The translations under genes and the position numbers were made by a program. A DNA stretch of 64,000 bases from Alphaproteobacteria bacterium (GTDB taxonomy: Bacteria > Pseudomonadota > Alphaproteobacteria > Puniceispirillales > UBA1172), in contig JADHOM010000004.1 in NCBI GenBank assembly GCA_016778985.1, positions 1 through 64,000 of the forward strand, in the 5' to 3' direction. This document shows, one piece after another, positions 1 through 64,000 of this stretch (within the stretch, counting starts at the first letter, position 1; each line of letters begins with the position of its first letter). The notes beneath the pieces are model-generated. The model did not search any database. It saw nothing but the letters and a program-made list of their open reading frames with translations, and was not told where the DNA came from.

Positions 1-2
1 AT

Positions 3-599
3 AACAGCCCTGCCACTTATGATGCTGACAAGCCATATGGGATGTCTGCTCTTACAGGCTCCTTTGCCGCAGGGGTGCTGAAATATCTTGATGCCATTGT
101 CGCCATAACCGCCCCTTCGATGATCTCTTGCTTGCGCTTGACCCCTCACCGCTGGTCTGCGGCGTTTAACAATTTGGGCTTTAGGGATCGGGAAGCCTCA
201 CTCAGGATTTGCCCTGTTACCGCCAAAGAGCCTACCGATATCGCGAGGCAATATAATATTGAATACCGCGCCGCTGATGCGGCGGCGTGCCCGCATCTTG
301 CCCTTGCCGCGGTGGTGCATGCTGGCTGTCAGGGCATTGAAGAGGAATTGCCCGCCCCTGAGCCAACCGAGGAAGACCTTTCGCTTTTATCTGCCGCCGA
401 TTTGTCAAAGCGAGGGTTTGTTCGCTTGCCAGAAACCTTGAATGAGGCGCTCAATCGCTTTATCGAAAACGATACGGTGCGAGGCTGGTTCCCAGATACA
501 TTCGCCAGCGTCTATAAAGCGCATAAGGAAAGCGAAATTTCCCATTTGACCGATATGGATACTGCGGCACGGTGTCAGCTTTATGAGGCGGTATACTAG
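3..599 (+). CDS. Glutamine synthetase family protein, C-terminal part (cut by window edge)
   Basis: The reading frame is open from the left edge and ends in TAG, leaving about 198 residues. It resembles the C-terminal half of the GS catalytic domain: YDADKPYG followed by LTGSFAAGVLKYL, the SxxRL-type segment SCLRLTP, the NNLGFRDREASLRIC strand that carries the conserved Arg of GS enzymes, and AADAAACPHLALAAVVHAG near the end. GS-type enzymes ligate ammonia or amines to glutamate using ATP in the cytoplasm; members include true GlnA, gamma-glutamylpolyamine synthetases and GS-like type III proteins. The substrate cannot be decided from this fragment. The position before a degraded Doc gene gives no functional clue. 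An ATG at 42 lies inside the domain and is not the start. Confidence 0.75.
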   Translation, partial: NSPATYDADKPYGMSALTGSFAAGVLKYLDAIVAITAPSMISCLRLTPHRWSAAFNNLGFRDREASLRICPVTAKEPTDIARQYNIEYRAADAAACPHLALAAVVHAGCQGIEEELPAPEPTEEDLSLLSAADLSKRGFVRLPETLNEALNRFIENDTVRGWFPDTFASVYKAHKESEISHLTDMDTAARCQLYEAVY

Positions 600-619
600 G
601 TTATATTAAAAAATGTCGC

Positions 620-838
620 ATGACTGAACAAAATTGGAACTAGGTCGTGGTGGAGGATGCCATTCTTGCCCACCAGCAAAGCATTGCAAAGTTCGGTGGA
701 AGTGACGGAGTTCGTGATATGGGCGGCCTGAATAAAGCTCATGATTATCCTCAAAATTTAGCCGCTTATGATGAGCCAACCGTGGCTGATCTTGCCGCAT
801 CAATAACAAGGGTGTTTAGCCTCTTGTTCTTTCGATAA
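620..838 (+). pseudogene. Doc/Fic-type death-on-curing toxin, inactivated
   Basis: One frame starting at ATG 620 reads MTEQNWN, then a TAG stop at 641-643, then continues in the same frame as VVVEDAILAHQQSIAKFGG, SDGVRDMGGL, PQN and AADLAAS-like segments. This is the N-terminal half of the Doc family (iH...Q..i..fGGs.GiRD..lLe.A...PQ). Where the catalytic HPFxDGNKR motif should begin, after residue VF near 817, the frame instead gives SLLFFR and stops at 836-838. Two lesions, an internal stop and loss of the catalytic half, make this a dead gene. No Phd-like antitoxin is recognisable beside it. The family call rests on the N-terminal pattern only. Confidence 0.6.
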
Positions 839-930
839 TCATAATGTTGCCATTGGGCCTTAACCTTAAAGCTGTAGGGATGGTTGCTGAAGGTTTTGAT
901 AAGGCCTTTGCTTCTATTCGCTCGGCCTAA
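832..930 (+). other. Possible decayed coding remnant
   Basis: Frame 1 from 832 to the TAA at 928 is open and reads like a protein C-terminus (AVGMVAEGFDKAFASIRSA), with no start codon context and no homologous upstream part in frame. It could be the tail of an enzyme left by deletion together with the Doc lesion, for example an aminotransferase-like C-terminus. That identification is only an impression. With the Doc fragment it fills the otherwise geneless stretch 600-926. Confidence 0.2.
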
Positions 931-1907
931 TCAGACGCTGTAATGTTACCTTGGTGACGGTGGGGTTGGTTGTGGTGGAGGCCAATTTTTTCAAATGCAA
1001 AAATAGCCGATAGCACAACAAAAAAGCCGAACCATTCCATCAAAGAAAGCTGTTGGCCAAGAAAAGCAAGCGCCAGAAGCGCGGCAAAAAGTGGCTCAAC
1101 ACAAGCAAGAAGTGAGGCGCGAGTCGCCCCGATAATTCGTGAGCCTTCAAAAAATAAAACCCAGCTGAGGACAAAAAATATTCCATTAGCGCTAATCGCC
1201 ATCACCCCGATAGCGCTTTCTGGCAAGCTTATGATTAGCCCGAAAGGCAAGATCGCCAGCATGATCAAAAAGCCGATTAAGCTGATATAAAAATTAAGCG
1301 CAGCACCACCCATTTTTATCGCGAGCTGGCTCGATGTCTCAATAAAGAAAATAAAACTAATTAACCCAAGCACGCTGATAAAGACACCATAGACATTGAT
1401 GTCACCTTGCCCATCATAAATCATGATCCCAAGACCAGCCAGCACCACCCCCATACATAGCCAGCGTGATTTGGAAAGATACTCACCACGCTTGACTTGT
1501 GCCAAAATGGCAACCCCGAAAGGGAAGCTATAAAGGATCAAGAGGACAAGCCCGATATCAATAAAATCCACCGCATGATAGGTGGCGGCAAGCAATAAAA
1601 GGGCGCTAATGCCCGTCAAGATTAATTGGGAATACCCCTCACGAGGGATTTGGAACGATGTTCTTGTCACAAGCAAATAGGGCAGGAGAATTGCCGAGCC
1701 GATGATAAAACGGCTTAATAAAAGAAAGTAGAGTGATACCCCATCATCAAGCGCTAGCTTCGCTGAATTGGGGACGAAGGCGAAACAAATCGATGAAATT
1801 ATGATAAGAATAATGCCAATCTTCTGTTTCGAGACCGTGAACGCCGTGAACGCCATGACTGCCATCATCCTACTAATCATTCGCAAATAATTAACGCATG
1901 AATGCAT
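927..1907 (-). CDS. EamA/DMT-superfamily transporter
   Basis: Integral membrane protein of up to 326 residues with about ten hydrophobic segments in two homologous halves, the usual EamA layout and length (about 300). The first helix is IGIILIIISSICFAFVP followed by NSAKLAL; the second half begins near ICFAFV-like repeats around WLCMGVVLAGLGIMIY. DMT proteins usually export amino acids, metabolites or drugs by exchange with protons; the substrate cannot be read from sequence. Start choice is uncertain: several Met codons (1907, 1880, 1868, 1865, 1856) precede the first helix and none has a strong Shine-Dalgarno; a later start is likely because the first 25 residues are not typical. It is divergent from the small ORF at 2089. 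Confidence 0.8.
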   Translation of the reverse strand: MHSCVNYLRMISRMMAVMAFTAFTVSKQKIGIILIIISSICFAFVPNSAKLALDDGVSLYFLLLSRFIIGSAILLPYLLVTRTSFQIPREGYSQLILTGISALLLLAATYHAVDFIDIGLVLLILYSFPFGVAILAQVKRGEYLSKSRWLCMGVVLAGLGIMIYDGQGDINVYGVFISVLGLISFIFFIETSSQLAIKMGGAALNFYISLIGFLIMLAILPFGLIISLPESAIGVMAISANGIFFVLSWVLFFEGSRIIGATRASLLACVEPLFAALLALAFLGQQLSLMEWFGFFVVLSAIFAFEKIGLHHNQPHRHQGNITASD

Positions 1908-2010
1908 CCGTTTGACCAGTTAAAATGGTAAAACCGTTATCGCCACGGCTGCCGCCGCCAATATCTGCATAAAATGAGATTAACGAGGGTGCCCATAGCC
2001 AACAAAACTT

Positions 2011-2037
2011 TGTCAACATATCGTCATAAAACTGAAA
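2011..2037 (+). promoter_or_regulatory. PHO-box-like site, three half-sites at 11-bp spacing
   Basis: TGTCA at 2011, CGTCA at 2022 and TGAAA at 2033 are spaced exactly 11 bp. The segment TCGTCATAAAACTGAAAT (2021-2038) matches the PhoB consensus CTGTCATAAATCTGTCAT at 13 of 18 positions and matches the site before phoB in this window at 16 of 18. It ends about 50 nt before the ATG of the small ORF at 2089 on the same strand. Confidence 0.5.
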
Positions 2038-2088
2038 TCTATTCATCCTAAGATTAATCATGACGAATTGGCGAAAAGGGATTCAATA

Positions 2089-2322
2089 ATGAAAAAGCTT
2101 TTTCCACTAACTGATATTAAGATGCAATTTGGCTTATCTATGGACGAGCTAAACTATGTCATCAAAATGCATAACATTAAGGTCTATTGTGTCGGAGCAT
2201 GCGCCTTTGCTGATCCATCACAATTTGAGTTTTTGGCAAGTTCGGATGAAATATTTTTAAACGCAGATTTGTCTACAGTTTTGTCTGGTGATAACCGAAA
2301 TATATCTATGTTAGCGTCTTAG
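2089..2322 (+). CDS. Small protein of unknown function, possibly phosphate-regulated
   Basis: Encodes 77 residues starting MKKLFPLTDIKMQFGL and rich in aspartate and hydrophobic residues, with two Cys near residues 34 and 38 (YCVGACAF). The ATG at 2089 is preceded by GAAAAGGG at good spacing, which favours it over the in-frame TTG at 2068. No signal peptide or membrane segment is evident, and I do not recognise a family. The short helical N-terminus (FPLTDIKMQFGLSMDELNYVI) could be a small helix-turn-helix-like fold, but that is only a suggestion. It sits alone between a DMT exporter (divergent) and the lipid-remodelling glycosyltransferase (convergent). A PHO-box-like sequence just upstream suggests induction under phosphate limitation. 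Confidence 0.5.
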   Translation: MKKLFPLTDIKMQFGLSMDELNYVIKMHNIKVYCVGACAFADPSQFEFLASSDEIFLNADLSTVLSGDNRNISMLAS

Positions 2323-2334
2323 CTGATATAAAAA

Positions 2335-3753
2335 TTAGCTGAAATAGTATTGATATATCATCACAAGATAGACAATCGCACACCAGATCAAGGCTAGAAA
2401 AACTGCCGCACTGCCATAATCTTTGGCGCGCTTTGATAAGCCATGCTTTTCATAAGATATTCTGTCAATGGCAGATTCAACGCTCGAATTAACCAGTTCA
2501 ATAATAAGCACAAAGATAACCGAACCTATCATGATTAATGTTTCGATAGGGGAGGCAGGAAGCCATATCGCAAATGTAATCAATATAATTGCAAGAACCA
2601 ATTCTTGCCTGAAGGCACTTTCTTCTTGAAGTGCAAAGCGCAATCCACCCAAGGAATGTTTCAGCGCATTGGCGGCCCGAAGCAAGCCAGTATTATTCTT
2701 ATATGGATTTGAGGCTGGCGAATATTCATCATCCTTTTGTGCCAGCACCAAATGGCCCTCAAAAATATTGGTGGCATGGCTCCACGAAAATCCTTCGGCA
2801 TGTGATCTTGCTTGCTGCCGGTCGATCTGCAAGGCTTGCTTGACAGCAACACCGAGATCATTGTCCAGAGCGCCGGCATCTGATGAGCCGATCACATCAA
2901 TCGGCCCGGTCACGGGATAAGCGGCTACGGGCAGACCGCATGCCATGGCTTCAAGCAGCACAAGACCAAATGTATCAGTTTGGGATGGGAAGACAAAAAC
3001 ATCCGCTTTGCCATAATATTCGGGCAAATCCTCTTTTGGCTTCATGCCATGAAATATCGTATCAGGATACGCTTTTTCTAACCTTGGTCTTGCCGGCCCA
3101 TCACCAACAATCCACTTTTCAGCCGCAATGTTAAGCTTGAGAAATTCCTCTAGGTTTTTCTCCACCGCCACTCTGCCAACATATAGCAGAATGGGTATTT
3201 TATTTTTACGGCGTGATTTAGGGGGCGAAAATAATTCTAAATCAACCCCGCGTGGCCATAAAACGGCATGACCAATACCATGATCGCCAAGATCAGAAAT
3301 GACCTTTTGTGATGGTGCCATCACGGCTTCCGCATTTTTGTGAAACCATTTTAAGAACATGTAACTGACTGATAGCGGCAACCTAAATCGTGAATGAACA
3401 TATTCAGGAAACCGTGTGTGATAGCCAGTTGTAAACCGCAGGCCATTGCGCAGGCAAAAATTGCGCGCCGCCAAGCCTAAAGGTCCTTCGGTTGCGATAT
3501 GGATAATCTCTGGGCTGATTTGCCTGATGAACTTGGCCACTTTGCTAGCAGGGAAAAGGGCAAGACGAATTTCTGGATAGGTTGGGCAAGGGATCGTCCG
3601 AAAGCCTTCTGGCGTCAGCATAGTCACATCATGACCTTTGGCGATAAGCTCATCTCGGGTATGCGTCAGCGTTCTGACAACGCCGTTCACTTGCGGGTAC
3701 CATGCATCTGTGACAATCAGAATTTTTTTGTTTTTGTGAATGCTATCACTCAT
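2335..3753 (-). CDS. GT4 glycosyltransferase fused to DgkA-type diacylglycerol kinase (Agt-like)
   Basis: Predicted 472-residue two-domain protein. Residues 1 to about 345 are a GT4 (GT-B fold) glycosyltransferase: DAWYPQVNGVVRTL near the N-terminus, LLYVGRVAVEKNLEEFL, and the EX7E-type nucleotide-sugar motif TDTFGLVLLEAMACGLP. Residues 351-472 are a complete prokaryotic diacylglycerol kinase with three hydrophobic helices and its signature segments EESAFRQE, IELVNSSVESAIDRI and HGLSKRAKDYGSAAV, close to E. coli DgkA. The GT half resembles Agt-type enzymes that glycosylate diacylglycerol. The start chosen is ATG 3753, which overlaps the stop of the upstream phosphoesterase (ATGA), so the two are translationally coupled. 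The DgkA half would return diacylglycerol to phosphatidate. The product is probably inner-membrane bound. Which sugar is used is unknown. Confidence 0.85.
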   Translation of the reverse strand: MSDSIHKNKKILIVTDAWYPQVNGVVRTLTHTRDELIAKGHDVTMLTPEGFRTIPCPTYPEIRLALFPASKVAKFIRQISPEIIHIATEGPLGLAARNFCLRNGLRFTTGYHTRFPEYVHSRFRLPLSVSYMFLKWFHKNAEAVMAPSQKVISDLGDHGIGHAVLWPRGVDLELFSPPKSRRKNKIPILLYVGRVAVEKNLEEFLKLNIAAEKWIVGDGPARPRLEKAYPDTIFHGMKPKEDLPEYYGKADVFVFPSQTDTFGLVLLEAMACGLPVAAYPVTGPIDVIGSSDAGALDNDLGVAVKQALQIDRQQARSHAEGFSWSHATNIFEGHLVLAQKDDEYSPASNPYKNNTGLLRAANALKHSLGGLRFALQEESAFRQELVLAIILITFAIWLPASPIETLIMIGSVIFVLIIELVNSSVESAIDRISYEKHGLSKRAKDYGSAAVFLALIWCAIVYLVMIYQYYFS

Positions 3754-4637
3754 GCGGCTTTGCCTGATGATATCTTCATTTGGCTTGGGGTCATCTTGAT
3801 ATTGTTTTCTGTTTGTAAGCCATGCGTGCCCCATTGCAGCACTTCAAGCCGACCATCTCTATGTTCGACAAAGGCGGTTAGGCTCTCAACCCAGTCGCCG
3901 GCATTGGCGTAAATAATATCATCCATCTGCTTTAATTCGGCTTTATGAATATGGCCGCAGACAACACCATGACACTCCCGACGTTTTGTCTCTTTAACCA
4001 TCACAGTTTCAAAAGCAGACATAAAAGAGACAGCTAATTTAACCTTGTGTTTGAGATATTGTGATAATGACCAATAGGGTAATTTGAACATCCGCCTGAT
4101 CTTGTTCAGCCATTTATTCATGTTCAGCAATGTCGAGTAAGCAAAATCGCCAAGATAGGCTAACCATCTGGCATATTTGATGACATGGTCAAACAAATCG
4201 CCATGCACCACCCAAAGCCGTATCCCTGTGACCGTTTCATGAATATCGGTATCTTTAATAGCAATCTCGCCAAACATATTGCCGATAAATTGTCTGGCCG
4301 CTTCATCATGGTTGCCGGGGATATAGATGACTTTTGTTCCATGTCGAGCTTTTCTCAGTATTTTTTGAATGACGTCATTATGTGGTTGTGGCCAGTACCA
4401 TTTCCTTTTTAACCGCCATCCATCAATGATATCACCGACTAAATACAGCTTATCTGATCGCGTGTGTTTCAAAAAATCGAGCAGCGCTTCATGTTGGGCG
4501 CCAGGCGTTCCCAGATGCGTGTCTGATATGAAGACAGTGCGGTAGTCATGTATTTCTCTTTCATGACGGTCGAGATAAGCAAATTGATCTGTTGGTTTTT
4601 GTGTTTCTTTTGGCGTATCGGAGGTCTGAAATTTCAC
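3750..4637 (-). CDS. plcP: Calcineurin-type phosphoesterase, PlcP-like phospholipid hydrolase (LpxH-related)
   Basis: 295-residue metallophosphoesterase with the full metal-binding set: FISDTHLG (Asp39, His41), LVGDIIDG (Asp69), PGNHDE (108-112), VVHGD near 144 and CGHIHKAE near 220. General annotation would be UDP-2,3-diacylglucosamine diphosphatase (LpxH). The sequence and context fit better the PlcP group, which hydrolyses phosphatidylglycerol and phosphatidylethanolamine to diacylglycerol under phosphate starvation: it overlaps by ATGA an Agt-like glycosyltransferase and is divergent from phoB. The apparent start is GTG 4637, as no in-frame ATG precedes the domain. A PHO-box-like inverted site lies 46 nt upstream. 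A housekeeping role in lipid A synthesis is the alternative. Confidence 0.8.
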   Translation of the reverse strand: MKFQTSDTPKETQKPTDQFAYLDRHEREIHDYRTVFISDTHLGTPGAQHEALLDFLKHTRSDKLYLVGDIIDGWRLKRKWYWPQPHNDVIQKILRKARHGTKVIYIPGNHDEAARQFIGNMFGEIAIKDTDIHETVTGIRLWVVHGDLFDHVIKYARWLAYLGDFAYSTLLNMNKWLNKIRRMFKLPYWSLSQYLKHKVKLAVSFMSAFETVMVKETKRRECHGVVCGHIHKAELKQMDDIIYANAGDWVESLTAFVEHRDGRLEVLQWGTHGLQTENNIKMTPSQMKISSGKAA

Positions 4638-4683
4638 TTGGCAACTCTATCATGATTAAAAAACACAACTTATTCCCGTATTG

Positions 4684-4699
4684 TGACAAAGAGATGACA
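4684..4699 (-). promoter_or_regulatory. PHO-box-like site upstream of plcP
   Basis: Read on the minus strand the sequence is TGTCATCTCTTTGTCA: two perfect TGTCA half-sites separated by 6 bases, the 11-bp repeat expected for a PhoB dimer. It lies 46 nt upstream of the plcP start, about where a PhoB site replaces the -35 element. This is the best PHO box in the window. Confidence 0.65.
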
Positions 4700-4785
4700 T
4701 TTAGGTTATGCATTCATGTCAATTTGCGAAGGCGGTCATCCAGAAAAGCGCCGAACAGCAATGGCATATCTGAATTGATATGATT

Positions 4786-4803
4786 TCGTCATAATTCTGA
4801 AAT
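4786..4803 (+). promoter_or_regulatory. PHO-box-like site upstream of phoB
   Basis: TCGTCATAATTCTGAAAT resembles the PHO box CTGTCATAAATCTGTCAT and is 16 of 18 identical to the site at 2021-2038. Half-sites CGTCA (4787) and TGAAA (4798) are 11 bp apart. It ends 75 nt before the phoB ATG, consistent with autoregulation. Confidence 0.5.
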
Positions 4804-4878
4804 AAACATCACATAAATAACATTTATGGACACAAGTTTGAGGTGTATATGAACTATATATCTATTGAGGATAGACTG

Positions 4879-5580
4879 ATGACTACCCGCGTATTAATCG
4901 CGGATGATGAGTGCAATCAGCAAGAGTTATTGGCGTATAACTTGGAGAAAGCCGGGTTTTCAGTAATCCAAGCAAGTGATGGTCAAAAAGCCTTAGACTT
5001 AGCTGAAGAAACCATTCCTGATATTATTATTCTTGATTGGATGATGCCAAATATGTCAGGCATTGATGTCTGCCGATCTTTGCGGCGGATATCGGAAACC
5101 AGACAAATTCCTGTCATCATGCTAAGTGCAAGAGGTGAGGAAGGCGATAGAACTCTTGGTCTAGATGTCGGTGCAGATGATTATATCACCAAGCCATTTT
5201 CGCCAAAAGAGGTCATTGCCCGCATCCGAGCAGTGCTCAGGCGATCTCGGCCATTGCTGATGAATGATGTCATTGCGTTTGCTGATCTCAAGCTCTACCC
5301 TCGCAAGAAAATCGTCGAACGTAATGGCCAAGCGATCCATTTAGGACCTAAAGAGTTCGATATTCTAGCCCTTCTCATGGAGCGTCCCGGACAGGTGTAT
5401 AGCCGAACCCAGTTATTAGATCATGTCTGGGGGCATGGAATATATATCGAAGATCGGACTATTGATGTTCATTTCAGTCGATTGCGAAAAGCGCTTAATT
5501 CGAATAAAAATGGTAACAATCATCCTGATATCATCCGCACGGTTCGGGGCAGTGGCTATGCGTTGCGGTTGCCCGAATAA
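4879..5580 (+). CDS. phoB: Phosphate regulon response regulator PhoB
   Basis: 233-residue OmpR/PhoB-family response regulator. The receiver domain (residues 1-120) has the acidic pair (ADDE), phospho-acceptor Asp53 in IILDWMMP, and the Lys of ITKPFSP. The C-terminal winged-helix domain carries LGPKEFDILALLMERPG, RTQLLDHVWG and RTIDVHFSRLRKAL, ending IIRTVRGSGYAL, all very close to PhoB. The start at ATG 4879 (before TTRVLIADD) has GAGG upstream and matches PhoB N-termini; an upstream in-frame ATG at 4843 would add 12 unlikely residues. No PhoR kinase, PstSCAB or PhoU lies nearby. It is divergent from plcP, with a PHO-box-like site in front of each gene. It should activate target promoters when phosphate is limiting. 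Confidence 0.85.
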   Translation: MTTRVLIADDECNQQELLAYNLEKAGFSVIQASDGQKALDLAEETIPDIIILDWMMPNMSGIDVCRSLRRISETRQIPVIMLSARGEEGDRTLGLDVGADDYITKPFSPKEVIARIRAVLRRSRPLLMNDVIAFADLKLYPRKKIVERNGQAIHLGPKEFDILALLMERPGQVYSRTQLLDHVWGHGIYIEDRTIDVHFSRLRKALNSNKNGNNHPDIIRTVRGSGYALRLPE

Positions 5581-5910
5581 TTCAAACACTGGCACGTGAT
5601 ATGACGCCATTGATGGGTCTGCTATCAATGGTCATTGGGTAGAGCTTTAAGCATCCTTTAGGGATTTGTAATTGTTGCAGAGCAGATAGTAAACATAGCA
5701 CTTTTCAGCATCGCAAATAAGCTGTAAGTGCTAGTTGATTATCATAACGTGGATGCTGTTCGCGCCCAAAAACAGCGACCATATCATAAGCATATCGTAT
5801 AGTTGGAAGGCGGCTTGCCGCTAAAGCAAGGCTGAGGGTTATCGCAATTCAGTTGCTGATAAGCATGTGAAAGAATACTCTGGAAATGCAATTATCGTTT
5901 TTGAAGAGAC
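5581..5910 (+). other. Intergenic stretch with inverted repeat and a possible dead reading frame
   Basis: No convincing gene. Just after phoB is an inverted repeat CCATTGAT (5607-5614) / ATCAATGG (5624-5631) with a 9-nt loop but no T-run, so it is only a weak terminator candidate. From about 5770 one frame ending in TGA at 5911-5913 reads protein-like text (EGYRNSVADKHVKEYSG) interrupted by a TAA, which may be the decayed end of a lost gene. A small GC-rich hairpin GCGGC-TT-GCCGC lies near 5812-5823. I could not match any riboswitch pattern. Confidence 0.3.
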
Positions 5911-6969
5911 ATGAAAATGACATCTAAAACTACATCGCTTGAAGCCAAAATAGCCGATATACCGAGACAGAATATTTGTGACGGGTCTACAAAAATGACA
6001 CGCCTGGATCAGCTATCAGAAGACATGGGCATTGATCTCTGGATGAAGCGTGATGATGAAGCGGGGCCAAGTTTTGGCGGCAATAAATCACGACAGCTAG
6101 AATATTATTTTGGTGCTGCTGTTGCTCAAAATGCCGATACCATCTTAATTACCGGCGCTGTTCAATCCAATTTTGTGCGCTTAGCGGCTGCCATTGCGAA
6201 TAGATTTCAGATGCAGGCTATTGTCCAGCTTGAGGAGAGGGTCAAAGACCCAGATGAGCTCTATCGCTGTTCAGGCAATGTCTTGCTTAATCAATTGCTC
6301 GGTGCTGAGATACTTTATTATCCAGATGGCGAGGACGAAGAAGGGGCAGATGCCGTGCTATATGACCGTGCAGATGCGTTGCGCAGGCAGGGCAAAAATC
6401 CATATGTGATACCCTTATCAGGGAATAAACCGCCCCTTGGTGCGCTGGGATATTTTCAATGTGCTAAAGAAATCATGGAACAATCCAGTCAGGCGTTTGA
6501 CCATGTTGTCGTTGGCACAGGGAGCGGGGCGACGCATTTGGGGTTAACCGCAGGCATGAAATATTACTGCCCATCCGCGCAAGTGACAGGGTCATGTGTA
6601 CGTCGTCCAAAAGGTGAACAACAGCAACGATTATCGCATCTTGCCAATCAATTTAATAAATTGGTCGATCAGCCAGAATATCTCACCGACAGGGATTTTA
6701 ATGTCTGGGATGGGGCATTTATGCCGGGCTATGGAAAACTTAGCGATAAAGCCGCGGCGGCATTAATTAAAATGGCCAGAACCGAGGGTTATATCCTTGA
6801 TCCGGTCTATACGGCGAAATCTTTTGCCGCTGTTCCGGGGTTATTAGAGGAAGGATTTATTAAGAAGGGGAGTCGGGTTCTATTCGTTCACACAGGCGGA
6901 TTAGGCGCCTTTTTTTCATATCAAAATGAGCTTATCGCTTTTTTAAGTCGTGATAATATGAAGCCATAA
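5911..6969 (+). CDS. PLP-dependent D-cysteine desulfhydrase / ACC deaminase family enzyme
   Basis: 352-residue fold-type II PLP enzyme. IDLWMKRDDEAGPSFGGNKSR is the family hallmark, with Lys59 as the PLP Schiff-base lysine; GAVQSNF binds the substrate carboxylate and VVGTGSGATHLGL the PLP phosphate. This family deaminates small D-amino acids (D-cysteine to pyruvate, sulfide and ammonia) or 1-aminocyclopropane-1-carboxylate; D-cysteine desulfhydrase is the more probable class from overall pattern. It precedes an oligopeptide transporter and amidase on the same strand, so it could process imported D-amino acid-containing compounds. The start at ATG 5911 (or 5917) follows GAAGAG. The N-terminal 25 residues are variable. 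Confidence 0.8.
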   Translation: MKMTSKTTSLEAKIADIPRQNICDGSTKMTRLDQLSEDMGIDLWMKRDDEAGPSFGGNKSRQLEYYFGAAVAQNADTILITGAVQSNFVRLAAAIANRFQMQAIVQLEERVKDPDELYRCSGNVLLNQLLGAEILYYPDGEDEEGADAVLYDRADALRRQGKNPYVIPLSGNKPPLGALGYFQCAKEIMEQSSQAFDHVVVGTGSGATHLGLTAGMKYYCPSAQVTGSCVRRPKGEQQQRLSHLANQFNKLVDQPEYLTDRDFNVWDGAFMPGYGKLSDKAAAALIKMARTEGYILDPVYTAKSFAAVPGLLEEGFIKKGSRVLFVHTGGLGAFFSYQNELIAFLSRDNMKP

Positions 6970-6974
6970 ATAAT

Positions 6975-7002
6975 TTGACACAACAGAAATGATAATTAAT
7001 GT
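6975..7002 (+). promoter_or_regulatory. Possible sigma-70 promoter for the peptide-transporter operon
   Basis: TTGACA (6975-6980) is a perfect -35 element, followed 16 nt later by a poor -10 (TAATGT, 6997-7002), 54 nt before the binding-protein start. The region is very AT-rich, so the -10 assignment is weak. Confidence 0.25.
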
Positions 7003-7056
7003 TAATTCATAATTATATAAAAAAAATATTAATGCGGTTCAAAATGGGAGTATAAA

Positions 7057-8643
7057 ATGAAAAATATTTTTAAGGGTAGCCTTGTTGCGCTAGCTCTAAT
7101 ATTGAGCAGTGTTGCGGCAAAGGCACAAGAAGCAGGAGGCACGTTAGCCTTTCTAGTTCAGCCAGAGCCTCCAACACTTGCGTCATATGTATCAACATCT
7201 GGTCCAATTGGGCTGGTTATGCCGAAAGTATATGAAGGTCTGTTTGATTACGATAATGATGGCAAGATGGTGCCTATGCTTGCTGAAAGTTATGAGATGA
7301 GTGCTGACGGCAAGACAGTCACATTCAATTTAAGAAAAGGCGTACGCTGGCATGATGGTGAGCCATTCACTTCGGCTGACGTCAAGTTTACTATTTTAGA
7401 AGTGTTGAAAAAAGTTCATCCACGCGGCCCTAATTCTTTCCGCGAAGTAAGCCGTATCGACACTCCAGACGATCACACAGCAATTTTTCATCTTGATAAT
7501 CCGGCGCCTTATATGATGCGTTCATTTTCGGCATATGAATCGCCTATGGTTCCTATGCACCTGTTAGAAGGTCAGGATATCAAGTCTGCGCCATTGGCTA
7601 ATAATCCTGTTGGTACAGGGCCGTTTAAGTTTGTTGAGTGGAAAAAAGGTCAGTATATTCGTCTTGATAAAAATGAAGATTACTGGCAAGAGGGCTTGCC
7701 CTATCTTGACAGGATTGTTGGCCGCTTCATTCCCGATGCGTCAACCAGAACGGCCGCCATGGAAAATGGTGAAGTCATGTATGCCGCCTATAATGCTATT
7801 CCAAATATTGATGCCGTTCGGCTCAAAGAACGCGATGATATTGATGTAACAACTGACGGCTATTCCATGATTAACCCGATGGCATTGATTGAGTTCAATA
7901 CCAAAGAGGGGCCATTTGTTGACCCTGCTATCCGCCGCGCAATTTCGACGGCAATTGATCGCCGGTTCATGATTGATACCATTTTCTTCGGTTATGGAAA
8001 GCCTGCGACAAGCGCGTTGAGCAGTAACTATAAGGCGACGAACTTGCATGCTGAAATGCCTAACTATCCCGAAACAGGTGATGTCGATGCTGCCAATGCC
8101 ATGCTCGATGCCGCTGGATATGCTAGAGATGGTGATGGTGTCCGCATGCGCGCGGTACTTGATATTATTCCTTATGGTGAAGATTGGCGCCGGGCAGGGG
8201 AATATCTAAAGCAGGCCATGGGCGATATCGGAATTGAGATTGAGTTAAGATACGAAGACGTTCCAACTTGGTTGAAGCGTGTCTATCATAACTATGATTT
8301 CGAAATGAATGTGAACTACTTCTATCAATTGCCAGACCCTGTGCTGGGTGTTCACCGTCATTATGGCACTAATCAAATTCGTCAAGGTACGCACTTTGTT
8401 AACTCATCACGGTATAGCAACCCTGAACTTGATGCGCTGTTAGATTCTGGATCAAAAGAACCAGATGCCGCTAAGCGGACAGCAACTTATCAAGAGATTC
8501 AGGAAATTTTGGCTAATGATATGCCAGTTGTTAACCTCTTTGAGCTTGAGTTCCTGACTGTCTATAACACGGAACTGAAAGGCGCATATGGCTCTGCCAT
8601 GGGTGCATATGGGTCATTCAGAGAAGCTTGGCTTGAAGACTAA
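7057..8643 (+). CDS. Dipeptide/oligopeptide ABC transporter, substrate-binding protein
   Basis: 528-residue family 5 extracellular solute-binding protein (DppA/OppA type). It has an N-terminal Sec signal peptide (MKNIFKGSLVALALILSSV, cleavage near AKAQ-EA) and typical landmarks VPMLAESYEMSADGKTVTF, LRKGVRWHDGEPFTSADV, NNPVGTGPFKFVEW and AIDRRFMID. It captures peptides or related amides in the periplasm for the permeases encoded next. The actual ligand is unknown; neighbours (D-cysteine desulfhydrase-like enzyme, amidase, dimethylformamidase-like protein) hint at modified amides or D-residue peptides. The start ATG is preceded by TGGGAG. A strong hairpin follows the stop, which would keep this mRNA segment more abundant than the rest of the operon. 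Confidence 0.88.
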   Translation: MKNIFKGSLVALALILSSVAAKAQEAGGTLAFLVQPEPPTLASYVSTSGPIGLVMPKVYEGLFDYDNDGKMVPMLAESYEMSADGKTVTFNLRKGVRWHDGEPFTSADVKFTILEVLKKVHPRGPNSFREVSRIDTPDDHTAIFHLDNPAPYMMRSFSAYESPMVPMHLLEGQDIKSAPLANNPVGTGPFKFVEWKKGQYIRLDKNEDYWQEGLPYLDRIVGRFIPDASTRTAAMENGEVMYAAYNAIPNIDAVRLKERDDIDVTTDGYSMINPMALIEFNTKEGPFVDPAIRRAISTAIDRRFMIDTIFFGYGKPATSALSSNYKATNLHAEMPNYPETGDVDAANAMLDAAGYARDGDGVRMRAVLDIIPYGEDWRRAGEYLKQAMGDIGIEIELRYEDVPTWLKRVYHNYDFEMNVNYFYQLPDPVLGVHRHYGTNQIRQGTHFVNSSRYSNPELDALLDSGSKEPDAAKRTATYQEIQEILANDMPVVNLFELEFLTVYNTELKGAYGSAMGAYGSFREAWLED

Positions 8644-8652
8644 AATATATCG

Positions 8653-8683
8653 TTATCGAGCCAGTCTGATGCTGGCTCGATAA
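8653..8683 (+). terminator. Hairpin between binding protein and permease genes
   Basis: Perfect 12-bp stem TTATCGAGCCAG (8653-8664) / CTGGCTCGATAA (8672-8683), 7-nt loop, followed by TATCATTTTTTG. It has the form of an intrinsic terminator or 3'-stabilising hairpin located inside the operon, so partial termination is likely. Confidence 0.75.
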
Positions 8684-8743
8684 TATCATTTTTTGAATTA
8701 TTGTTTAAAGCTTCTAAAATCCTATCTATGGTAATAATTGATC

Positions 8744-9730
8744 ATGACGCGTTCCAGCAAAATCTTTAGATTTGTTTTAAAACGACTGCTTCAAGGAATT
8801 CCGATTATCCTTGCCATTGTCATTATCAATTTCTTCTTACTTAATATGGCAGATGGTGACGCGGTTGATGTTCTGGCCGGCGAAGCAGGTTCAGCAACAC
8901 CCGAATATATGGCAGAGTTAAGAGCTAAGTTTGGCCTAGATCAACCCTTGCCGGTTCAGCTCTTTGTCTATTTGAAAAATGTTGTTGTCCTTGATCTCGG
9001 ATATTCCTTCCGCCATGACATGCCTGTTAGTGAGCTGATTGTTGACCGTTTCTGGCCAACCGCATTATTAATGGTCAGCACGATATTATTAGCAGTTGGC
9101 TTTGGTATTTTGCTGGGTCTGCTCGCCGCTATGCGCCTAAATACATGGAAGGACGCGGTCATTACTGTGTTTGCTCTGATCACTTATGCGACCCCGTTAT
9201 TCTGGGTCGGCTTGATGATGATTGTTGTATTTTCGCTTAACTTGGGCTGGTTTCCGACAAGCGGAATGGAAAATGTTGCAGCATTTTATGAGGGCTGGGA
9301 CAGGGTCAAAGATATCGCTGTCCATCTTGTCTTACCGACGATTACGTTGTCACTGTTTTATCTAGCGCTTTATACACGCATGATGAGGGCGTCGATGCTC
9401 GAACAATATGGTCAGGATTATGTGATCACGGCTCGTGCTAAAGGGTTAACCGAGCGGCGGATTACTTTTGTTCATGTCTTGCGCAATGCTCTCTTGCCTG
9501 TGGTGACAATGGCAGGGGTGCAGGTTGGCGCTCTTATTGGTGGGTCGGTAATTGTTGAATCTGTTTTTGCGTGGCCGGGGCTTGGTATGCTGGCCTTTGA
9601 ATCGCTTTTTGCTCGTGATCTCAATCTTCTGCTTGGGATTTTTCTCTTATCTTCTGTTCTTGTTATCGTCGTTAATTTGATCGTTGATATTATTTATAGT
9701 TTGCTTGATCCAAGAATAGAGGTGTCCTAA
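8744..9730 (+). CDS. Dipeptide/oligopeptide ABC transporter permease (DppB type)
   Basis: 328-residue inner-membrane permease of the DppB/OppB family. After a short cytoplasmic arm (MTRSSKIFRFVLKRLLQGIP) it has six hydrophobic helices, the long periplasmic loop after helix 1 typical of DppB, and the cytoplasmic EAA loop DYVITARAKGLTERRITFVHVLRNALLP that contacts the ATPase. The C-terminus DIIYSLLDPRIEVS is a family signature. The chosen ATG 8744 lies two codons inside a TTG alternative at 8738. It works with the next two genes and the binding protein to import peptides. Confidence 0.88.
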   Translation: MTRSSKIFRFVLKRLLQGIPIILAIVIINFFLLNMADGDAVDVLAGEAGSATPEYMAELRAKFGLDQPLPVQLFVYLKNVVVLDLGYSFRHDMPVSELIVDRFWPTALLMVSTILLAVGFGILLGLLAAMRLNTWKDAVITVFALITYATPLFWVGLMMIVVFSLNLGWFPTSGMENVAAFYEGWDRVKDIAVHLVLPTITLSLFYLALYTRMMRASMLEQYGQDYVITARAKGLTERRITFVHVLRNALLPVVTMAGVQVGALIGGSVIVESVFAWPGLGMLAFESLFARDLNLLLGIFLLSSVLVIVVNLIVDIIYSLLDPRIEVS

Positions 9731-9732
9731 TC

Positions 9733-10566
9733 ATGCTGGCCTTTTGGCACAGGTATAAGAGAAACCGCTCTGCCGTGTTTGGTTTAGTCGTCATTGTTCT
9801 CGTCGTATTGATGGCGGCAACAGCAGATTTTCTTTATCCATTTGATCCCTTTCGATTGGCTGGTAAGCCATTATCAGCGCCGGGAACAAATGGCTTTCTA
9901 CTAGGCAGCGATTCCCTCGGCCGTGATGTTGCCGCAGGCATTGTTCATGGGGCTAAAACCAGCCTTTTAATTGGTCTCATTGCTACCCTTGTCGCGGTGT
10001 TTATTGGTATCCTATTTGGCGCATTGTCCGGATATTACGGCGGCCAACTTGATAATATGCTGATGCGGATTACAGAGATTTTTCAGACAATCCCATCATT
10101 CATTTTTGCTATTCTTCTGGTTGCTATTCTCAAGCCATCAATTTACAGCGTTGTCATTGCCATATCTGTGGTGTCATGGCCGGGGGTGGCGCGGCTGGTA
10201 CGAGGTGAGTTTTTGTCATTGAAGAGCCGTGAGTTTGTGCAAGCCTGCCATACTTTAGGCATGAGTGATTTGCGTATCATGTTGCGCGAGATACTGCCAA
10301 ATTGTCTAAGCCCGATCATCGTTATTGGCTCGCTTATGGTGGCGACGGCGATTTTGATTGAAAGCGGCTTGTCTTTTTTAGGATTGGGTGATCCCAATAT
10401 TATGAGTTGGGGATTTCAAATTGGTGCTGGCCGAACGATGCTGCGTTCTGCTTGGTGGGTATGTACTTTTCCGGGCGTTGCCATTCTTATCACAGTATTA
10501 GCTATTAACTTGGTTGGCGAAGGCTTAAATGATGCGTTAAACCCACGCTTAAGAGAGAGAAATTGA
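9733..10566 (+). CDS. Dipeptide/oligopeptide ABC transporter permease (DppC type)
   Basis: 277-residue DppC/OppC-family permease. The N-terminal HRYKRNRSAVFGLVVIV and LLGSDSLGRDV are characteristic of DppC, and the EAA loop reads EFVQACHTLGMSDLRIMLREILPN, followed by SGLSFLGLGDP. About six membrane helices. It starts 2 nt after the DppB stop, and its own TGA overlaps the TTG start of the ATPase gene (TTGA), giving tight translational coupling. The C-terminal [19 protein letters not shown] is also a family signature. Confidence 0.88.
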   Translation: MLAFWHRYKRNRSAVFGLVVIVLVVLMAATADFLYPFDPFRLAGKPLSAPGTNGFLLGSDSLGRDVAAGIVHGAKTSLLIGLIATLVAVFIGILFGALSGYYGGQLDNMLMRITEIFQTIPSFIFAILLVAILKPSIYSVVIAISVVSWPGVARLVRGEFLSLKSREFVQACHTLGMSDLRIMLREILPNCLSPIIVIGSLMVATAILIESGLSFLGLGDPNIMSWGFQIGAGRTMLRSAWWVCTFPGVAILITVLAINLVGEGLNDALNPRLRERN

Positions 10567-12248
10567 AACAAAAGCTTCTTAATATTAGTGACCTTCATAT
10601 TGAGCTTCCCGAAGGATCGGATCGTCAATATGCCATACAGAAGGTTGACCTTGAGCTTAAGCAAGGGGAAACCTTATGCGTTGTTGGTGAGAGCGGTTCA
10701 GGCAAGTCGCTGACAGCGCGCGCTATTATGGGACTTTTGCCAGAGCCGCATGTGCGGGTCTCAAATGGTGAGATTATTTTTAATGGCGAGGATATTACTA
10801 AAGTCAGTTATGAGCGGCTTCGTGATTTGCGCGGCAGTGAAATATCAATGATCTTTCAAGAGCCTATGACAGCATTAAATCCGGTTATGTCTATCGGTTC
10901 ACAAATTGATGAGATTTTTCGCTATCATGTTAGCATGTCAAAGGCCGAACGTCAGAAACGGGCAATAGAATTGCTTGCTGATGTTAATCTGCCTAACCCG
11001 ACACAGATTATGAATGCCTATCCCCATGAATTATCGGGTGGGCAAAGACAGCGTGCCATGATTGCTATGGCATTGGCGCTAAAACCGCAAATCCTTATCG
11101 CTGATGAGCCGACAACAGCCCTTGATGTGACAACACAAGCGCAAATTCTAAAGCTGATCAAAGATATGCAAACCGTCTATGATACGGGTGTTTTGTTTAT
11201 CACCCATGATTTTGGTGTTGTTGCAGATATTGCTGATCGGGTTGCCGTGATGCAACATGGAATTGTCGTCGAAAGCGGAACAGTTAAACAGGTTCTCAAT
11301 AATCCTAAACATCCCTATACCAAGGCGTTGATTAGCGCTGTGCCAAGCCTCACCCCGCGCAAGGCTAAAACCATATCAAAGGAAAAGGTGCTAGAGGTCA
11401 AAGATGTTAGCAAGACTTTTGGCGGTGGCCGTGGGCTGTTTGGGTTTGGCAAACCTTCGCGTCAGGTCGATGCTTTGAAAAATGTTACCCTTGATCTTTA
11501 TAATGGGGAAACTCTTGGTGTGGTTGGCGAAAGCGGCTCAGGCAAATCAACGCTTGCCCGCTGTATTATCCGTCTGATGGACACAGATGCCGGCGCCATT
11601 ACCATTGAAGGAACCCAGATTAATCTGCTTAAGCGCAAAGCTATGCGGACATGGCGTAATAAGATTCAGATGGTCTTTCAAGACCCGTTTGCCTCTCTCA
11701 ATCCCCGCATAAGGGTTGGTGATATTATCGCGCAAGGGCCAATTACTCAAGGCGTTGCGCGGGAAGACGCGTTAAAAAGAGCGCGCGAATTGATATCTAT
11801 TGTTGGTCTTGATGACAGATCATTTGAGCGTTACCCGCATGAGTTTTCTGGCGGCCAGCGTCAACGCATAGGCATTGCCCGATCATTAGCCTTGAAGCCA
11901 GAAATTTTGATTGCTGATGAGCCGGTTTCCGCCTTGGATGTCTCGATACAGTCGCAAATACTTGATTTGCTAGATGATATTCGTGAACAGATGAAATTAT
12001 CAATGATCTTTATTACCCATGATCTGCGTGTTGCTGCACAAGTTTGCGACAGAATGGCAGTGATGCAATATGGTGAGGTTGTCGAGGTCGGCAAGACGAA
12101 AGATATTTTTGCTAATCCGCAGCATAACTACACCATTGATTTGCTATCCGCTGTTCCTGGAAAAGACTGGAAAGGCATTTCACCTACTGTCAATGCTGGC
12201 AAATCCAAAGCCAAAGCCAAACCGAAAAGCCGAAGCAAAACGTCTTAA
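10563..12248 (+). CDS. Fused DppD-DppF ATPase of the peptide ABC transporter
   Basis: 561 residues with two complete nucleotide-binding domains in one chain, as in GsiA/YejF-type proteins. NBD1: Walker [12 protein letters not shown], signature [12 protein letters not shown], Walker [13 protein letters not shown], switch ITHDFG. NBD2: [41 protein letters not shown]. An oligopeptide-transporter C-terminal segment links them near [12 protein letters not shown]. The start is TTG 10563, overlapping the permease stop; no ATG is available near it. The last 18 residues are a Lys/Ser-rich basic tail ([14 protein letters not shown]), unusual and perhaps lipid- or RNA-contacting. It powers uptake by the two permeases. 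Confidence 0.88.
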
Positions 12249-12275
12249 TTCATTATTCGATTAGCAGAGCGTTCA

Positions 12276-13658
12276 ATGACACATCCATTAGGAACTATTG
12301 CATCACTATCGAAAGCTTATAAAGATGGCGCCTTAACCGCAACCGAGTCGGTAGCGGCGCATCTGGATCAAATCCAAAAATATGATACGACATTAGGTGC
12401 TTATCAGTCGCTATTTCCTGATGAAGCCATGCAAATGGCAAGCGCAACAGACCAAGCGATAAGGGCTGGATATCGGCTTGGCCCATTGCATGGCATTCCA
12501 TTTGCCCTGAAGGATATCTTTCATCTTGCCGGAACGGTTTGCACTAACGGTGCCAAGCCTTTTTTGGATCATAAATCGACCATGACAGGGACGGTTGTGA
12601 AGCGTCTTATTGCTGCTGGCGGGATTATCCTTGGTAAGTCTAAAACAGTCGAACATGCCTTTGGCGGCTGGGGCACTAATCAACAGATGGGAACGCCGTG
12701 GAATCCTTGGGATATGCGAAATCATCGTATTCCCGGTGGCTCATCCTCTGGATCAGCGGTCGCAACAGCGGCGGCTATGGCGGTATGCGGCATAGGCTCG
12801 GATACTGGCGGTTCGGTCAGACTTCCTGCTGGGTTTTGCGGCCTAACAGGGCTCAAAGTGACAGAAGCACAATTGCCTTGTGATGGCATTATGCCATTGT
12901 CGCAAACATTGGATACACCGGGCCCAATCACACAGACAGTCACTGATGCGATCATCCTTTATGAGGTGATGCGCGGCCGCGCCGGCGCTGATATTGATGA
13001 TGACATGAGCTCCGGCCAAGGGCTATTTGGGGAAGCTAGCAAGGGCGTCAAGGGACTGCGTATTGGCGCCATAGATGATCAAGAAAGAGCGCATTGCTCG
13101 CTTGAGGTTTTGGCTGAATATGATCGCGTCTGTGATATTTTGAAGCAACTCGGCGCCACTATCGAAGTTATTTCAACCCCGATGAGCTATACCGAATGTG
13201 CAGATATGAATGGTCAGATAACAGCGATTGAAGCCTATCATAATCACGGGGCGTTATATGATGATCTTAGCGCGCCACTAGACGAAGATGTTCGCAAGCG
13301 CGTCTTGTCAGGCAAAGCAAGACTTGCCGATGTCTATATCAATTTGCTGCAAAATCGACAGCAACATATAGCTATATGGTTATCATCTATGGCTCAATAT
13401 GATGCTCTGGTGACGCCATCTATCGCAACGACAGCACCAAAAATTACCGATGCTGATCAAGATACTACGCCCGGGCATTTTACCCGTCCCTTTAATTATT
13501 TGGGGACGTGTGGGTTAAGTCTGCCAACAGGACTGTCTGATGCAGGGCTGCCATTTTCTCTTCAGGTCATTGGGAAACCGCATGATGAAGCGATGTGTAT
13601 TCGGATTGGACAGAGCATTGAGGCGGCGATTAAACCGATCGGCAGACCAAGCCTGTAA
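12276..13658 (+). CDS. Amidase signature family hydrolase
   Basis: 460-residue amidase with the Ser-cisSer-Lys triad: Lys in PFALKDIFHLAG (about residue 78), GGSSSGSAVATAAAMAVCGIGSDTGGSVRLPA containing both serines, and the C-terminal PFNYLGTCGLSLPTGL. Such enzymes hydrolyse carboxamides to acids and ammonia in the cytoplasm. It is annotated in many genomes as GatA-like, but no GatB/GatC accompanies it, so tRNA amidotransferase function is unlikely. It follows the transporter ATPase by 27 nt and is probably co-transcribed with it, suggesting action on the imported amide. Convergent with the dimethylformamidase-like gene. The substrate is not deducible. Confidence 0.82.
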   Translation: MTHPLGTIASLSKAYKDGALTATESVAAHLDQIQKYDTTLGAYQSLFPDEAMQMASATDQAIRAGYRLGPLHGIPFALKDIFHLAGTVCTNGAKPFLDHKSTMTGTVVKRLIAAGGIILGKSKTVEHAFGGWGTNQQMGTPWNPWDMRNHRIPGGSSSGSAVATAAAMAVCGIGSDTGGSVRLPAGFCGLTGLKVTEAQLPCDGIMPLSQTLDTPGPITQTVTDAIILYEVMRGRAGADIDDDMSSGQGLFGEASKGVKGLRIGAIDDQERAHCSLEVLAEYDRVCDILKQLGATIEVISTPMSYTECADMNGQITAIEAYHNHGALYDDLSAPLDEDVRKRVLSGKARLADVYINLLQNRQQHIAIWLSSMAQYDALVTPSIATTAPKITDADQDTTPGHFTRPFNYLGTCGLSLPTGLSDAGLPFSLQVIGKPHDEAMCIRIGQSIEAAIKPIGRPSL

Positions 13659-13674
13659 AATCAATTGATAAAGG

Positions 13675-15795
13675 CTATTCTGTAAATCGCTTAACAACAT
13701 TAAACAGCAGCCTTGACACATCATTGTCAAAATCATTCCAAGGCAGGCTTCCGCAAAAAGTGATTGATCCTGTTGAAAATACTTGTCCACCAGAAGCTGT
13801 TTTGAAATAAATCATATCAGCACGTTTGGCATCACTCTCACTACCGCCAGACAGATTGGTCAAATGGGTTAGATGCTCTTCGGGGACAAGCATAAACTCA
13901 TTCGCAAATGACTGCGCCAGCAATGTTATGTTATGGCTGTCTTCTAGGGACGGGTCAATACGGTCTAATTCAAACCCTGCGGCGCCATTACCGCTAAAGC
14001 CAAAATCGCCAATATCGTCACTTTCTATCCCATCAAAAAGCCAGTCAAACTCAGCGTCAAAGCAAGTCCGTTTATAGGGATGGCCGTCAAACACACCTTG
14101 CGCCGCGAAGCCAATACCAACAAGCTGTTGTGGGGGCCGCCCATTGCGCCGCCATAATCCCCCATAGGAGCCATCAAAACTATGATAATATTCACCAGGT
14201 TTTGATGCCCATGCCCGCAATCCGTCTTCGGCACGCCTGATTTCTAATAAATCAGGATCATCGTGATGGCGAACGATTTTCCAGTAAAACCCATTGCCGC
14301 CAAGATAGAGCAAATTCCCCCCCTGATCACGATAGTCCATTAACGCATTAAGCATATGTTGCGTATGGTATTCAGGGTGGGAGCCGGTGGCGACAGCAGC
14401 ATATCCAGCGATTGCCGCAACCCCCTCACGATCAAGCTCATCATCGGTAATAATATCATATTCAATATTGTGTTCATGAAGCCATGAAATGAGATGGCTA
14501 TCAGCTTGGAAATGCCTCAGCCCTGAACATTCCGCGTCACCAAAAGTGATGTAGCCCGGACGTAAATTGAACAGAGGTCTTTTATGCGAGGCGTGGCAAA
14601 TCCCGTACCCATCAGGATGATTATTATAAGTGGAAAGACCATATTCCCTATGCTTAGCGGGGTTATGCGGATATGCCCCCCAATCTGCGATGCGCTTTAG
14701 CCATCCATTATGAAAGTCAGGTCGCGCATGATTACCATAAATGGCATAGGTAAAGGTTGAGACCAATACACATAGTTTAGCGGTAGGTTTGGCTTTCGGC
14801 GCACAAACAAAAAACGGCATGGCATCTTCATGACCATCAGCGCGTATTTGCATAACATAAATCCCTGATGCCATATCTTTGGGGATGGAAAATGAAAAAC
14901 TGCTTTGCCAGTTAAAATCATAAATATCATCATCATGAAAATGAATGGCTGCATAATGTTCGGGGCAATGTTTCCAGCTAAACTCACTAGCATCCCAAAG
15001 GCTTCCGCAGACCCCGCGAGTTGGTGCGTTGACCAATATCAGCGTCTGGTCGTCATCGGCACTGACACTTGGCACTTTAAGTGAGGTCATGTTGTCAGCC
15101 AGATTCCATTCGGCAATGATGTCATTATCTATGGTGATTGATGGATGTTCAATTCTGCCATTGAAATGGTGTTGAGGGTGTTGCGCGGCTTTATCTGGCG
15201 ACGGCAGCTGTGCGGCAATAGTAAAAACATCATCAAGAGATATCGTATCTGCTGGCCAATCGAATTGACCGGATATGAACTGCGGCTCTGGCGTATTCGC
15301 GCTATCAATTGCCAGATGCATTTGCCCGGATATTTTGATTTCCGCCGTGATTTTATGCCATTTTCCAATATGAAGGGGGTGCTGCGATGCTATGCTATCT
15401 TTGCCATATCGCAAATTAACTTGGCCCTTAGCATCAATCCCCAGCCATAGCATTCCGATAGATAGGATCGTTTGATTTGCCCCTGTCAAATGGGTCGGCA
15501 TCACGGTCACTGAAAGACTGATGTGATCAGTAATATTATGCTGTAGGGCGGATGTTGTCTTGGCATAGGAGCCGGGGGAAAACTCTTGCTTTTCTATCTT
15601 AAACTCTTGCGGCGGGAACAGGGCATCACAATTGGTTTCAACAATGCCCATTCCAGCAGGATTAGGGTCAGCAGAAATAGAGCGCGTAAGATGAGCGCAA
15701 ACATTGTGATTGGTTTCATTGGAAACTTGAAAAGAAATCGTTTCACCCGGACGGACAGAAAGTCTGTCTGAGTAGCCAATACATTTTATACTCAT
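13675..15795 (-). CDS. N,N-dimethylformamidase large (beta) subunit family protein
   Basis: 706-residue protein resembling the large subunit of N,N-dimethylformamidase. Residues about 1-45 form a beta domain (SDRLSVRPGETISFQV); about 90-230 resemble a LamG/concanavalin-like sandwich; the C-terminal half has the catalytic region. STFTYAIYGN (Tyr353), the TYNNHPDGYG segment and GSHPEYHT (His473, Glu475) correspond to the tyrosines, His and Glu around the mononuclear Fe(III) in the Paracoccus enzyme. Start ATG 15795 is chosen because it has AGGGTGAG upstream and matches the family's N-terminus. The small alpha subunit (about 130 residues) is not seen adjacent, so the true substrate may differ (formamides or other N-acyl amines). 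Convergent with the amidase gene and divergent from the aminotransferase. Confidence 0.78.
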   Translation of the reverse strand: MSIKCIGYSDRLSVRPGETISFQVSNETNHNVCAHLTRSISADPNPAGMGIVETNCDALFPPQEFKIEKQEFSPGSYAKTTSALQHNITDHISLSVTVMPTHLTGANQTILSIGMLWLGIDAKGQVNLRYGKDSIASQHPLHIGKWHKITAEIKISGQMHLAIDSANTPEPQFISGQFDWPADTISLDDVFTIAAQLPSPDKAAQHPQHHFNGRIEHPSITIDNDIIAEWNLADNMTSLKVPSVSADDDQTLILVNAPTRGVCGSLWDASEFSWKHCPEHYAAIHFHDDDIYDFNWQSSFSFSIPKDMASGIYVMQIRADGHEDAMPFFVCAPKAKPTAKLCVLVSTFTYAIYGNHARPDFHNGWLKRIADWGAYPHNPAKHREYGLSTYNNHPDGYGICHASHKRPLFNLRPGYITFGDAECSGLRHFQADSHLISWLHEHNIEYDIITDDELDREGVAAIAGYAAVATGSHPEYHTQHMLNALMDYRDQGGNLLYLGGNGFYWKIVRHHDDPDLLEIRRAEDGLRAWASKPGEYYHSFDGSYGGLWRRNGRPPQQLVGIGFAAQGVFDGHPYKRTCFDAEFDWLFDGIESDDIGDFGFSGNGAAGFELDRIDPSLEDSHNITLLAQSFANEFMLVPEEHLTHLTNLSGGSESDAKRADMIYFKTASGGQVFSTGSITFCGSLPWNDFDNDVSRLLFNVVKRFTE

Positions 15796-15966
15796 ATGTC
15801 TCACCCTTACTGCTTGAACATTCCAGCACCAGTCTTTGATTAGGGATAAAATGTTAGAGGGAATTATAGTGTGAGTAAATATTATCTTAGTGACAGGCAT
15901 GATTATTTCACAACATAATTAGCTGGCTTAAACAGGGGGCAAGAGAGACATGCAGGAAAGGCGAGC

Positions 15967-16914
15967 ATGACAGATAAATCAAGTCCTGACCTCAATTCTG
16001 ATCAGCAGTCCGATCTGGCGCATGGTGCGGCTTGGATGAAGGGCCGTGTGATACCTATCGCTCAGGCCAGCATACCTGTTAATGACTGGGGTCTTGTCCA
16101 TTCTGATATTACCTATGATGTTGTGCCAGTGATTGATGGGGCATTTTTTCGCCTCGACGATTATCTGGATAGGTTTTTTGCATCTATGGCAAGTTTAAGA
16201 CTTGATCCAGAAATGGATAGGGCGTCTATCATTCAGGCTTTGCATCATATGGTTGGTCTGGCCGGGCTTCGTGATGCTTATGTGGCGATGGTTTGTAGTC
16301 GAGGCACGCCAAAGATTGCTGGAACACGTGACCCTAGACAATGCCAGAATCATTTCTTTGCATGGTGTGTGCCGTATATTCATGTCATTAAGCCCGAAGT
16401 ATTGGCAAAGGGGGCGAGCGCCTGGATTGCCCAATCGGTGTTTCGTATTCCCGATGCCAGCATCAATCCTCTGGTTAAAAATTACCATTGGGGCGATTTC
16501 ACCAAAGGGCTGTTTGAGGCCAAAGATAACAATTATGAAACCGTGATTCTTGCCGATAGTGAGGGCTATATTACCGAAGGCCCGGGGTTTAATGTCTTTG
16601 CGGTCAAAGATGGTAAAATCATCACCTCAGATCATGGTGCGCTAGGGGGGATTAGCCGCCTGACAGTTCTTGAAATGGCGCAGCATCATAACATCATCTC
16701 AGAAATACGGCTGCTGACCATTGCCGAATTACTCAATGCTGATGAAGTGTTTATATCGTCATCAGGCGGCGGGGTTATGCCCATCACCAAAGTAAATGAA
16801 ACGATTTATGCCAATCATGCCTGCGGCCACATCACCGATATATTGCGCCAAACCTATTGGCAATGGGCAAGGCATGAGGCGTTCAGAACTGCCATCGCCT
16901 ATTTAGACCATTAA
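15967..16914 (+). CDS. Fold-type IV aminotransferase (branched-chain / D-amino acid aminotransferase-like)
   Basis: 315-residue class IV PLP aminotransferase. Landmarks are GRVIPIAQASIPVNDWGLVHSD, the Schiff-base lysine in NPLVKNYHWGDFTKGL, the ETVILADSEGYITEGPGFN phosphate-binding region, and FISSSGGGVMPITKVN at the C-terminus. Family members transfer amino groups between 2-oxoglutarate or pyruvate and branched-chain, D- or (R)-amine substrates. Length and motifs are like BCAT/DAAT, but the region after the lysine differs from E. coli IlvE, so a catabolic aminotransferase is more likely than valine/leucine synthesis. ATG 15967 has AGGAAAGG upstream. It stands alone, divergent from the dimethylformamidase-like gene and 288 nt before the phosphonate oxygenase pair. 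Confidence 0.78.
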   Translation: MTDKSSPDLNSDQQSDLAHGAAWMKGRVIPIAQASIPVNDWGLVHSDITYDVVPVIDGAFFRLDDYLDRFFASMASLRLDPEMDRASIIQALHHMVGLAGLRDAYVAMVCSRGTPKIAGTRDPRQCQNHFFAWCVPYIHVIKPEVLAKGASAWIAQSVFRIPDASINPLVKNYHWGDFTKGLFEAKDNNYETVILADSEGYITEGPGFNVFAVKDGKIITSDHGALGGISRLTVLEMAQHHNIISEIRLLTIAELLNADEVFISSSGGGVMPITKVNETIYANHACGHITDILRQTYWQWARHEAFRTAIAYLDH

Positions 16915-18965
<2,051 letters not shown>

Positions 18966-18971
18966 TCATCA

Positions 18972-19562
18972 TCAGGCACGCCACGCGGTAAGCATGATAA
19001 ATGGGTCAATTGTTGCGGTTAGCCCGGGACCTTCACCATAGCTAGCGGTGATATTTGTAAACCCTGCGTCTTGAAGATAATCACGCAACTCGGCTTCCTC
19101 GTAATAGGCATAAAAGCGGCCAATGCTGTCGCGCTTCTCACCTTTGCCCAGCTTGAGCCCAAGATAAAAAACCCCATGCGGCTTGAGCGCCAGGTGGATA
19201 GCGGCTAGATGATGGGGGAATTTGTCTTTCGGCGCATGAAGTAATGAGAAGTTTGCCCAAATCCCATCATAGGCGGCAACATCAGACAGATCATCAAAAT
19301 GACCAAGCGCTGCATCAACGCTTCGGGCTTGTGCGGCTTCGATAAAGGCAGGGGTTGCGTCCATGGCTCTGACGGCATAGCCTTTATCCATCATAACCTC
19401 AGCATGAAAACCGGGGCCACAACCAAGATCAAGGATAGACCCGCCTGCTGGCAATAAAGCCAGAAAATCAGCCAGCTGTTTCTGCTCACTACGTTTACAT
19501 CCCAGCGCCGCATAATCGGCCGCCTTCTCTGAATAGGTGGTGACGGTTTTGTTATCAACCAT
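18972..19562 (-). CDS. Class I SAM-dependent methyltransferase
   Basis: 196-residue Rossmann methyltransferase. Motif I GSILDLGCGPGFHAEVM binds SAM, followed by AVRAMDATPAFIEAA, FDDLSDVAAYDGIWANFSLLHA and LKPHGVFYLGLKLG (post-I, II and III motifs). These proteins methylate small molecules or proteins; nothing points to a specific acceptor. It lies downstream of livF on the same strand (57 nt gap), so it could be the last gene of the hut-liv run, and it is convergent with the TmpB-like gene. Confidence 0.75.
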   Translation of the reverse strand: MVDNKTVTTYSEKAADYAALGCKRSEQKQLADFLALLPAGGSILDLGCGPGFHAEVMMDKGYAVRAMDATPAFIEAAQARSVDAALGHFDDLSDVAAYDGIWANFSLLHAPKDKFPHHLAAIHLALKPHGVFYLGLKLGKGEKRDSIGRFYAYYEEAELRDYLQDAGFTNITASYGEGPGLTATIDPFIMLTAWRA

Positions 19563-19619
19563 GTCAGCCCTTTCTCGGCTATTTTGTCTCTATCTTAAAA
19601 GCTGCTGGCAGTGCTGGAT

Positions 19620-20309
19620 TTAGCTAACAATACTTTCCTTTAATAAAGGGCAATGCTTTGCCTTACCTTGCCATTTGACATAACCTGTTTCAAGCCAGAT
19701 CGCCTTATCCGCAAACGCCAGCGCCGCATCTGAGTTTTGATCTACTAAAATGACAGCAATGTTTTGACTACGCAGGTTTTCAAGAACAGCATAACATTCA
19801 ATAATGACGCTCGGCATTAAACCTAGTGAGATTTCATCTATTAGCATGACTCTGGGTCTCAGCATTATGGCTCGACCAAATGCCAGCATTTGCTGCTCAC
19901 CACCAGATAGCGATCCAGCCAGCTGATTAGCGCGTTCATAGAGCCGTGGAAAAATCTCAAAAACATGTTCAAGCCTTTGGCTTTCTGATGTTCGGGGCAG
20001 AACATATCCGCCTGTTATAAGATTTTCCTTAACCGTTAAATCAGGAAATAGCCGCCGCCCTTCTGGCACAAGACCGATGCCACGACTAGCGCGCTGATAA
20101 GGCGGAATGTTTGTTATATCCTCACCATCTAGGACTATATTGCCATGTTCTGGAATGATATGCCCGGCAATTGACATGACTAATGTTGATTTACCCGCCC
20201 CGTTGGTGCCAACCAGTGCTAACACCTCTCCGCCTTCAAGCGTAAAATCAGCATCATGTAATGCTGTGACAGGGCCATAGCGGCAGGTGATATTATTGAC
20301 ATCAAGCAT
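19620..20309 (-). CDS. livF: Branched-chain amino acid-type ABC transporter ATPase LivF
   Basis: 229 residues, the usual LivF length. Walker A GTNGAGKSTL, Q-loop GLVPEGRRLFPDLTV, signature SLSGGEQQMLAFGRA, Walker B VMLIDEISLGL, switch region VILVDQNSD. The start ATG overlaps by one nucleotide the TAA of livG. It hydrolyses ATP together with LivG to drive import through LivHM. Position in the hut gene run and a shared operator suggest that the substrate is histidine, urocanate or a related compound instead of leucine. Confidence 0.85.
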   Translation of the reverse strand: MLDVNNITCRYGPVTALHDADFTLEGGEVLALVGTNGAGKSTLVMSIAGHIIPEHGNIVLDGEDITNIPPYQRASRGIGLVPEGRRLFPDLTVKENLITGGYVLPRTSESQRLEHVFEIFPRLYERANQLAGSLSGGEQQMLAFGRAIMLRPRVMLIDEISLGLMPSVIIECYAVLENLRSQNIAVILVDQNSDAALAFADKAIWLETGYVKWQGKAKHCPLLKESIVS

Positions 20310-21076
20310 TATTCACTCTTTCCTAGATACGCCAACTGAACGTCGCGGTTTGCCAGCACATCTTCGGTTTCCCCAAAAGCCAAATGACAGCCATTATGCT
20401 GGACATAAAGTGTTTTACAAATCCGTCTGACCTGCGCCAAATTATGTTCGATTAGAATAACACTGCGGCCTTTACGTGGCAGACTCATAATCAAATTGGC
20501 CATGCCTTCTGCTTCTGTTTTGCTTAACCCTGCTAGCGGCTCATCAAGCAGAAGCACTTTAGGCTGGCGCGCTAATGCCCGCGCCACCTCAAGCCTTTTC
20601 AGATATCCTAACGGCAATTCGGTTGGATATTTATGGACGGAATGGGCCAATCCAACCTCCCTCAGCAAACTATTGGCAACCTCCTGTTGCTGCTGGCGCG
20701 ACCGATTCAATATCGCTTTGACTGGTGACAACAATTTATCGCCACCTGCGGCGAGAGCAACATTGTCCAGCAATGTCATATCTTTTAATGGCTTGATGAT
20801 CTGCTGTGCTAGCGCCATGCCAAGATTGATACGCTCGACAATTCGGCATCTCGAAATATCCTGCCCAGCAAGAATGATGTGACCAGAAACAGGCGTTATC
20901 ATCCCAATGATGGCCCGCATCAATGTTGTTTTGCCGGCCCCATTTGGGCCAATAAAGCCAAGCAATTCGTTATCGTAAAGGCTTAAACTTGCTCTATCCA
21001 CCGCCTTTAGCCCGCCAAATGTTACGGTAATATCTTTCACCTCAAGTATGGGTTGAGTCTCAGTCCGAGCAGACAT
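20309..21076 (-). CDS. livG: Branched-chain amino acid-type ABC transporter ATPase LivG
   Basis: 255 residues, matching LivG. Walker A GPNGAGKTTLM, Walker [20 protein letters not shown], switch ILIEHNLAQVRRIC. The signature motif is degraded to LPLGYLKRLEVARAL, a change often seen in LivG proteins. The N-terminal 10 residues (MSARTETQPI) precede the domain. One-nucleotide stop/start overlaps with both livM and livF indicate one operon. Forms the heterodimeric motor with LivF. Confidence 0.85.
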   Translation of the reverse strand: MSARTETQPILEVKDITVTFGGLKAVDRASLSLYDNELLGFIGPNGAGKTTLMRAIIGMITPVSGHIILAGQDISRCRIVERINLGMALAQQIIKPLKDMTLLDNVALAAGGDKLLSPVKAILNRSRQQQQEVANSLLREVGLAHSVHKYPTELPLGYLKRLEVARALARQPKVLLLDEPLAGLSKTEAEGMANLIMSLPRKGRSVILIEHNLAQVRRICKTLYVQHNGCHLAFGETEDVLANRDVQLAYLGKSE

Positions 21077-21921
21077 TATGTTTGCCCCCTATCTTTACGA
21101 AATGTCTTTGTTAATCCGCCCAGACCCTCAGGTAAGAACCGCATCGCCAAGAACAAAAGCATCCCATAAACAAGTAATTTATAGTCATCAATCACCTGAA
21201 AAAATTGCGGCATGACGGATAATAGAGCGGCGGCGATAGTGACGCCCCAAATAGACCCGATGCCACCGACAATCACCATTGATAGAACCGTAACCGATTC
21301 TACAAATCCAAAGCTGTCTGGCCCAATAAAACGCACCTGATGGGCATAAAGTGCGCCTGCCAGCCCTGCTCCTGCAGTGCCTAAGATGAAAGCAAATAAC
21401 TTAAATCGCCGAACATCAATGCCGATAATGCTAGCGGTATCCTCATCCTCGGCAATACTATCAAATACATATCCCATCCATGACCGTTTGATATAAATCA
21501 TGACAATGATGAAAAGAATAGTCAGGCATAAAGCCATCAGAAGTAATCCCACTCTGCCGCCTTCAGGAGAAGGAATGCCGGCAATGCCCATTTCACCACC
21601 TAGCATATCTTGTTTACGAATAATGCCTGTAAATAGAAAAGACACACCCATTGTGGTAATGGCCAGAAAATCATGGCGGACGCGCAATGAAGCGGCACCA
21701 ACGAATAGCCCAATGGTTCCTGCTATAACCATGGCCGGAATAAATGTTGCGACAAGTGGCAAGCCTGATTTGGTTAGCATGGCACTAGTATATGCCCCAA
21801 TGCCTAAGAAAGCGGCATGACCAAGACTGACTTGGCCACAAAATCCGGTAATGAGATTAAGCGATTGCGCAAATAGGATAGCGATTAGCATATTGGTTAG
21901 AACAATCATTTCATAAGCCAT
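21076..21921 (-). CDS. livM: Branched-chain amino acid-type ABC transporter permease LivM
   Basis: 281-residue permease with about eight hydrophobic helices. LNLITGFCGQVSLGHAAFLGIGAYTSAML is the family signature, and SIAEDEDTASIIGIDVRRFKLFAFILG is the cytoplasmic ATPase-contacting loop, followed by GGIGSIWGVTIAAALL. The gene begins 4 nt after the livH stop. It forms the membrane channel with LivH. Shorter than E. coli LivM, as is common in alphaproteobacteria. Confidence 0.85.
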   Translation of the reverse strand: MAYEMIVLTNMLIAILFAQSLNLITGFCGQVSLGHAAFLGIGAYTSAMLTKSGLPLVATFIPAMVIAGTIGLFVGAASLRVRHDFLAITTMGVSFLFTGIIRKQDMLGGEMGIAGIPSPEGGRVGLLLMALCLTILFIIVMIYIKRSWMGYVFDSIAEDEDTASIIGIDVRRFKLFAFILGTAGAGLAGALYAHQVRFIGPDSFGFVESVTVLSMVIVGGIGSIWGVTIAAALLSVMPQFFQVIDDYKLLVYGMLLFLAMRFLPEGLGGLTKTFRKDRGQT

Positions 21922-21925
21922 GCGA

Positions 21926-22789
21926 TTATCCTTTTGTAAAAATACCTTTAGGGCGTATCATTAAAACAAGGATTAAAAAAGCAAAGGCTAATGAGTCCCT
22001 ATCAAGCAGATTGCCAAAATAGATGGTGCCAAATGATTCAATTACCCCTAGCATTAGTGAGGCGATTAAGGCACCGCGAACGCTGCCTAAGCCACCAAGA
22101 ACAATGATGGCAAGGGCTTTATATGATGGAACAGCACCCATCGTTGGCTCAACTAAATTATTTAGCAATGACACCATAACGCCAGCCGCAGCGGCAAATG
22201 CCGAGCCAATAAAAAAGATGGAATAGCGGATAGTTTCTACATTGACCCCACTGCTCATGGCCATGTCTGGATCAACAACACTGGCGCGAGTAGCAATGCC
22301 TAAGCGCGTTTGTCGCGCCAGCCAATTCATTCCTAATAATAAAATGAAGGCAAGTAAGACAACCATGATGCGGGCCTCGCTTAACATTATCCCTGAAAAA
22401 ACATCTATCTGATTTTGCAGAGGCGGGGATATATAAGAAATGCTAAACGGCCCAAATATGATCCGAAAGACTTCTTCTGAAGCGATGAATATTCCAATTG
22501 ATGCAATCAGTGCGATCAAAGGTGGCCGTGATAATATCGGGTAATATAAAATGCGATAACTTGCCATACCGACAAAGCCAACAATAATCATGGCCAAGAG
22601 CAAAGCTAGAAAAAGGCTGCCAGTTGCGTTTGTGATCAATACGCCAAGATAGCCGCCCAGAGTAAATAGCGATGCATGCGCCACATGCAATATGCGAAGT
22701 AATCCGTAAACCAGAGTTAAGCCTAATGCTATGAGGGCATAGATTGACCCCTGAATTAGCCCTTGGATAAGGATTTCAATTGCTAGCAT
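21926..22789 (-). CDS. livH: Branched-chain amino acid-type ABC transporter permease LivH
   Basis: 287-residue permease. The N-terminal IQGLIQGSIYALIALGLTLVYGLLRILH is the LivH hallmark, and MAMSSGVNVETIRYSIFFIGSAFAAAAG is the coupling-loop region, followed by IIVLGGLGSVRGAL. About eight membrane helices. Separated from livK by 60 nt containing a strong hairpin, so its expression is probably lower than that of the binding protein. Confidence 0.85.
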   Translation of the reverse strand: MLAIEILIQGLIQGSIYALIALGLTLVYGLLRILHVAHASLFTLGGYLGVLITNATGSLFLALLLAMIIVGFVGMASYRILYYPILSRPPLIALIASIGIFIASEEVFRIIFGPFSISYISPPLQNQIDVFSGIMLSEARIMVVLLAFILLLGMNWLARQTRLGIATRASVVDPDMAMSSGVNVETIRYSIFFIGSAFAAAAGVMVSLLNNLVEPTMGAVPSYKALAIIVLGGLGSVRGALIASLMLGVIESFGTIYFGNLLDRDSLAFAFLILVLMIRPKGIFTKG

Positions 22790-22802
22790 ATCGCAGTCCT
22801 AA

Positions 22803-22829
22803 AACAGGAACCATAATCTGGTTCCTGTT
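22803..22829 (-). terminator. Hairpin between livK and livH
   Basis: Perfect 11-bp inverted repeat AACAGGAACCA (22803-22813) / TGGTTCCTGTT (22819-22829) with a 5-nt loop. On the minus strand it is followed by TTTAGGAC, a short U-run. It probably acts as an attenuator or 3'-end stabiliser for livK mRNA. Confidence 0.65.
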
Positions 22830-22849
22830 GGATGAAAGATAAGAAGTGA

Positions 22850-24001
22850 TTATTCAGATGGTGGCGCTAGCAAATCCGGGTCACTAATGACGGAATGATG
22901 ATGCCAATTACCATCGCGGACGATTTGAATCTGAACATCTTTTTTCACTTCACCAAGTGCGTTAAACGAAATCTGGCCTGTTGAGGCTTTCAGATCTGTT
23001 GCGGCAATAGCATCACGCAGAGAGGCTTTGTCTAAACTCCCTGAACGCGCCAGCGCGTCTGCTAGAACCAGAATAGCTGTATGTGCAGATGCTGCCACCA
23101 TATCGGCTGGATATCCGGCCTTATTCGAAAACCCTTCAATGAATGCTTGCGTCATTGGATCAGACGAATCCCGATCTAGTGAGGTTGTGATCATGACGCC
23201 TTCTGATGCAGGGCCAGCAATTTCAATGAACTTCTGGCTGTCATACCCTTCTTGACCGATGACGGGCTGATCGATGCCGGCAGCACGGAGCTGGCTGACT
23301 AGAGGGCCTGCCGTGAAGAAATATCCACTCGCATAAATGGCATCAGGATTATCAGATTTGATCTTGGATACGATAGCACCAAACTCACGGTCTTTGATGC
23401 TATATTCATATTCAGAAATAACCTCAATCCCAAAATTGTCAGTCTGTTCTTTAAATCCATTGGCCAGTGATATGCCAAAATCATTATTGAGCGTGATCAT
23501 GGTAACACGTTTTGCCCCTAGCATTTCACCAATAAGTTTAGCGCCTGCTCGACCTTGCACCTCACCCATGAATGATGTCCTAAAAACATATTCACCAGCA
23601 CGCGTAATGTCAGGATGAATAGCATAGGCAGAAATATATGGGACGTTATTTTCAGCAAAAATAGTTGCGGCGGCGCGCGTTGACCCTGAATAACTACCGG
23701 AAACCCCAGCGACGACTTCATCTTGTGTGATCATCTTAATGGCAAGTGGCGCGGATTCTTTCGGGCTGGCTTGATCATCATAAACGACTAATTCTAGCGC
23801 ATCACCATTGACGCCGCCATTTGCATTAACCTGCTCAACAGCTAATTCAGCGCCATGCAGAGCAGATTGTCCATCTGCTGCGGCAAAGCCTGTTAAAGGA
23901 ACATTGAAACCAATTTTGATAGTATCCGCATTTGCAATACCAATACTTGCGGCCAGCGATATGAGCAAGGCCATGACTGATGCTTGTAATGTTTTTAGCA
24001 T
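22850..24001 (-). CDS. livK: Liv-type ABC transporter substrate-binding protein
   Basis: 383-residue periplasmic binding protein of type I fold. Sec signal peptide LQASVMALLISLAASIGIA with cleavage near NAD-TIK; then IKIGFNVPLTGFAA, SALHGAELAVEQVNANGGV and the core VVAGVSGSYSGSTRAAA that positions the ligand alpha-amino and carboxyl groups. Binds an amino acid or related acid in the periplasm. The gene has its own candidate promoter and an operator-like repeat identical in layout to that of hutI, so histidine or urocanate is the favoured ligand by inference. Followed by a hairpin before livH. Confidence 0.85.
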   Translation of the reverse strand: MLKTLQASVMALLISLAASIGIANADTIKIGFNVPLTGFAAADGQSALHGAELAVEQVNANGGVNGDALELVVYDDQASPKESAPLAIKMITQDEVVAGVSGSYSGSTRAAATIFAENNVPYISAYAIHPDITRAGEYVFRTSFMGEVQGRAGAKLIGEMLGAKRVTMITLNNDFGISLANGFKEQTDNFGIEVISEYEYSIKDREFGAIVSKIKSDNPDAIYASGYFFTAGPLVSQLRAAGIDQPVIGQEGYDSQKFIEIAGPASEGVMITTSLDRDSSDPMTQAFIEGFSNKAGYPADMVAASAHTAILVLADALARSGSLDKASLRDAIAATDLKASTGQISFNALGEVKKDVQIQIVRDGNWHHHSVISDPDLLAPPSE

Positions 24002-24036
24002 GATGTTTTCCCCTTAAATGTGTAACAATAACTTTT

Positions 24037-24052
24037 TTAAGTATGCACATAA
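24037..24052 (-). promoter_or_regulatory. Putative HutC operator upstream of livK
   Basis: TTAAGTATGCACATAA: arms TTAAGT and ACATAA around ATGC, 5 of 6 arm positions complementary. It shares the 11-mer GTATGCACATA with the hutI upstream site, in the same orientation and at the same distance (35 against 36 nt) from the start codon. It lies just downstream of the candidate -10, a position suited to repression. Confidence 0.55.
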
Positions 24053-24053
24053 T

Positions 24054-24082
24054 ATCATTGTTAGTTTTTCAAAAAATGTCAA
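24054..24082 (-). promoter_or_regulatory. Candidate livK promoter
   Basis: On the minus strand a perfect -35 TTGACA (24082-24077) is followed after 17 nt by AATGAT (24059-24054), 4 of 6 to the -10 consensus. It sits immediately after the stop of the flavin-reductase-like gene, so livKHMGF can be transcribed separately from hutIHU. Confidence 0.45.
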
Positions 24083-24754
24083 TCAATCATCTCTCTGCAC
24101 ACTCGTTTTTCCTTCGAGCCCATCAGCGGCATTAGCTGATGCTCCGGGAATGCGCATCTCAAATACCTCTGTCACTGATGTGTAATCATAATAGCCAAGT
24201 CGCGCCAACGGCCTGATCCGAGGAATATCCATTTTGCCTTCAGGGGTTATCACGTCATCATCGACGTGAATACGCACCACTTCACCATAAACAACTTCGA
24301 CCCAACCATGAGCCGAGTTGCCTTTCAACCGATGTGTCGATAAATATCGGCATTCAAAATGGGCAGGGCTTTCCTTAACGCGTGGGCAAGGGGCATCAAT
24401 AGAAGCAATTGGCGTCACCCCGGCGCGCAAAAACTCATCTTCATTGGCGTCTACTTCCATGGCCGAAATATTGACCGCATCACGCAGATCATAAGTCGCC
24501 ATGTTCCAAACAAACCAGCCGGTTTCCTCAGCATTGATGACGGTATGTTTACGCTTGCCATTGCTCAACTGATTGGCAGCAAACATCACCATCGGCGGAT
24601 CAAAGGTGAGATTTTGCCATTGGCTATATGGCGCCAGATTAGCAATACCATCCCTGGAAATAGTGGATAACCAGCCTATGGGGCGCGGAACGGTACAGGA
24701 TTTAAATGGCGAAAACGGTAATGGGCAATCATCTTTACTAGGGGCATAATGCAT
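24083..24754 (-). CDS. Flavin reductase-like FMN-binding split-barrel protein
   Basis: 223 residues of the flavin reductase / DIM6-NTAB family. SCTVPRPIGWLSTISRDGIANLAPYSQW is the FMN phosphate-binding start of the split barrel, followed by FDPPMVMFAAN and TGWFVWNMATYDLRDAVN; ECRYLSTHRL and GEVVRIHVDDDV complete the barrel. Such proteins bind FMN and may reduce it for a partner or have another redox role. The gene lies between hutU and livK in the hut-liv run; similar neighbours occur in other hut loci, but its role in histidine use is not known to me. Confidence 0.75.
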   Translation of the reverse strand: MHYAPSKDDCPLPFSPFKSCTVPRPIGWLSTISRDGIANLAPYSQWQNLTFDPPMVMFAANQLSNGKRKHTVINAEETGWFVWNMATYDLRDAVNISAMEVDANEDEFLRAGVTPIASIDAPCPRVKESPAHFECRYLSTHRLKGNSAHGWVEVVYGEVVRIHVDDDVITPEGKMDIPRIRPLARLGYYDYTSVTEVFEMRIPGASANAADGLEGKTSVQRDD

Positions 24755-24779
24755 AAGTTGGGCTTTCTCAATATAGGCT

Positions 24780-26471
24780 TTATTTTATTATGGAGGGCAG
24801 ATTTAATTCGTGTTCTTTGGCACAGGCGATAGCATCCTCATAACCGGCATCAGCGTGCCGCATGACGCCTGTTGCTGGATCATTCCAAAGCACGCGTTCG
24901 AGTCTGGCATCAGCTTCTTTCGTGCCGTCACAACAAATAACCATGCCAGAATGTTGCGAGAAGCCCATGCCAACGCCGCCGCCATGATGTAATGAAACCC
25001 AAGTCGCGCCTGAGGCGGTATTAAGCAAAGCATTTAACAGCGGCCAGTCACTAACTGCGTCACTGCCATCAGGCATGGCTTCGGTTTCGCGATTAGGGCT
25101 GGCGACAGAGCCACTATCTAAATGATCACGGCCGATTACAACAGGCGCCTTTAATTCGCCATTGCGAACCATTTCATTGAACGCTAGTCCAAGCTTATGA
25201 CGCTGGCCAAGACCGACCCAGCATATTCGTGCTGGCAGGCCTTGAAAATGAATCCGCGCGCGCGCCATATCTAACCAGTTATGCAGATGCGGATCATCAA
25301 TCAGCTCTTTGACCTTGGCATCGGTCCGATAGATATCCTCGGGATCACCGGATAACGCGCACCAGCGGAAAGGGCCGATGCCGCGGCAGAATAATGGCCT
25401 GATATAAGCAGGCACAAAGCCCGGAAAGGCAAAGGCGTTTTCCAGTCCTTCTTCCCTCGCAACTTGCCGTATATTATTGCCATAATCCAAAGTAGGAACG
25501 CCCGCATTCCAGAAATCAACCATAGCGGCAACATGGGTTTTCATGCTAGCTCGCGCGGCGGCTTCCACCGCTTTTGGATCGGCCTCGCGCATTTGTCGCC
25601 ATTCGGCTAGTGACCAGCCCAGTGGCAAATATCCGTTGATGGGATCATGCGCGCTGGTCTGATCTGTCACGATATCCGGCCTGATGCCTTCTCTATAGAT
25701 TTGTGGGAAGATGTCAGCGGCATTGCCGATCAGACCAATAGATTTTGCCTCACCTTTTGCCGTCCATGCCTCTATCTGTCTGATAGCATCCTCTAGGTTA
25801 TCAGTTTTTTCATCGAGATAGCCGGTTTTTAAACGCATATCGATCCGGCTTTCATCACACTCGACGGCTAGGCAACAGGCCCCTGCCATAACTGCGGCCA
25901 AGGGTTGGGCGCCGCCCATGCCGCCAAGTCCAGCGGTCAATATCCAGCGGCCGGTCAGATCACCATCATAATGCTGGCGGCCAGCCTCAACAAAGGTTTC
26001 ATAGGTTCCTTGAACAATGCCTTGGGTGCCAATGTATATCCATGAGCCAGCTGTCATTTGACCATACATGGCCAGCCCTTTGCGATCCAGCTCATTAAAA
26101 TGATCCCATGTTGCCCAGTTCGGCACGAGATTGGAATTCGCAATCAGGACGCGCGGCGCATTAGAATGCGTTTGAAACACTCCCACCGGCTTACCAGACT
26201 GAACAAGTAGAGTTTGATCGTCCTCAAGATCACGTAGGCTAGCCACAATAGCATCAAAATCTTCCCATGATCGCGCCGCCCGGCCAATGCCACCATAGAC
26301 CACCAGCTCATGCGGATTTTCTGCCACCTCAGGGTGGAGATTATTCATCAACATTCGCAAAGGCGCCTCGGTTAACCAGCTTTTGGCTGTTATTTTATCG
26401 CCAGTATCTGGATAGACGTCTCTAATATTATGTCGAGTGTTGGTATGGGGGGGATTGTTCTGGTCAGCCAT
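24780..26471 (-). CDS. hutU: Urocanate hydratase
   Basis: 563-residue NAD-dependent hydratase converting urocanate to imidazolonepropionate, step 2 of histidine degradation. Recognised from [24 protein letters not shown] at the N-terminus, [22 protein letters not shown], the NAD-binding [17 protein letters not shown], and [25 protein letters not shown] near the active site. Start ATG 26471 (MADQNN) is chosen because AGGAGA lies 8 nt upstream; in-frame starts at 26489 and 26477 fit worse. 73 nt downstream of hutH in the same direction. Confidence 0.95.
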
Positions 26472-26544
26472 ATTCATTTCTCCTACCAATGAGCTGATGA
26501 TTCGGTACTGTGTTTTTCCGCATATTTTAGTTCAAAATCTTGCA

Positions 26545-28086
26545 TTACGCGTCAAAAAATCCTTGCGTGCCAGCTGTTTCGACAAGCTCTCTATCATGGA
26601 GCAGTTGTGCCATTATATTGATATCTTTTGCCATATACCGATCATCTTCAAGCGCTGGAATATGCTGTCTGATAATGGTCAATACAGCCTCTAAAATAGG
26701 GCTTGTTTCAAGCGGCCTGCGGAAATCGACACCCTGTGCGGCGGCTAATAATTCGACGGCAATAATATGCGTTAGATTTATTGTCATGCGCTGCAATCTA
26801 AGCGCTGCATGTGCTGCCATGCTAACATGATCTTCCTGATTTGCCGATGTTGGGGTGCTGTCGGTTGAACATGGATTAGCCAGATGGCGGTTTTCGCTCA
26901 TCAGCGCCGCCGACGTGACTTCGGCAATCATGAAACCAGAATTAAGCCCTGGCTTTGGCGACAAAAATGGCGGCAGGTTAAACGACAGATTGGGGTCAAC
27001 CATGAGCGCAATCCGGCGCTGGCTGATCGCACCTGTCTCGGCAATGGCAAGGGCAATCTGATCAGCTGCAAAAGCAACAGGTTCTGCATGAAAGTTTCCT
27101 CCCGATACAATCAAGCCTTCATCGACAAGGACAATCGGGTTATCTGTAACAGCATTGGACTCTATGGCTAAAGTTGCGGCGGCGGCATCCAGAATATCTA
27201 CTGCCGCCCCCAGCACCTGAGGCTGACAGCGAATACAATAAGGGTCCTGAACACGTTCATCATCATCACGATGGCTTTCTCTAATGGTTGATCCTGCCAA
27301 TATACGGCGGCTCTCCCGCGCCACCCTGATCTGTCCATTTAACCCCCGCAATTCATGAATGCCGGGCAGGGTAGGTGATGTTGATCCCATAATAGCATCT
27401 GTCGTCAATGCGCCCGAAACAATGGCAGTCATAATAAGATGACGAGTTTGCCATAATCCGATCATCGCCATTGCCGTTGAAAATTGTGTGCCATTGATCA
27501 ATGCCAGACCTTCCTTAGGGGCAAGAGTTAGTGGTTCTAGCGCGGCCTTCTGAAGCGCCTCACTGCTGGCTATGCGTTGGCCTTTGTAATAAACTTCTCC
27601 CTCACCAATCAGCGCGGCGGTCATATGCGCTAGTGGGGCGAGATCACCTGATGCGCCAACAGACCCCTGTTCAGGGATAACGGGGATGATGTCTGTGGCT
27701 AACATTTTTTGTAGCATCATGATCGTATCCCAGCGCACCCCAGATGCCCCGCGCGCGAGGGAATTGATTTTGAGCATCATCATCAGACGTGTCGCTGGCA
27801 AATCAAGCGCTTGACCTACACCCGCACAATGCGACAAGATCAGATTGCGTTGCAGTATTTTGACCTCATCAATATCAATCCTGACAGAAGCCAATTTGCC
27901 GAAACCGGTATTTATTCCATACACAGGTGTATCACCGGCAGCAGCATCGGCAACCAGCCTGGCCGCCTGATCTATGCGGGGTTTGGCGGCTGGATCAATA
28001 TCCACAATCTTGCCATACCGCCACAGATTTTCCCACTCTTTCAGCGTCACCTGTCCCGGCTGAATAGTATATGATGGGCTGGTCAT
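26545..28086 (-). CDS. hutH: Histidine ammonia-lyase
   Basis: 513 residues, the standard HutH length. Catalyses L-histidine to urocanate plus ammonia, the first step. The Ala145-Ser146-Gly147 triad in [17 protein letters not shown] forms the MIO cofactor; [11 protein letters not shown] holds the catalytic Tyr56; NPAVTDNP-like [10 protein letters not shown] and [14 protein letters not shown] are further family motifs. The start overlaps the hutI stop by ATGA, so hutI and hutH are translationally coupled. Confidence 0.95.
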
Positions 28087-29291
28087 AACTGACCTCTTAT
28101 GACTCGACGGATCAGCGGATTATATCCGATCCGATAACTTAACTCAGCGGGGTGGGTGATATCCCACCATGCCAGATCAGCCGCATAGCCTTTCACCAGA
28201 CGGCCATGATTAGCCATGCCTAGGGCGTGTGCGGCGTGATGCGTAACCCCACGCAAAATTTCTTCAGGCGTCATTCGGAACATAGTTGCTGACATATTCA
28301 TGGCTAGCAATAGCGAGGTCAGAGGCGAGGAGCCGGGATTGCAATCTGTCGATACCGCCATAGGAACCTGATATTTTCGGAAAGCATCAATCGGCGGTAC
28401 TTGAGTTTCTCTTAACGTATAAAAAGCACCGGGCAGTAAAACCGCCACCGAACCGGCTTTAGCCATCGCTTGTGCATCATCAGCATTAGCATATTCCAGA
28501 TGATCAACCGATATAGCATTATAACTGGCCGCCAGTTTGGTGCCGCCTAAATGCGATAATTGTTCAGCATGAAGTTTAACCGGCAGGCCAAGTGATTTGG
28601 CTTTATCGAACACTCTCATGATTTGTTGAGGGGTAAAGGCAATCCCTTCACAGAACCCATCAACAGCATCAACAAGTCCTTTGGCATGTGCCGCATCCAG
28701 TGCTGGAATAACGACCTGATCAATATATTCATCAGGCTTATCCCTATATTCATCAGGCAGCGCATGAGCGCCTAAAAATGTTGTTGTGACGGTGATATCT
28801 CTCAGCGCTGTGAGCGCGCGTGCGGCCTCTAGCATCCGACATTCGGTGTCGATATCCAGCCCATATCCAGATTTGATTTCGACGATTGAAACGCCTTCAG
28901 CTATCAAATGATCCAGCCGGATCAAAGCGCTACTAATCAACTCATCTATGGTGGCGGCGCGGGTTGCCCTCACCGTGGAATTAATGCCGCCACCTGCCCG
29001 CGCTAGCTCTTCATAGCCAGCACCATTTAGTCGCATCTCAAACTCAATAGCGCGGTCGCCACCATGGACAATATGAGTATGACAGTCAATCAGGGCAGGT
29101 GTGATCAATGCCCCATTTGCATCAAAACTATCGTTAGATTGAACAGCATCGCTGTTAAGATAAGGGCAATCCTGCCGCCTCCCAACCCATTCAATATGGT
29201 GGTCATTAATGACTAACACGCCATCAGCAATCATGCCGTAATCATCATCACTTTGTAGCGTTACCAAGGTGGCATTATGGATAATTTTCAC
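28083..29291 (-). CDS. hutI: Imidazolonepropionase
   Basis: 402-residue metal-dependent amidohydrolase opening the imidazolone ring to N-formimino-L-glutamate, step 3. Metal ligands lie in [27 protein letters not shown] and [21 protein letters not shown] contacts substrate. It is the first gene of the minus-strand hut run. An inverted repeat resembling a HutC operator lies 36 nt upstream in the 161-nt divergent spacer shared with hutF. Confidence 0.95.
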
Positions 29292-29327
29292 TTATAGTCC
29301 TTGCGTTGAGATGGATTTTCCCTTTAA

Positions 29328-29343
29328 ATATGTATGCACATAT
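29328..29343. promoter_or_regulatory. Putative HutC operator in the hutI-hutF intergenic region
   Basis: ATATGTATGCACATAT has perfect 6-bp inverted arms ATATGT/ACATAT around ATGC, the form expected for a GntR/HutC dimer. It is 36 nt upstream of hutI and 109 nt upstream of hutF, and shares GTATGCACATA with the livK site. The flanking TTTTCCCTTTAAAT also resembles TTTTCCCCTTAAAT near livK. Confidence 0.6.
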
Positions 29344-29452
29344 AAGAAATGAGATCAAGTCAGAACGCTATATATTTTAAGGGTAAAGAGATACTAATAG
29401 AATGCATTTTGCCAATAATATTTAAGCCAATAACAATGAAAAAGGAATATAA

Positions 29453-30856
29453 GTGAGCATGATCACCATAACGGCGGATACGGCACTTACTGAAGCTGGC
29501 TGGCAACAGAATATCCAGCTGAAGATTATTGACGGTAAGATTGATACCATCATCACAACATCAGACGCAGCCTCATCACCTCATGCTCAGGCAGCAGCTG
29601 GTGATATTCATGTTCCTATTTTGCTGCCTGCCCCGTGCAATCTGCATAGCCATGCCTTTCAACGCGCTATGGCTGGATTGACTGAGTTCAGGGGCAGTCA
29701 TGCCGAAGACAGTTTCTGGACATGGCGGCAATTAATGTATCGCTTTCTTGATGTGCTAAGCCCTGAGGATGTTCGGGCTATCGCGGCGCTTGTTCAAATG
29801 GAAATGCTCGAAGCCGGATATGCCGCTATTGGTGAGTTTCATTATCTGCATCACCAAGCTGATGGAACGGCGTATGATGATCTTTCGGTTATGGCCGCCG
29901 CCATTACTGATGCCGTGACGGAAACTGGCATTGGTATGACGTTACTGCCCGTTCTTTATCAATATGGCGGCTGTGATCAACGTCCATTGGGGGCAGGGCA
30001 ACGGCGTTTTGGGTGCGCGCTTGAGCAGTTTTATCAGCTTCATGATGGTGCTGCCAAACTCATATCCGATCTGCCTGCTGATGCCTCAATCGGCGTTGCG
30101 CCACATTCTTTGCGCGCTGTATCCCATGAAGGGCTGATGGCGGCGGCGGCTATGTCCTCGCAAGCGCCTTTCCATATTCATGTTGCCGAACAACAGGCAG
30201 AGGTGGATGAGATTAAGGCGCATACAGGTGCTAGACCGGTAGAATGGTTGCTTGATCAGGTTGCTGTTAATAGCCGCTTCTGCCTTATTCACGCCACCCA
30301 AATGAATATGTCAGAAACCGAAGCTCTGGCCAAATCTGGTGCGGTGGTAGGGTTATGTCCGATCACGGAATCAAATCTAGGTGACGGTATTTTTGATGGC
30401 GCGCGCTATATGGCGCATGGCGGTAAAATCGGCATAGGGTCTGATTCCAATATTCGTATCGCGCTTGCCGAAGAATTACGGACACTAGAATACTCACAAC
30501 GCTTGCGTGATAAAAAACGCAATATCTTAGCAAGCCCTGAAAAATCGGTGGGACGGACTTTATGGGAGGCGGTTAATGCTGGTGGGCATCAAGCCTTGGC
30601 GCGCTATGGCGGCGCTATTCGTACAGGCGCTTGGGCTGATCTGGTTGCCTTGGATAGCACAGCGCTTGATCTGATCCACATAAAAGCTGATCGCATTCTT
30701 GATAGTTTCATGATGGCAGGGGACAGTTCCTTGGTGACAGATGTCTGGTCAGCTGGTCGTCATATGGTGCGATTTGGTCGCCATATTCATCGGGACAGGA
30801 TTATCGCGAACTATGCCCGTCAGGTGAAAGCTTTAAGACAGATGGCTCTATCATGA
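29453..30856 (+). CDS. hutF: Formimidoylglutamate deiminase
   Basis: 467-residue amidohydrolase of the HutF group converting N-formimino-L-glutamate to N-formyl-L-glutamate plus ammonia. Metal-binding CNLHSHAFQRAMAG, FHIHVAEQQAEVDE, CLIHATQMN and GIGSDSNIRIALAEELR are clear. Its presence means the five-step hut pathway, which ends with HutG N-formylglutamate deformylase; HutG is not in this window. GTG 29453 is the probable start (AAGGA 6 nt upstream); ATG 29459 is the alternative. Overlaps hutC by ATGA. Confidence 0.93.
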   Translation: MSMITITADTALTEAGWQQNIQLKIIDGKIDTIITTSDAASSPHAQAAAGDIHVPILLPAPCNLHSHAFQRAMAGLTEFRGSHAEDSFWTWRQLMYRFLDVLSPEDVRAIAALVQMEMLEAGYAAIGEFHYLHHQADGTAYDDLSVMAAAITDAVTETGIGMTLLPVLYQYGGCDQRPLGAGQRRFGCALEQFYQLHDGAAKLISDLPADASIGVAPHSLRAVSHEGLMAAAAMSSQAPFHIHVAEQQAEVDEIKAHTGARPVEWLLDQVAVNSRFCLIHATQMNMSETEALAKSGAVVGLCPITESNLGDGIFDGARYMAHGGKIGIGSDSNIRIALAEELRTLEYSQRLRDKKRNILASPEKSVGRTLWEAVNAGGHQALARYGGAIRTGAWADLVALDSTALDLIHIKADRILDSFMMAGDSSLVTDVWSAGRHMVRFGRHIHRDRIIANYARQVKALRQMALS

Positions 30857-31539
30857 CGCGCCGAAGCTGGGTAAGTATCAAAGACCTTGTTATGGAAAAA
30901 CTCAATTCTCGGCATTGGCAACCGGGTGAAAAAATTCCTAACGAAGAAATTATGGCGCGTGATTATGGGGTGGCGCGGACGACGCTTAATAGGGCCTTAC
31001 GCGATATTGCTAAAGAAGGATATCTTATCCGTCGGCGCAAGGCCGGAACCTTTGTTGCAACACATCCTATCCGCCGCGCGGTTGTTAATATCCCGATTAT
31101 CCGCCATGAGATAGAGGCATTAGGAAAATCCTATCGCTATCAGTTGCTTGATCAGGATATGCGGCTGCCGCCTAGAAATTTGGCGCTGAAAGATTTAGAG
31201 CCGCGCCCCTGCCTCTATATTAAAGCCTTGCATTATGCTGATGATGCTCCTTATACGCTTGAGGAAAGATGGATTAATCAGCACGTCGTTCCTGATATTC
31301 TAAACGCTGACCTTAATACTATCAGCGCGAATGAGTGGCTGGTTTTGAACACGCCATTTTCAAGCGCTAGGGTTGGCTTTAGTGCAGCTAATGCATCCGA
31401 AAAGCAATCCGAATTGCTGCATCTGCGCGCTGATGCTGCTGTCTTTATCATCAATCGTGATACCTGGCATGATGAGACTTTTATCACGAGCGCAAAGCTT
31501 ATCTATACGAGTGCCTATCAGCTTGAGAGCAGGTTATAG
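30853..31539 (+). CDS. hutC: Histidine utilisation repressor, GntR/HutC family
   Basis: 228 residues: N-terminal winged helix-turn-helix (IPNEEIMARDYGVARTTLNRALRDIAKEGYLIRRRKAGTFVA) followed by a UTRA ligand-binding domain (about 85-225) with YRYQLLDQD, PCLYIKALHYADDAPYTLEERWIN and NTPFSSARVGFSA. HutC binds urocanate and then releases hut promoters. Translationally coupled to hutF. Its probable operators are the inverted repeats upstream of hutI and livK. Confidence 0.9.
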   Translation: MTRRSWVSIKDLVMEKLNSRHWQPGEKIPNEEIMARDYGVARTTLNRALRDIAKEGYLIRRRKAGTFVATHPIRRAVVNIPIIRHEIEALGKSYRYQLLDQDMRLPPRNLALKDLEPRPCLYIKALHYADDAPYTLEERWINQHVVPDILNADLNTISANEWLVLNTPFSSARVGFSAANASEKQSELLHLRADAAVFIINRDTWHDETFITSAKLIYTSAYQLESRL

Positions 31540-31655
31540 AATAGCGCCAATATCAGCTCATCTTACTGGCACCATCACAATCACAAGAAATGGTTCTATA
31601 CATAAAAGAAAATTTATGCCTATTATTTCATAATGCTAATTTATGGGAGGAAATC

Positions 31656-32690
31656 ATGTTAAAAAGGCATTTGTGTTCTGCAGCAGTAGCTATTGGGATG
31701 CTCTCATCCTCACAGGCGTTTGCGGCTGGCGAGCTTAATATTTTCAATTGGGGTAACTACACTAGCCCTGAAATGATTGAAAAATTTGAAAAAACATATG
31801 ACGTTAAAGTCACCATCACAGATTACGATTCAAATGATACAGCATTAGCGAAAGTGCGTGCTGGCGCTCATGGTTTTGATATTGCCGTGCCATCAGCTAG
31901 CTTTATGCCGATTTGGATCAGCGAAGGCTTATTGCTAGAAACCAATCCGTCTGAGATGTCAAATTATGGCAATGTCCGTGACAATTTCAAAAGCCCTGAT
32001 TGGGACCCAGGTCACCGCTATTCTGTTCCCTATCAGTGGGGTACGGTTGGGGTAATTGTTGATACCACGCTATATGATGGCGATATCAATACATGGGCAA
32101 TGGTCTTTGATCCACCTGAGTCACTTTCCGGAAAAATTAATGTGGCACCTGAAATGCTTGACCTCGTTGATGCGGCTCTTAGGTATACAGGTGGGGAGCC
32201 ATGCACCGATGATAAAAGCCAGCTGAAAAAAGCGCGTGATACATTGATCAGCGCGAAAAAGCATTGGTTATCTATGGATTATGGCGTTATTGAGAAATTT
32301 GCCGGACGTGATCTTGGGGCATCACTATACTGGAACGGCGCGGCTTTTCGTGCCAGAGAGAAAAATCCTGATGTTCGCTTTGGCTATCCAGTAGAAGGCT
32401 ATCCAATGTGGATGGATGCTGTGGTTGTCCTCAAAGACGCTAAGAACGTTGAAAATGCCAAGCTTTTCCAAAACTTCCTAATGGAGCCAGAACACGCAGC
32501 TATGGCATCAGCATTTGCGCGTTACGCCAACGGCATCAAAGGCTCTGAGCCATTTATGCCAGATGATATGAAGGGCGCACCAGAAGTTGAAATTGCTGCG
32601 GAGTTCATTCCAAACGGCTTCTTCAGCAAAACCTGCCCACCACATGTTCAGGAAATGTATTCTGCTATTTGGACAGAATTACAAAAATAA
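31656..32690 (+). CDS. Polyamine-type ABC transporter substrate-binding protein (PotD/PotF-like)
   Basis: 344-residue periplasmic binding protein. Signal peptide KRHLCSAAVAIGMLSSSQA with cleavage after FAA; then LNIFNWGNYTSPEMIEKFEK, typical of spermidine/putrescine binding proteins, VTITDYDSNDTALAKVRAG, and DIAVPSASFMPIWISEGLL. Binds a polyamine or another cationic small molecule. Start ATG 31656 has GGGAGG 6 nt upstream; the frame extends further upstream without a better start. No permease follows directly: the matching ATPase and permeases lie at 35.7-38.6 kb on the same strand, beyond two hydrolase genes. Two hairpins follow. Confidence 0.85.
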   Translation: MLKRHLCSAAVAIGMLSSSQAFAAGELNIFNWGNYTSPEMIEKFEKTYDVKVTITDYDSNDTALAKVRAGAHGFDIAVPSASFMPIWISEGLLLETNPSEMSNYGNVRDNFKSPDWDPGHRYSVPYQWGTVGVIVDTTLYDGDINTWAMVFDPPESLSGKINVAPEMLDLVDAALRYTGGEPCTDDKSQLKKARDTLISAKKHWLSMDYGVIEKFAGRDLGASLYWNGAAFRAREKNPDVRFGYPVEGYPMWMDAVVVLKDAKNVENAKLFQNFLMEPEHAAMASAFARYANGIKGSEPFMPDDMKGAPEVEIAAEFIPNGFFSKTCPPHVQEMYSAIWTELQK

Positions 32691-32714
32691 TAAAGTGACG
32701 ATAGCGTCGCTTTA
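32691..32714 (+). repeat. Hairpin after the polyamine binding-protein gene
   Basis: TAAAGTGACG (32691-32700) / CGTCGCTTTA (32705-32714) form a 10-bp stem with one G-U pair and a 4-nt loop (ATAG). No T-run follows, so it is more likely an mRNA-stabilising hairpin ahead of the true terminator. Confidence 0.5.
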
Positions 32715-32730
32715 ATATGACAAATTAATC

Positions 32731-32761
32731 ATAGAGGCGAATATTTTCGCCTCTATTTTTT
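32731..32761 (+). terminator. Intrinsic terminator after the polyamine binding-protein gene
   Basis: Perfect 11-bp stem ATAGAGGCGAA (32731-32741) / TTCGCCTCTAT (32746-32756), loop TATT, followed by TTTTT. A textbook rho-independent terminator on the plus strand; it ends the hutF-hutC-binding protein direction before the convergent amidase. Confidence 0.85.
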
Positions 32762-32776
32762 ATATCGGATTTTTGT

Positions 32777-34228
32777 TTATTTGGGGTGATATTGGCGTAT
32801 TAAATCAACCTGTTTATCATGCCATGGCATCGCTTGTTCAAGCTGCCTGGCAAGGCTTATCAGCATCTCATCATTGCCATAAGCCGCCGCAAAATGCACC
32901 CCAACTGGTAGATTATCGGGCGTCCAGTAAAGTGGTAGCGACATAGCAGGCTGACCAGAGGCATTGAATATCGCTGTATATGGCGAATAGGCAAAGACCC
33001 CATCCGGGCCATTACGGTAATCCATAAAATCCGTATTGATCGGCTTGAAGCGACCAATTTGGGCGGGTGGTTCGGCCAATGTTGGGCTTAACAGAATATC
33101 AAACTCTTCAAATAGACCAGCCATTTTGCGGCCAAATGCGTGAACCGTATTAATAGATTGCAGATAGTCTGCGCCAGATACAGTTTGTCCTAATTGAATG
33201 GCGCCATAAGTAACGCCGTCAACATCATCTAGCGTCACCTCAGCAATATCTTTTTTATATCGCACCGAAAGCAAAGTTCCGGCGGCGACGATTTTGGTCC
33301 ATGCCATCATCATGTCTTTAACATCATCGCCAAGGGATGATGACCATGCGCTCACATTATGGCCAAGTTGCCGTAAACTATCAGCGGTTTGGGCAACGCT
33401 GTGACGGCATTCTTCATGAACAGCATTACCCATGAAATCGGTATCTAAGACAGCCACGCGCAAGCTAGGCAGCTTAGCGTCCATAGCTTTCATAAAGCCT
33501 GTCTTTAGAGGCGGAGCAGAATAAGGCGCGCCTAAATCTGCACCTGAACAATGGTCTAGCATCAAGGCACTATCTCGAACAGAACGTGTCAGAAAGCCGT
33601 CTATTGCCATGCCTGCCCAGCCTTCGCCAACACCAGGGCCATCAGGCAGGCGCGCGCGGGTTGGTTTAATGCCAACCAGCCCACAGCATGAGGCCGGGAT
33701 TCGAACCGAGCCACCGCCATCAGAGCCATGAGCTAAGGGAACAATACCAGCCGCTACCGCAGCGCCAGAGCCACCAGATGACCCGCCACTAGTATGATTG
33801 ACATTCCACGGATTGCGCGTCGGCTCACCATAGACGCCAGCTTCGCTTGTTGGCCCGATACCCAGTTCAGGTGATGTCGTTCTGGCATATGGAATAAGGC
33901 CGGTTTTCCGCATCCGTTGATAAATTGATGCATCATACGAATATGCCGTATCCTGATATAACCGTGAGCCATTATGTGAAGGAAAATCGATGGCTTCTGC
34001 GCCTAAGTCTTTGAGAAGAGTTGGGACGCCATATAAAGGTGTATCTAGTGCCGTTGTTGCCAGCAGTTTTTCGGCTTGGGTTGTGTTGAAGTTGACAACA
34101 GCATGAAGCGATGGGTTTAGCCGTTCCGCTCTAGCGACGCTGGCCCTAAGCATGTCGGCGGCAGCAACATTACCGATCTTAATCTGCTCAGCAAGGGCGA
34201 TAGCATCACATTCAAAGAGTTCATCCAT
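32777..34228 (-). CDS. Amidase signature hydrolase, NylA-like (6-aminohexanoate cyclic dimer hydrolase type)
   Basis: 483 residues. The Ser-cisSer-Lys triad is in PTLLKDLGA and TSGGSSGGSGAAVAAGIVPLAHGSDGGGSVRIPAS; later VGIKPTRARLPDGPG and FNASGQPAMSLPLYW. Overall arrangement, length and the segments GVPxLLKDL, TRNPWN and GSGAAVAA fit the NylA branch of amidases better than GatA. NylA opens cyclic 6-aminohexanoate dimers, but most homologs act on unknown natural amides. It is divergent from a serine hydrolase resembling NylB, so the pair may hydrolyse an omega-amide oligomer or cyclic amide. Located between genes of a polyamine-type transporter. Confidence 0.78.
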   Translation of the reverse strand: MDELFECDAIALAEQIKIGNVAAADMLRASVARAERLNPSLHAVVNFNTTQAEKLLATTALDTPLYGVPTLLKDLGAEAIDFPSHNGSRLYQDTAYSYDASIYQRMRKTGLIPYARTTSPELGIGPTSEAGVYGEPTRNPWNVNHTSGGSSGGSGAAVAAGIVPLAHGSDGGGSVRIPASCCGLVGIKPTRARLPDGPGVGEGWAGMAIDGFLTRSVRDSALMLDHCSGADLGAPYSAPPLKTGFMKAMDAKLPSLRVAVLDTDFMGNAVHEECRHSVAQTADSLRQLGHNVSAWSSSLGDDVKDMMMAWTKIVAAGTLLSVRYKKDIAEVTLDDVDGVTYGAIQLGQTVSGADYLQSINTVHAFGRKMAGLFEEFDILLSPTLAEPPAQIGRFKPINTDFMDYRNGPDGVFAYSPYTAIFNASGQPAMSLPLYWTPDNLPVGVHFAAAYGNDEMLISLARQLEQAMPWHDKQVDLIRQYHPK

Positions 34229-34388
34229 GATACAATTCCTCTAATACACGTAAAGATTAAAGATGCCATGTCAGCCAGATATTGACCAGTATCTTTTAGC
34301 CTATACCTTTAGCCCGTAATTTATGGCTCATAACTTATAGCAAGTGATTGACATAATTAATTTTGCCTCTCACACTGAACTTTAGCAA

Positions 34389-35663
34389 ATGGTAATGGAG
34401 ACCAGTTATATTGGAGATAATGTCATAACAGCGTCTTATAAAAATAGTGAAAAACGGCCGCCAATTTTTGACAAGGCGGAGGCCGATATCTTGGCTCAGA
34501 TGCCGCGCATGGATTGGGATAGGCCACCATGGAACAGGTGGAGCTTTCAGCGCATCAGGAGCCTAATGCCAACCGCACAAGTCTGGCGTGGTAATGCCCA
34601 AGCAAAGCCACTGCCACGGCAAGAGAGGGATATCTCACAGATACAATTTACCCGATCACATCAGATATCACAGACGCTTGAAGCCTTTCTTGATGATAGT
34701 TACACAGACGGATTTCTGGTTATGGCTGATGGTCATATTGTTCATGAAAGCTATCATAATGGGATGCGCCCTGAAACGCCGCATTTGATGCAATCTGTGT
34801 CCAAATCTATCACCGCTACGGTTACCGGAATAATGATCGGGCGGGGGCAGCTTGACCCTTCTGCTCTGGTCAGAACCTATATCCCGGAGCTGACTGATAC
34901 GGCGTGGGCGGAGGCGACACTTCAGCATGTTCTGGATATGACGACAGGCGTTCAGTATAGTGAAGAATACACACGGCTTGATTCTGATGTTGGTAAGACG
35001 GATGTTGCCTCAGGCTGGCGTCCTATCGCGCCTGATGCTAGCCCTGATATTGATTGGCCTGCATCTGTCTGGGATCAGATATTATCATTGCAAACCTGTG
35101 ACGCTGAACATGGAAGCAGATTTTTATACCGGTCTATTGAAACCGATTTACTGGCGCATATTATGATTCGCGTCTCAGGCATGCCGCTGCATGAGCTGAT
35201 CAGTCAAGAATTATGGCAACCAATGGGTGCCGAAGAAGATGGATATTTCACCGTTGATGCGCGCGGATATGGGCTGGCGAGTGGCGGCTTTAATGGCTGC
35301 CTGCGGGATTTTGGCCGTTTTGGACAGCTTTATCTGGATGACGGTATGTGCCATGGCAAACAGATTGTCCCGACAGACTGGATCACCGATGTAAGGCGTG
35401 GCGCGCATGGATTATTTTCTGAGGAAAGGCGCAAGCTGCTTCCCAATGGCTGCTATCGTAATCAGTTCTGGATCGAGGATCAAACCAAAGAATCCTTTAT
35501 GTGTTTAGGGGTGTTTGGTCAGCTTATCTATATTGCACCAGCCTATAATATGGTAGTTGTCAAATTATCTACTTGGCCTGATTTTCTTGATGATGATTTC
35601 AAAGTGGACACGCAACTTGCCATTCACGCGATTGCTGCTGAATTAGGGAAACATGTTGACTGA
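34389..35663 (+). CDS. Beta-lactamase-fold serine hydrolase, NylB-like
   Basis: 424-residue class C beta-lactamase/esterase-type protein. SxxK motif in MQSVSKSITATVTGIMIGRG (nucleophilic serine and general-base lysine) and a Tyr-containing FLYRSIETDLLAHIM matching the second motif position; ARGYGLASGGFNGCLRDFGRF is typical of the 6-aminohexanoate-dimer hydrolase (NylB) and EstB group. No signal peptide is seen, so a cytoplasmic location is likely. The adjacent divergent amidase is NylA-like. Start ATG 34389 or 34395; no strong Shine-Dalgarno is visible. Confidence 0.75.
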   Translation: MVMETSYIGDNVITASYKNSEKRPPIFDKAEADILAQMPRMDWDRPPWNRWSFQRIRSLMPTAQVWRGNAQAKPLPRQERDISQIQFTRSHQISQTLEAFLDDSYTDGFLVMADGHIVHESYHNGMRPETPHLMQSVSKSITATVTGIMIGRGQLDPSALVRTYIPELTDTAWAEATLQHVLDMTTGVQYSEEYTRLDSDVGKTDVASGWRPIAPDASPDIDWPASVWDQILSLQTCDAEHGSRFLYRSIETDLLAHIMIRVSGMPLHELISQELWQPMGAEEDGYFTVDARGYGLASGGFNGCLRDFGRFGQLYLDDGMCHGKQIVPTDWITDVRRGAHGLFSEERRKLLPNGCYRNQFWIEDQTKESFMCLGVFGQLIYIAPAYNMVVVKLSTWPDFLDDDFKVDTQLAIHAIAAELGKHVD

Positions 35664-35745
35664 TGTTAAAAACAGACGGAAGATGAAACGCTTCAATGTA
35701 ATCCAACAGTTTTTTATAAACCTAATTAATAGGTAAGTTAATATC

Positions 35746-36861
35746 ATGACAAAGACCAGCAATGCTGAAATAGCAATTCATGTAAATGGGGTAGGAAAAT
35801 ATTTTGGCGCTGAACCAAACCTAGTGAAAGCGCTAGATGATGTTTCTATTGATATTCGCCGCAATGAGTTTTTTACCCTACTTGGCCCGTCAGGATGTGG
35901 TAAAACGACGTTATTGCGGTTGATTGCTGGGTTTGAGAGCCCGACCTTTGGGCAAATCCTTCTTGATAATAAGGATATTACCCACCTGCCACCATATCAC
36001 CGTTCAGTCAATACGGTGTTTCAAAGCTATGCTCTGTTTCCGCATTTAACCGTCGCTGAAAATATTAGCTTTGGTCTGGAAATGTTAAAAAAGCCAAAGC
36101 ATGAGATTGCCCAAACTGTTGATGAAATGTTGGCGCTTGTGCATATGGAAGAACTGAAGGACCGGCGGACTAATCAGATTTCTGGAGGTCAGCAACAGCG
36201 AGTAGCCTTGGCACGAGCATTAGCCCCTAAGCCAGATGTATTATTATTGGATGAGCCGTTATCGGCGCTTGATTATAAACTGCGTCGAGGCATGCAAATT
36301 GAACTCAAGAGGCTGCAATTAGAAACCGGCATTACCTTTATTTTTGTCACCCATGATCAAGAAGAAGCCTTGACCATGTCTGATCGTATTGCTGTGATGA
36401 GTGATGGTCATATCTTGCAAGTCGGGACACCTGATAACATTTATTACAATCCGCAAGAACGCTTTGTTGCTGATTTTATTGGTGAGTCTAACTTTATCAC
36501 GGCTGACATTGTTTCTGTTAGTAAGGGCAAACAGGCAAAAGCCTCGCTGCGCTTGAGCGGCAGTCGCCAAACACTGAAAGCAGTCTTACCGGCGAATAAG
36601 ACGAAGGATAAATCAGCGACGGTTTTTATTCGGCCTGAACATGCGCGTCTGCAAACCTCATCACGCGGGGCAACAATGACCGGGACATTAACCAATATCT
36701 TGTTCTTTGGCACGGATACCAATTTTCATCTGTCACTTGAAAATGGCGATAGTTTTGTTGTCCGCGCGCAAAATGAAATTGGCCGTGCCTTTAATCCTTC
36801 AATTGGTGATACGCTTGGAATTGTCATTGATGAACAGGCTATTCAGATTTTAAAGGATTAG
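35746..36861 (+). CDS. Polyamine-type ABC transporter ATPase (PotA-like)
   Basis: 371 residues: N-terminal nucleotide-binding domain with Walker [17 protein letters not shown]-loop [14 protein letters not shown], signature [15 protein letters not shown], Walker [13 protein letters not shown] and canonical switch [12 protein letters not shown]; the C-terminal third (about 245-371) is a TOBE-type regulatory domain including [10 protein letters not shown]. Energises import with the two following permeases. The gene starts 82 nt after the NylB-like stop. Its binding protein is probably the one encoded at 31.7 kb. Confidence 0.87.
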
Positions 36862-36866
36862 CGGTC

Positions 36867-37793
36867 ATGGCACCTGTCTCTAACCAATTAGAATTAGAGC
36901 GTATTAAACGCAAGACACGCGCCAACTGGCTATTGTCATTACCAGCATTGCTATTGCTGTTATTTGCGGCATCAGGGCCATTGCTAATTGTCATTGTCTA
37001 TTCTTTTCTGACGCCCGGAAATTATGGTGGCGTGCTTTGGGAGCTATCGGGCGAAGCTTGGTTTAAGGTGCTCTACACCAAAGATATTTTTGACGATACG
37101 ATCTCTCTGTCAGATGCTCATCTTTCTATTTTTTGGCGATCGTTTCAGCTGTCTTTTCTGACCACGGTGATCTGTTTGGTACTAGGATTCCCAACAGCCT
37201 ATTTTATTGCAACACGGCCACCATCGACACGCAATGTCTGGCTATTTCTAATCACTATCCCGTTTTGGACAAACCTGTTAATTCGGACATTTGCTATTCT
37301 TGAATTGATCAGGAACAAGGGCGTGATCAATAATTCATTAATATCGCTGGGGATAATTAGTGATCCTATTCCGATGCTCTATTCCGATGCCGCGATTGTT
37401 ATTGGCATGACATATGTCTATCTGCCGTTAATGGTTCTGCCTATTTATGCGGCTATGGAACGCTTTGATTTCCGTTATGTTGAAGCAGGCTTTGATCTCT
37501 ATGCCTCGCGATTTAAAGTCATGCGGAGAATTATTCTGCCGATCATTAAGCCAGGGGTCATTGCGGGTTCTATTTTGGTTTTTGTGCCTTCGCTCGGGGC
37601 ATATGTGACGCCGCGTATACTCGGTGGCGGCAAGAATCTGATGATAGGCAATTTAATTGAACTGCAATTTGGACAGGGCAAAAACTGGCCTTTGGGTGCC
37701 GCCCTTGCGGTGACGATGCTATTGATTGTGTTGGTTGCTCTGATTTTCTATATGCGGATATCACAACGGTCGGAGCAAAACGATGCTCAATAG
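36867..37793 (+). CDS. Polyamine-type ABC transporter permease (PotB-like)
   Basis: 308-residue membrane protein with six main helices. ANWLLSLPALLLLLFAASGPLLIVIVYSF at the N-terminus, FWTNLLIRTFAILELIRNKGVIN typical of PotB, and the EAA coupling loop YVEAGFDLYASRFKVMRRIILPIIKPGVIAG. Starts 5 nt after the ATPase stop and overlaps the next permease by 11 nt. Forms the inner-membrane channel with the PotC-like partner. Confidence 0.87.
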   Translation: MAPVSNQLELERIKRKTRANWLLSLPALLLLLFAASGPLLIVIVYSFLTPGNYGGVLWELSGEAWFKVLYTKDIFDDTISLSDAHLSIFWRSFQLSFLTTVICLVLGFPTAYFIATRPPSTRNVWLFLITIPFWTNLLIRTFAILELIRNKGVINNSLISLGIISDPIPMLYSDAAIVIGMTYVYLPLMVLPIYAAMERFDFRYVEAGFDLYASRFKVMRRIILPIIKPGVIAGSILVFVPSLGAYVTPRILGGGKNLMIGNLIELQFGQGKNWPLGAALAVTMLLIVLVALIFYMRISQRSEQNDAQ

Positions 37794-38604
37794 AATCTTT
37801 CAAAAGAAAAATGAGTTTTCGATTACCCATCAGTTTGGTTTTGCAACGATCGCGCTGATTTGCTTTTTCACGCTTTATGCGCCTATTACTATCTTGGTGT
37901 TTTATTCCTTTAACGCCGGTAATAACTTGATGTTATGGGAAGGATTTTCATTCCATTGGTATGTCGAGGCCAGCAAAAATGAGCTGGTTCAAGAAGCCGC
38001 TATACGGTCTGTGGTGATTGCTGTTTGCGCGTCTCTGATATCAACATTGGTGGCAACAATGGCGGCATTAGGGACAACGCGAACACGCTCGTTCAGAGGT
38101 CAGAAATTTATTTTTATCATGATCAATCAACCGCTCATGGTTCCTGAAATTGTTACCGCAGTGGCGTTACTTATCTTTTTTGCCATCATCAAAACATTTA
38201 CCAATTATTATGGTCTGGGGTATTTGATTGTGGCGCATGCGGCGTTTTGTGTGCCTTTTGCCTATTTACCAATTAAAGCTCGTCTCGATGGCATGGACTT
38301 AAGTATGGAAATAGCAGCAAGTGATCTTTATGCGCCGCCGCTGGTTGTTTTTCGGCGCATCACGCTGCCATTGCTGTTTCCGGGAATTATGGCAGGTGCG
38401 ATGCTGGCTTTTGTGATATCGCTAGATGATGTGATTATCACAGAGTTTGTCAAAACCGCAGGTCAAGATACGCTGCCAACCTATATGCTGGGGCAGCTTC
38501 GGCGCGTTATCACACCAGAAATTAATGCCATATCAACCGTTTTGCTGGCGGTCTCTCTGGTGGTCGTGACCGTGTTCTTTTTGTTCACCCGAAAACGCTA
38601 TTAA
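37783..38604 (+). CDS. Polyamine-type ABC transporter permease (PotC-like)
   Basis: 273-residue permease. FTLYAPITILVFYSFNAGNNLMLWEGFSFHWY is the PotC N-terminal signature, and the coupling loop reads MEIAASDLYAPPLVVFRRITLPLLFPGIMAG, followed by SLDDVIITEFVKTAGQDTLPTYM. It is convergent with the YtcJ-like amidohydrolase gene, only 5 nt separating the two stops, so no room exists for a simple terminator between them. Confidence 0.87.
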   Translation: MLNRIFQKKNEFSITHQFGFATIALICFFTLYAPITILVFYSFNAGNNLMLWEGFSFHWYVEASKNELVQEAAIRSVVIAVCASLISTLVATMAALGTTRTRSFRGQKFIFIMINQPLMVPEIVTAVALLIFFAIIKTFTNYYGLGYLIVAHAAFCVPFAYLPIKARLDGMDLSMEIAASDLYAPPLVVFRRITLPLLFPGIMAGAMLAFVISLDDVIITEFVKTAGQDTLPTYMLGQLRRVITPEINAISTVLLAVSLVVVTVFFLFTRKRY

Positions 38605-38609
38605 AGGGG

Positions 38610-40283
38610 TTAGGCCTGATAGGTTATCTTGCCGCCGCAAATCGTTGTTTGGGCGCGCGCTTGGTCTAGATTTTCTGGCTCCATAGCCGTCAAGTCATGT
38701 GACATGACAACAATATCAGCCATCATGCCAGCCTTAAGCCTGCCTTTTTTGTTTTCATTAAACTCTACCCAAGCATTGCCGGCGGTATAGCTTTCTAATG
38801 TATCCATCAGGCTTTGGCGTTGATCACGCCATGGCGCTGGCATTTGCTGTGGTGACACGGCCGACTTTATATTTGGCATTACATCGACAGGGATCACTGG
38901 CCAATCGGTTGAGAATATGACTTTTGTGCCAGTATTGCGGATATCCTGCCAAGCATAGGCGGTGGGAATTTGATGCGGATGCAGCATGCGCTCCACCGTT
39001 TCTGGTGAAAAATACACACCGAATGGCGCGTGACCTGGCTGGATAGATGCCACCACACCTAATTCGCTAAAGCGCGGCAGATCATCAGGATGCAGCACTT
39101 CAATATGTTCTATCCGATGTCTGCTATCACGTTTGCCATTTTTGTTTTGCGCTAGCTCATAAGCATCTAATGTTTGCCTGATAGCGCGATCACCAATCGC
39201 ATGAACAGAAATCTGAAGCCCCATAGCATCAGCTTTGACGCATGCTTCCTTAAAAAGCGCTTCATCAAAAACCGCATCACCGACCGTATCATGGTTGGGA
39301 TATTTATCCAGCATCAATGCTGTCGAGCTTTCAACCACCCCATCAACAAACATTTTAACCCGATTGCACCACACCCAATCACCGCTAAAATCACGGCGCA
39401 TCGTCTCAGCTTCGGCAAAGCGATCAAGGGTATCAAAGCTTTTGAAATGAAACGGAACTTCGGTTCGGCATAACAAATCACCACGTTGCTCAAGCTCTTT
39501 TAGCAACTCTAATGTATAAATATTGCCATCCATATTATGAAGTCCGGTGATGCCATGGCTGGCACAATGCTTAAAGCCGCGCGCGATAGCATCAGCGTCA
39601 AGCTGGCGCTCTTGCATGGTTGCCGCAGGGTCAGGGTTACGGCCAGTTACCAAGCCAATCATATCACGGCCGCCATAACGGGTTAGTTTTAAGACAGGCG
39701 CATAGGCACCTGGCTCACGCAATTCACCAGCCGCTTTGCCATCAGCTGCCATAACAATCTCAGCGCCTTTATCAACCTCACCCCCATTAAGAATACCGGC
39801 CATTTCAAGCGCCTTAGTATTTGCCCAAATGGTATGATGATCGGCCGCGAACATGGCAAAGGGACGATCGGGAAGTACCTTATCCAAATCCTGCCGCGTT
39901 GTCTGTTTACCCGAAGCAATGATGTTATAATCGGCCTGAATAGCAAAGACGATAGGGTCATCAGGACAGGTCTGTTGCCATGCGCGGACTTTTTCGGTGA
40001 GGCTATCAATGCCTTTAACCCCATAAAGGTCTAAATAATCAAGCTCGGCAGAGCCGCCAAATAAATGCACATGACTATCAATAAATCCTGGCAGGATGGT
40101 ATTTTGCGCTGCGTCAATGACGCGTGTTGAGGTATCGGCTAAGGCACGAATATCAGCTGTCTCACCAACAGAAATGATGATCCCGTCTTTGATAGCGAGC
40201 GCGGTAGCATGGGGCTGTGTGTCATCAAAGGTAATTCCCTTGCCATTAACTATGATCATATCTGGGGTCATTTTTGAGGTCAT
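38610..40283 (-). CDS. YtcJ-like amidohydrolase family protein
   Basis: 557 residues. Metal-dependent amidohydrolase of the YtcJ / N-substituted formamide deformylase (NfdA) type: LPGFIDSHVHLFGG (HxH metal site), GLHNMDGN, VDGVVESSTALML, VSVHAIGDRAIRQTLDAYE-like ISVHAIGDRAI, RIEHIEVL, and FSTDWPV with the metal-binding Asp. Cytoplasmic hydrolysis of an amide bond is expected; the substrate is unknown. Start ATG 40283 has TAAGGAG 8 nt upstream. It is the last gene of the minus-strand hydantoin operon, 21 nt after the carbamoylase. Confidence 0.8.
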   Translation of the reverse strand: MTSKMTPDMIIVNGKGITFDDTQPHATALAIKDGIIISVGETADIRALADTSTRVIDAAQNTILPGFIDSHVHLFGGSAELDYLDLYGVKGIDSLTEKVRAWQQTCPDDPIVFAIQADYNIIASGKQTTRQDLDKVLPDRPFAMFAADHHTIWANTKALEMAGILNGGEVDKGAEIVMAADGKAAGELREPGAYAPVLKLTRYGGRDMIGLVTGRNPDPAATMQERQLDADAIARGFKHCASHGITGLHNMDGNIYTLELLKELEQRGDLLCRTEVPFHFKSFDTLDRFAEAETMRRDFSGDWVWCNRVKMFVDGVVESSTALMLDKYPNHDTVGDAVFDEALFKEACVKADAMGLQISVHAIGDRAIRQTLDAYELAQNKNGKRDSRHRIEHIEVLHPDDLPRFSELGVVASIQPGHAPFGVYFSPETVERMLHPHQIPTAYAWQDIRNTGTKVIFSTDWPVIPVDVMPNIKSAVSPQQMPAPWRDQRQSLMDTLESYTAGNAWVEFNENKKGRLKAGMMADIVVMSHDLTAMEPENLDQARAQTTICGGKITYQA

Positions 40284-40304
40284 GTTAACACTCCTTATTG
40301 TATT

Positions 40305-41249
40305 TTATGTATCATCAGGTTCTGGTAATGCCATTCGTCTTTTGGAAATAAGCTGATAATTTTCAGGGGCTCTATGGCGGCCAAAATCAAAAAAGGTCTG
40401 GCGATATTGTTTCGCCATATCCAGATCAATTTCGGCATTAATAACTTCATCCTCGAGCGTTTCACTTTGTGCCACGATCTGACCAGATGGCGCTGTTATA
40501 GCGCTGTTGCCAATAAGTGATGATCCCTCTTCAAGGCCACATTTAGCTGTCGCTATTGACCATACTGAGTTCAGATAAGAGCCGCTTTGCATCGATAGCA
40601 AATGATGAAAATCTGCCAGCGCATCCACCTCTTCAAAGCCGCTATGATCATCAGGAGTGTTATAACCCAAACACACAAGCTCCGCTGCTTGCAGAGCTAA
40701 AACCCGCCAGCCTTCTGGCCAGCGGCGGTCATTACAGATTAGCATACCTATCCGCGTGTCCAGCATTGGCGTCACTGGAAAGCCCAGATTTCCTTGTTCA
40801 AAATATCGTTTTTCTAAATGCTGATGACGACGGCCGGGTTGAGGCTCATCATGTCCTGGCAGATGTATTTTGCGGTATTTACCGCAAATCTCTCCAGCTT
40901 GATTAACCAGAATAGCGGTATTGAAATAGCGTGTCTCGCCACCCTCAACAATCTTTTCTGCATAGCCTAGATTAAATCCGATGTTGAGAGCCTTGGCCAT
41001 TTCAAATAGAGGCATCGTATCGGCATTAGGCATGCTTGTTTCAAACCAAGTATCTAGCTCGGCCTGATCTTCAATGATCCAACGGGGGAAAAAGCTGGTT
41101 AAAGCCAGTTCTGGAAAAACAATGAAACGCGATCCTTTTGCCGCCGCTTCTTTCATCATCTCAAGCATCCGGTTAACACAATCTTGGCGTGTGTCTTGCC
41201 TGGATATGGGCCCCATCTGCGCGGATGATACTACGTATTTTCGTATCAT
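40305..41249 (-). CDS. N-carbamoyl-D-amino acid hydrolase (D-carbamoylase), nitrilase superfamily
   Basis: 314 residues, very close to Agrobacterium D-carbamoylase. The Glu-Lys-Cys triad falls at the same numbering: Glu47 in FPELALTSFFPRW, Lys127 in GKYRKIHLPGH and Cys172 in MLICNDRRWPEGW. It converts N-carbamoyl-D-amino acids into the D-amino acid, carbon dioxide and ammonia. It overlaps HyuB by ATGA, so it probably acts on the carbamoyl product of the HyuAB hydantoinase. Soluble and cytoplasmic. Strong identification at family level; the exact side-chain preference is unknown. Confidence 0.9.
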   Translation of the reverse strand: MIRKYVVSSAQMGPISRQDTRQDCVNRMLEMMKEAAAKGSRFIVFPELALTSFFPRWIIEDQAELDTWFETSMPNADTMPLFEMAKALNIGFNLGYAEKIVEGGETRYFNTAILVNQAGEICGKYRKIHLPGHDEPQPGRRHQHLEKRYFEQGNLGFPVTPMLDTRIGMLICNDRRWPEGWRVLALQAAELVCLGYNTPDDHSGFEEVDALADFHHLLSMQSGSYLNSVWSIATAKCGLEEGSSLIGNSAITAPSGQIVAQSETLEDEVINAEIDLDMAKQYRQTFFDFGRHRAPENYQLISKRRMALPEPDDT

Positions 41250-43006
41250 GCATGTCGCCTTTTGGCTGTTGCTTCTAAATCTAATTTTCCATGTGATATG
41301 ATAACGCCATAATCACGTTCTGCTGTTTCCACACTAATTAGCTCATCCAGCACATCTTCATAAACATCTTCGGGGCTTCGCTCAAACGCTTCCCCATAGC
41401 CGCCAGCCGATGGTCCGATAGCCAAAAACGTATCACCAGTTTCGGTAGTATGATAAGGCACTTTCGAGGTTAAAGATTCGGATTTACCGTCGGCGTGAAT
41501 GAGATGGAGCTCTGCCGTCTTACCATCATTGCCGCCTTTAAAACCCCATGGAGCAAACTTATGGCCTTCGCCTTCAACTGAAAACCCGCCGGGTTCTAAA
41601 AACTGAAATGCCCGACATGCACCTAACCCGCCACGGGTGCGACCAGCGCCGGATGTATCCTCACGCAACTCATATCTAGTGACGCGCATAGGCAGATGGC
41701 TTTCAATATCTTCAATTGGATTATTTCGTGTATTAGCATAAAGCGTATCAACCGCGTCCATGCCATTGCGATTATAACGGCCACCATAAGAGCCTTCAAA
41801 GATTTCCATATGTACCCAATGGGTTTCTTCTTTTAATCCTGAAAATGCGATAACCTTGAGGTTGCCAATACCGGCAGATACTTGTTCTGGTACGGCACCT
41901 GCTAGGGCCTTCATGACCGTATCCGCTAGCTGATTACCTGGCGTAAATCGGGCGATGACTGGCGCTGGGAAAATTGGATTAGCCAAACAGCCGCGCGGGA
42001 CTTTCAGCGTAATTGGACGCGTCAAACCCGAGTTCTGTGGGATATATCCATAGATGTCTGAGTCTAGTAATACTGACCGCACGGTCAACCATATCGAAAT
42101 ATCAACTGTACCGATGAGAGGCATATTTATCGGCCGATCAGATACTTGCGGGGCAGTGCCTTCAAGGTCAACTTCCATCTCATCCCCTGAAATAGTGATC
42201 GTTACCACAAGTGGTAAGTCACGACGGTCAGGGTCTTCAAGGAAGCCGTCAATAAAGGTTTTTGCAGAATAGACGCCATCGGGCACATCTCTGATCGCAT
42301 TACGCATGAGCCGCTCAGAATAATCCATTAAGGCTTCGCTGGCATCATCTACCGCTTGCAACCCGAACCGATCAACCAAATCAATAAACCGCTCGGCGCC
42401 AATCTGACAGGCGGCAACTTGGGCTTCCATATCGCCAACAACCATGCCGGGGGCGCGAACATTATCTTTGAGAATCTGCCATACCGCTTCGTTACGCTCG
42501 CCGCCATCATAGACCTTAATAGCCTTGAACTGTAATCCTTCGGCGTAAACATCAATAGCATCAACAATCCCGCAGCTACCAGGGCTAAGGGCGCCAACAT
42601 CCAGATGATGTGCGGTTGTTCCTGAGAACCCAATTAATATATCACCATAAAATACCGGCACAATGAGCGCAATATCAGGCCCATGGCTGGCGCCGCCATA
42701 CGGATCATTATGCATGATGACATCACCATGTTTAAATGGTGTGCCGCGTCTCTCAAAAACCTCAATGACATTTTTTACATAGCCGGGGATTGGCCCAGAT
42801 TGGAGAGGCGTTGATTGCACGGACTCGGCAAGCTGATTACCCTTTGCATCAGTCAGCGCCGTGCCAAAATCTTCAGACTCACGTATGATAGAAGAATAAG
42901 ACATGCGCATTAGCTTATAGCCCATCTCAATAGCAATATTTTGCAACGCGCCTTGAATGACACTAGCGGTAACTGGATCAATGGATTGCTGTATTTTTTG
43001 CTCCAT
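41246..43006 (-). CDS. ATP-dependent hydantoinase subunit B (HyuB / N-methylhydantoinase type)
   Basis: 586-residue HyuB-family protein. DPVTASVIQGALQNIAIEMG opens the domain; RESEDFGTALTDAKGNQLAES, HNDPYGGASHGPDIALIVPVF and GTTAHHLDVGALSPGS hold conserved metal- and substrate-binding residues; VEGEGHKFAPWGFKGG ends the catalytic region. With HyuA it hydrolyses hydantoins, 5-oxoproline or N-methylhydantoin using ATP. Start ATG 43006 preferred over TTG 43012 because GAGGAG is at 7-nt spacing. Begins 21 nt after HyuA and is coupled to the D-carbamoylase. Confidence 0.88.
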   Translation of the reverse strand: MEQKIQQSIDPVTASVIQGALQNIAIEMGYKLMRMSYSSIIRESEDFGTALTDAKGNQLAESVQSTPLQSGPIPGYVKNVIEVFERRGTPFKHGDVIMHNDPYGGASHGPDIALIVPVFYGDILIGFSGTTAHHLDVGALSPGSCGIVDAIDVYAEGLQFKAIKVYDGGERNEAVWQILKDNVRAPGMVVGDMEAQVAACQIGAERFIDLVDRFGLQAVDDASEALMDYSERLMRNAIRDVPDGVYSAKTFIDGFLEDPDRRDLPLVVTITISGDEMEVDLEGTAPQVSDRPINMPLIGTVDISIWLTVRSVLLDSDIYGYIPQNSGLTRPITLKVPRGCLANPIFPAPVIARFTPGNQLADTVMKALAGAVPEQVSAGIGNLKVIAFSGLKEETHWVHMEIFEGSYGGRYNRNGMDAVDTLYANTRNNPIEDIESHLPMRVTRYELREDTSGAGRTRGGLGACRAFQFLEPGGFSVEGEGHKFAPWGFKGGNDGKTAELHLIHADGKSESLTSKVPYHTTETGDTFLAIGPSAGGYGEAFERSPEDVYEDVLDELISVETAERDYGVIISHGKLDLEATAKRRHA

Positions 43007-43027
43007 GGTCAATCTCCTCGTCTGTCC

Positions 43028-45100
43028 TCAGCTATTAATAGAAATGAGCATATTGCCCTGTTGATCAATGTGGAAGCTGTCACCAGGTCGAACAACGGTT
43101 GTCGTATCTTGTTGAAGAATGATCGCCGGTCCTTCAACCTTTTCATCAAGCGGCAGCTTACCACGCTGATAAATAGCTGTATCAAATGTCTTAAGCTCTG
43201 CGCCATGACGGAACACACATTGTGCAACTTTCACGCGCGCATCATCAATAGAACCGGATGAGGGTGTATCCTGCTTTTCCAGCTTTGTTGACGTTCCTAT
43301 GCCAGAAACACGGACATTAACAATCTCTTTTGGGCTATCAGGGAAAGACCGCCCATATTCGGTCTGATGCTGTTTTTCGAATTGATCAAATAGCTGTTTC
43401 TCGGCATTATTATCAAAGTATTTACCATCAATCTTAACGCGCAGTTCATAGCCTTGCCCGACATATCGAATATCTGCATAACGTAAAAACTCAACATCAT
43501 TATCGGGGATATTATCTGCCCGGAATTGTCTGGCTAGCTGGCCCTCCATTTCACTGAACATAGCTTCCACTCGGTCATGACTGACTTGCCCTGATACTTG
43601 GAATGCGGTTCGAATAGCATCATATTTGATATCTGTGGTCAACAGTCCAATTGCTGATGTAATACCCGGATGTGGGGGGACAATCACCTCAGGGATAGCG
43701 AGCATGGCGGCAACTTCTGATGCTTGCAAAGGGCCACCACCACCAAATGCCATCAAAGAAAACTCTCTTGGATCAAGCCCGCGCTGAACCGTTCTTGATC
43801 TAATCGCATTCGCCATGGCGGAATTTACAATCGTAATAATACCCTCAGCGCATGATAGGCGATCCATGGAAAGCTCATTGGCAAGATTATCAATAACTTG
43901 ATTAGCTTTCGCTTGATCAAGCATCATCTCGCCACCTAGAAAATTGTCAGGGTCCAGGCGGCCCAGCGCTAGATTAGCATCGGTTACGGTCGGCTGATCA
44001 CCACCAAATCCATAGCAAGATGGCCCCGGTCTAGCACCGGCTGACCGAGGGCCAACCTTAAATGCGCCGCCCTTATCCTGATAAGCGATAGAGCCGCCGC
44101 CGGCGCCAATCGTATGAATATCAATCATTGGAACCATCAATGGAAAGCCAGCAATCCAAGTATCGCGCGGCGATGCTTCGGCAAATTGCCCATGCTGAAT
44201 TATGCCGATATCCGCAGAAGTGCCGCCAACATCAAAGGTAATGAGCGAATGGCGTTCGGACTGACCACCTGACCATGCGCCGCCCATAACGCCAGCTGCA
44301 GGTCCGCTAAGAATGGTTAAAACTGGTTTTTCTGCTACCATGGCTGACGTCGCAAGCCCGCCATTTGACCCCATGATATGGAGATCAGCTGAATAACCCT
44401 GATCAGCAATATTTTCCTCAAGCATAGTGACATAGTTGCGGACTTTGGGTCCAATATAGGCATTGATCGCTGTTGTTGTGAAACGTTCAAACTCTCTAAA
44501 TTGTGGTGATACATCTGATGAGCATGTGACAAATGCCTCTGGATATACCTCTAACACAATATCGCGGGCGCGATGTTCATGCGATGGATCAAGAAAGGCA
44601 AACAAGAAACAGATCGCAATCGCGTCAATGTCATTGGCTTTAAATGTCTCAGCAGCTTGCCTGACAGCGTTCTCATCTAGCGGCACTAACACCTCACCAT
44701 GGGGTGGTGCGATACGGTGTGCAACGGTCTTACGCCAACGCCTTTTGACTAATGGGCGATCTTGCCATGGGATCTCTTGCTGGATAGAAAAATGCTGTGG
44801 CCGTTGATGGCGGCCAATATGAATAATGTCACGATACCCTTCATTCGTGATCATCCCACACACCGCGCCATCATGCTCTAGCATCGTATTGGTAGCGGTT
44901 GTCGTGCCGTGGTAAATGTGATCAATGGATTTTCTATCAACGGAGAAGCGGCGGCAAAGCTCATTGATACCGCTCATAACCCCTTCGGATGGATTATGCG
45001 GCGTTGTTGGCGTTTTATGGGTAAATGTTGCGCCTGTATTCGAATCAAACAACACAAGGTCAGTAAACGTACCGCCTACATCTACACCAATAAGTTTCAC
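43028..45100 (-). CDS. ATP-dependent hydantoinase subunit A (HyuA)
   Basis: 690-residue HyuA of the acetate kinase/HSP70/actin ATPase fold. GVDVGGTFTDLVLFD is phosphate loop 1, HGTTTATNTMLEHDGA and LSGPAAGVMGGAW follow, FDVGGTSADIGII is phosphate loop 2, and IGAGGGSIAYQDKGGAFKVGPRSAGARPGP completes the nucleotide site. It phosphorylates the substrate for ring opening by HyuB. GTG 45100 is the favoured start (GGGAG 7 nt upstream); TTG 45103 is adjacent. It is separated by 180 nt from the upstream isochorismatase-fold gene. The second HyuA in this window (62844) is a close paralog. Confidence 0.88.
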   Translation of the reverse strand: MKLIGVDVGGTFTDLVLFDSNTGATFTHKTPTTPHNPSEGVMSGINELCRRFSVDRKSIDHIYHGTTTATNTMLEHDGAVCGMITNEGYRDIIHIGRHQRPQHFSIQQEIPWQDRPLVKRRWRKTVAHRIAPPHGEVLVPLDENAVRQAAETFKANDIDAIAICFLFAFLDPSHEHRARDIVLEVYPEAFVTCSSDVSPQFREFERFTTTAINAYIGPKVRNYVTMLEENIADQGYSADLHIMGSNGGLATSAMVAEKPVLTILSGPAAGVMGGAWSGGQSERHSLITFDVGGTSADIGIIQHGQFAEASPRDTWIAGFPLMVPMIDIHTIGAGGGSIAYQDKGGAFKVGPRSAGARPGPSCYGFGGDQPTVTDANLALGRLDPDNFLGGEMMLDQAKANQVIDNLANELSMDRLSCAEGIITIVNSAMANAIRSRTVQRGLDPREFSLMAFGGGGPLQASEVAAMLAIPEVIVPPHPGITSAIGLLTTDIKYDAIRTAFQVSGQVSHDRVEAMFSEMEGQLARQFRADNIPDNDVEFLRYADIRYVGQGYELRVKIDGKYFDNNAEKQLFDQFEKQHQTEYGRSFPDSPKEIVNVRVSGIGTSTKLEKQDTPSSGSIDDARVKVAQCVFRHGAELKTFDTAIYQRGKLPLDEKVEGPAIILQQDTTTVVRPGDSFHIDQQGNMLISINS

Positions 45101-45282
45101 CAAACATCTCCCTTAATATTTATACTTAAGTTAGTAGTAATTAATGTTTAATTAATAATAACCATAGTTAACTCACTTAAGGATAACAAATATAAAAAAA
45201 TATAATGGTGAAATAGGAAGATAAAATGAAGCAGCTCCCCACCAATTTTCAGGTGTCAGTGGAGAGAGCTATTTAAATAGAG

Positions 45283-46002
45283 TTAAGTATTTTTAAGCTT
45301 AACTGTTTCGAGATATTCTACACATTCATCAACATTATGAACGTCGGCGAATTTGGCATCAAGATCAAATAAATTCCATGCCACGGCACCCGGAATACGA
45401 TCGCCAATACATTCTTTGACTGCTATGGTGCGAAACCCGTCGGCAAGCCCGTCACAGACCGTTTCACGGACGCAGGCGGTGGCGGTCACGCCGGTGACAA
45501 GGATTGTGTCAACATTAGCAGCTCGTAAAATGCCAGCTAATTCGGTTCCGTGGAAACTGCTGGCGCGTTTTTTCAGCAATGTATATTCGCCTTCAACAGG
45601 GGCAATGCGGCTGTCAATAGCCCATAATTCTTTGTTTTTGATATCGACAACATCTACAGGAATTTTGCAATGCCATAGCCCCATATCAGTAAACTCAGCG
45701 TCACGATCAGTGACTTCATAAGCTGTTGTGACATGAATAACTGGGTGGCCATGCGCCCGACATGCTGCCAGCAGACGCTGCATACCGGGGATAATTTCGC
45801 TATCCATTTTATTCTGATCACAGGTGAACGGATTGCCTGGACGTGTCCAAGCATTTGCAAGATCAACAGAGACTAGAGCCGGTTTTTTGCCAAATCCTAT
45901 ACGCCTCTGAAAGCCTCTTTGCTGGTAAATTTCAGTTGCTTTATCAAATGCTTGATGAAGCATATCATCAAGCTCTTGCCAATCCATTTCATTTTCACTC
46001 AT
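45283..46002 (-). CDS. N-carbamoylsarcosine amidase-like isochorismatase-family hydrolase
   Basis: 239 residues. Cysteine hydrolase with Asp47 (VSVDLANAWTRPGNPF), Lys144 (YTLLKKRASSFHGTELAG) and Cys177 (VTGVTATACVRETVCDGLADGFR); Lys144 and Cys177 agree exactly with Arthrobacter N-carbamoylsarcosine amidohydrolase, as does the ending AVAWNLFDLDAKFADV. That enzyme deaminates N-carbamoylsarcosine to sarcosine in the creatinine / N-methylhydantoin route. It lies just upstream of HyuA on the same strand, which fits N-methylhydantoin to N-carbamoylsarcosine to sarcosine. Start ATG 46002 with GAGGAC upstream preferred over TTG 46008. Confidence 0.85.
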   Translation of the reverse strand: MSENEMDWQELDDMLHQAFDKATEIYQQRGFQRRIGFGKKPALVSVDLANAWTRPGNPFTCDQNKMDSEIIPGMQRLLAACRAHGHPVIHVTTAYEVTDRDAEFTDMGLWHCKIPVDVVDIKNKELWAIDSRIAPVEGEYTLLKKRASSFHGTELAGILRAANVDTILVTGVTATACVRETVCDGLADGFRTIAVKECIGDRIPGAVAWNLFDLDAKFADVHNVDECVEYLETVKLKNT

Positions 46003-46199
46003 GGTCAATGTCCTCTACATGAAAGAGTTTTTATAATCATCATAATATGATTTGAATTGCAAGACTTAAGCAGGATTTTCAAAATATGATCCTAATGTCA
46101 GGGAGTGAAGGGGGTTTAGTGACAAGCTTGGCACCGATAATTTGTATTTGCAAAAACAGGATTTGGTGTTCTAATAATTTCCTTATTTAAGGAGAAGTT

Positions 46200-47393
46200 A
46201 TGTATAGTGGTAAATTATTTGATAATATTAATTGCGGGCCTTTGGCGCTAAAAAACAGAATTGCTATGGCGCCTCTGACACGCCAATGCGCTGATGATGA
46301 TGGAACACCTAATGATGAAATGGTGGCATATTATGCGCGCCGTGCCCGTGGTGGTATTGGGCTAATTATTACCGAAGGCACCTATCCCGCCGATAATCTT
46401 TCTGGTGTAGGTTATTTAAATCAACCGGGCTGTGAGACAGATAAACATCAGGCTGGCTGGAAAAAAGTTGCAGATGCCTGCCATAAGCATGGGGCAAAAA
46501 TTATTTTGCAACTCATGCATGCTGGCCGGGTTGCTGACCCGAGAACAATTAAAGAGGGTGAACAGCCTGTATCAGCATCAGATACAAAAAGCACCGGCTG
46601 GGTGCTTTATACCGATAATGATACAGAATTGCATGATCGTGGGCTTAGTGGTGACTGGCCACAAGTCAATTTTCCACCTGCCCGAAGCCTGACCGAAGAT
46701 GATCTAAACGCTGTTGCTGATGATTTTGCCGCCGCCGCGAAACGCGCGATTGATGCCGGATGTGATGGTGTCGAAGTCCATGGTGCTAATGGTTACTTGC
46801 TTTATCAATTTACTGATCCGAAGCAGAATCTTCGCACTGATGCTTATGGTGGTTCAGCCGAAAATAACATGCGTTTTCCGAATATGGTTGTTGATCGCAT
46901 CCGTGCCGCGATTGGGCCTGATAAGCTGATCTCATATCGCATCTCACAAGATGGTGTTGATGATTTTACAGGGTTTTGGGAAGCTGGCCAGAGCTATGTT
47001 GAGGCACTTGGTGTTGAGCTTGGCAAAATGGATGCCGATGTTATTCACTGGTCAAGTTTTAATTGGAAAGATAATCGATTTGATCCATCAGCACCGCCAG
47101 TTCCAGTAACCTTGAAAAAAATCAGCGGTAAGCCGTTTATTACCAATGGTAATATTTTTGATGGCGCGAGCGCAGAAGACGTCTTTGATCAAGCCGCTGG
47201 CGATATTGTGGCGGTCGGCCGTCCAACTTTTGCGCATCCAGACTGGGCTTATATTGTTGCCTCGGGCATGGATTATGACTGGATGGAGTTTGACCGCAAA
47301 TACGTCATCAAACCAGCTTATGATTATACCTATGCTTATCCAACCGGCTTACCAGAAAGAGATTGGGCGCCAAATGCCAAAATGAAACGCTAA
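46200..47393 (+). CDS. Old Yellow Enzyme family NADH:flavin oxidoreductase
   Basis: 397-residue FMN TIM-barrel protein. ALKNRIAMAPLTRQCADDDGTPN opens the FMN site, IILQLMHAGRVADP binds flavin, GCDGVEVHGANGYLLYQFTDPKQNLRTDAYGGS is the OYE signature, and ITNGNIFDGASAEDVF and AVGRPTFAHPDW complete the phosphate-binding end. Reduces activated alkenes or demethylates substrates at NAD(P)H expense. Start ATG follows AAGGAGAAGTT. The downstream cupin gene starts 14 nt after the stop. The physiological substrate is unknown; its position beside the hydantoin and 5-oxoproline clusters is suggestive only. Confidence 0.85.
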   Translation: MYSGKLFDNINCGPLALKNRIAMAPLTRQCADDDGTPNDEMVAYYARRARGGIGLIITEGTYPADNLSGVGYLNQPGCETDKHQAGWKKVADACHKHGAKIILQLMHAGRVADPRTIKEGEQPVSASDTKSTGWVLYTDNDTELHDRGLSGDWPQVNFPPARSLTEDDLNAVADDFAAAAKRAIDAGCDGVEVHGANGYLLYQFTDPKQNLRTDAYGGSAENNMRFPNMVVDRIRAAIGPDKLISYRISQDGVDDFTGFWEAGQSYVEALGVELGKMDADVIHWSSFNWKDNRFDPSAPPVPVTLKKISGKPFITNGNIFDGASAEDVFDQAAGDIVAVGRPTFAHPDWAYIVASGMDYDWMEFDRKYVIKPAYDYTYAYPTGLPERDWAPNAKMKR

Positions 47394-47407
47394 AGGGAAA
47401 ATGCTTC

Positions 47408-47713
47408 ATGAAAGAAACATTGAGCGAAACATCAGCGACGCCAACGATCTTGATTGATAATGATCAATGTCGGCTTACTCTCTGGTCTTTTGAGCCTGGT
47501 CAGGAAACCGGCTGGCATACGCATGAGATGGATTATGCCGTCATGCCAAAATCGCATGGTAAGGTCAGGCTTCAACATCCTGATGGTAGCGAAACGTCAG
47601 CAGAGATGTCACCTGATGCGCCATATTTTCGACCTGCTGGGGTTAATCATAACGTTATTAATGCGTCAGATGCGCCGTTTTCCTTTTTAGAGATGGAGTT
47701 CAAGCCAAGTTAG
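47408..47713 (+). CDS. Small cupin-domain protein
   Basis: 101 residues, single cupin barrel: FEPGQETGWHTHEMDYAVMP is cupin motif 1 (His-x-His-xxx-Asp/Tyr variant) and PDAPYFRPAGVNHNVINASD is motif 2 with its His. A metal-binding sugar- or acid-processing or sensing role is possible; many such proteins are of unknown function. ATG 47408 is preceded by AAAGGG; an upstream in-frame start at 47363 would overlap the OYE gene. Probably co-transcribed with the OYE gene. Confidence 0.72.
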   Translation: MKETLSETSATPTILIDNDQCRLTLWSFEPGQETGWHTHEMDYAVMPKSHGKVRLQHPDGSETSAEMSPDAPYFRPAGVNHNVINASDAPFSFLEMEFKPS

Positions 47714-47907
47714 CTGATGTATTAGCCCCTAGCTTGATTTTTTGTATTAGCTTTAATGCAATAAAATTGCGCCTGCCGTCGTCTATTCCATTCTGGTGTG
47801 GCGGTAAGGGTATTGCTTCTATCGGTATTTTAGTTAATCATAAAACTATAAAACAGTGATATGCACATTTATGTAACCGCTAAATGGCAAATTAATATTA
47901 AGAGGAA

Positions 47908-48675
47908 ATGATGAAATCATCGGTTGATCTAAATTGTGATATGGGCGAAGGCTTTGGGCATTGGGTATTAGGTGATGCCCCTGATGAAGAGCTGATGAAG
48001 ATATTAAGCTCAGCTAATGTTGCAACAGGGTTTCATGCTGGTGACCCTAATTCGATGAACATTATTGCGAAGCTCGCCAAAGAATATAATGTTGGGCTAG
48101 GTGCACATCCGGGCTATCAGGATTTGCGCGGTTTTGGTCGGCGATTTATTCAAACGCCAGCTGATGAGCTTATAAATGACATTCTTTATCAGGTTGGGGC
48201 ATTGCGCGAATTTGGTCGTCGGCATGATGTTGAGCTCCAACATGTGAAGCCACATGGCATGCTTTATATGGAAGCAGCGCGCAACGAGGAATTATCGACC
48301 ATGTTAATTGAGGCACTTCAGAAAACCTGCCCTGATCAAATGATTTTCTGTATGGGCATTTCGCTAACCCGCAAAATTGCTCTCGAAAAGGGCTATCCCA
48401 GCATTCGTGAGTTTTATGCTGACAGAGACTATGACAGCACAGGTTCAATAGTCTTTGCAAAAAAGGTAGGTCAGCTTGACCCACAAGCAGTTGCAGATAA
48501 ATGTCTGCGAGCTTGTGTTGAGGGCAAGGTTGCAACAGTAGATGGGCCAGATATTGATATTGAGTTTGAGTCTATCTGCTTTCATTCAGACTCACCCGGC
48601 GCATTAGCGATGGGTCAAGCTATCCACCATACGCTAAAAGCTAATGGCATTAGCATTGAAGCCCCCAAAAAATAA
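47908..48675 (+). CDS. pxpA: YcsF/LamB family protein, 5-oxoprolinase subunit A (PxpA)
   Basis: 255-residue PxpA: starts [18 protein letters not shown], then [37 protein letters not shown] and [13 protein letters not shown], all conserved in the family. PxpA works with PxpB and PxpC in ATP-driven opening of 5-oxo-L-proline to glutamate. The gene is first in a run pxpA, biotin carrier, biotin carboxylase, pxpB, pxpC. AGGAAATG at its start provides a ribosome site (GAGG, then ATG). The 194-nt upstream region contains a TATGCACAT stretch that only partly resembles the HutC-like operators. Confidence 0.88.
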
Positions 48676-48762
48676 TTAAGGACTAAAAAAAATAATAAAA
48701 GACACCTTCAATACCGTTTATCAACAGTCGCAATTCAAGGCGCCATTTAAGAAAGGTCAATT

Positions 48763-48996
48763 ATGTCAGATATTCAATCTCCATTGCCGGGAACATTTTA
48801 TTTCACGCCATCGCCTGGTGAGCCAGCGTTCAAATCTGCCGGTGAAAGTGTTAGTGAGGGTGATGTTATTGGGCTAATAGAAGTCATGAAAACCTTTATT
48901 GAGGTTAAAGCCACTGCCGCCGGAACCTTTGACAGTTATGTCATTGATAACGAGCAACCTGTTCAGGCTGGTCAAGTCATTGCTAAGCTGAAATAA
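48763..48996 (+). CDS. Biotin carboxyl carrier protein-like subunit
   Basis: 77-residue single biotinyl domain. IEVMKTFIEVKA includes Lys43 as the biotin attachment site (EVMKTF replaces the usual EAMKM), and GTFDSYVIDNEQPVQAGQVIAKL completes the hammerhead fold. It would swing carboxybiotin between the biotin carboxylase encoded 6 nt downstream and a carboxyltransferase. It lacks the Ala/Pro-rich leader of AccB, so it belongs to this dedicated complex and not to acetyl-CoA carboxylase. AAGAAAGG precedes the ATG. Confidence 0.85.
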   Translation: MSDIQSPLPGTFYFTPSPGEPAFKSAGESVSEGDVIGLIEVMKTFIEVKATAAGTFDSYVIDNEQPVQAGQVIAKLK

Positions 48997-49002
48997 CTGA
49001 TC

Positions 49003-50367
49003 ATGGCAATTCAAAGACTTCTCATAGCTAATCGTGGTGAGATTGCTGTTCGGATTATTAAGGCAGCGCAAGCTCTAGGAATAACAACAATACAAATTTA
49101 TTCTGAGGCTGATGAAACTATGCTGGCTGTTGCAATGGCTGATGAGTCTATTTGTATTGGCCCGGCACCGGCGGCACAATCCTATCTTAATGTTGAGGCG
49201 ATTATTGCTGCTGCTCAAGCATCGCATGCTGATGCGGTGCATCCCGGATATGGGTTTCTGGCTGAAAATGCTAATTTTGTGCGGGCGGTGACGGCGGCAG
49301 GGCTGATTTTTGTTGGCCCTGATGCTGAGCTGATTGATATGATGGGCAACAAGATCGCCGCCAGACAAACCGCGATTAAGGCAGGGGTGCCTGTTGTGCC
49401 GGGGTCGGATGGCGCCATATCTGACCTTGATGAAGCGGCCAGAATTGCTGAGCAGATTGGCTACCCTGTTATGATTAAGGCGGCGGCGGGGGGCGGCGGC
49501 CGCGGTATTCGTATTGCCGATGATGAAGCCAGTTTGCGGCGACTAGCCCCGCAAGCGCAAGCCGAGGCGCAGGCCGCCTTTGGTGATGGCAGTTACTATC
49601 TTGAATATGTGGTTGTGGATGCCCGCCATATAGAAGTGCAAATTATGGGGGATGGTAAGGATGCTGTGCATTTCTTTGAACGCGAATGTTCCTTGCAACG
49701 CCGCCGTCAGAAAATCTGGGAAGAAGCGCCATCAGCAGCGCTTGACCAAGGCACCCGGCATGAGCTTTGCCAGTCAGCTGTCACACTAGCCAAAACCGTT
49801 GGATACAAAGGTGCCGGAACCGTTGAATATCTCTATGAGGAAAACACAGGGCGCTTTTTCTTTATTGAAATGAATACGAGGATACAGGTTGAACATCCGG
49901 TGACAGAGCAAATCACAGGTCATGATCTGGTTGCGGAAATGATCCATATTGCTGGAGGTGCGGCGCTGTCTGTTGCTCAAGCCGATATTCATATGAGCGG
50001 TCATAGTATCGAAGTGCGGGTTAATGCTGAAAACCCTGCGATGCAATTTTTGCCATCACCGGGCACGATTGATCAGTTAAGCTTTGATCATTCCAATGAT
50101 GTTCGTTTTGATCATTTTCTCTATGAAGGCTATACGATACCGCCGTTCTATGACTCGCTAGTTGGAAAATTGATTATCCATGCGGACGACCGTCAGGCGG
50201 CGATAACGCAGTTACATGCAGCGCTAGCGGGGACAGTGATAAAAGGTATAGAGACAACCATTCCTTTGCTCATGGCATTGACTGAAGACGCTGATGTAAA
50301 GTCTGGCCAAGTGCATACAAACTGGCTTGAACACTGGCTCGAAAACAACCCTCAAATCTTTAATTGA
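49003..50367 (+). CDS. Biotin carboxylase subunit
   Basis: 454-residue ATP-grasp biotin carboxylase, about the length of AccC. RLLIANRGEIAVRIIKAAQ start, HPGYGFLAENANFVRAV, the glycine-rich KAAAGGGGRGIRI, HIEVQIMGDG, ERECSLQRRRQKIWEEAPS, and EMNTRIQVEHPVTEQITGHDLV with the catalytic Glu/Arg. It carboxylates biotin on the small carrier protein with bicarbonate and ATP. Directly between the carrier and pxpB, so probably a dedicated subunit. A second housekeeping accC is expected elsewhere in the genome. Confidence 0.88.
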   Translation: MAIQRLLIANRGEIAVRIIKAAQALGITTIQIYSEADETMLAVAMADESICIGPAPAAQSYLNVEAIIAAAQASHADAVHPGYGFLAENANFVRAVTAAGLIFVGPDAELIDMMGNKIAARQTAIKAGVPVVPGSDGAISDLDEAARIAEQIGYPVMIKAAAGGGGRGIRIADDEASLRRLAPQAQAEAQAAFGDGSYYLEYVVVDARHIEVQIMGDGKDAVHFFERECSLQRRRQKIWEEAPSAALDQGTRHELCQSAVTLAKTVGYKGAGTVEYLYEENTGRFFFIEMNTRIQVEHPVTEQITGHDLVAEMIHIAGGAALSVAQADIHMSGHSIEVRVNAENPAMQFLPSPGTIDQLSFDHSNDVRFDHFLYEGYTIPPFYDSLVGKLIIHADDRQAAITQLHAALAGTVIKGIETTIPLLMALTEDADVKSGQVHTNWLEHWLENNPQIFN

Positions 50368-50379
50368 TGGAGAATTGAA

Positions 50380-51255
50380 TTGAAAACACGATATACATTT
50401 GGTGGTGATGAACACATCTATGTTGAGATCGATGAAGAGATGTCGCTTGATGCGTTCTTCAAAAGCTTATCCATGAGTAACGCGGTAAAAGACGCAAACA
50501 TTGATGGGGTAACAGAGATTTGCCCAGCCAATGCGTCTTTTCAGGTGAAGTTTAATCCAGATGTTATTCACCCCAATGATCTGCTTGAGCGCATTAAAAT
50601 GCTTGAGGAAAAAGCCGTGCAAGCTGAAAAAAGGCTGAATACTCGCATCATTGAAATTCCTGTCTATTATCAAGACCCATGGACACATGAAACCCTCATG
50701 CGGTTCAGAGAAAGACATCAAGACCCTAATGGCACAGATTTGGAATATGCGGCACAAATCAATGGCTTTGATAGTGTCGACGATTTCATCACCGCGCATC
50801 ACTCACAGCCCTGGTTTGTTTCGATGGTTGGATTTGTCTCAGGGTTGCCGTTTCTCTATCAGCTTGTTGAGCGCGACAAGCAGTTGCAGGTGCCAAAATA
50901 TCTGCGCCCAAGAACAGATACGCCAAAACTAACAGTTGGCTATGGCGGCTGTTTTTCATGTATCTATTCTGTTCGCGGTGCTGGCGGCTATCAGATGTTT
51001 GGCATCACTCCAATGCCGATTTATGACCCTGAACAGAAGGTGACATATCTGCAAGATTTTATGGTGCTATTCCGGCCTGGAGATATTGTCAAATGGCGGC
51101 CGATTGATCGGGCTGAATATGATGCCATTTGTCAGCAGGTTGAGGATGGAACCTATATGCCAAAAATGGCAGAAGTTGAGTTTGATCTGGATATATTCAA
51201 TCAGGATATTGCAAAAACTAATGCTCGTTTGATGGAGGCTCTCAATGGCGCTTAA
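50380..51255 (+). CDS. pxpB: PxpB/KipI-type carboxyltransferase-domain protein (AHS1), divergent long form
   Basis: 291 residues, clearly longer than the roughly 220-residue E. coli PxpB. It retains the AHS1/KipI fold features: RYTFGGDEHIYVEIDEEMSLD start, IIEIPVYYQDPWTHETLM, FVSGLPFLYQL, and the final glycine-rich YGGCFSCIYSVRGAGGYQMFG where classical PxpB has a QTGIYP...SPGGW-type motif. The altered segment with two Cys and the extra 70 residues suggest a substrate different from, or additional to, 5-oxoproline. Start is TTG 50380 with GGAG upstream. Overlaps pxpC by 11 nt. AHS1 is homologous to half of the urea carboxylase carboxyltransferase domain. Confidence 0.72.
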   Translation: MKTRYTFGGDEHIYVEIDEEMSLDAFFKSLSMSNAVKDANIDGVTEICPANASFQVKFNPDVIHPNDLLERIKMLEEKAVQAEKRLNTRIIEIPVYYQDPWTHETLMRFRERHQDPNGTDLEYAAQINGFDSVDDFITAHHSQPWFVSMVGFVSGLPFLYQLVERDKQLQVPKYLRPRTDTPKLTVGYGGCFSCIYSVRGAGGYQMFGITPMPIYDPEQKVTYLQDFMVLFRPGDIVKWRPIDRAEYDAICQQVEDGTYMPKMAEVEFDLDIFNQDIAKTNARLMEALNGA

Positions 51256-52216
51256 TATTATTAATCCAGGTTTGTCGACCTCTATTCAAGACCTCGGGCG
51301 CCCCGGATATTTTCATCTAGGCATTCCTATCGGCGGGGCGATGGACAGGTTTTCCATGCGGGTTGCCAATATGCTGGTTGGCAATTCCGAAGATGCCGCA
51401 GGCCTGGAAGCCGTCTTTATGGGGCCAGAGATTGAGTTTACGAGCGATACGGCAATAGCTGTCACCGGTGCCGATATTCCGGTCATGATTGATGGTGTTG
51501 AGGCGCCAAGCTGGACAGCCTTAGCCGTCAGCAAAGGGCAAAAGCTAAGCTTTGGCTTTCTTAAAACAGGAGCACGGATATATATTGCCGTAGCCGGCGG
51601 CATTACTACACCCGAAGCTTTAGGCAGTCGCTCAACCTATCCAATTGGTGCGCTGGGCGGCATCGAAGGGCGAAATATTGCCGCTGGTGATGCCTTGCCA
51701 ACAGGTTCTGCTGGTGCTGTCACCATTGGCGCCAGCGTTCCTTCTACCATGCATAGGATGCCAGCGACACCAGCTATCTTGCGGATGGTAAAGGGTTTAT
51801 ACTGGCATCGCTTGACAGAGGCATCGGGTCAGCAATTCTTGGCTGATGAATGGAAAGTGGCCCCCGAAGCAGACCGCATGGGCTATCGATTCAGGGGCGG
51901 CAAGACGCTTGAGTTTGTTGACCGAGAGCAGCCGTTTGGTGCTGGTTCTGATCCGTCAAATATTGTTGATGGCTGTTATTCTTATGGCTCAATCCAAGTG
52001 CCTGGCGGCACTGAGCCTATTGTCTTGCATCGAGACGCGGTATCGGGTGGCGGCTATTTCACATTAGGGGCGATTATCTCTGCTGATATGGATTATATCG
52101 GCCAGCTGCAACCTCATACGCCAGTAAAGTTTGAAGCGGTTAGCATGGATGAGGCTTTATCAGCTCGTCAAGAGCGGCATAAATTGCTTGATGCGATCAG
52201 GTCAGAATTATCGTAG
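51245..52216 (+). CDS. pxpC: PxpC/KipA-type carboxyltransferase-domain protein (AHS2)
   Basis: 323-residue AHS2/KipA protein: IINPGLSTSIQDLGRPGYFHLGIPIGGAMD start, NMLVGNSEDAAGLEAVFMGPE, IYIAVAGGITTPEALGSRSTYPIGALGG, EADRMGYRFRGGKTLEF and DAVSGGGYFTLGAIISADMDYIGQLQP, all conserved. Together with PxpB it forms the heteromeric unit that acts on an amide or lactam; the same two domains form the carboxyltransferase of urea carboxylase. Its TAG stop is followed 9 nt later, in the same frame, by the ATG of the binding-protein homolog. Confidence 0.85.
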   Translation: MALNIINPGLSTSIQDLGRPGYFHLGIPIGGAMDRFSMRVANMLVGNSEDAAGLEAVFMGPEIEFTSDTAIAVTGADIPVMIDGVEAPSWTALAVSKGQKLSFGFLKTGARIYIAVAGGITTPEALGSRSTYPIGALGGIEGRNIAAGDALPTGSAGAVTIGASVPSTMHRMPATPAILRMVKGLYWHRLTEASGQQFLADEWKVAPEADRMGYRFRGGKTLEFVDREQPFGAGSDPSNIVDGCYSYGSIQVPGGTEPIVLHRDAVSGGGYFTLGAIISADMDYIGQLQPHTPVKFEAVSMDEALSARQERHKLLDAIRSELS

Positions 52217-52225
52217 CATAGGGTT

Positions 52226-53434
52226 ATGGTAGCAGCGCCATTAGTAAAAGATTCAACGCATCGCTTAGCGGTGCTGGGAACATCTGTGACGCAAAACCCG
52301 GTTTTGAAAGGCTATGCTGAAAAGGATTTGGGCATAGTGCTTGATATGGTAACTTTGGGTGGTGAGTCAGCTCAGCAAAGGGCGGCTTTATCACCCCAAA
52401 GTTATGATGTCTATGATCAGTGGTTTCATGATATTGACCTGAGCTGGCCAACAGGGTCATTACAGCCGATTGATATCAATCGCATCAAAGGCTTCCGTCA
52501 GTTAGATTTGAATGCCTTAACCGGATATTCTAAAACTAAAGATCACATATGGAAAACCTCTGCCCCTATTGATCGTCTTTTTGTTGGTGCTGAATTATCA
52601 CTGTCACGCAAGCCGTCTGAGCAAATCAGCATGATGCCGACTATTTTTAATGCTGATACAATGGCAATCATAAATGGTCAGAGCCATCCCTTTCCGCATG
52701 TCAATGACTGGCAAGGATTGCTGGATGAAGATTGGCATGGCGCGGTTATTATTCAAAAAGATTCGGCCATAAGTATGGTTGAGATTTTGCTAGCCCTTAT
52801 CCAGAAAGGCGATTTAGAGGTTGCTAATATTACTGATCTAACAACCGATGAAATTGATCAGTTCATCAGGTGTTTTAGCGGGTATTTAAAACAGGGACAA
52901 ATCCTCTATCATTGGGAAGTTGAGCATGATCTGTTGGCGATTAGCCATATCAATAAACCCTTGCTTTGTTCGATCTGGTGGTCAGGCGCGATGCAGCTGC
53001 GTGCCAGGGGCTATGATGTCAGCATGTTTACTCCGATGAGTGGCTATCGTGGGTGGTTTGGCGGGCTTGCCTTGTCACAGTCTTTATCTGACTGGAACCG
53101 TGATGCCGCCTATGATTATCTAAACTGGTGGCTCACCGGCCCAGCTGGTGCCTATCTCTGTCGCCAAGGCGGCTATTTCATCAATACCGAGGCGGTTCGC
53201 ACATATCTGCAAACCCATGAATATGAGTTTTGGATTGAGGGTAAGGCCGCCAGATACGATATTTTTGATAATGATGGACAGTTACTTTATCGCAAAGGCA
53301 GCGTCCGCGAAGGCGGCAGTCTTTATGACCGAATGAAATCCATCGCTATCTGGAACACGGTTATGCCAGAACATAATTATCTTGTCAGAAAGTGGGAAAA
53401 TCTGCCTTGGCCAAAGCATGTTGGTCGACAATAG
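52226..53434 (+). CDS. Cytoplasmic homolog of an ABC substrate-binding protein, no signal peptide
   Basis: 402 residues homologous along its length to the Tat-exported binding protein at 59103 (shared GYRGW, YxxWWLTGPAGAYLCRQGGYF / YWLSGPPAIAVSEQGYY, FWxEGK, RxGGSLxxR and C-terminal KW). The N-terminus MVAAPLVKDSTHRLAVLGTS has no hydrophobic or twin-arginine signal, and an in-frame stop 9 nt upstream (that of pxpC) rules out a missed leader. AGGG precedes the ATG. It should stay in the cytoplasm. Possible roles are ligand sensing, delivery to the Pxp-like complex, or an evolved enzyme; none is shown. It lies in the Pxp-like operon direction, convergent with the GntR gene. Confidence 0.75.
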   Translation: MVAAPLVKDSTHRLAVLGTSVTQNPVLKGYAEKDLGIVLDMVTLGGESAQQRAALSPQSYDVYDQWFHDIDLSWPTGSLQPIDINRIKGFRQLDLNALTGYSKTKDHIWKTSAPIDRLFVGAELSLSRKPSEQISMMPTIFNADTMAIINGQSHPFPHVNDWQGLLDEDWHGAVIIQKDSAISMVEILLALIQKGDLEVANITDLTTDEIDQFIRCFSGYLKQGQILYHWEVEHDLLAISHINKPLLCSIWWSGAMQLRARGYDVSMFTPMSGYRGWFGGLALSQSLSDWNRDAAYDYLNWWLTGPAGAYLCRQGGYFINTEAVRTYLQTHEYEFWIEGKAARYDIFDNDGQLLYRKGSVREGGSLYDRMKSIAIWNTVMPEHNYLVRKWENLPWPKHVGRQ

Positions 53435-53490
53435 ATCAGATTAACCTCACTATGATTATGATTGTCAATATTGGCTATCGCCGAATATAA

Positions 53491-54501
53491 TTATTGTCGT
53501 GTCAGCCATGATGGGATCGGCGGTGTTGGAAAGATCGAAAGTGCCTTGAGCCGTTGATTTGTCCGTTTAGCTGATAATTGAATATGGTTTTCCAAAGCCA
53601 TGGCGGCGGCATCTACGGAATCGCGTATTAGCAACTCATAAATCATAATATGCTCAGATAAAGTGGCGATGAAAGGCCGTCCATCCATAGGCTTGGCAAA
53701 AATATCATTGACCACTAACGCTAGCTGAGTTTGCCCAATGATCCGTTTTAATGCCATATTTTGTGAGCAGTTCAGAAGCTCAACATGCAGGTCATTTTCA
53801 ATCAATTTGATCTTCTCTTGGTTAAGTGAAGATGTGTCCTCTTTGGCTTTGTAGCATCGCTCAAGCCAAACATTGATTCGCTGATTATCGAGGCGCTGGG
53901 CAGCGTCAGTTAATGCCAGCGGTTCTAGTTTTGAGCGAATACTAAAGAGATCATTTAGCATTTTGGATGTTAAGGGCCCGACCGTCCAATGCGCCCGATA
54001 ATCTTTACCAATTAATCCGTGTTCGGCAAACTTAGACAGCGATTGGCGAATAATGGTGCGGCTGACGTTATAGTTATCAGCGGCTTTCTGCTCATTGATC
54101 CAAAACTCACCAAAGGGCAGCATATTGGCAATGTGCTGTTCCATATCATGATGAAGATCATCAATTCTCTGCTTTTCGACATCGAGCGTATTATGAAAAT
54201 ATGTCTTCAGGTCACTGTCGCTAACGCGCTTTACCACATCAGGCATTTTTGGGTTTGCTTGGTCAGACTGTCTAAGAATGTATTGCGCCTTTTTATCAAC
54301 GCGGATAGCTAAACCAATTTTCTCCAGCATTTGTAAGGCTTGATAAACAGGTGTCCGGCTTGACTCAAAAATACTGGCCAGTGATTGAACGCTAACAATA
54401 ACCCCGTCTAAAGCCCGATTCGTAGATATCACCGTTTTCATTTCGGCAAAAATCTGCAAGTAACGCGGCTGGCGATTACTATTTTTGTATACAAAAACCA
54501 T
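53491..54501 (-). CDS. GntR-type transcription regulator with two winged-helix segments and FCD-like domain
   Basis: 336 residues. Segment one (about 11-68): PRYLQIFAEMKTVI then VQSLASIFESSRTPVYQALQMLEKIGLAIRV, a GntR winged helix. Segment two (about 115-170): INEQKAADNYNVSRTIIRQSLSKFAEHGLIGKD, a second winged helix. Residues 180-310 are an FCD-like helical ligand domain with DLHVELLNCSQN, LSEHIMIYELL and LENHIQLS supplying the usual Asp/His metal ligands. FadR-type regulators normally have only one winged helix and about 230 residues. It is divergent from the transporter operon at 54745, and a perfect palindrome overlaps its own start, so autoregulation and control of that operon are likely. 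The ATG 54501 is supported because the first DNA-binding domain needs its N-terminal residues. Confidence 0.78.
   Translation of the reverse strand: MVFVYKNSNRQPRYLQIFAEMKTVISTNRALDGVIVSVQSLASIFESSRTPVYQALQMLEKIGLAIRVDKKAQYILRQSDQANPKMPDVVKRVSDSDLKTYFHNTLDVEKQRIDDLHHDMEQHIANMLPFGEFWINEQKAADNYNVSRTIIRQSLSKFAEHGLIGKDYRAHWTVGPLTSKMLNDLFSIRSKLEPLALTDAAQRLDNQRINVWLERCYKAKEDTSSLNQEKIKLIENDLHVELLNCSQNMALKRIIGQTQLALVVNDIFAKPMDGRPFIATLSEHIMIYELLIRDSVDAAAMALENHIQLSAKRTNQRLKALSIFPTPPIPSWLTRQ
54482..54497. promoter_or_regulatory. Perfect palindromic operator-like sequence at the regulator 5' end
   Basis: TTTTTGTATACAAAAA is a perfect 16-bp palindrome whose core TTGTATACAA fits FadR/GntR-subfamily operators. 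It lies inside codons 2-7 of the regulator gene (giving FVYKN) and 248 nt upstream of the divergent ABC ATPase start. Confidence 0.55.
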
Positions 54502-54744
54502 TTTTTGAAAATAGCAAATACACTTTACAGCGTCAACTCATCTAAATTTACACGAAAATAGGGTTTTATTGAATTGAAATTGCTAATTTCAAGATCAAAG
54601 CCTGATCATAACGGGGTTTTCTTCGCTATTCATTCATATATTAAAAAAAGACTTTGACTTTTGTGTTCATTGTGAAAACATAGGTTAACAAACATTTAAT
54701 ATTTTGACGGTCTAACAACCTTCAAACTGTGGAGAATACAGGAC
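54502..54744. promoter_or_regulatory. Divergent control region between regulator and transporter operon
   Basis: 243 nt, AT-rich and without an ORF. A possible plus-strand -35 TTGACT (54654-54659) lies 85 nt before the ATPase start, but no good -10 follows at 16-18 nt. TTTGTGTTCATTGTGAAAACA at about 54659-54679 is a pair of imperfect TTGTG repeats. The palindrome at 54482 is at its left edge. Confidence 0.3.
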
Positions 54745-55812
54745 GTGCTAGAGGTTAAAGGCGTTTCTAAGAGCTTTTCTGGGGTTCCAGCCGTTGAAGA
54801 TGTGTCCTTTAAGGTTGAGCAAAATGAATATGTTACTCTTCTTGGCTCATCGGGAAGTGGTAAATCGGTTCTCCTGCGCATTATTGCTGGCCTGCTGACG
54901 CCAGATGCTGGTGTGGTACTCTTGAATGGTGAAGACGTGACCGATCTGCCTTGCCATGAGCGCAGGATTGGTTTTGTGCAACAAAAATACGCGCTTTTCC
55001 CGCATCTGAATGTTTTTGACAATATCGCTTTTGGTCTTCGCCATCGTGAGGTTGATCCGATTAAAAATGAAAGTTTGGTCAAACAAAAGGTGTCCGAGAC
55101 GATTGCTCTTGTTGGTCTTATTGGCCAAGAAAGCAAGATGACTGGTCAGATATCAGGTGGCCAAAAGCAGAGGGTGTCGCTGGCACGGACGCTGGTTACT
55201 GAACCTAAAATTTGCTTGCTGGATGAGCCGCTTGGCGCGCTTGATGCAAACCTCAGAGAAAGAATGACGATTGAGCTGCAAAACATTCGCAGTGAGCTTG
55301 GCGTGTCCTTTATGCATGTTACAGGAAATGAGTTTGAAGCCCTTGCTATGGGGCAGAACATGCTTGTCATGTCAGAGGGCCGAATTGTTGAGCAAGGCAT
55401 TCCGCAGCAGATGTATGCAACGCCATCAGATTTGATTACGGCAAAAAGCATGCATAATTTCAATATTTTTTCTGGCGATGATTTGCACAAACACATGGAA
55501 GCCGGAACCAGCGATAAGCTATCAGCGGCAAAAATTAAGAAGGCCATGCATTGCGCTATCCCAATGGATAGAATTGATATCGTGGCGGCATCAGCTAAGG
55601 CCAAAGGTCTGCGGGCAGAATTTCTGACAAGTGAGTTTCTCGGCAACAAAATCATCTATTTCTTCAAAACTGAAGATGGGCATGTTTGTGAAGTTGAAGA
55701 TCACATGAGCCTGCGTGAGCGCAGAGAGCTGACGGCAAGCACGACTTACGCGCTGAAGTGGAAGTCTAAAGATATTCTCTATTATGACGAAAACAAACAG
55801 TTGCTGGGGTAA
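54745..55812 (+). CDS. ABC transporter ATPase 1 of the GntR-linked operon, with atypical switch motif
   Basis: 355 residues, PotA/UgpC-type. Walker A LGSSGSGKSVLLRIIAG, Q-loop FVQQKYALFPHLNV, signature ISGGQKQRVSLARTL and Walker B ICLLDEPLGALDANL are intact, and a TOBE-like C-terminal domain follows. The switch region reads FMHVTGNEFEAL where the family has VTHDQxEA: the catalytic switch histidine is replaced by glycine, while flanking residues stay aligned, so a frameshift is unlikely. A second, canonical ATPase in the same operon (60371) probably forms the active heterodimer with it. Start is GTG 54745 with GGAG 10 nt upstream. Confidence 0.82.
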   Translation: MLEVKGVSKSFSGVPAVEDVSFKVEQNEYVTLLGSSGSGKSVLLRIIAGLLTPDAGVVLLNGEDVTDLPCHERRIGFVQQKYALFPHLNVFDNIAFGLRHREVDPIKNESLVKQKVSETIALVGLIGQESKMTGQISGGQKQRVSLARTLVTEPKICLLDEPLGALDANLRERMTIELQNIRSELGVSFMHVTGNEFEALAMGQNMLVMSEGRIVEQGIPQQMYATPSDLITAKSMHNFNIFSGDDLHKHMEAGTSDKLSAAKIKKAMHCAIPMDRIDIVAASAKAKGLRAEFLTSEFLGNKIIYFFKTEDGHVCEVEDHMSLRERRELTASTTYALKWKSKDILYYDENKQLLG

Positions 55813-55838
55813 ATGGTAAAGATGGAAAGAATGACATC

Positions 55839-56687
55839 ATGAAGTCAAATAAAAGAACATGGTTGCTTCTATCACCAGGGATAACATGGATTTTATTCTT
55901 CCTTGTGGCGCCTCTGATTATGATGATCTATGTCAGCTTCTGGACGCAAACAACATTTAGCATCAAGCCTGAACTTACGGTGACATCTTGGGTTAATTTT
56001 TTCAGCTCGGATACGTATTTTGGGGCTTTGCTGCGAACCATAAGGATTTGGTTAACTGTGCTGTTTGTGACCTTGTTGGTCGGTTATCCTGTAGCGCTCT
56101 ATATCGGCCAATTTATTAAAAACAAAACCTTACAAACCGCTTTGTTGGTGACTTGCGTGATTCCGTTTTGGACGTCATTTCTCATTCGGGTATTGGCGTG
56201 GCGGCCAATGCTAGGCAAAGAAGGTGCGATTAATATTGTTCTGCAAAAAATAGGAATTATTGATGCTCCAATTGAAGTTCTGCTGTTTACCGAATTATCG
56301 GTGATTATTGGGATGGTGCAGATTTATGTGGTGTTCATGGTGGGCCCGATCGCCTTCATGATTGGCCGCATTGACGGCAGTCTGATTGAATCAGCACGTG
56401 ATCTGGGCGCCTCGTCATGGACAATTTTCCGCCGTATCATCCTGCCGCTTAGCATGCCGGGTGTGATTGTTGGGGCTATTTTTGTGACGGTCATGGTGCT
56501 GGGTGAGTTTGCGACAGCGTCGGCGTTATCAGGGCGCAAAGTTAATCTGCTGGGGAATATCATTATCACGCAGGTTGGGTCGCTGAAATGGGCATTTGCC
56601 GCGGTTGCTGGCGTTGTGCTGACGATTGTCATGGCGACATTCGTTGCCGTCATGTTGCGTATTGTTAACTTGAGAAATCAGCTTTAG
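55839..56687 (+). CDS. ABC transporter permease 1 (PotB-like)
   Basis: 282-residue permease of the MalF/PotB superfamily. KRTWLLLSPGITWILFFLVAPLIMMIYVSFW start, IPFWTSFLIRVLAWRPMLGKEGAIN, and the ATPase-coupling loop LIESARDLGASSWTIFRRIILPLSMPGVIVG. Six hydrophobic helices. It lies 26 nt after ATPase 1 and 13 nt before the second permease. Imports an unknown small molecule. Confidence 0.85.
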   Translation: MKSNKRTWLLLSPGITWILFFLVAPLIMMIYVSFWTQTTFSIKPELTVTSWVNFFSSDTYFGALLRTIRIWLTVLFVTLLVGYPVALYIGQFIKNKTLQTALLVTCVIPFWTSFLIRVLAWRPMLGKEGAINIVLQKIGIIDAPIEVLLFTELSVIIGMVQIYVVFMVGPIAFMIGRIDGSLIESARDLGASSWTIFRRIILPLSMPGVIVGAIFVTVMVLGEFATASALSGRKVNLLGNIIITQVGSLKWAFAAVAGVVLTIVMATFVAVMLRIVNLRNQL

Positions 56688-56700
56688 GGGGACATGATTT

Positions 56701-57558
56701 ATGGATAAAGTTGTTTCTTTACGCTGGATTTTAGGCATCTTCACTGCTCTCTTTGTGCTGTTCCTTTATGGGCCATTCATCGTCATGGGGATATTGAGCT
56801 TTCAGCAAGGCCCTGAAGGCGGCCCACAATTTCCGATTATTGAATGGTCATCATACTGGTATCAGCATGTCTTTGGGCTAGCGCCGCCATCACGGGTCGC
56901 CCCCTTGCCCATTGGTGAGGCGTTAATCCGGTCACTGACCTTGGCCTTTGCGACGATGGTTGTGTCAACGGTGATGGGGGTGCTGACAGCACAAGCTTTC
57001 AGGCGGCCGTTCAAAGGCTCTGCTGTTGTTTTCTATTCTGTTATTTTAGGCATGATTGTGCCGGGCGTCTTGCTAGGTCTTGGCATGGTGTTGATTGCTG
57101 ATCAGGTTGGTGTGGCGCGTAACTGGTGGTCAACAGCGTTTGTGCTGCATGTTGTCTATACCTACCCGTTTGCCTTTCTGGTCATGCTGGCGATCTTTAA
57201 TCGGTTTGATGAATCGGTTGAGGAAGCCTCATTAAGCTTGGGTGTTAGCCCGGCGAAAACATTTCGCAAAGTCACATTCCCGATTATATTTCCGGGCGTC
57301 TTATCGGCCATGCTATTTGCCTTCACGCTTAGTTATGATGAGTTTCCACGGACATTGTTTACTGGCGGCTCTGATGTCACCATGCCGATTGCGATCTATG
57401 GGACATTTGCCGTTGAGATTCATCCAAACCTTTTCGCCTTTGGGGTGCTGAGTACGTTATTCTCATTTTCGCTGCTTGCTATCTATGGAATTTTATTGAC
57501 GCTATCGGTGCGTCGCCAACGTCAGCGCGCGTCTGGTCTGCAAGAGGATATTTCATGA
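56701..57558 (+). CDS. ABC transporter permease 2 (PotC-like)
   Basis: 285-residue permease. GPFIVMGILSFQQGPEGGPQFPIIEW is PotC-like, and the coupling loop reads SVEEASLSLGVSPAKTFRKVTFPIIFPGVLSA. Its periplasmic loop is longer than usual (YWYQHVFGLAPPSRVAPL). The last four bases overlap the SDR start (ATGA), coupling the transporter to the dehydrogenases. Confidence 0.85.
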   Translation: MDKVVSLRWILGIFTALFVLFLYGPFIVMGILSFQQGPEGGPQFPIIEWSSYWYQHVFGLAPPSRVAPLPIGEALIRSLTLAFATMVVSTVMGVLTAQAFRRPFKGSAVVFYSVILGMIVPGVLLGLGMVLIADQVGVARNWWSTAFVLHVVYTYPFAFLVMLAIFNRFDESVEEASLSLGVSPAKTFRKVTFPIIFPGVLSAMLFAFTLSYDEFPRTLFTGGSDVTMPIAIYGTFAVEIHPNLFAFGVLSTLFSFSLLAIYGILLTLSVRRQRQRASGLQEDIS

Positions 57559-58310
57559 ACCAGTCAGCGCATCATATCGCTATTGTCACAGGAGCTGGAT
57601 CAGGTATTGGCGCTGCAATTGCTGAACGGCTTGCCCATGATGGTGCCAAAGTCATGATGAACGATATTGATGAGGTGAGTGTTAAGGCGGTCAAAGATAA
57701 GCTGATATCGTCAGGCATTGCAGCGGATCACATTGCCTATCAGGTTGGTGATGTCTCGCATGAAGGCGATATGCAAGCCCTCTTTGCGCGGACTTTAGAG
57801 ACCTATGGCGAGCTATCGCTGGTTGTCAATAATGCCGGCATTCTTCAGCAAAAAGCGTTTGTCGATGTGAGCTATGATGACTGGGATAAAATGATTGCTG
57901 TGCATGTTCGTGGCTGTTTTCTGGGCTGTCATTTTGCGATCCCGCATATGCTCAAAAAGGGCAGCGGCATTATTATCAACACAGCCTCACAATTGGGACA
58001 AATTGGGGCGGCTGAGCTAGTTCATTACGCGACAGCAAAGGCGGCTATCATCGGCCTGACAAAATCATTGGCCAGAGAGTATGGTCAATCTGGCATCAGA
58101 ATTAATGCCATTGCCCCAGGCCCGATCAATACTGATTTGGTGCTTGGATTATCAAAAGATTGGCGTGATGCCAAAGCCGCGCAATTACCTCTTGGTCATT
58201 TTGGTGAGCCATCAGACGTGGCGGCGACAGTTGCCTTTCTAGCATCTGATGATGCGCGGATTTATGTGGGACAAACCCTAGGGCCAAATTCTGGCGATGT
58301 GATGCTTTAG
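57555..58310 (+). CDS. Short-chain dehydrogenase/reductase 1
   Basis: 251-residue classical SDR. NAD(P)-binding TGAGSGIGAAIAERL, NNAGIL, catalytic Ser in NTASQLGQIGAAELVHYATAKAA with Tyr-x-x-x-Lys, and APGPINTDLVLGL. MNDIDE at the end of beta-strand 2 has the Asp that favours NAD(H). Oxidises a secondary alcohol or reduces a carbonyl; because it is translationally coupled to the permease it probably processes the imported compound. The C-terminus GPNSGDVML lacks the usual DGG motif of this family. Confidence 0.82.
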   Translation: MNQSAHHIAIVTGAGSGIGAAIAERLAHDGAKVMMNDIDEVSVKAVKDKLISSGIAADHIAYQVGDVSHEGDMQALFARTLETYGELSLVVNNAGILQQKAFVDVSYDDWDKMIAVHVRGCFLGCHFAIPHMLKKGSGIIINTASQLGQIGAAELVHYATAKAAIIGLTKSLAREYGQSGIRINAIAPGPINTDLVLGLSKDWRDAKAAQLPLGHFGEPSDVAATVAFLASDDARIYVGQTLGPNSGDVML

Positions 58311-58319
58311 GAGGCGGGG

Positions 58320-59072
58320 ATGAAAACAGTTTTAATTACAGGTGCAGGTATTGGAATTGGACGAGCGAGCGCGCTGGCATTTGGCCAGGCTGGATATCGC
58401 GTCATTGTGACAGATATCCTGGCTGATGAAGGCGCCGCCGCCGTCAAAGAGATTGCCGATGCTGGCGGTACAGCAGAGTTTTATCATCTCGATGTCACCT
58501 CAACGGATAATGCTAATCAAGTCGTCGCCAAGATAGAAACCGCTTATGGCGCCATTGATACAATTGTCTGTAATGCCGGTATTGCCCATAAAGTTCCGCT
58601 TGAAGACATGACAGATGAGAAATGGGATTTCACATTTGATGTTGATCTTAAGGGCATGTTCCGCGTCATTCGCCCTGCATTAGCACAAATGAAAAAAGCC
58701 AATACAGGGTCTATTATTTGTCTCTCCTCATGCATGGGTGTCATGTATGGATGGGATGAGCATGTACATTATTCAGCTGCAAAAGCAGGTGTTGTTGGGC
58801 TGGTTCGTGGTCTTGCCAATGAACTAGCACGCGACGGCATTAAGGTTAATGGCGTTGCCCCGGGGTATATCCGGACAGCCCAGCTTTTGTCTGAAAAGCA
58901 TTCACTTGGCGAGGAAGGGGCCCAAAAAGCTGGTGCCTTTATACCGATGGGTCGCATCGGTCAACCTGATGATATTGCTGATGTTATTGTGTTTTTAGCA
59001 TCAGAAAAGGCCAGATATCTGACGGGTCAAGTGATAAGTGTGGACGGTGGACTTGGGGTCGGCCGCTACTAA
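58320..59072 (+). CDS. Short-chain dehydrogenase/reductase 2
   Basis: 250-residue classical SDR. TGAGIGIGRASALAFG, CNAGIAH, SSCMGVMYGWDEHVHYSAAKAG (catalytic Ser, Tyr and Lys), VAPGYIRTAQL and the C-terminal LTGQVISVDGGLG. VTDILAD after strand 2 favours NAD(H). It starts 9 nt after SDR 1, in the same operon. The two SDRs differ enough to act on different intermediates, for example successive oxidations of one imported polyol or amino alcohol; that is inference. Confidence 0.82.
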   Translation: MKTVLITGAGIGIGRASALAFGQAGYRVIVTDILADEGAAAVKEIADAGGTAEFYHLDVTSTDNANQVVAKIETAYGAIDTIVCNAGIAHKVPLEDMTDEKWDFTFDVDLKGMFRVIRPALAQMKKANTGSIICLSSCMGVMYGWDEHVHYSAAKAGVVGLVRGLANELARDGIKVNGVAPGYIRTAQLLSEKHSLGEEGAQKAGAFIPMGRIGQPDDIADVIVFLASEKARYLTGQVISVDGGLGVGRY

Positions 59073-59102
59073 CAAATAATCAAATCCTAGAAGGAGGAAC
59101 GA

Positions 59103-60314
59103 ATGACAATACATACTAATAGGCGCCAATTTATGGCTGGAACAGGGGTGGCATTAGGTAGCACCATGCTTACCAACGCCTCCCAAGTTTTTGCTAATGG
59201 CCATCTTGCAGACCAAGAGTTAAGAACGGTTGGTCTGTCCGTGACTGTTCAGGAACGTATTCTGAACGATTTTAAAGAAAAGTCTGGCGTTGGTTCGGTC
59301 AGTGGTAAGGGTGACATTTTTCCTAACACACAGACCGAATTGCTTTCAGGTTCAAAAGCCTATGATTGCTGGGAAACTATTGGTGAACGTCTGCCTGCTA
59401 TGACGGTGACGAATACCATTAAGCCAATTCCAACATCAAAGCTTTCTAACTGGAACAGTATCCGTGATACATTCACAAAAGCTGATCCACGGATGGAATC
59501 ACGGGCACAGATTTCTGGCCAGATTTGGGCAGATGCTGGTCAGTCATCACTATGGATGGTTCCAACCGTTTATAACTTTGACTCAATCGGCTATCGTCCT
59601 GACCTTGTTGATGCTGAAGAAGCGAATACATGGACGTCACTCTTTGATAAGAAGTTTAAGGGTAAGACTGGCCTGAACGTTGATCCATTGATCGCATTCG
59701 GACAGGCTATTTTGGCCATGAATTCACTCGGCATGCTGGATGTTCCAAACCCAGGTAATCCAAATAAGAGTGAGATTGACGAAGCTTCTAAATTCCTGAT
59801 CTCCAAGAAAAAAGAAGGTCAGTTCCGGGCGCTTTGGGGTGACTTTGGTGAACTTGTTAACTTGATGGCTTCTGGTGAAATGATTCTTGCCGATGCTTGG
59901 CAGCCTGCTGTTATGGCGGTTAAAGCGCAGGGCATTCCATGCTCATACGCAGAGCCAAAAGAAGGTTATCGGGGTTGGTCAATTGGTATTTCCATGATCA
60001 ATGGCTCACCAAACGAAGAAGCTGTTATGGCTTATGCCGATTACTGGCTATCTGGCCCACCAGCTATCGCCGTGTCTGAGCAGGGTTACTACTCACCAAC
60101 GACAACAATCCAAAACCATATGTCAAAAGAAAAGTATGACTTCTGGTATGAGGGCAAGCCTTGGGTGGGTGCACCAGACCGTGGCATCCAAGAAGGCGAT
60201 CTGCGTGATGGTGGTTCATTGGCCAATCGTGCGTCTAAGGTTACTTACTGGCACCAGTGGCCAGATGAGTATGATCATCTCATGATGAAGTGGGATGAAT
60301 TCCTAAGCGCATAA
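59103..60314 (+). CDS. Tat-exported ABC transporter substrate-binding protein
   Basis: 403-residue binding protein of the polyamine / family 1 type. N-terminal twin-arginine signal TNRRQFMAGTGVALGSTML, cleavage near VFA-NGH. SALWMVPTVYNFDSIGY-like SSLWMVPTVYNFDSIGY, GKTGLNVDPLIAFGQAIL, GYRGWSIGISMINGS and DYWLSGPPAIA are conserved features. Export by Tat suggests folding before export. AGGAGG precedes the ATG, the strongest ribosome site in the window. A close cytoplasmic homolog is encoded at 52226. A terminator-like hairpin follows. Confidence 0.87.
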   Translation: MTIHTNRRQFMAGTGVALGSTMLTNASQVFANGHLADQELRTVGLSVTVQERILNDFKEKSGVGSVSGKGDIFPNTQTELLSGSKAYDCWETIGERLPAMTVTNTIKPIPTSKLSNWNSIRDTFTKADPRMESRAQISGQIWADAGQSSLWMVPTVYNFDSIGYRPDLVDAEEANTWTSLFDKKFKGKTGLNVDPLIAFGQAILAMNSLGMLDVPNPGNPNKSEIDEASKFLISKKKEGQFRALWGDFGELVNLMASGEMILADAWQPAVMAVKAQGIPCSYAEPKEGYRGWSIGISMINGSPNEEAVMAYADYWLSGPPAIAVSEQGYYSPTTTIQNHMSKEKYDFWYEGKPWVGAPDRGIQEGDLRDGGSLANRASKVTYWHQWPDEYDHLMMKWDEFLSA

Positions 60315-60323
60315 TCATCAATA

Positions 60324-60351
60324 TGGGTTCAGGGGATTTCCTCTGAACCCA
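60324..60351 (+). terminator. Hairpin after the Tat binding-protein gene
   Basis: Twelve-bp stem TGGGTTCAGGGG (60324-60335) / CCTCTGAACCCA (60340-60351), one G-U pair, loop ATTT, followed by GTTTTTA. It is a terminator or attenuator inside the operon, before the second ATPase gene. Confidence 0.75.
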
Positions 60352-60370
60352 GTTTTTACTGGTACAAATA

Positions 60371-61465
60371 ATGACTGACTTTGATTTAGAGCTAAAACAG
60401 ATAACGAAAATATATCCCGGTGGCACATTGGCTGTTGAGGCTTTTGATCTTCAAGTTGAGAAGGGTGAGTTTTTATCCTTTGTTGGCCCGTCGGGATGCG
60501 GCAAAACAACGACGCTGCGGATGATCGCAGGACTGGAAGACATAACATCTGGTGAATTATATATTCGCGGAGTTAACAACACACATATCAAAGCAGAGCA
60601 AAGACCAACCGCAACTATTTTTCAGAATTATGCCATTTATCCGCATATGACGGTTCGCCAGAATATTGAGTTTGGGCTAAAAATACGAAAATTATCAGGC
60701 TCAGAAATAAGACAAAAAACATCAAATATCATTGATTTACTTGATCTAGGCAGTGTCGCAGATGCGCGCGAAACATCGCTTTCTGGTGGCCAGAGACAGC
60801 GTGTCGCGCTAGCTCGCGGACTTGTCACAGAACCTGAGATTCTGTTGCTTGATGAACCTTTAGGTGCGCTTGATGCCAACTTACGGCGGGCTATTCAAGA
60901 TGAATTAAAACTTCTCCAGAAACAGTTAAATATTACGTTTGTGTTTGTGACCCATGCACAATCAGAGGCGCTGGGGATGGGTGACCGAATTGTCGTTATG
61001 AACTCCGGCAGGGTTGAGCAAATTGGGGCGTCTGAAGATATTTATTTCAATCCGCAAACGCCATTTGTGGCGCGCTTTATCGGCAAGAATCTGCTTTTTG
61101 AAGGAGCGATTACCAGTGCTAGCGGGAAAATAGGTGCTATTAAAACCCCGAATGGACAATTCAAAGGGCGTTTAATCGGCAATGCTGCCAATAATGCATC
61201 AGGGCTAATGGTCGTGCCATCTGAATATATCAGTTTCGGCAAAACATCCAAAAAAGACGTCAATACGGTCAAGGGTAATGTTGAGCTAGCTAATTTCATC
61301 AGCAATACGGTGATTATTTATCTGCGTCTGGCCAATGGTGAACGCACTAAAATTGAAACACATGTGGCTAAACTTGATGGCCAGGACCTGAACACAGGTA
61401 GTGAGCTGAATTGTTATTGGGATTTTAATAAATCTAGTATCATGTTGAGTGAAAGTAATGGATAG
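60371..61465 (+). CDS. ABC transporter ATPase 2 of the GntR-linked operon
   Basis: 364 residues, canonical MalK/UgpC-type: Walker [19 protein letters not shown]-loop TIFQNYAIYPHMTV, signature [15 protein letters not shown], Walker B ILLLDEPLGALDANL and switch VTHAQSEALGM with the catalytic His. TOBE-like domain at about 245-364. It lies after the binding protein and complements ATPase 1, whose switch His is missing, so the motor is probably an asymmetric heterodimer with one competent site. Confidence 0.84.
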   Translation: MTDFDLELKQITKIYPGGTLAVEAFDLQVEKGEFLSFVGPSGCGKTTTLRMIAGLEDITSGELYIRGVNNTHIKAEQRPTATIFQNYAIYPHMTVRQNIEFGLKIRKLSGSEIRQKTSNIIDLLDLGSVADARETSLSGGQRQRVALARGLVTEPEILLLDEPLGALDANLRRAIQDELKLLQKQLNITFVFVTHAQSEALGMGDRIVVMNSGRVEQIGASEDIYFNPQTPFVARFIGKNLLFEGAITSASGKIGAIKTPNGQFKGRLIGNAANNASGLMVVPSEYISFGKTSKKDVNTVKGNVELANFISNTVIIYLRLANGERTKIETHVAKLDGQDLNTGSELNCYWDFNKSSIMLSESNG

Positions 61466-61468
61466 ACC

Positions 61469-62830
61469 ATGACAGAGATATCATTGCTTTCCATGACAGC
61501 ATTAGAGCTTAGTGATGCTCTGCAAAAAAGAGAGCTTCGGGCAGTTGATATCGCTGCCGCCTGTCTTGATGCTGGACGCAACCAAGCGAGCCCGATTTAC
61601 ATCACATTAACCGAACAACGCGCCATGGCAGAAGCCGAGGCCGCAGATAAAAGATATGATGCAGGTGAAGCATTATCAGATTTAGATGGCGTGCCAATCG
61701 CTTGGAAAGACCTCTATGATATGGAAGGTGAGGTCACAACCGCCGCCTCAATCTTGTTTGAACATGCTGCTCCTGCGGCTGCTGATGCGCCTGTCGTTGC
61801 TAAAGCAAAAGCAGCAGGAATGGTCAGTATTGGCAAGCTCAATATGACAGAATTAGCGTATTCAGGGATCGGCTATAATCCGCATTATGGCACGCCCATG
61901 AATGCCTGTTCTGATGATATGCATTATTCACCTGGCGGCTCATCCTCTGGAAGTGGAGCGGTAATTGGGCGTGATATGGTGCCGATTGCAATAGGCTCTG
62001 ATACCGGTGGATCGGTGCGGGTGCCGGCGTCCTACAATGGGGTGGTTGGGCTAAAAACTTCTGAAGGCCGTTATGATAAAAACGGTGTTCTGCCGCTATC
62101 ACGAACCTTTGATACCGTTGGGCCTTTGGCAAAAACGGTTGATGACTGCGCCGCTATTGATCGGATTTTCCGCTCAACACAGCATGTCGCGCCACCTCCA
62201 CTAACAGAAAAGCCACGTTTCTATGCGCCGCAAACGGTTGTCTTGGATGCGATGGATGAGCAGGTTGCCGCTGATTACAATGATGCGCTTGCTCGGATTA
62301 AAGACGCTGGATACAGCGTTCAGTCAATTGATCTTGAATGTTTTGCTAATACATTTCCGTTACTCGAAGAATGCGGCACATTGGTAGCTATGGATGCTTG
62401 GCTTGAGCATCAAGATAAGCTGACCGAAGATATTCGGGCGCGGATGGATGAACGAGTACTTGATCGAATTCTTCGCGGGTCCCGCATGTCTGCCTCAGAC
62501 GTTGTGCGGCTTCATTGGCTAAGAGGTGAGGGTGTAGCAGAGATTATTCAAAAAACTGGTAATGGTTTTATGCTGATGCCAACAACACCAATTCAAGCGC
62601 CTGAACTTGCACCGCTTATTGCTGATAAGGCGCTTTTCCATAAGGTCAATTTGCTGACCTTACGTAATACCACTCTAGGCAATATCTTTAACCTGCCGGG
62701 GGTGGCGTTACCAATGACTAAAAACCGGAAGGATGGCGACAGACCAACCAGTCTTTTAGTTAGTGCGCATGCTGGATATGACGATGCATTAATCGAAGTC
62801 GCAAAAATTTTGGAAAATATACTAAAATAA
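61469..62830 (+). CDS. Amidase signature family hydrolase
   Basis: 453 residues. Lys in PIAWKDLYDMEGEVTT, serines in SPGGSSSGSGAVIGRDMVPIAIGSDTGGSVRVPAS, then VVGLKTSEGRYDKNGVLPLSRTFDTVGP. C-terminal NIFNLPGVALPMTKN. Hydrolyses an amide; it shares the operon with the transporter, two SDRs and HyuA, starting 3 nt after ATPase 2. Not a tRNA amidotransferase subunit, as no GatB or GatC is near. Similar in class but not closely to the amidases at 12276 and 32777. Confidence 0.82.
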   Translation: MTEISLLSMTALELSDALQKRELRAVDIAAACLDAGRNQASPIYITLTEQRAMAEAEAADKRYDAGEALSDLDGVPIAWKDLYDMEGEVTTAASILFEHAAPAAADAPVVAKAKAAGMVSIGKLNMTELAYSGIGYNPHYGTPMNACSDDMHYSPGGSSSGSGAVIGRDMVPIAIGSDTGGSVRVPASYNGVVGLKTSEGRYDKNGVLPLSRTFDTVGPLAKTVDDCAAIDRIFRSTQHVAPPPLTEKPRFYAPQTVVLDAMDEQVAADYNDALARIKDAGYSVQSIDLECFANTFPLLEECGTLVAMDAWLEHQDKLTEDIRARMDERVLDRILRGSRMSASDVVRLHWLRGEGVAEIIQKTGNGFMLMPTTPIQAPELAPLIADKALFHKVNLLTLRNTTLGNIFNLPGVALPMTKNRKDGDRPTSLLVSAHAGYDDALIEVAKILENILK

Positions 62831-62843
62831 AGGAGAGAAGCAG

Positions 62844-64000
62844 ATGATTAGGGTAGGGGTAGACGTCGGTGGAACATTTACTGATATCATTTTGGAAAAT
62901 CACGATGCTAGTAAAAATGAAGTAACGGTCACAAAGGTAGCAAGTACACCACATGATCAATCCGAAGGGGTGGTCAAAGGTGTGCTTCAAGTCTGTGAAT
63001 TAGCCGGGGTAAATCCTGGTGATATTGATATGCTTTATCACGGCACGACGGTTGCTACTAATATGGTCATCGAACGTGATGGTGCCGAAGTAGGGATGCT
63101 GACGACACGTGGTTTCCGAGACATTCTGCATATGGCACGTCACAAACGGCCGCATAACTTTAGTCTCCAATATGAGGTGCCATGGCAATCCAAGCCATTG
63201 GTTAAGCGCCGTAATCGGATACCGATCACAGAACGGCTCATGCCGCCAACAGGTGAGATAGAAGTCCCTATGAACGAAGATGAGGTTCGTGAAGCGGCGG
63301 CATTGTTTAAAAAGCGCGGCATTAATTCTATCATTATCGCGTTTCTATTTTCCTTCTTGAACAATGACCATGAAATGCGAGCAAAAGAAATTGTCGCATC
63401 CATTCATCCAGATGCGTATATCTATACATCATCAGAAGTGGTCAATGTGATCAGAGAATATGAGCGCTTTAGCTCAACCGCGATGAATGCTTATATTGGC
63501 CCTAAAACAGCGCGTTATCTGTCTAATCTGGAAAACCGTCTGAAAAAAGAAGGCATCAATAGTCAGGTCAGGATCATGCAGTCTAATGGTGGTATTTCGA
63601 CCATTGAAAACTCATCTGATCGGCCCATTGGATTATTGCTATCTGGCCCTGCTGGTGGCGTCATTGGAGCCCGGTCGACAGGCCAGCAAAGTGATATATC
63701 AAATATTATTACCATTGATATTGGCGGCACATCTGCCGATATTTCCGTGATCCAAGATGGTGAGTTGCGGATTAAAAATCCACGCGATACTGAGGTTGCG
63801 AGCCTGCCTGTGTTGGTGCCAATGCTGGATATTGACGCGATTGGTGCGGGCGGCGGATCAATCGCCTATATTGATGAAGGTGGGGCGTTCCGCGTTGGGC
63901 CAAAATCAGCCGGCGCTGTCCCTGGACCAGCCTGTTATGGCAATGGCGGGGAACATCCAACCGTTACCGATGCGCAGGTTGTTCTGGGGCGGCTTGATCA
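62844..64000 (+). CDS. ATP-dependent hydantoinase subunit A (HyuA), cut by window edge
   Basis: About 385 residues of a HyuA are visible before the right edge. IRVGVDVGGTFTDIILENHDA is phosphate loop 1, YHGTTVATNMVIERDGA, ILHMARHKRPHNFSLQYEVPW, LLSGPAGGVIGARS, TIDIGGTSADISVIQDG (phosphate loop 2) and AIGAGGGSIAYIDEGGAFRVGPKSAG follow. It is a paralog of the HyuA at 43028-45100. Start ATG 62844 has AGGAGA upstream. A HyuB is expected just beyond the window. It extends the GntR-linked operon, implying that a cyclic or linear amide is the imported compound. Confidence 0.88.
   Translation, partial: MIRVGVDVGGTFTDIILENHDASKNEVTVTKVASTPHDQSEGVVKGVLQVCELAGVNPGDIDMLYHGTTVATNMVIERDGAEVGMLTTRGFRDILHMARHKRPHNFSLQYEVPWQSKPLVKRRNRIPITERLMPPTGEIEVPMNEDEVREAAALFKKRGINSIIIAFLFSFLNNDHEMRAKEIVASIHPDAYIYTSSEVVNVIREYERFSSTAMNAYIGPKTARYLSNLENRLKKEGINSQVRIMQSNGGISTIENSSDRPIGLLLSGPAGGVIGARSTGQQSDISNIITIDIGGTSADISVIQDGELRIKNPRDTEVASLPVLVPMLDIDAIGAGGGSIAYIDEGGAFRVGPKSAGAVPGPACYGNGGEHPTVTDAQVVLGRLD

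What the first reader, a model, noticed from the sequence alone, without database searches (positions are those of the whole stretch)
2335..3753. Glycosyltransferase fused to a diacylglycerol kinase
The GT4 domain (1-345) is followed in the same frame by a full DgkA domain (351-472) with EESAFRQE, ELVNSSVESAID and RAKDYGSAA intact. PlcP makes diacylglycerol; this one protein could either glycosylate it or phosphorylate it back to phosphatidate, acting as a branch-point switch in membrane composition. I cannot tell if the fusion has been characterised.
Basis: partly seen in the sequence, partly recalled or inferred. Interest (0 to 1): 0.7.

Follow-up and report, generated by a model that had tools for sequence, protein, structure and literature searches.

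The report
Fused lipid glycosyltransferase and diacylglycerol kinase
In SAR116 ocean bacteria, the enzyme that turns the phosphate-free lipid core diacylglycerol into a sugar lipid is fused to the enzyme that would turn it back into a phospholipid precursor, and the gene sits beside the gene expected to make that diacylglycerol, so one protein probably holds both exits of a membrane-recycling branch point.

Summary
The fusion is real: minus strand 3753-2335, 472 aa, an Agt/GTcp-type GT4 lipid glycosyltransferase plus a complete DgkA. It overlaps plcP by ATGA; a Pho-box-like site precedes plcP and phoB is divergent. It is not an assembly error: 46 of 136 genomes of the order carry it, three of them single-contig, always with plcP. 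It is the only DAG kinase of either known family in its genome. Of 47 DgkA in the order, 46 are this fusion. All 13 residues shown essential in the SAR11 enzyme, and 16 of 18 functional DgkA sites, are kept; both halves are under purifying selection. Outside SAR116, the same DgkA subfamily appears as a separate third gene, plcP-agt-dgkA, across Burkholderiaceae, where it is usually the only DgkA. A second fusion arose independently in Verticiella, and SAR116 relatives have split or truncated the fusion. Best reading: PlcP frees DAG, the GT half glycosylates it, the kinase half returns the excess to phosphatidate. The branch point is well supported; activity and switching are inferred. No paper in the searchable library describes the fusion or the three-gene operon. 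New variant of the known PlcP-Agt lipid-remodelling system.

The parts
2335..3753 (-). agt-dgkA fusion gene (472 aa plus stop codon)
   Evidence: same fusion in 46 genomes of the order
2749..3726 (-). GT4 lipid glycosyltransferase half (residues 10-335), Agt/GTcp type
   Evidence: Pfam; GRVAVEKN and FPSQTDTFG motifs, H112-D260 dyad and 13 of 13 residues found essential in GTcp present
2704..2748 (-). linker (residues 336-350), low confidence in the AlphaFold model
   Evidence: pLDDT below 50 at 338-340 and 342-347
2338..2703 (-). DgkA diacylglycerol kinase half (residues 351-472): surface helix plus three membrane helices
   Evidence: Pfam 366-465; phmmer to E. coli DgkA; helices 357-377, 379-397, 402-432, 437-471; active-site table
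3750..4637 (-). plcP-like metallophosphoesterase; its TGA stop overlaps the ATG of the fusion gene (ATGA)
   Evidence: Metallophos PF00149; sequence; next to every fused copy tested and present in all 46 fused genomes
4683..4700 (-). Pho-box-like site ATGTCAT-CTCT-TTGTCAC upstream of plcP
   Evidence: 11 of 14 matches to CTGTCAT-N4-CTGTCAT, shuffle p 0.02
4843..5580 (+). phoB-like phosphate response regulator, divergent from plcP
   Evidence: TIGR02154 PhoB 308.9 bits, cut-off 296.2

Best explanation
A bifunctional lipid enzyme of the phosphate-starvation (PlcP-Agt) membrane-remodelling pathway. PlcP cleaves phospholipid to diacylglycerol (DAG); the N-terminal GT4 half transfers a sugar from a UDP-sugar to DAG, giving a phosphate-free glycolipid; the C-terminal DgkA half, an intact ATP-dependent DAG kinase that also anchors the protein in the cytoplasmic membrane, phosphorylates DAG that is not glycosylated back to phosphatidate for phospholipid synthesis. 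The fusion keeps both consumers of PlcP-derived DAG at one place, in fixed ratio and co-translated with PlcP, so free DAG does not accumulate; the outcome would follow the supply of UDP-sugar and ATP. Shown: the fusion, its conservation, intact catalytic residues, purifying selection, linkage to plcP, absence of any other recognisable DAG kinase. Inferred: both activities, PlcP function, DAG as the kinase substrate, competition, Pho control. Regulated switching is speculation.
For: (1) GT half: the sites G24, G90, G93, H112, R168, R194, K199, D260, T261, F262, G263, E268 and W324 match GTcp residues whose mutation abolishes or nearly abolishes activity (PMC8231724) and are invariant in 17 fused proteins. 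(2) Kinase half: 16 of 18 functional E. coli sites (PMC4703834) are identical in the window, including E28, E34, E69, N72, E76, D80, K94 and D95, all invariant in 31 SAR116-type sequences. (3) plcP is directly upstream in every fused copy examined; all 46 fused genomes have plcP, and 46 of 47 DgkA-bearing genomes of the order are plcP-positive (Fisher p 1.7e-24, which ignores relatedness). (4) No other DgkA and no PF00781-type DAG kinase in the own genome, so PlcP is the obvious source of its DAG. (5) The same DgkA subfamily is a separate gene in plcP-agt-dgkA operons of Burkholderiaceae and is the only DgkA in 9 of 12 such genomes. (6) Independent second fusion in Verticiella. (7) dN/dS well below 1 in both halves in the pairs with enough synonymous change. 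(8) A Pho-box-like site in the window (p 0.02); 15 of 41 plcP upstream regions have p<0.05 where about 2 are expected.
Against: No biochemistry. E. coli Trp112, which floors the lipid pocket, is Tyr or His in all 31 SAR116-type kinases but Trp in 51 of 51 betaproteobacterial operon kinases, so acyl preference or activity may differ. T8 and G83 of E. coli are replaced (L, S) in the window. Many bacteria run PlcP-Agt with no DgkA, one SAR116 genus has plcP and agt unlinked with no DgkA, and one lineage has truncated the DgkA half, so the kinase is dispensable. Many SAR116 relatives lack a clear Pho box by this simple scan. Phosphorylating DAG during phosphate starvation partly undoes the phosphate saving.
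Confidence: 0.62

Rival explanations
1. The DgkA half is mainly a trimeric membrane anchor that places and multimerises the glycosyltransferase; its kinase activity is weak or irrelevant.
For: DgkA is a small membrane trimer with a cytoplasmic N terminus (established knowledge), a natural scaffold; Trp112 is lost in the SAR116 clade only; the half can be truncated away (L113).
Against: Catalytic residues invariant in 31 sequences; low dN/dS; in Burkholderiaceae the same kinase subfamily is a separate protein in the operon, where it cannot serve as the GT's covalent anchor; characterised Agt/GTcp enzymes work without any such domain (PMC8231724).
Confidence: 0.13
2. The kinase half phosphorylates a lipid other than PlcP-derived DAG (for example undecaprenol, or the glycolipid product), so the protein is a sequential or unrelated bifunctional enzyme.
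For: DgkA relatives in Gram-positive bacteria act on undecaprenol (own knowledge); altered lipid-pocket residue at E. coli Trp112.
Against: Gene content follows plcP: in the own genus five of seven genomes lack plcP and also lack any DgkA, so no general lipid depends on it; DAG is the acceptor of the attached GT family.
Confidence: 0.1
3. A regulated switch: ATP and UDP-sugar levels, or contact between the halves, decide between glycolipid in starvation and phosphatidate on phosphate recovery, making remodelling quickly reversible.
For: Both activities on one chain next to PlcP; conserved joint architecture; one genus has an adjacent phoB.
Against: No data on regulation; the Burkholderiaceae version works as separate proteins; the linker is short, variable and of low model confidence.
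Confidence: 0.15

Closest known systems
GTcp / Agt, the DAG glycosyltransferase of Candidatus Pelagibacter HTCC7211 and Agrobacterium (GT4)
   Same: GRVAXEKN and FPSXTDTFG motifs, the His-Asp catalytic dyad with Asp in place of the usual Glu, all 13 residues shown essential in GTcp, position behind plcP
   Different: GTcp is 334 aa and stands alone; here a complete DgkA follows in the same chain
PlcP-Agt phosphate-starvation lipid remodelling operon (Sebastian et al. 2016, type 2 context)
   Same: plcP directly upstream of agt with a Pho-box-like site; that paper reports plcP in SAR116
   Different: A third function, DAG kinase, is built in; the paper's text never mentions a kinase
E. coli DgkA (PDB 3ze3, 4uxx and others)
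   Same: Aligned over nearly its full length; 16 of 18 functional sites identical in the window
   Different: Fused C-terminally to a GT; Trp112 replaced by Tyr or His; placed in a plcP operon instead of standing alone

Membership tests
Agt/GTcp DAG glycosyltransferase clade of GT4 | GRVAXEKN and FPSXTDTFG motifs, His-Asp dyad, essential donor and DAG-binding residues | tested here: met
   GRVAVEKN, FPSQTDTFG, H112, D260 in the window; all 13 sites invariant in 17 fused proteins (against PMC8231724)
Agt/GTcp DAG glycosyltransferase clade of GT4 | UDP-sugar-dependent glycosylation of DAG | not testable with these tools
   needs an enzyme assay
DgkA (DAGK_prokar, PF01219) | Pfam match over the cut-off and full-length cover | tested here: met
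   104.8 bits against 22.3, profile positions 2-101 of 102
DgkA (DAGK_prokar, PF01219) | Catalytic Glu69, Asn72, Glu76, Glu28, Glu34, Lys94, Asp95 | tested here: met
   all identical in the window and invariant in 31 SAR116-type sequences
DgkA (DAGK_prokar, PF01219) | Trp112 at the floor of the lipid pocket (common but not absolute: 51 of 57 stand-alone kinases here have it) | tested here: not met
   Tyr in the window; Tyr or His in all 31. Not a defining feature, listed because it departs
DgkA (DAGK_prokar, PF01219) | ATP-dependent phosphorylation of DAG | not testable with these tools
   needs an enzyme assay
PlcP phospholipase C | Metallophosphoesterase encoded directly upstream of agt | tested here: met
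   PF00149 match and ATGA overlap; conserved pairing
PlcP phospholipase C | Sequence kinship to a characterised PlcP rather than LpxH | tested here: inconclusive
   only weak LpxH-family matches far under the cut-off; no characterised PlcP sequence was at hand for a direct comparison
Pho regulon member | Pho box in the promoter | tested here: inconclusive
   11 of 14 matches, p 0.02 in the window; no clear site by this scan in many relatives

The most novel reading that the evidence does not exclude
A single protein that holds both exits of the DAG branch point as a metabolite-gated switch, making phosphate-starvation membrane remodelling rapidly reversible, and a general plcP-agt-dgkA module across Alpha- and Betaproteobacteria in which DgkA's main role is handling PlcP-derived DAG.
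Probability: 0.3. Interest if true: 0.72.

Novelty: new variant of a known kind. Interest (0 to 1): 0.6.

Why it matters
PlcP-Agt remodelling lets abundant ocean bacteria save phosphate, but what happens to surplus DAG, and how the change is reversed, is open as far as the searchable literature shows. A conserved fusion of the two competing DAG consumers, in an order of marine bacteria whose genomes mostly hold no other recognisable DAG kinase, and the parallel three-gene operon in Burkholderiaceae, point to DAG clearance as part of the pathway and give a single clean target for testing it. It also suggests why these bacteria keep DgkA at all.

Tried and rejected
Assembly error or recent join: rejected, 46 genomes. 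Decayed kinase half: rejected, intact sites and low dN/dS; the pair L022/L024 gave dN/dS 1.2 on almost no synonymous change and was disregarded. One origin of all fusions: the GT tree rejects grouping Verticiella with SAR116 (AU p 0.0009), while the short DgkA alignment cannot decide (p 0.17). One clade of all kinase-linked GTs: rejected by the GT tree. Linked DgkA (SAR116 plus betaproteobacterial) fall together in the tree but with weak support (49/91). phoB adjacency as a general feature: among the loci at hand it is seen only in the window's own genus; many loci are short, so this is weak. Other long open frames around DgkA in the phylum sample were, where looked at, stop-to-stop frames without a GT in the same frame. 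The PDB fold search only listed GT-B enzymes for the larger half. Paper searches for the fusion or for plcP with dgkA found nothing relevant; the library lacks most subscription journals.

Full report
What is there. On the minus strand from 3753 to 2335 lies one gene of 472 codons plus stop. Residues 22-296 match the GT4 glycosyltransferase families and residues 366-465 the bacterial diacylglycerol kinase DgkA, far over the curated cut-off. The kinase half aligns over nearly the full length of E. coli DgkA. The gene starts inside the stop codon of the gene upstream, in an ATGA overlap. That gene, 4637-3750, is a metallophosphoesterase of the type called PlcP in this context. Upstream of plcP are a Pho-box-like site (4700-4683, shuffle p 0.02) and a divergent phoB.

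Is it real and how widespread. In the order, 46 of 136 genomes carry the fusion, including three single-contig genomes. The order is identified as the SAR116 cluster from record titles of close members (L098-L102). A search for DgkA alone finds 47 genomes; 46 are this fusion and one is a stand-alone copy in a genome listed with 5% contamination. plcP is present in 57 genomes, among them all 46 with the fusion. In the own genus only two of seven genomes have it, and the five without it lack plcP and DgkA alike. The own genome has no second DgkA and no kinase of the other known family, PF00781, which the same search finds in 13 of 14 control genomes. So in this order DAG kinase of the DgkA type comes and goes with PlcP.

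Beyond the order. A scan of named genomes and frame analysis of the 80 loci give 8 fused, 51 with separate neighbouring genes and 21 with agt only. The separate kind, plcP-agt-dgkA, is widespread in Burkholderiaceae (Polynucleobacter, Ralstonia, Cupriavidus, Pandoraea, Paraburkholderia, Caballeronia, Trinickia). In 9 of 12 such genomes the operon copy is the only DgkA. Their kinases share a typical N terminus with the SAR116 ones (NPHKGN followed further on by EESAFRQE), so the SAR116 linker looks like the old start of a separate dgkA joined to agt. In the class sample about 50 other DgkA are stand-alone.

History. In the DgkA tree the SAR116 fusions and a related alphaproteobacterial group form one supported clade (97/83; 99/90 in the larger tree). 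Inside it, the related group has a fused form (G299, AG-896-A16) and a split form (G201, AG-914-I17): at the junction the frames differ by one base in a run of A, giving a stop and then an ATG a few bases on. Another lineage (AG-911-I18 and two more) ends its agt with YQISKKPYKTNYRFGP, a stump of the linker and kinase start, and nests inside the fused clade in the GT tree, so it has lost the kinase. Genus g16 also nests there without a kinase. Verticiella sp. GG226 carries a separate fusion (L112, 470 aa); the GT tree rejects a common origin (AU p 0.0009). Fusion therefore arose at least twice and was undone more than once.

Are both halves functional. In the SAR11 enzyme GTcp, mutation of G16, G82, G85, H104, R163, R190, K195, D256, T257, F258, G259, E264 and W320 abolishes or nearly abolishes activity (PMC8231724). 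By motif and spacing these correspond here to G24, G90, G93, H112, R168, R194, K199, D260, T261, F262, G263, E268 and W324, all invariant in 17 fused proteins. Of 18 E. coli DgkA sites that affect catalysis (PMC4703834), 16 are identical in the window, and those named there as essential are invariant in 31 sequences. dN/dS is 0.07-0.14 in the GT and 0.05-0.17 in the kinase for pairs with enough synonymous change. The AlphaFold model (mean pLDDT 79.9) shows a GT-B-like enzyme, a poorly modelled linker, and the surface helix plus three long helices of DgkA. DgkA's N terminus is cytoplasmic (established knowledge), so the GT would face the UDP-sugars. One odd point: E. coli Trp112, the floor of the lipid pocket, is Tyr or His in all 31 SAR116-type kinases but Trp in all 51 betaproteobacterial operon kinases.

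How it most likely works. PlcP makes DAG from phospholipid and Agt-type enzymes glycosylate DAG (PMC4796936, PMC8231724). In E. coli DgkA returns DAG to phosphatidate (PMC4703834). With the kinase tied to PlcP in gene content and fused to the competing enzyme, the simplest reading is that PlcP-derived DAG has two exits on one protein: glycolipid, or phosphatidate. This would keep DAG, which disturbs membranes, from building up and would return surplus to phospholipid. Steps shown: anatomy, conservation, linkage, intact sites. Steps inferred: activity, substrate, Pho control. A true switch is possible but unsupported so far.

Against known things. Neither half is new: the GT is a member of the Agt/GTcp clade and the kinase a member of DgkA by the sequence tests listed. 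The combination is a new variant of the PlcP-Agt system. Sebastian et al. noted plcP in SAR116 but their text contains no mention of a kinase, and no held paper describes the fusion or a plcP-agt-dgkA operon. This is a limited library, so a prior description elsewhere cannot be excluded.

Noticed in passing
L253-L332 (viral contigs), e.g. L255:4252-6014 in a 543-kb contig: 80 of 80 retrieved IMG/VR contigs carry plcP next to an agt-like gene (GT only, 39-48% identity, no DgkA). L255 has phage virion structural genes and a PhoH-like gene within a few kb: plcP-agt looks like an auxiliary lipid-remodelling pair of large phages. No held paper has plcP together with 'auxiliary metabolic gene'. Some other contigs (L328) look bacterial by eye.
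   Followed up: partly
DgkA half, residue 462 (window 2368-2370): E. coli DgkA Trp112 is Tyr or His in every SAR116-type kinase and Trp in every betaproteobacterial operon kinase.
   Followed up: no
L060:2480-2500, L117:3760-3790: The gene is split by one base in a run of A in two alphaproteobacterial genomes, with an ATG a few bases after the stop; the same state in both makes a sequencing error unlikely.
   Followed up: partly
L113:3998-5110: agt ending in a stump of linker and kinase start, evidence of loss of the DgkA half.
   Followed up: partly
G018 C1 and C11 (family f2 of the order): Two plcP-like genes, a distant agt (46%) and a PF00781-type DAG kinase instead of DgkA: a different lipid kit within the same order.
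   Followed up: no
window 24780-30856: Histidine-utilisation gene cluster by eye (urocanase, histidase, imidazolonepropionase and a formiminoglutamate deiminase-like gene), beside branched-chain-type ABC transporter genes.
   Followed up: no
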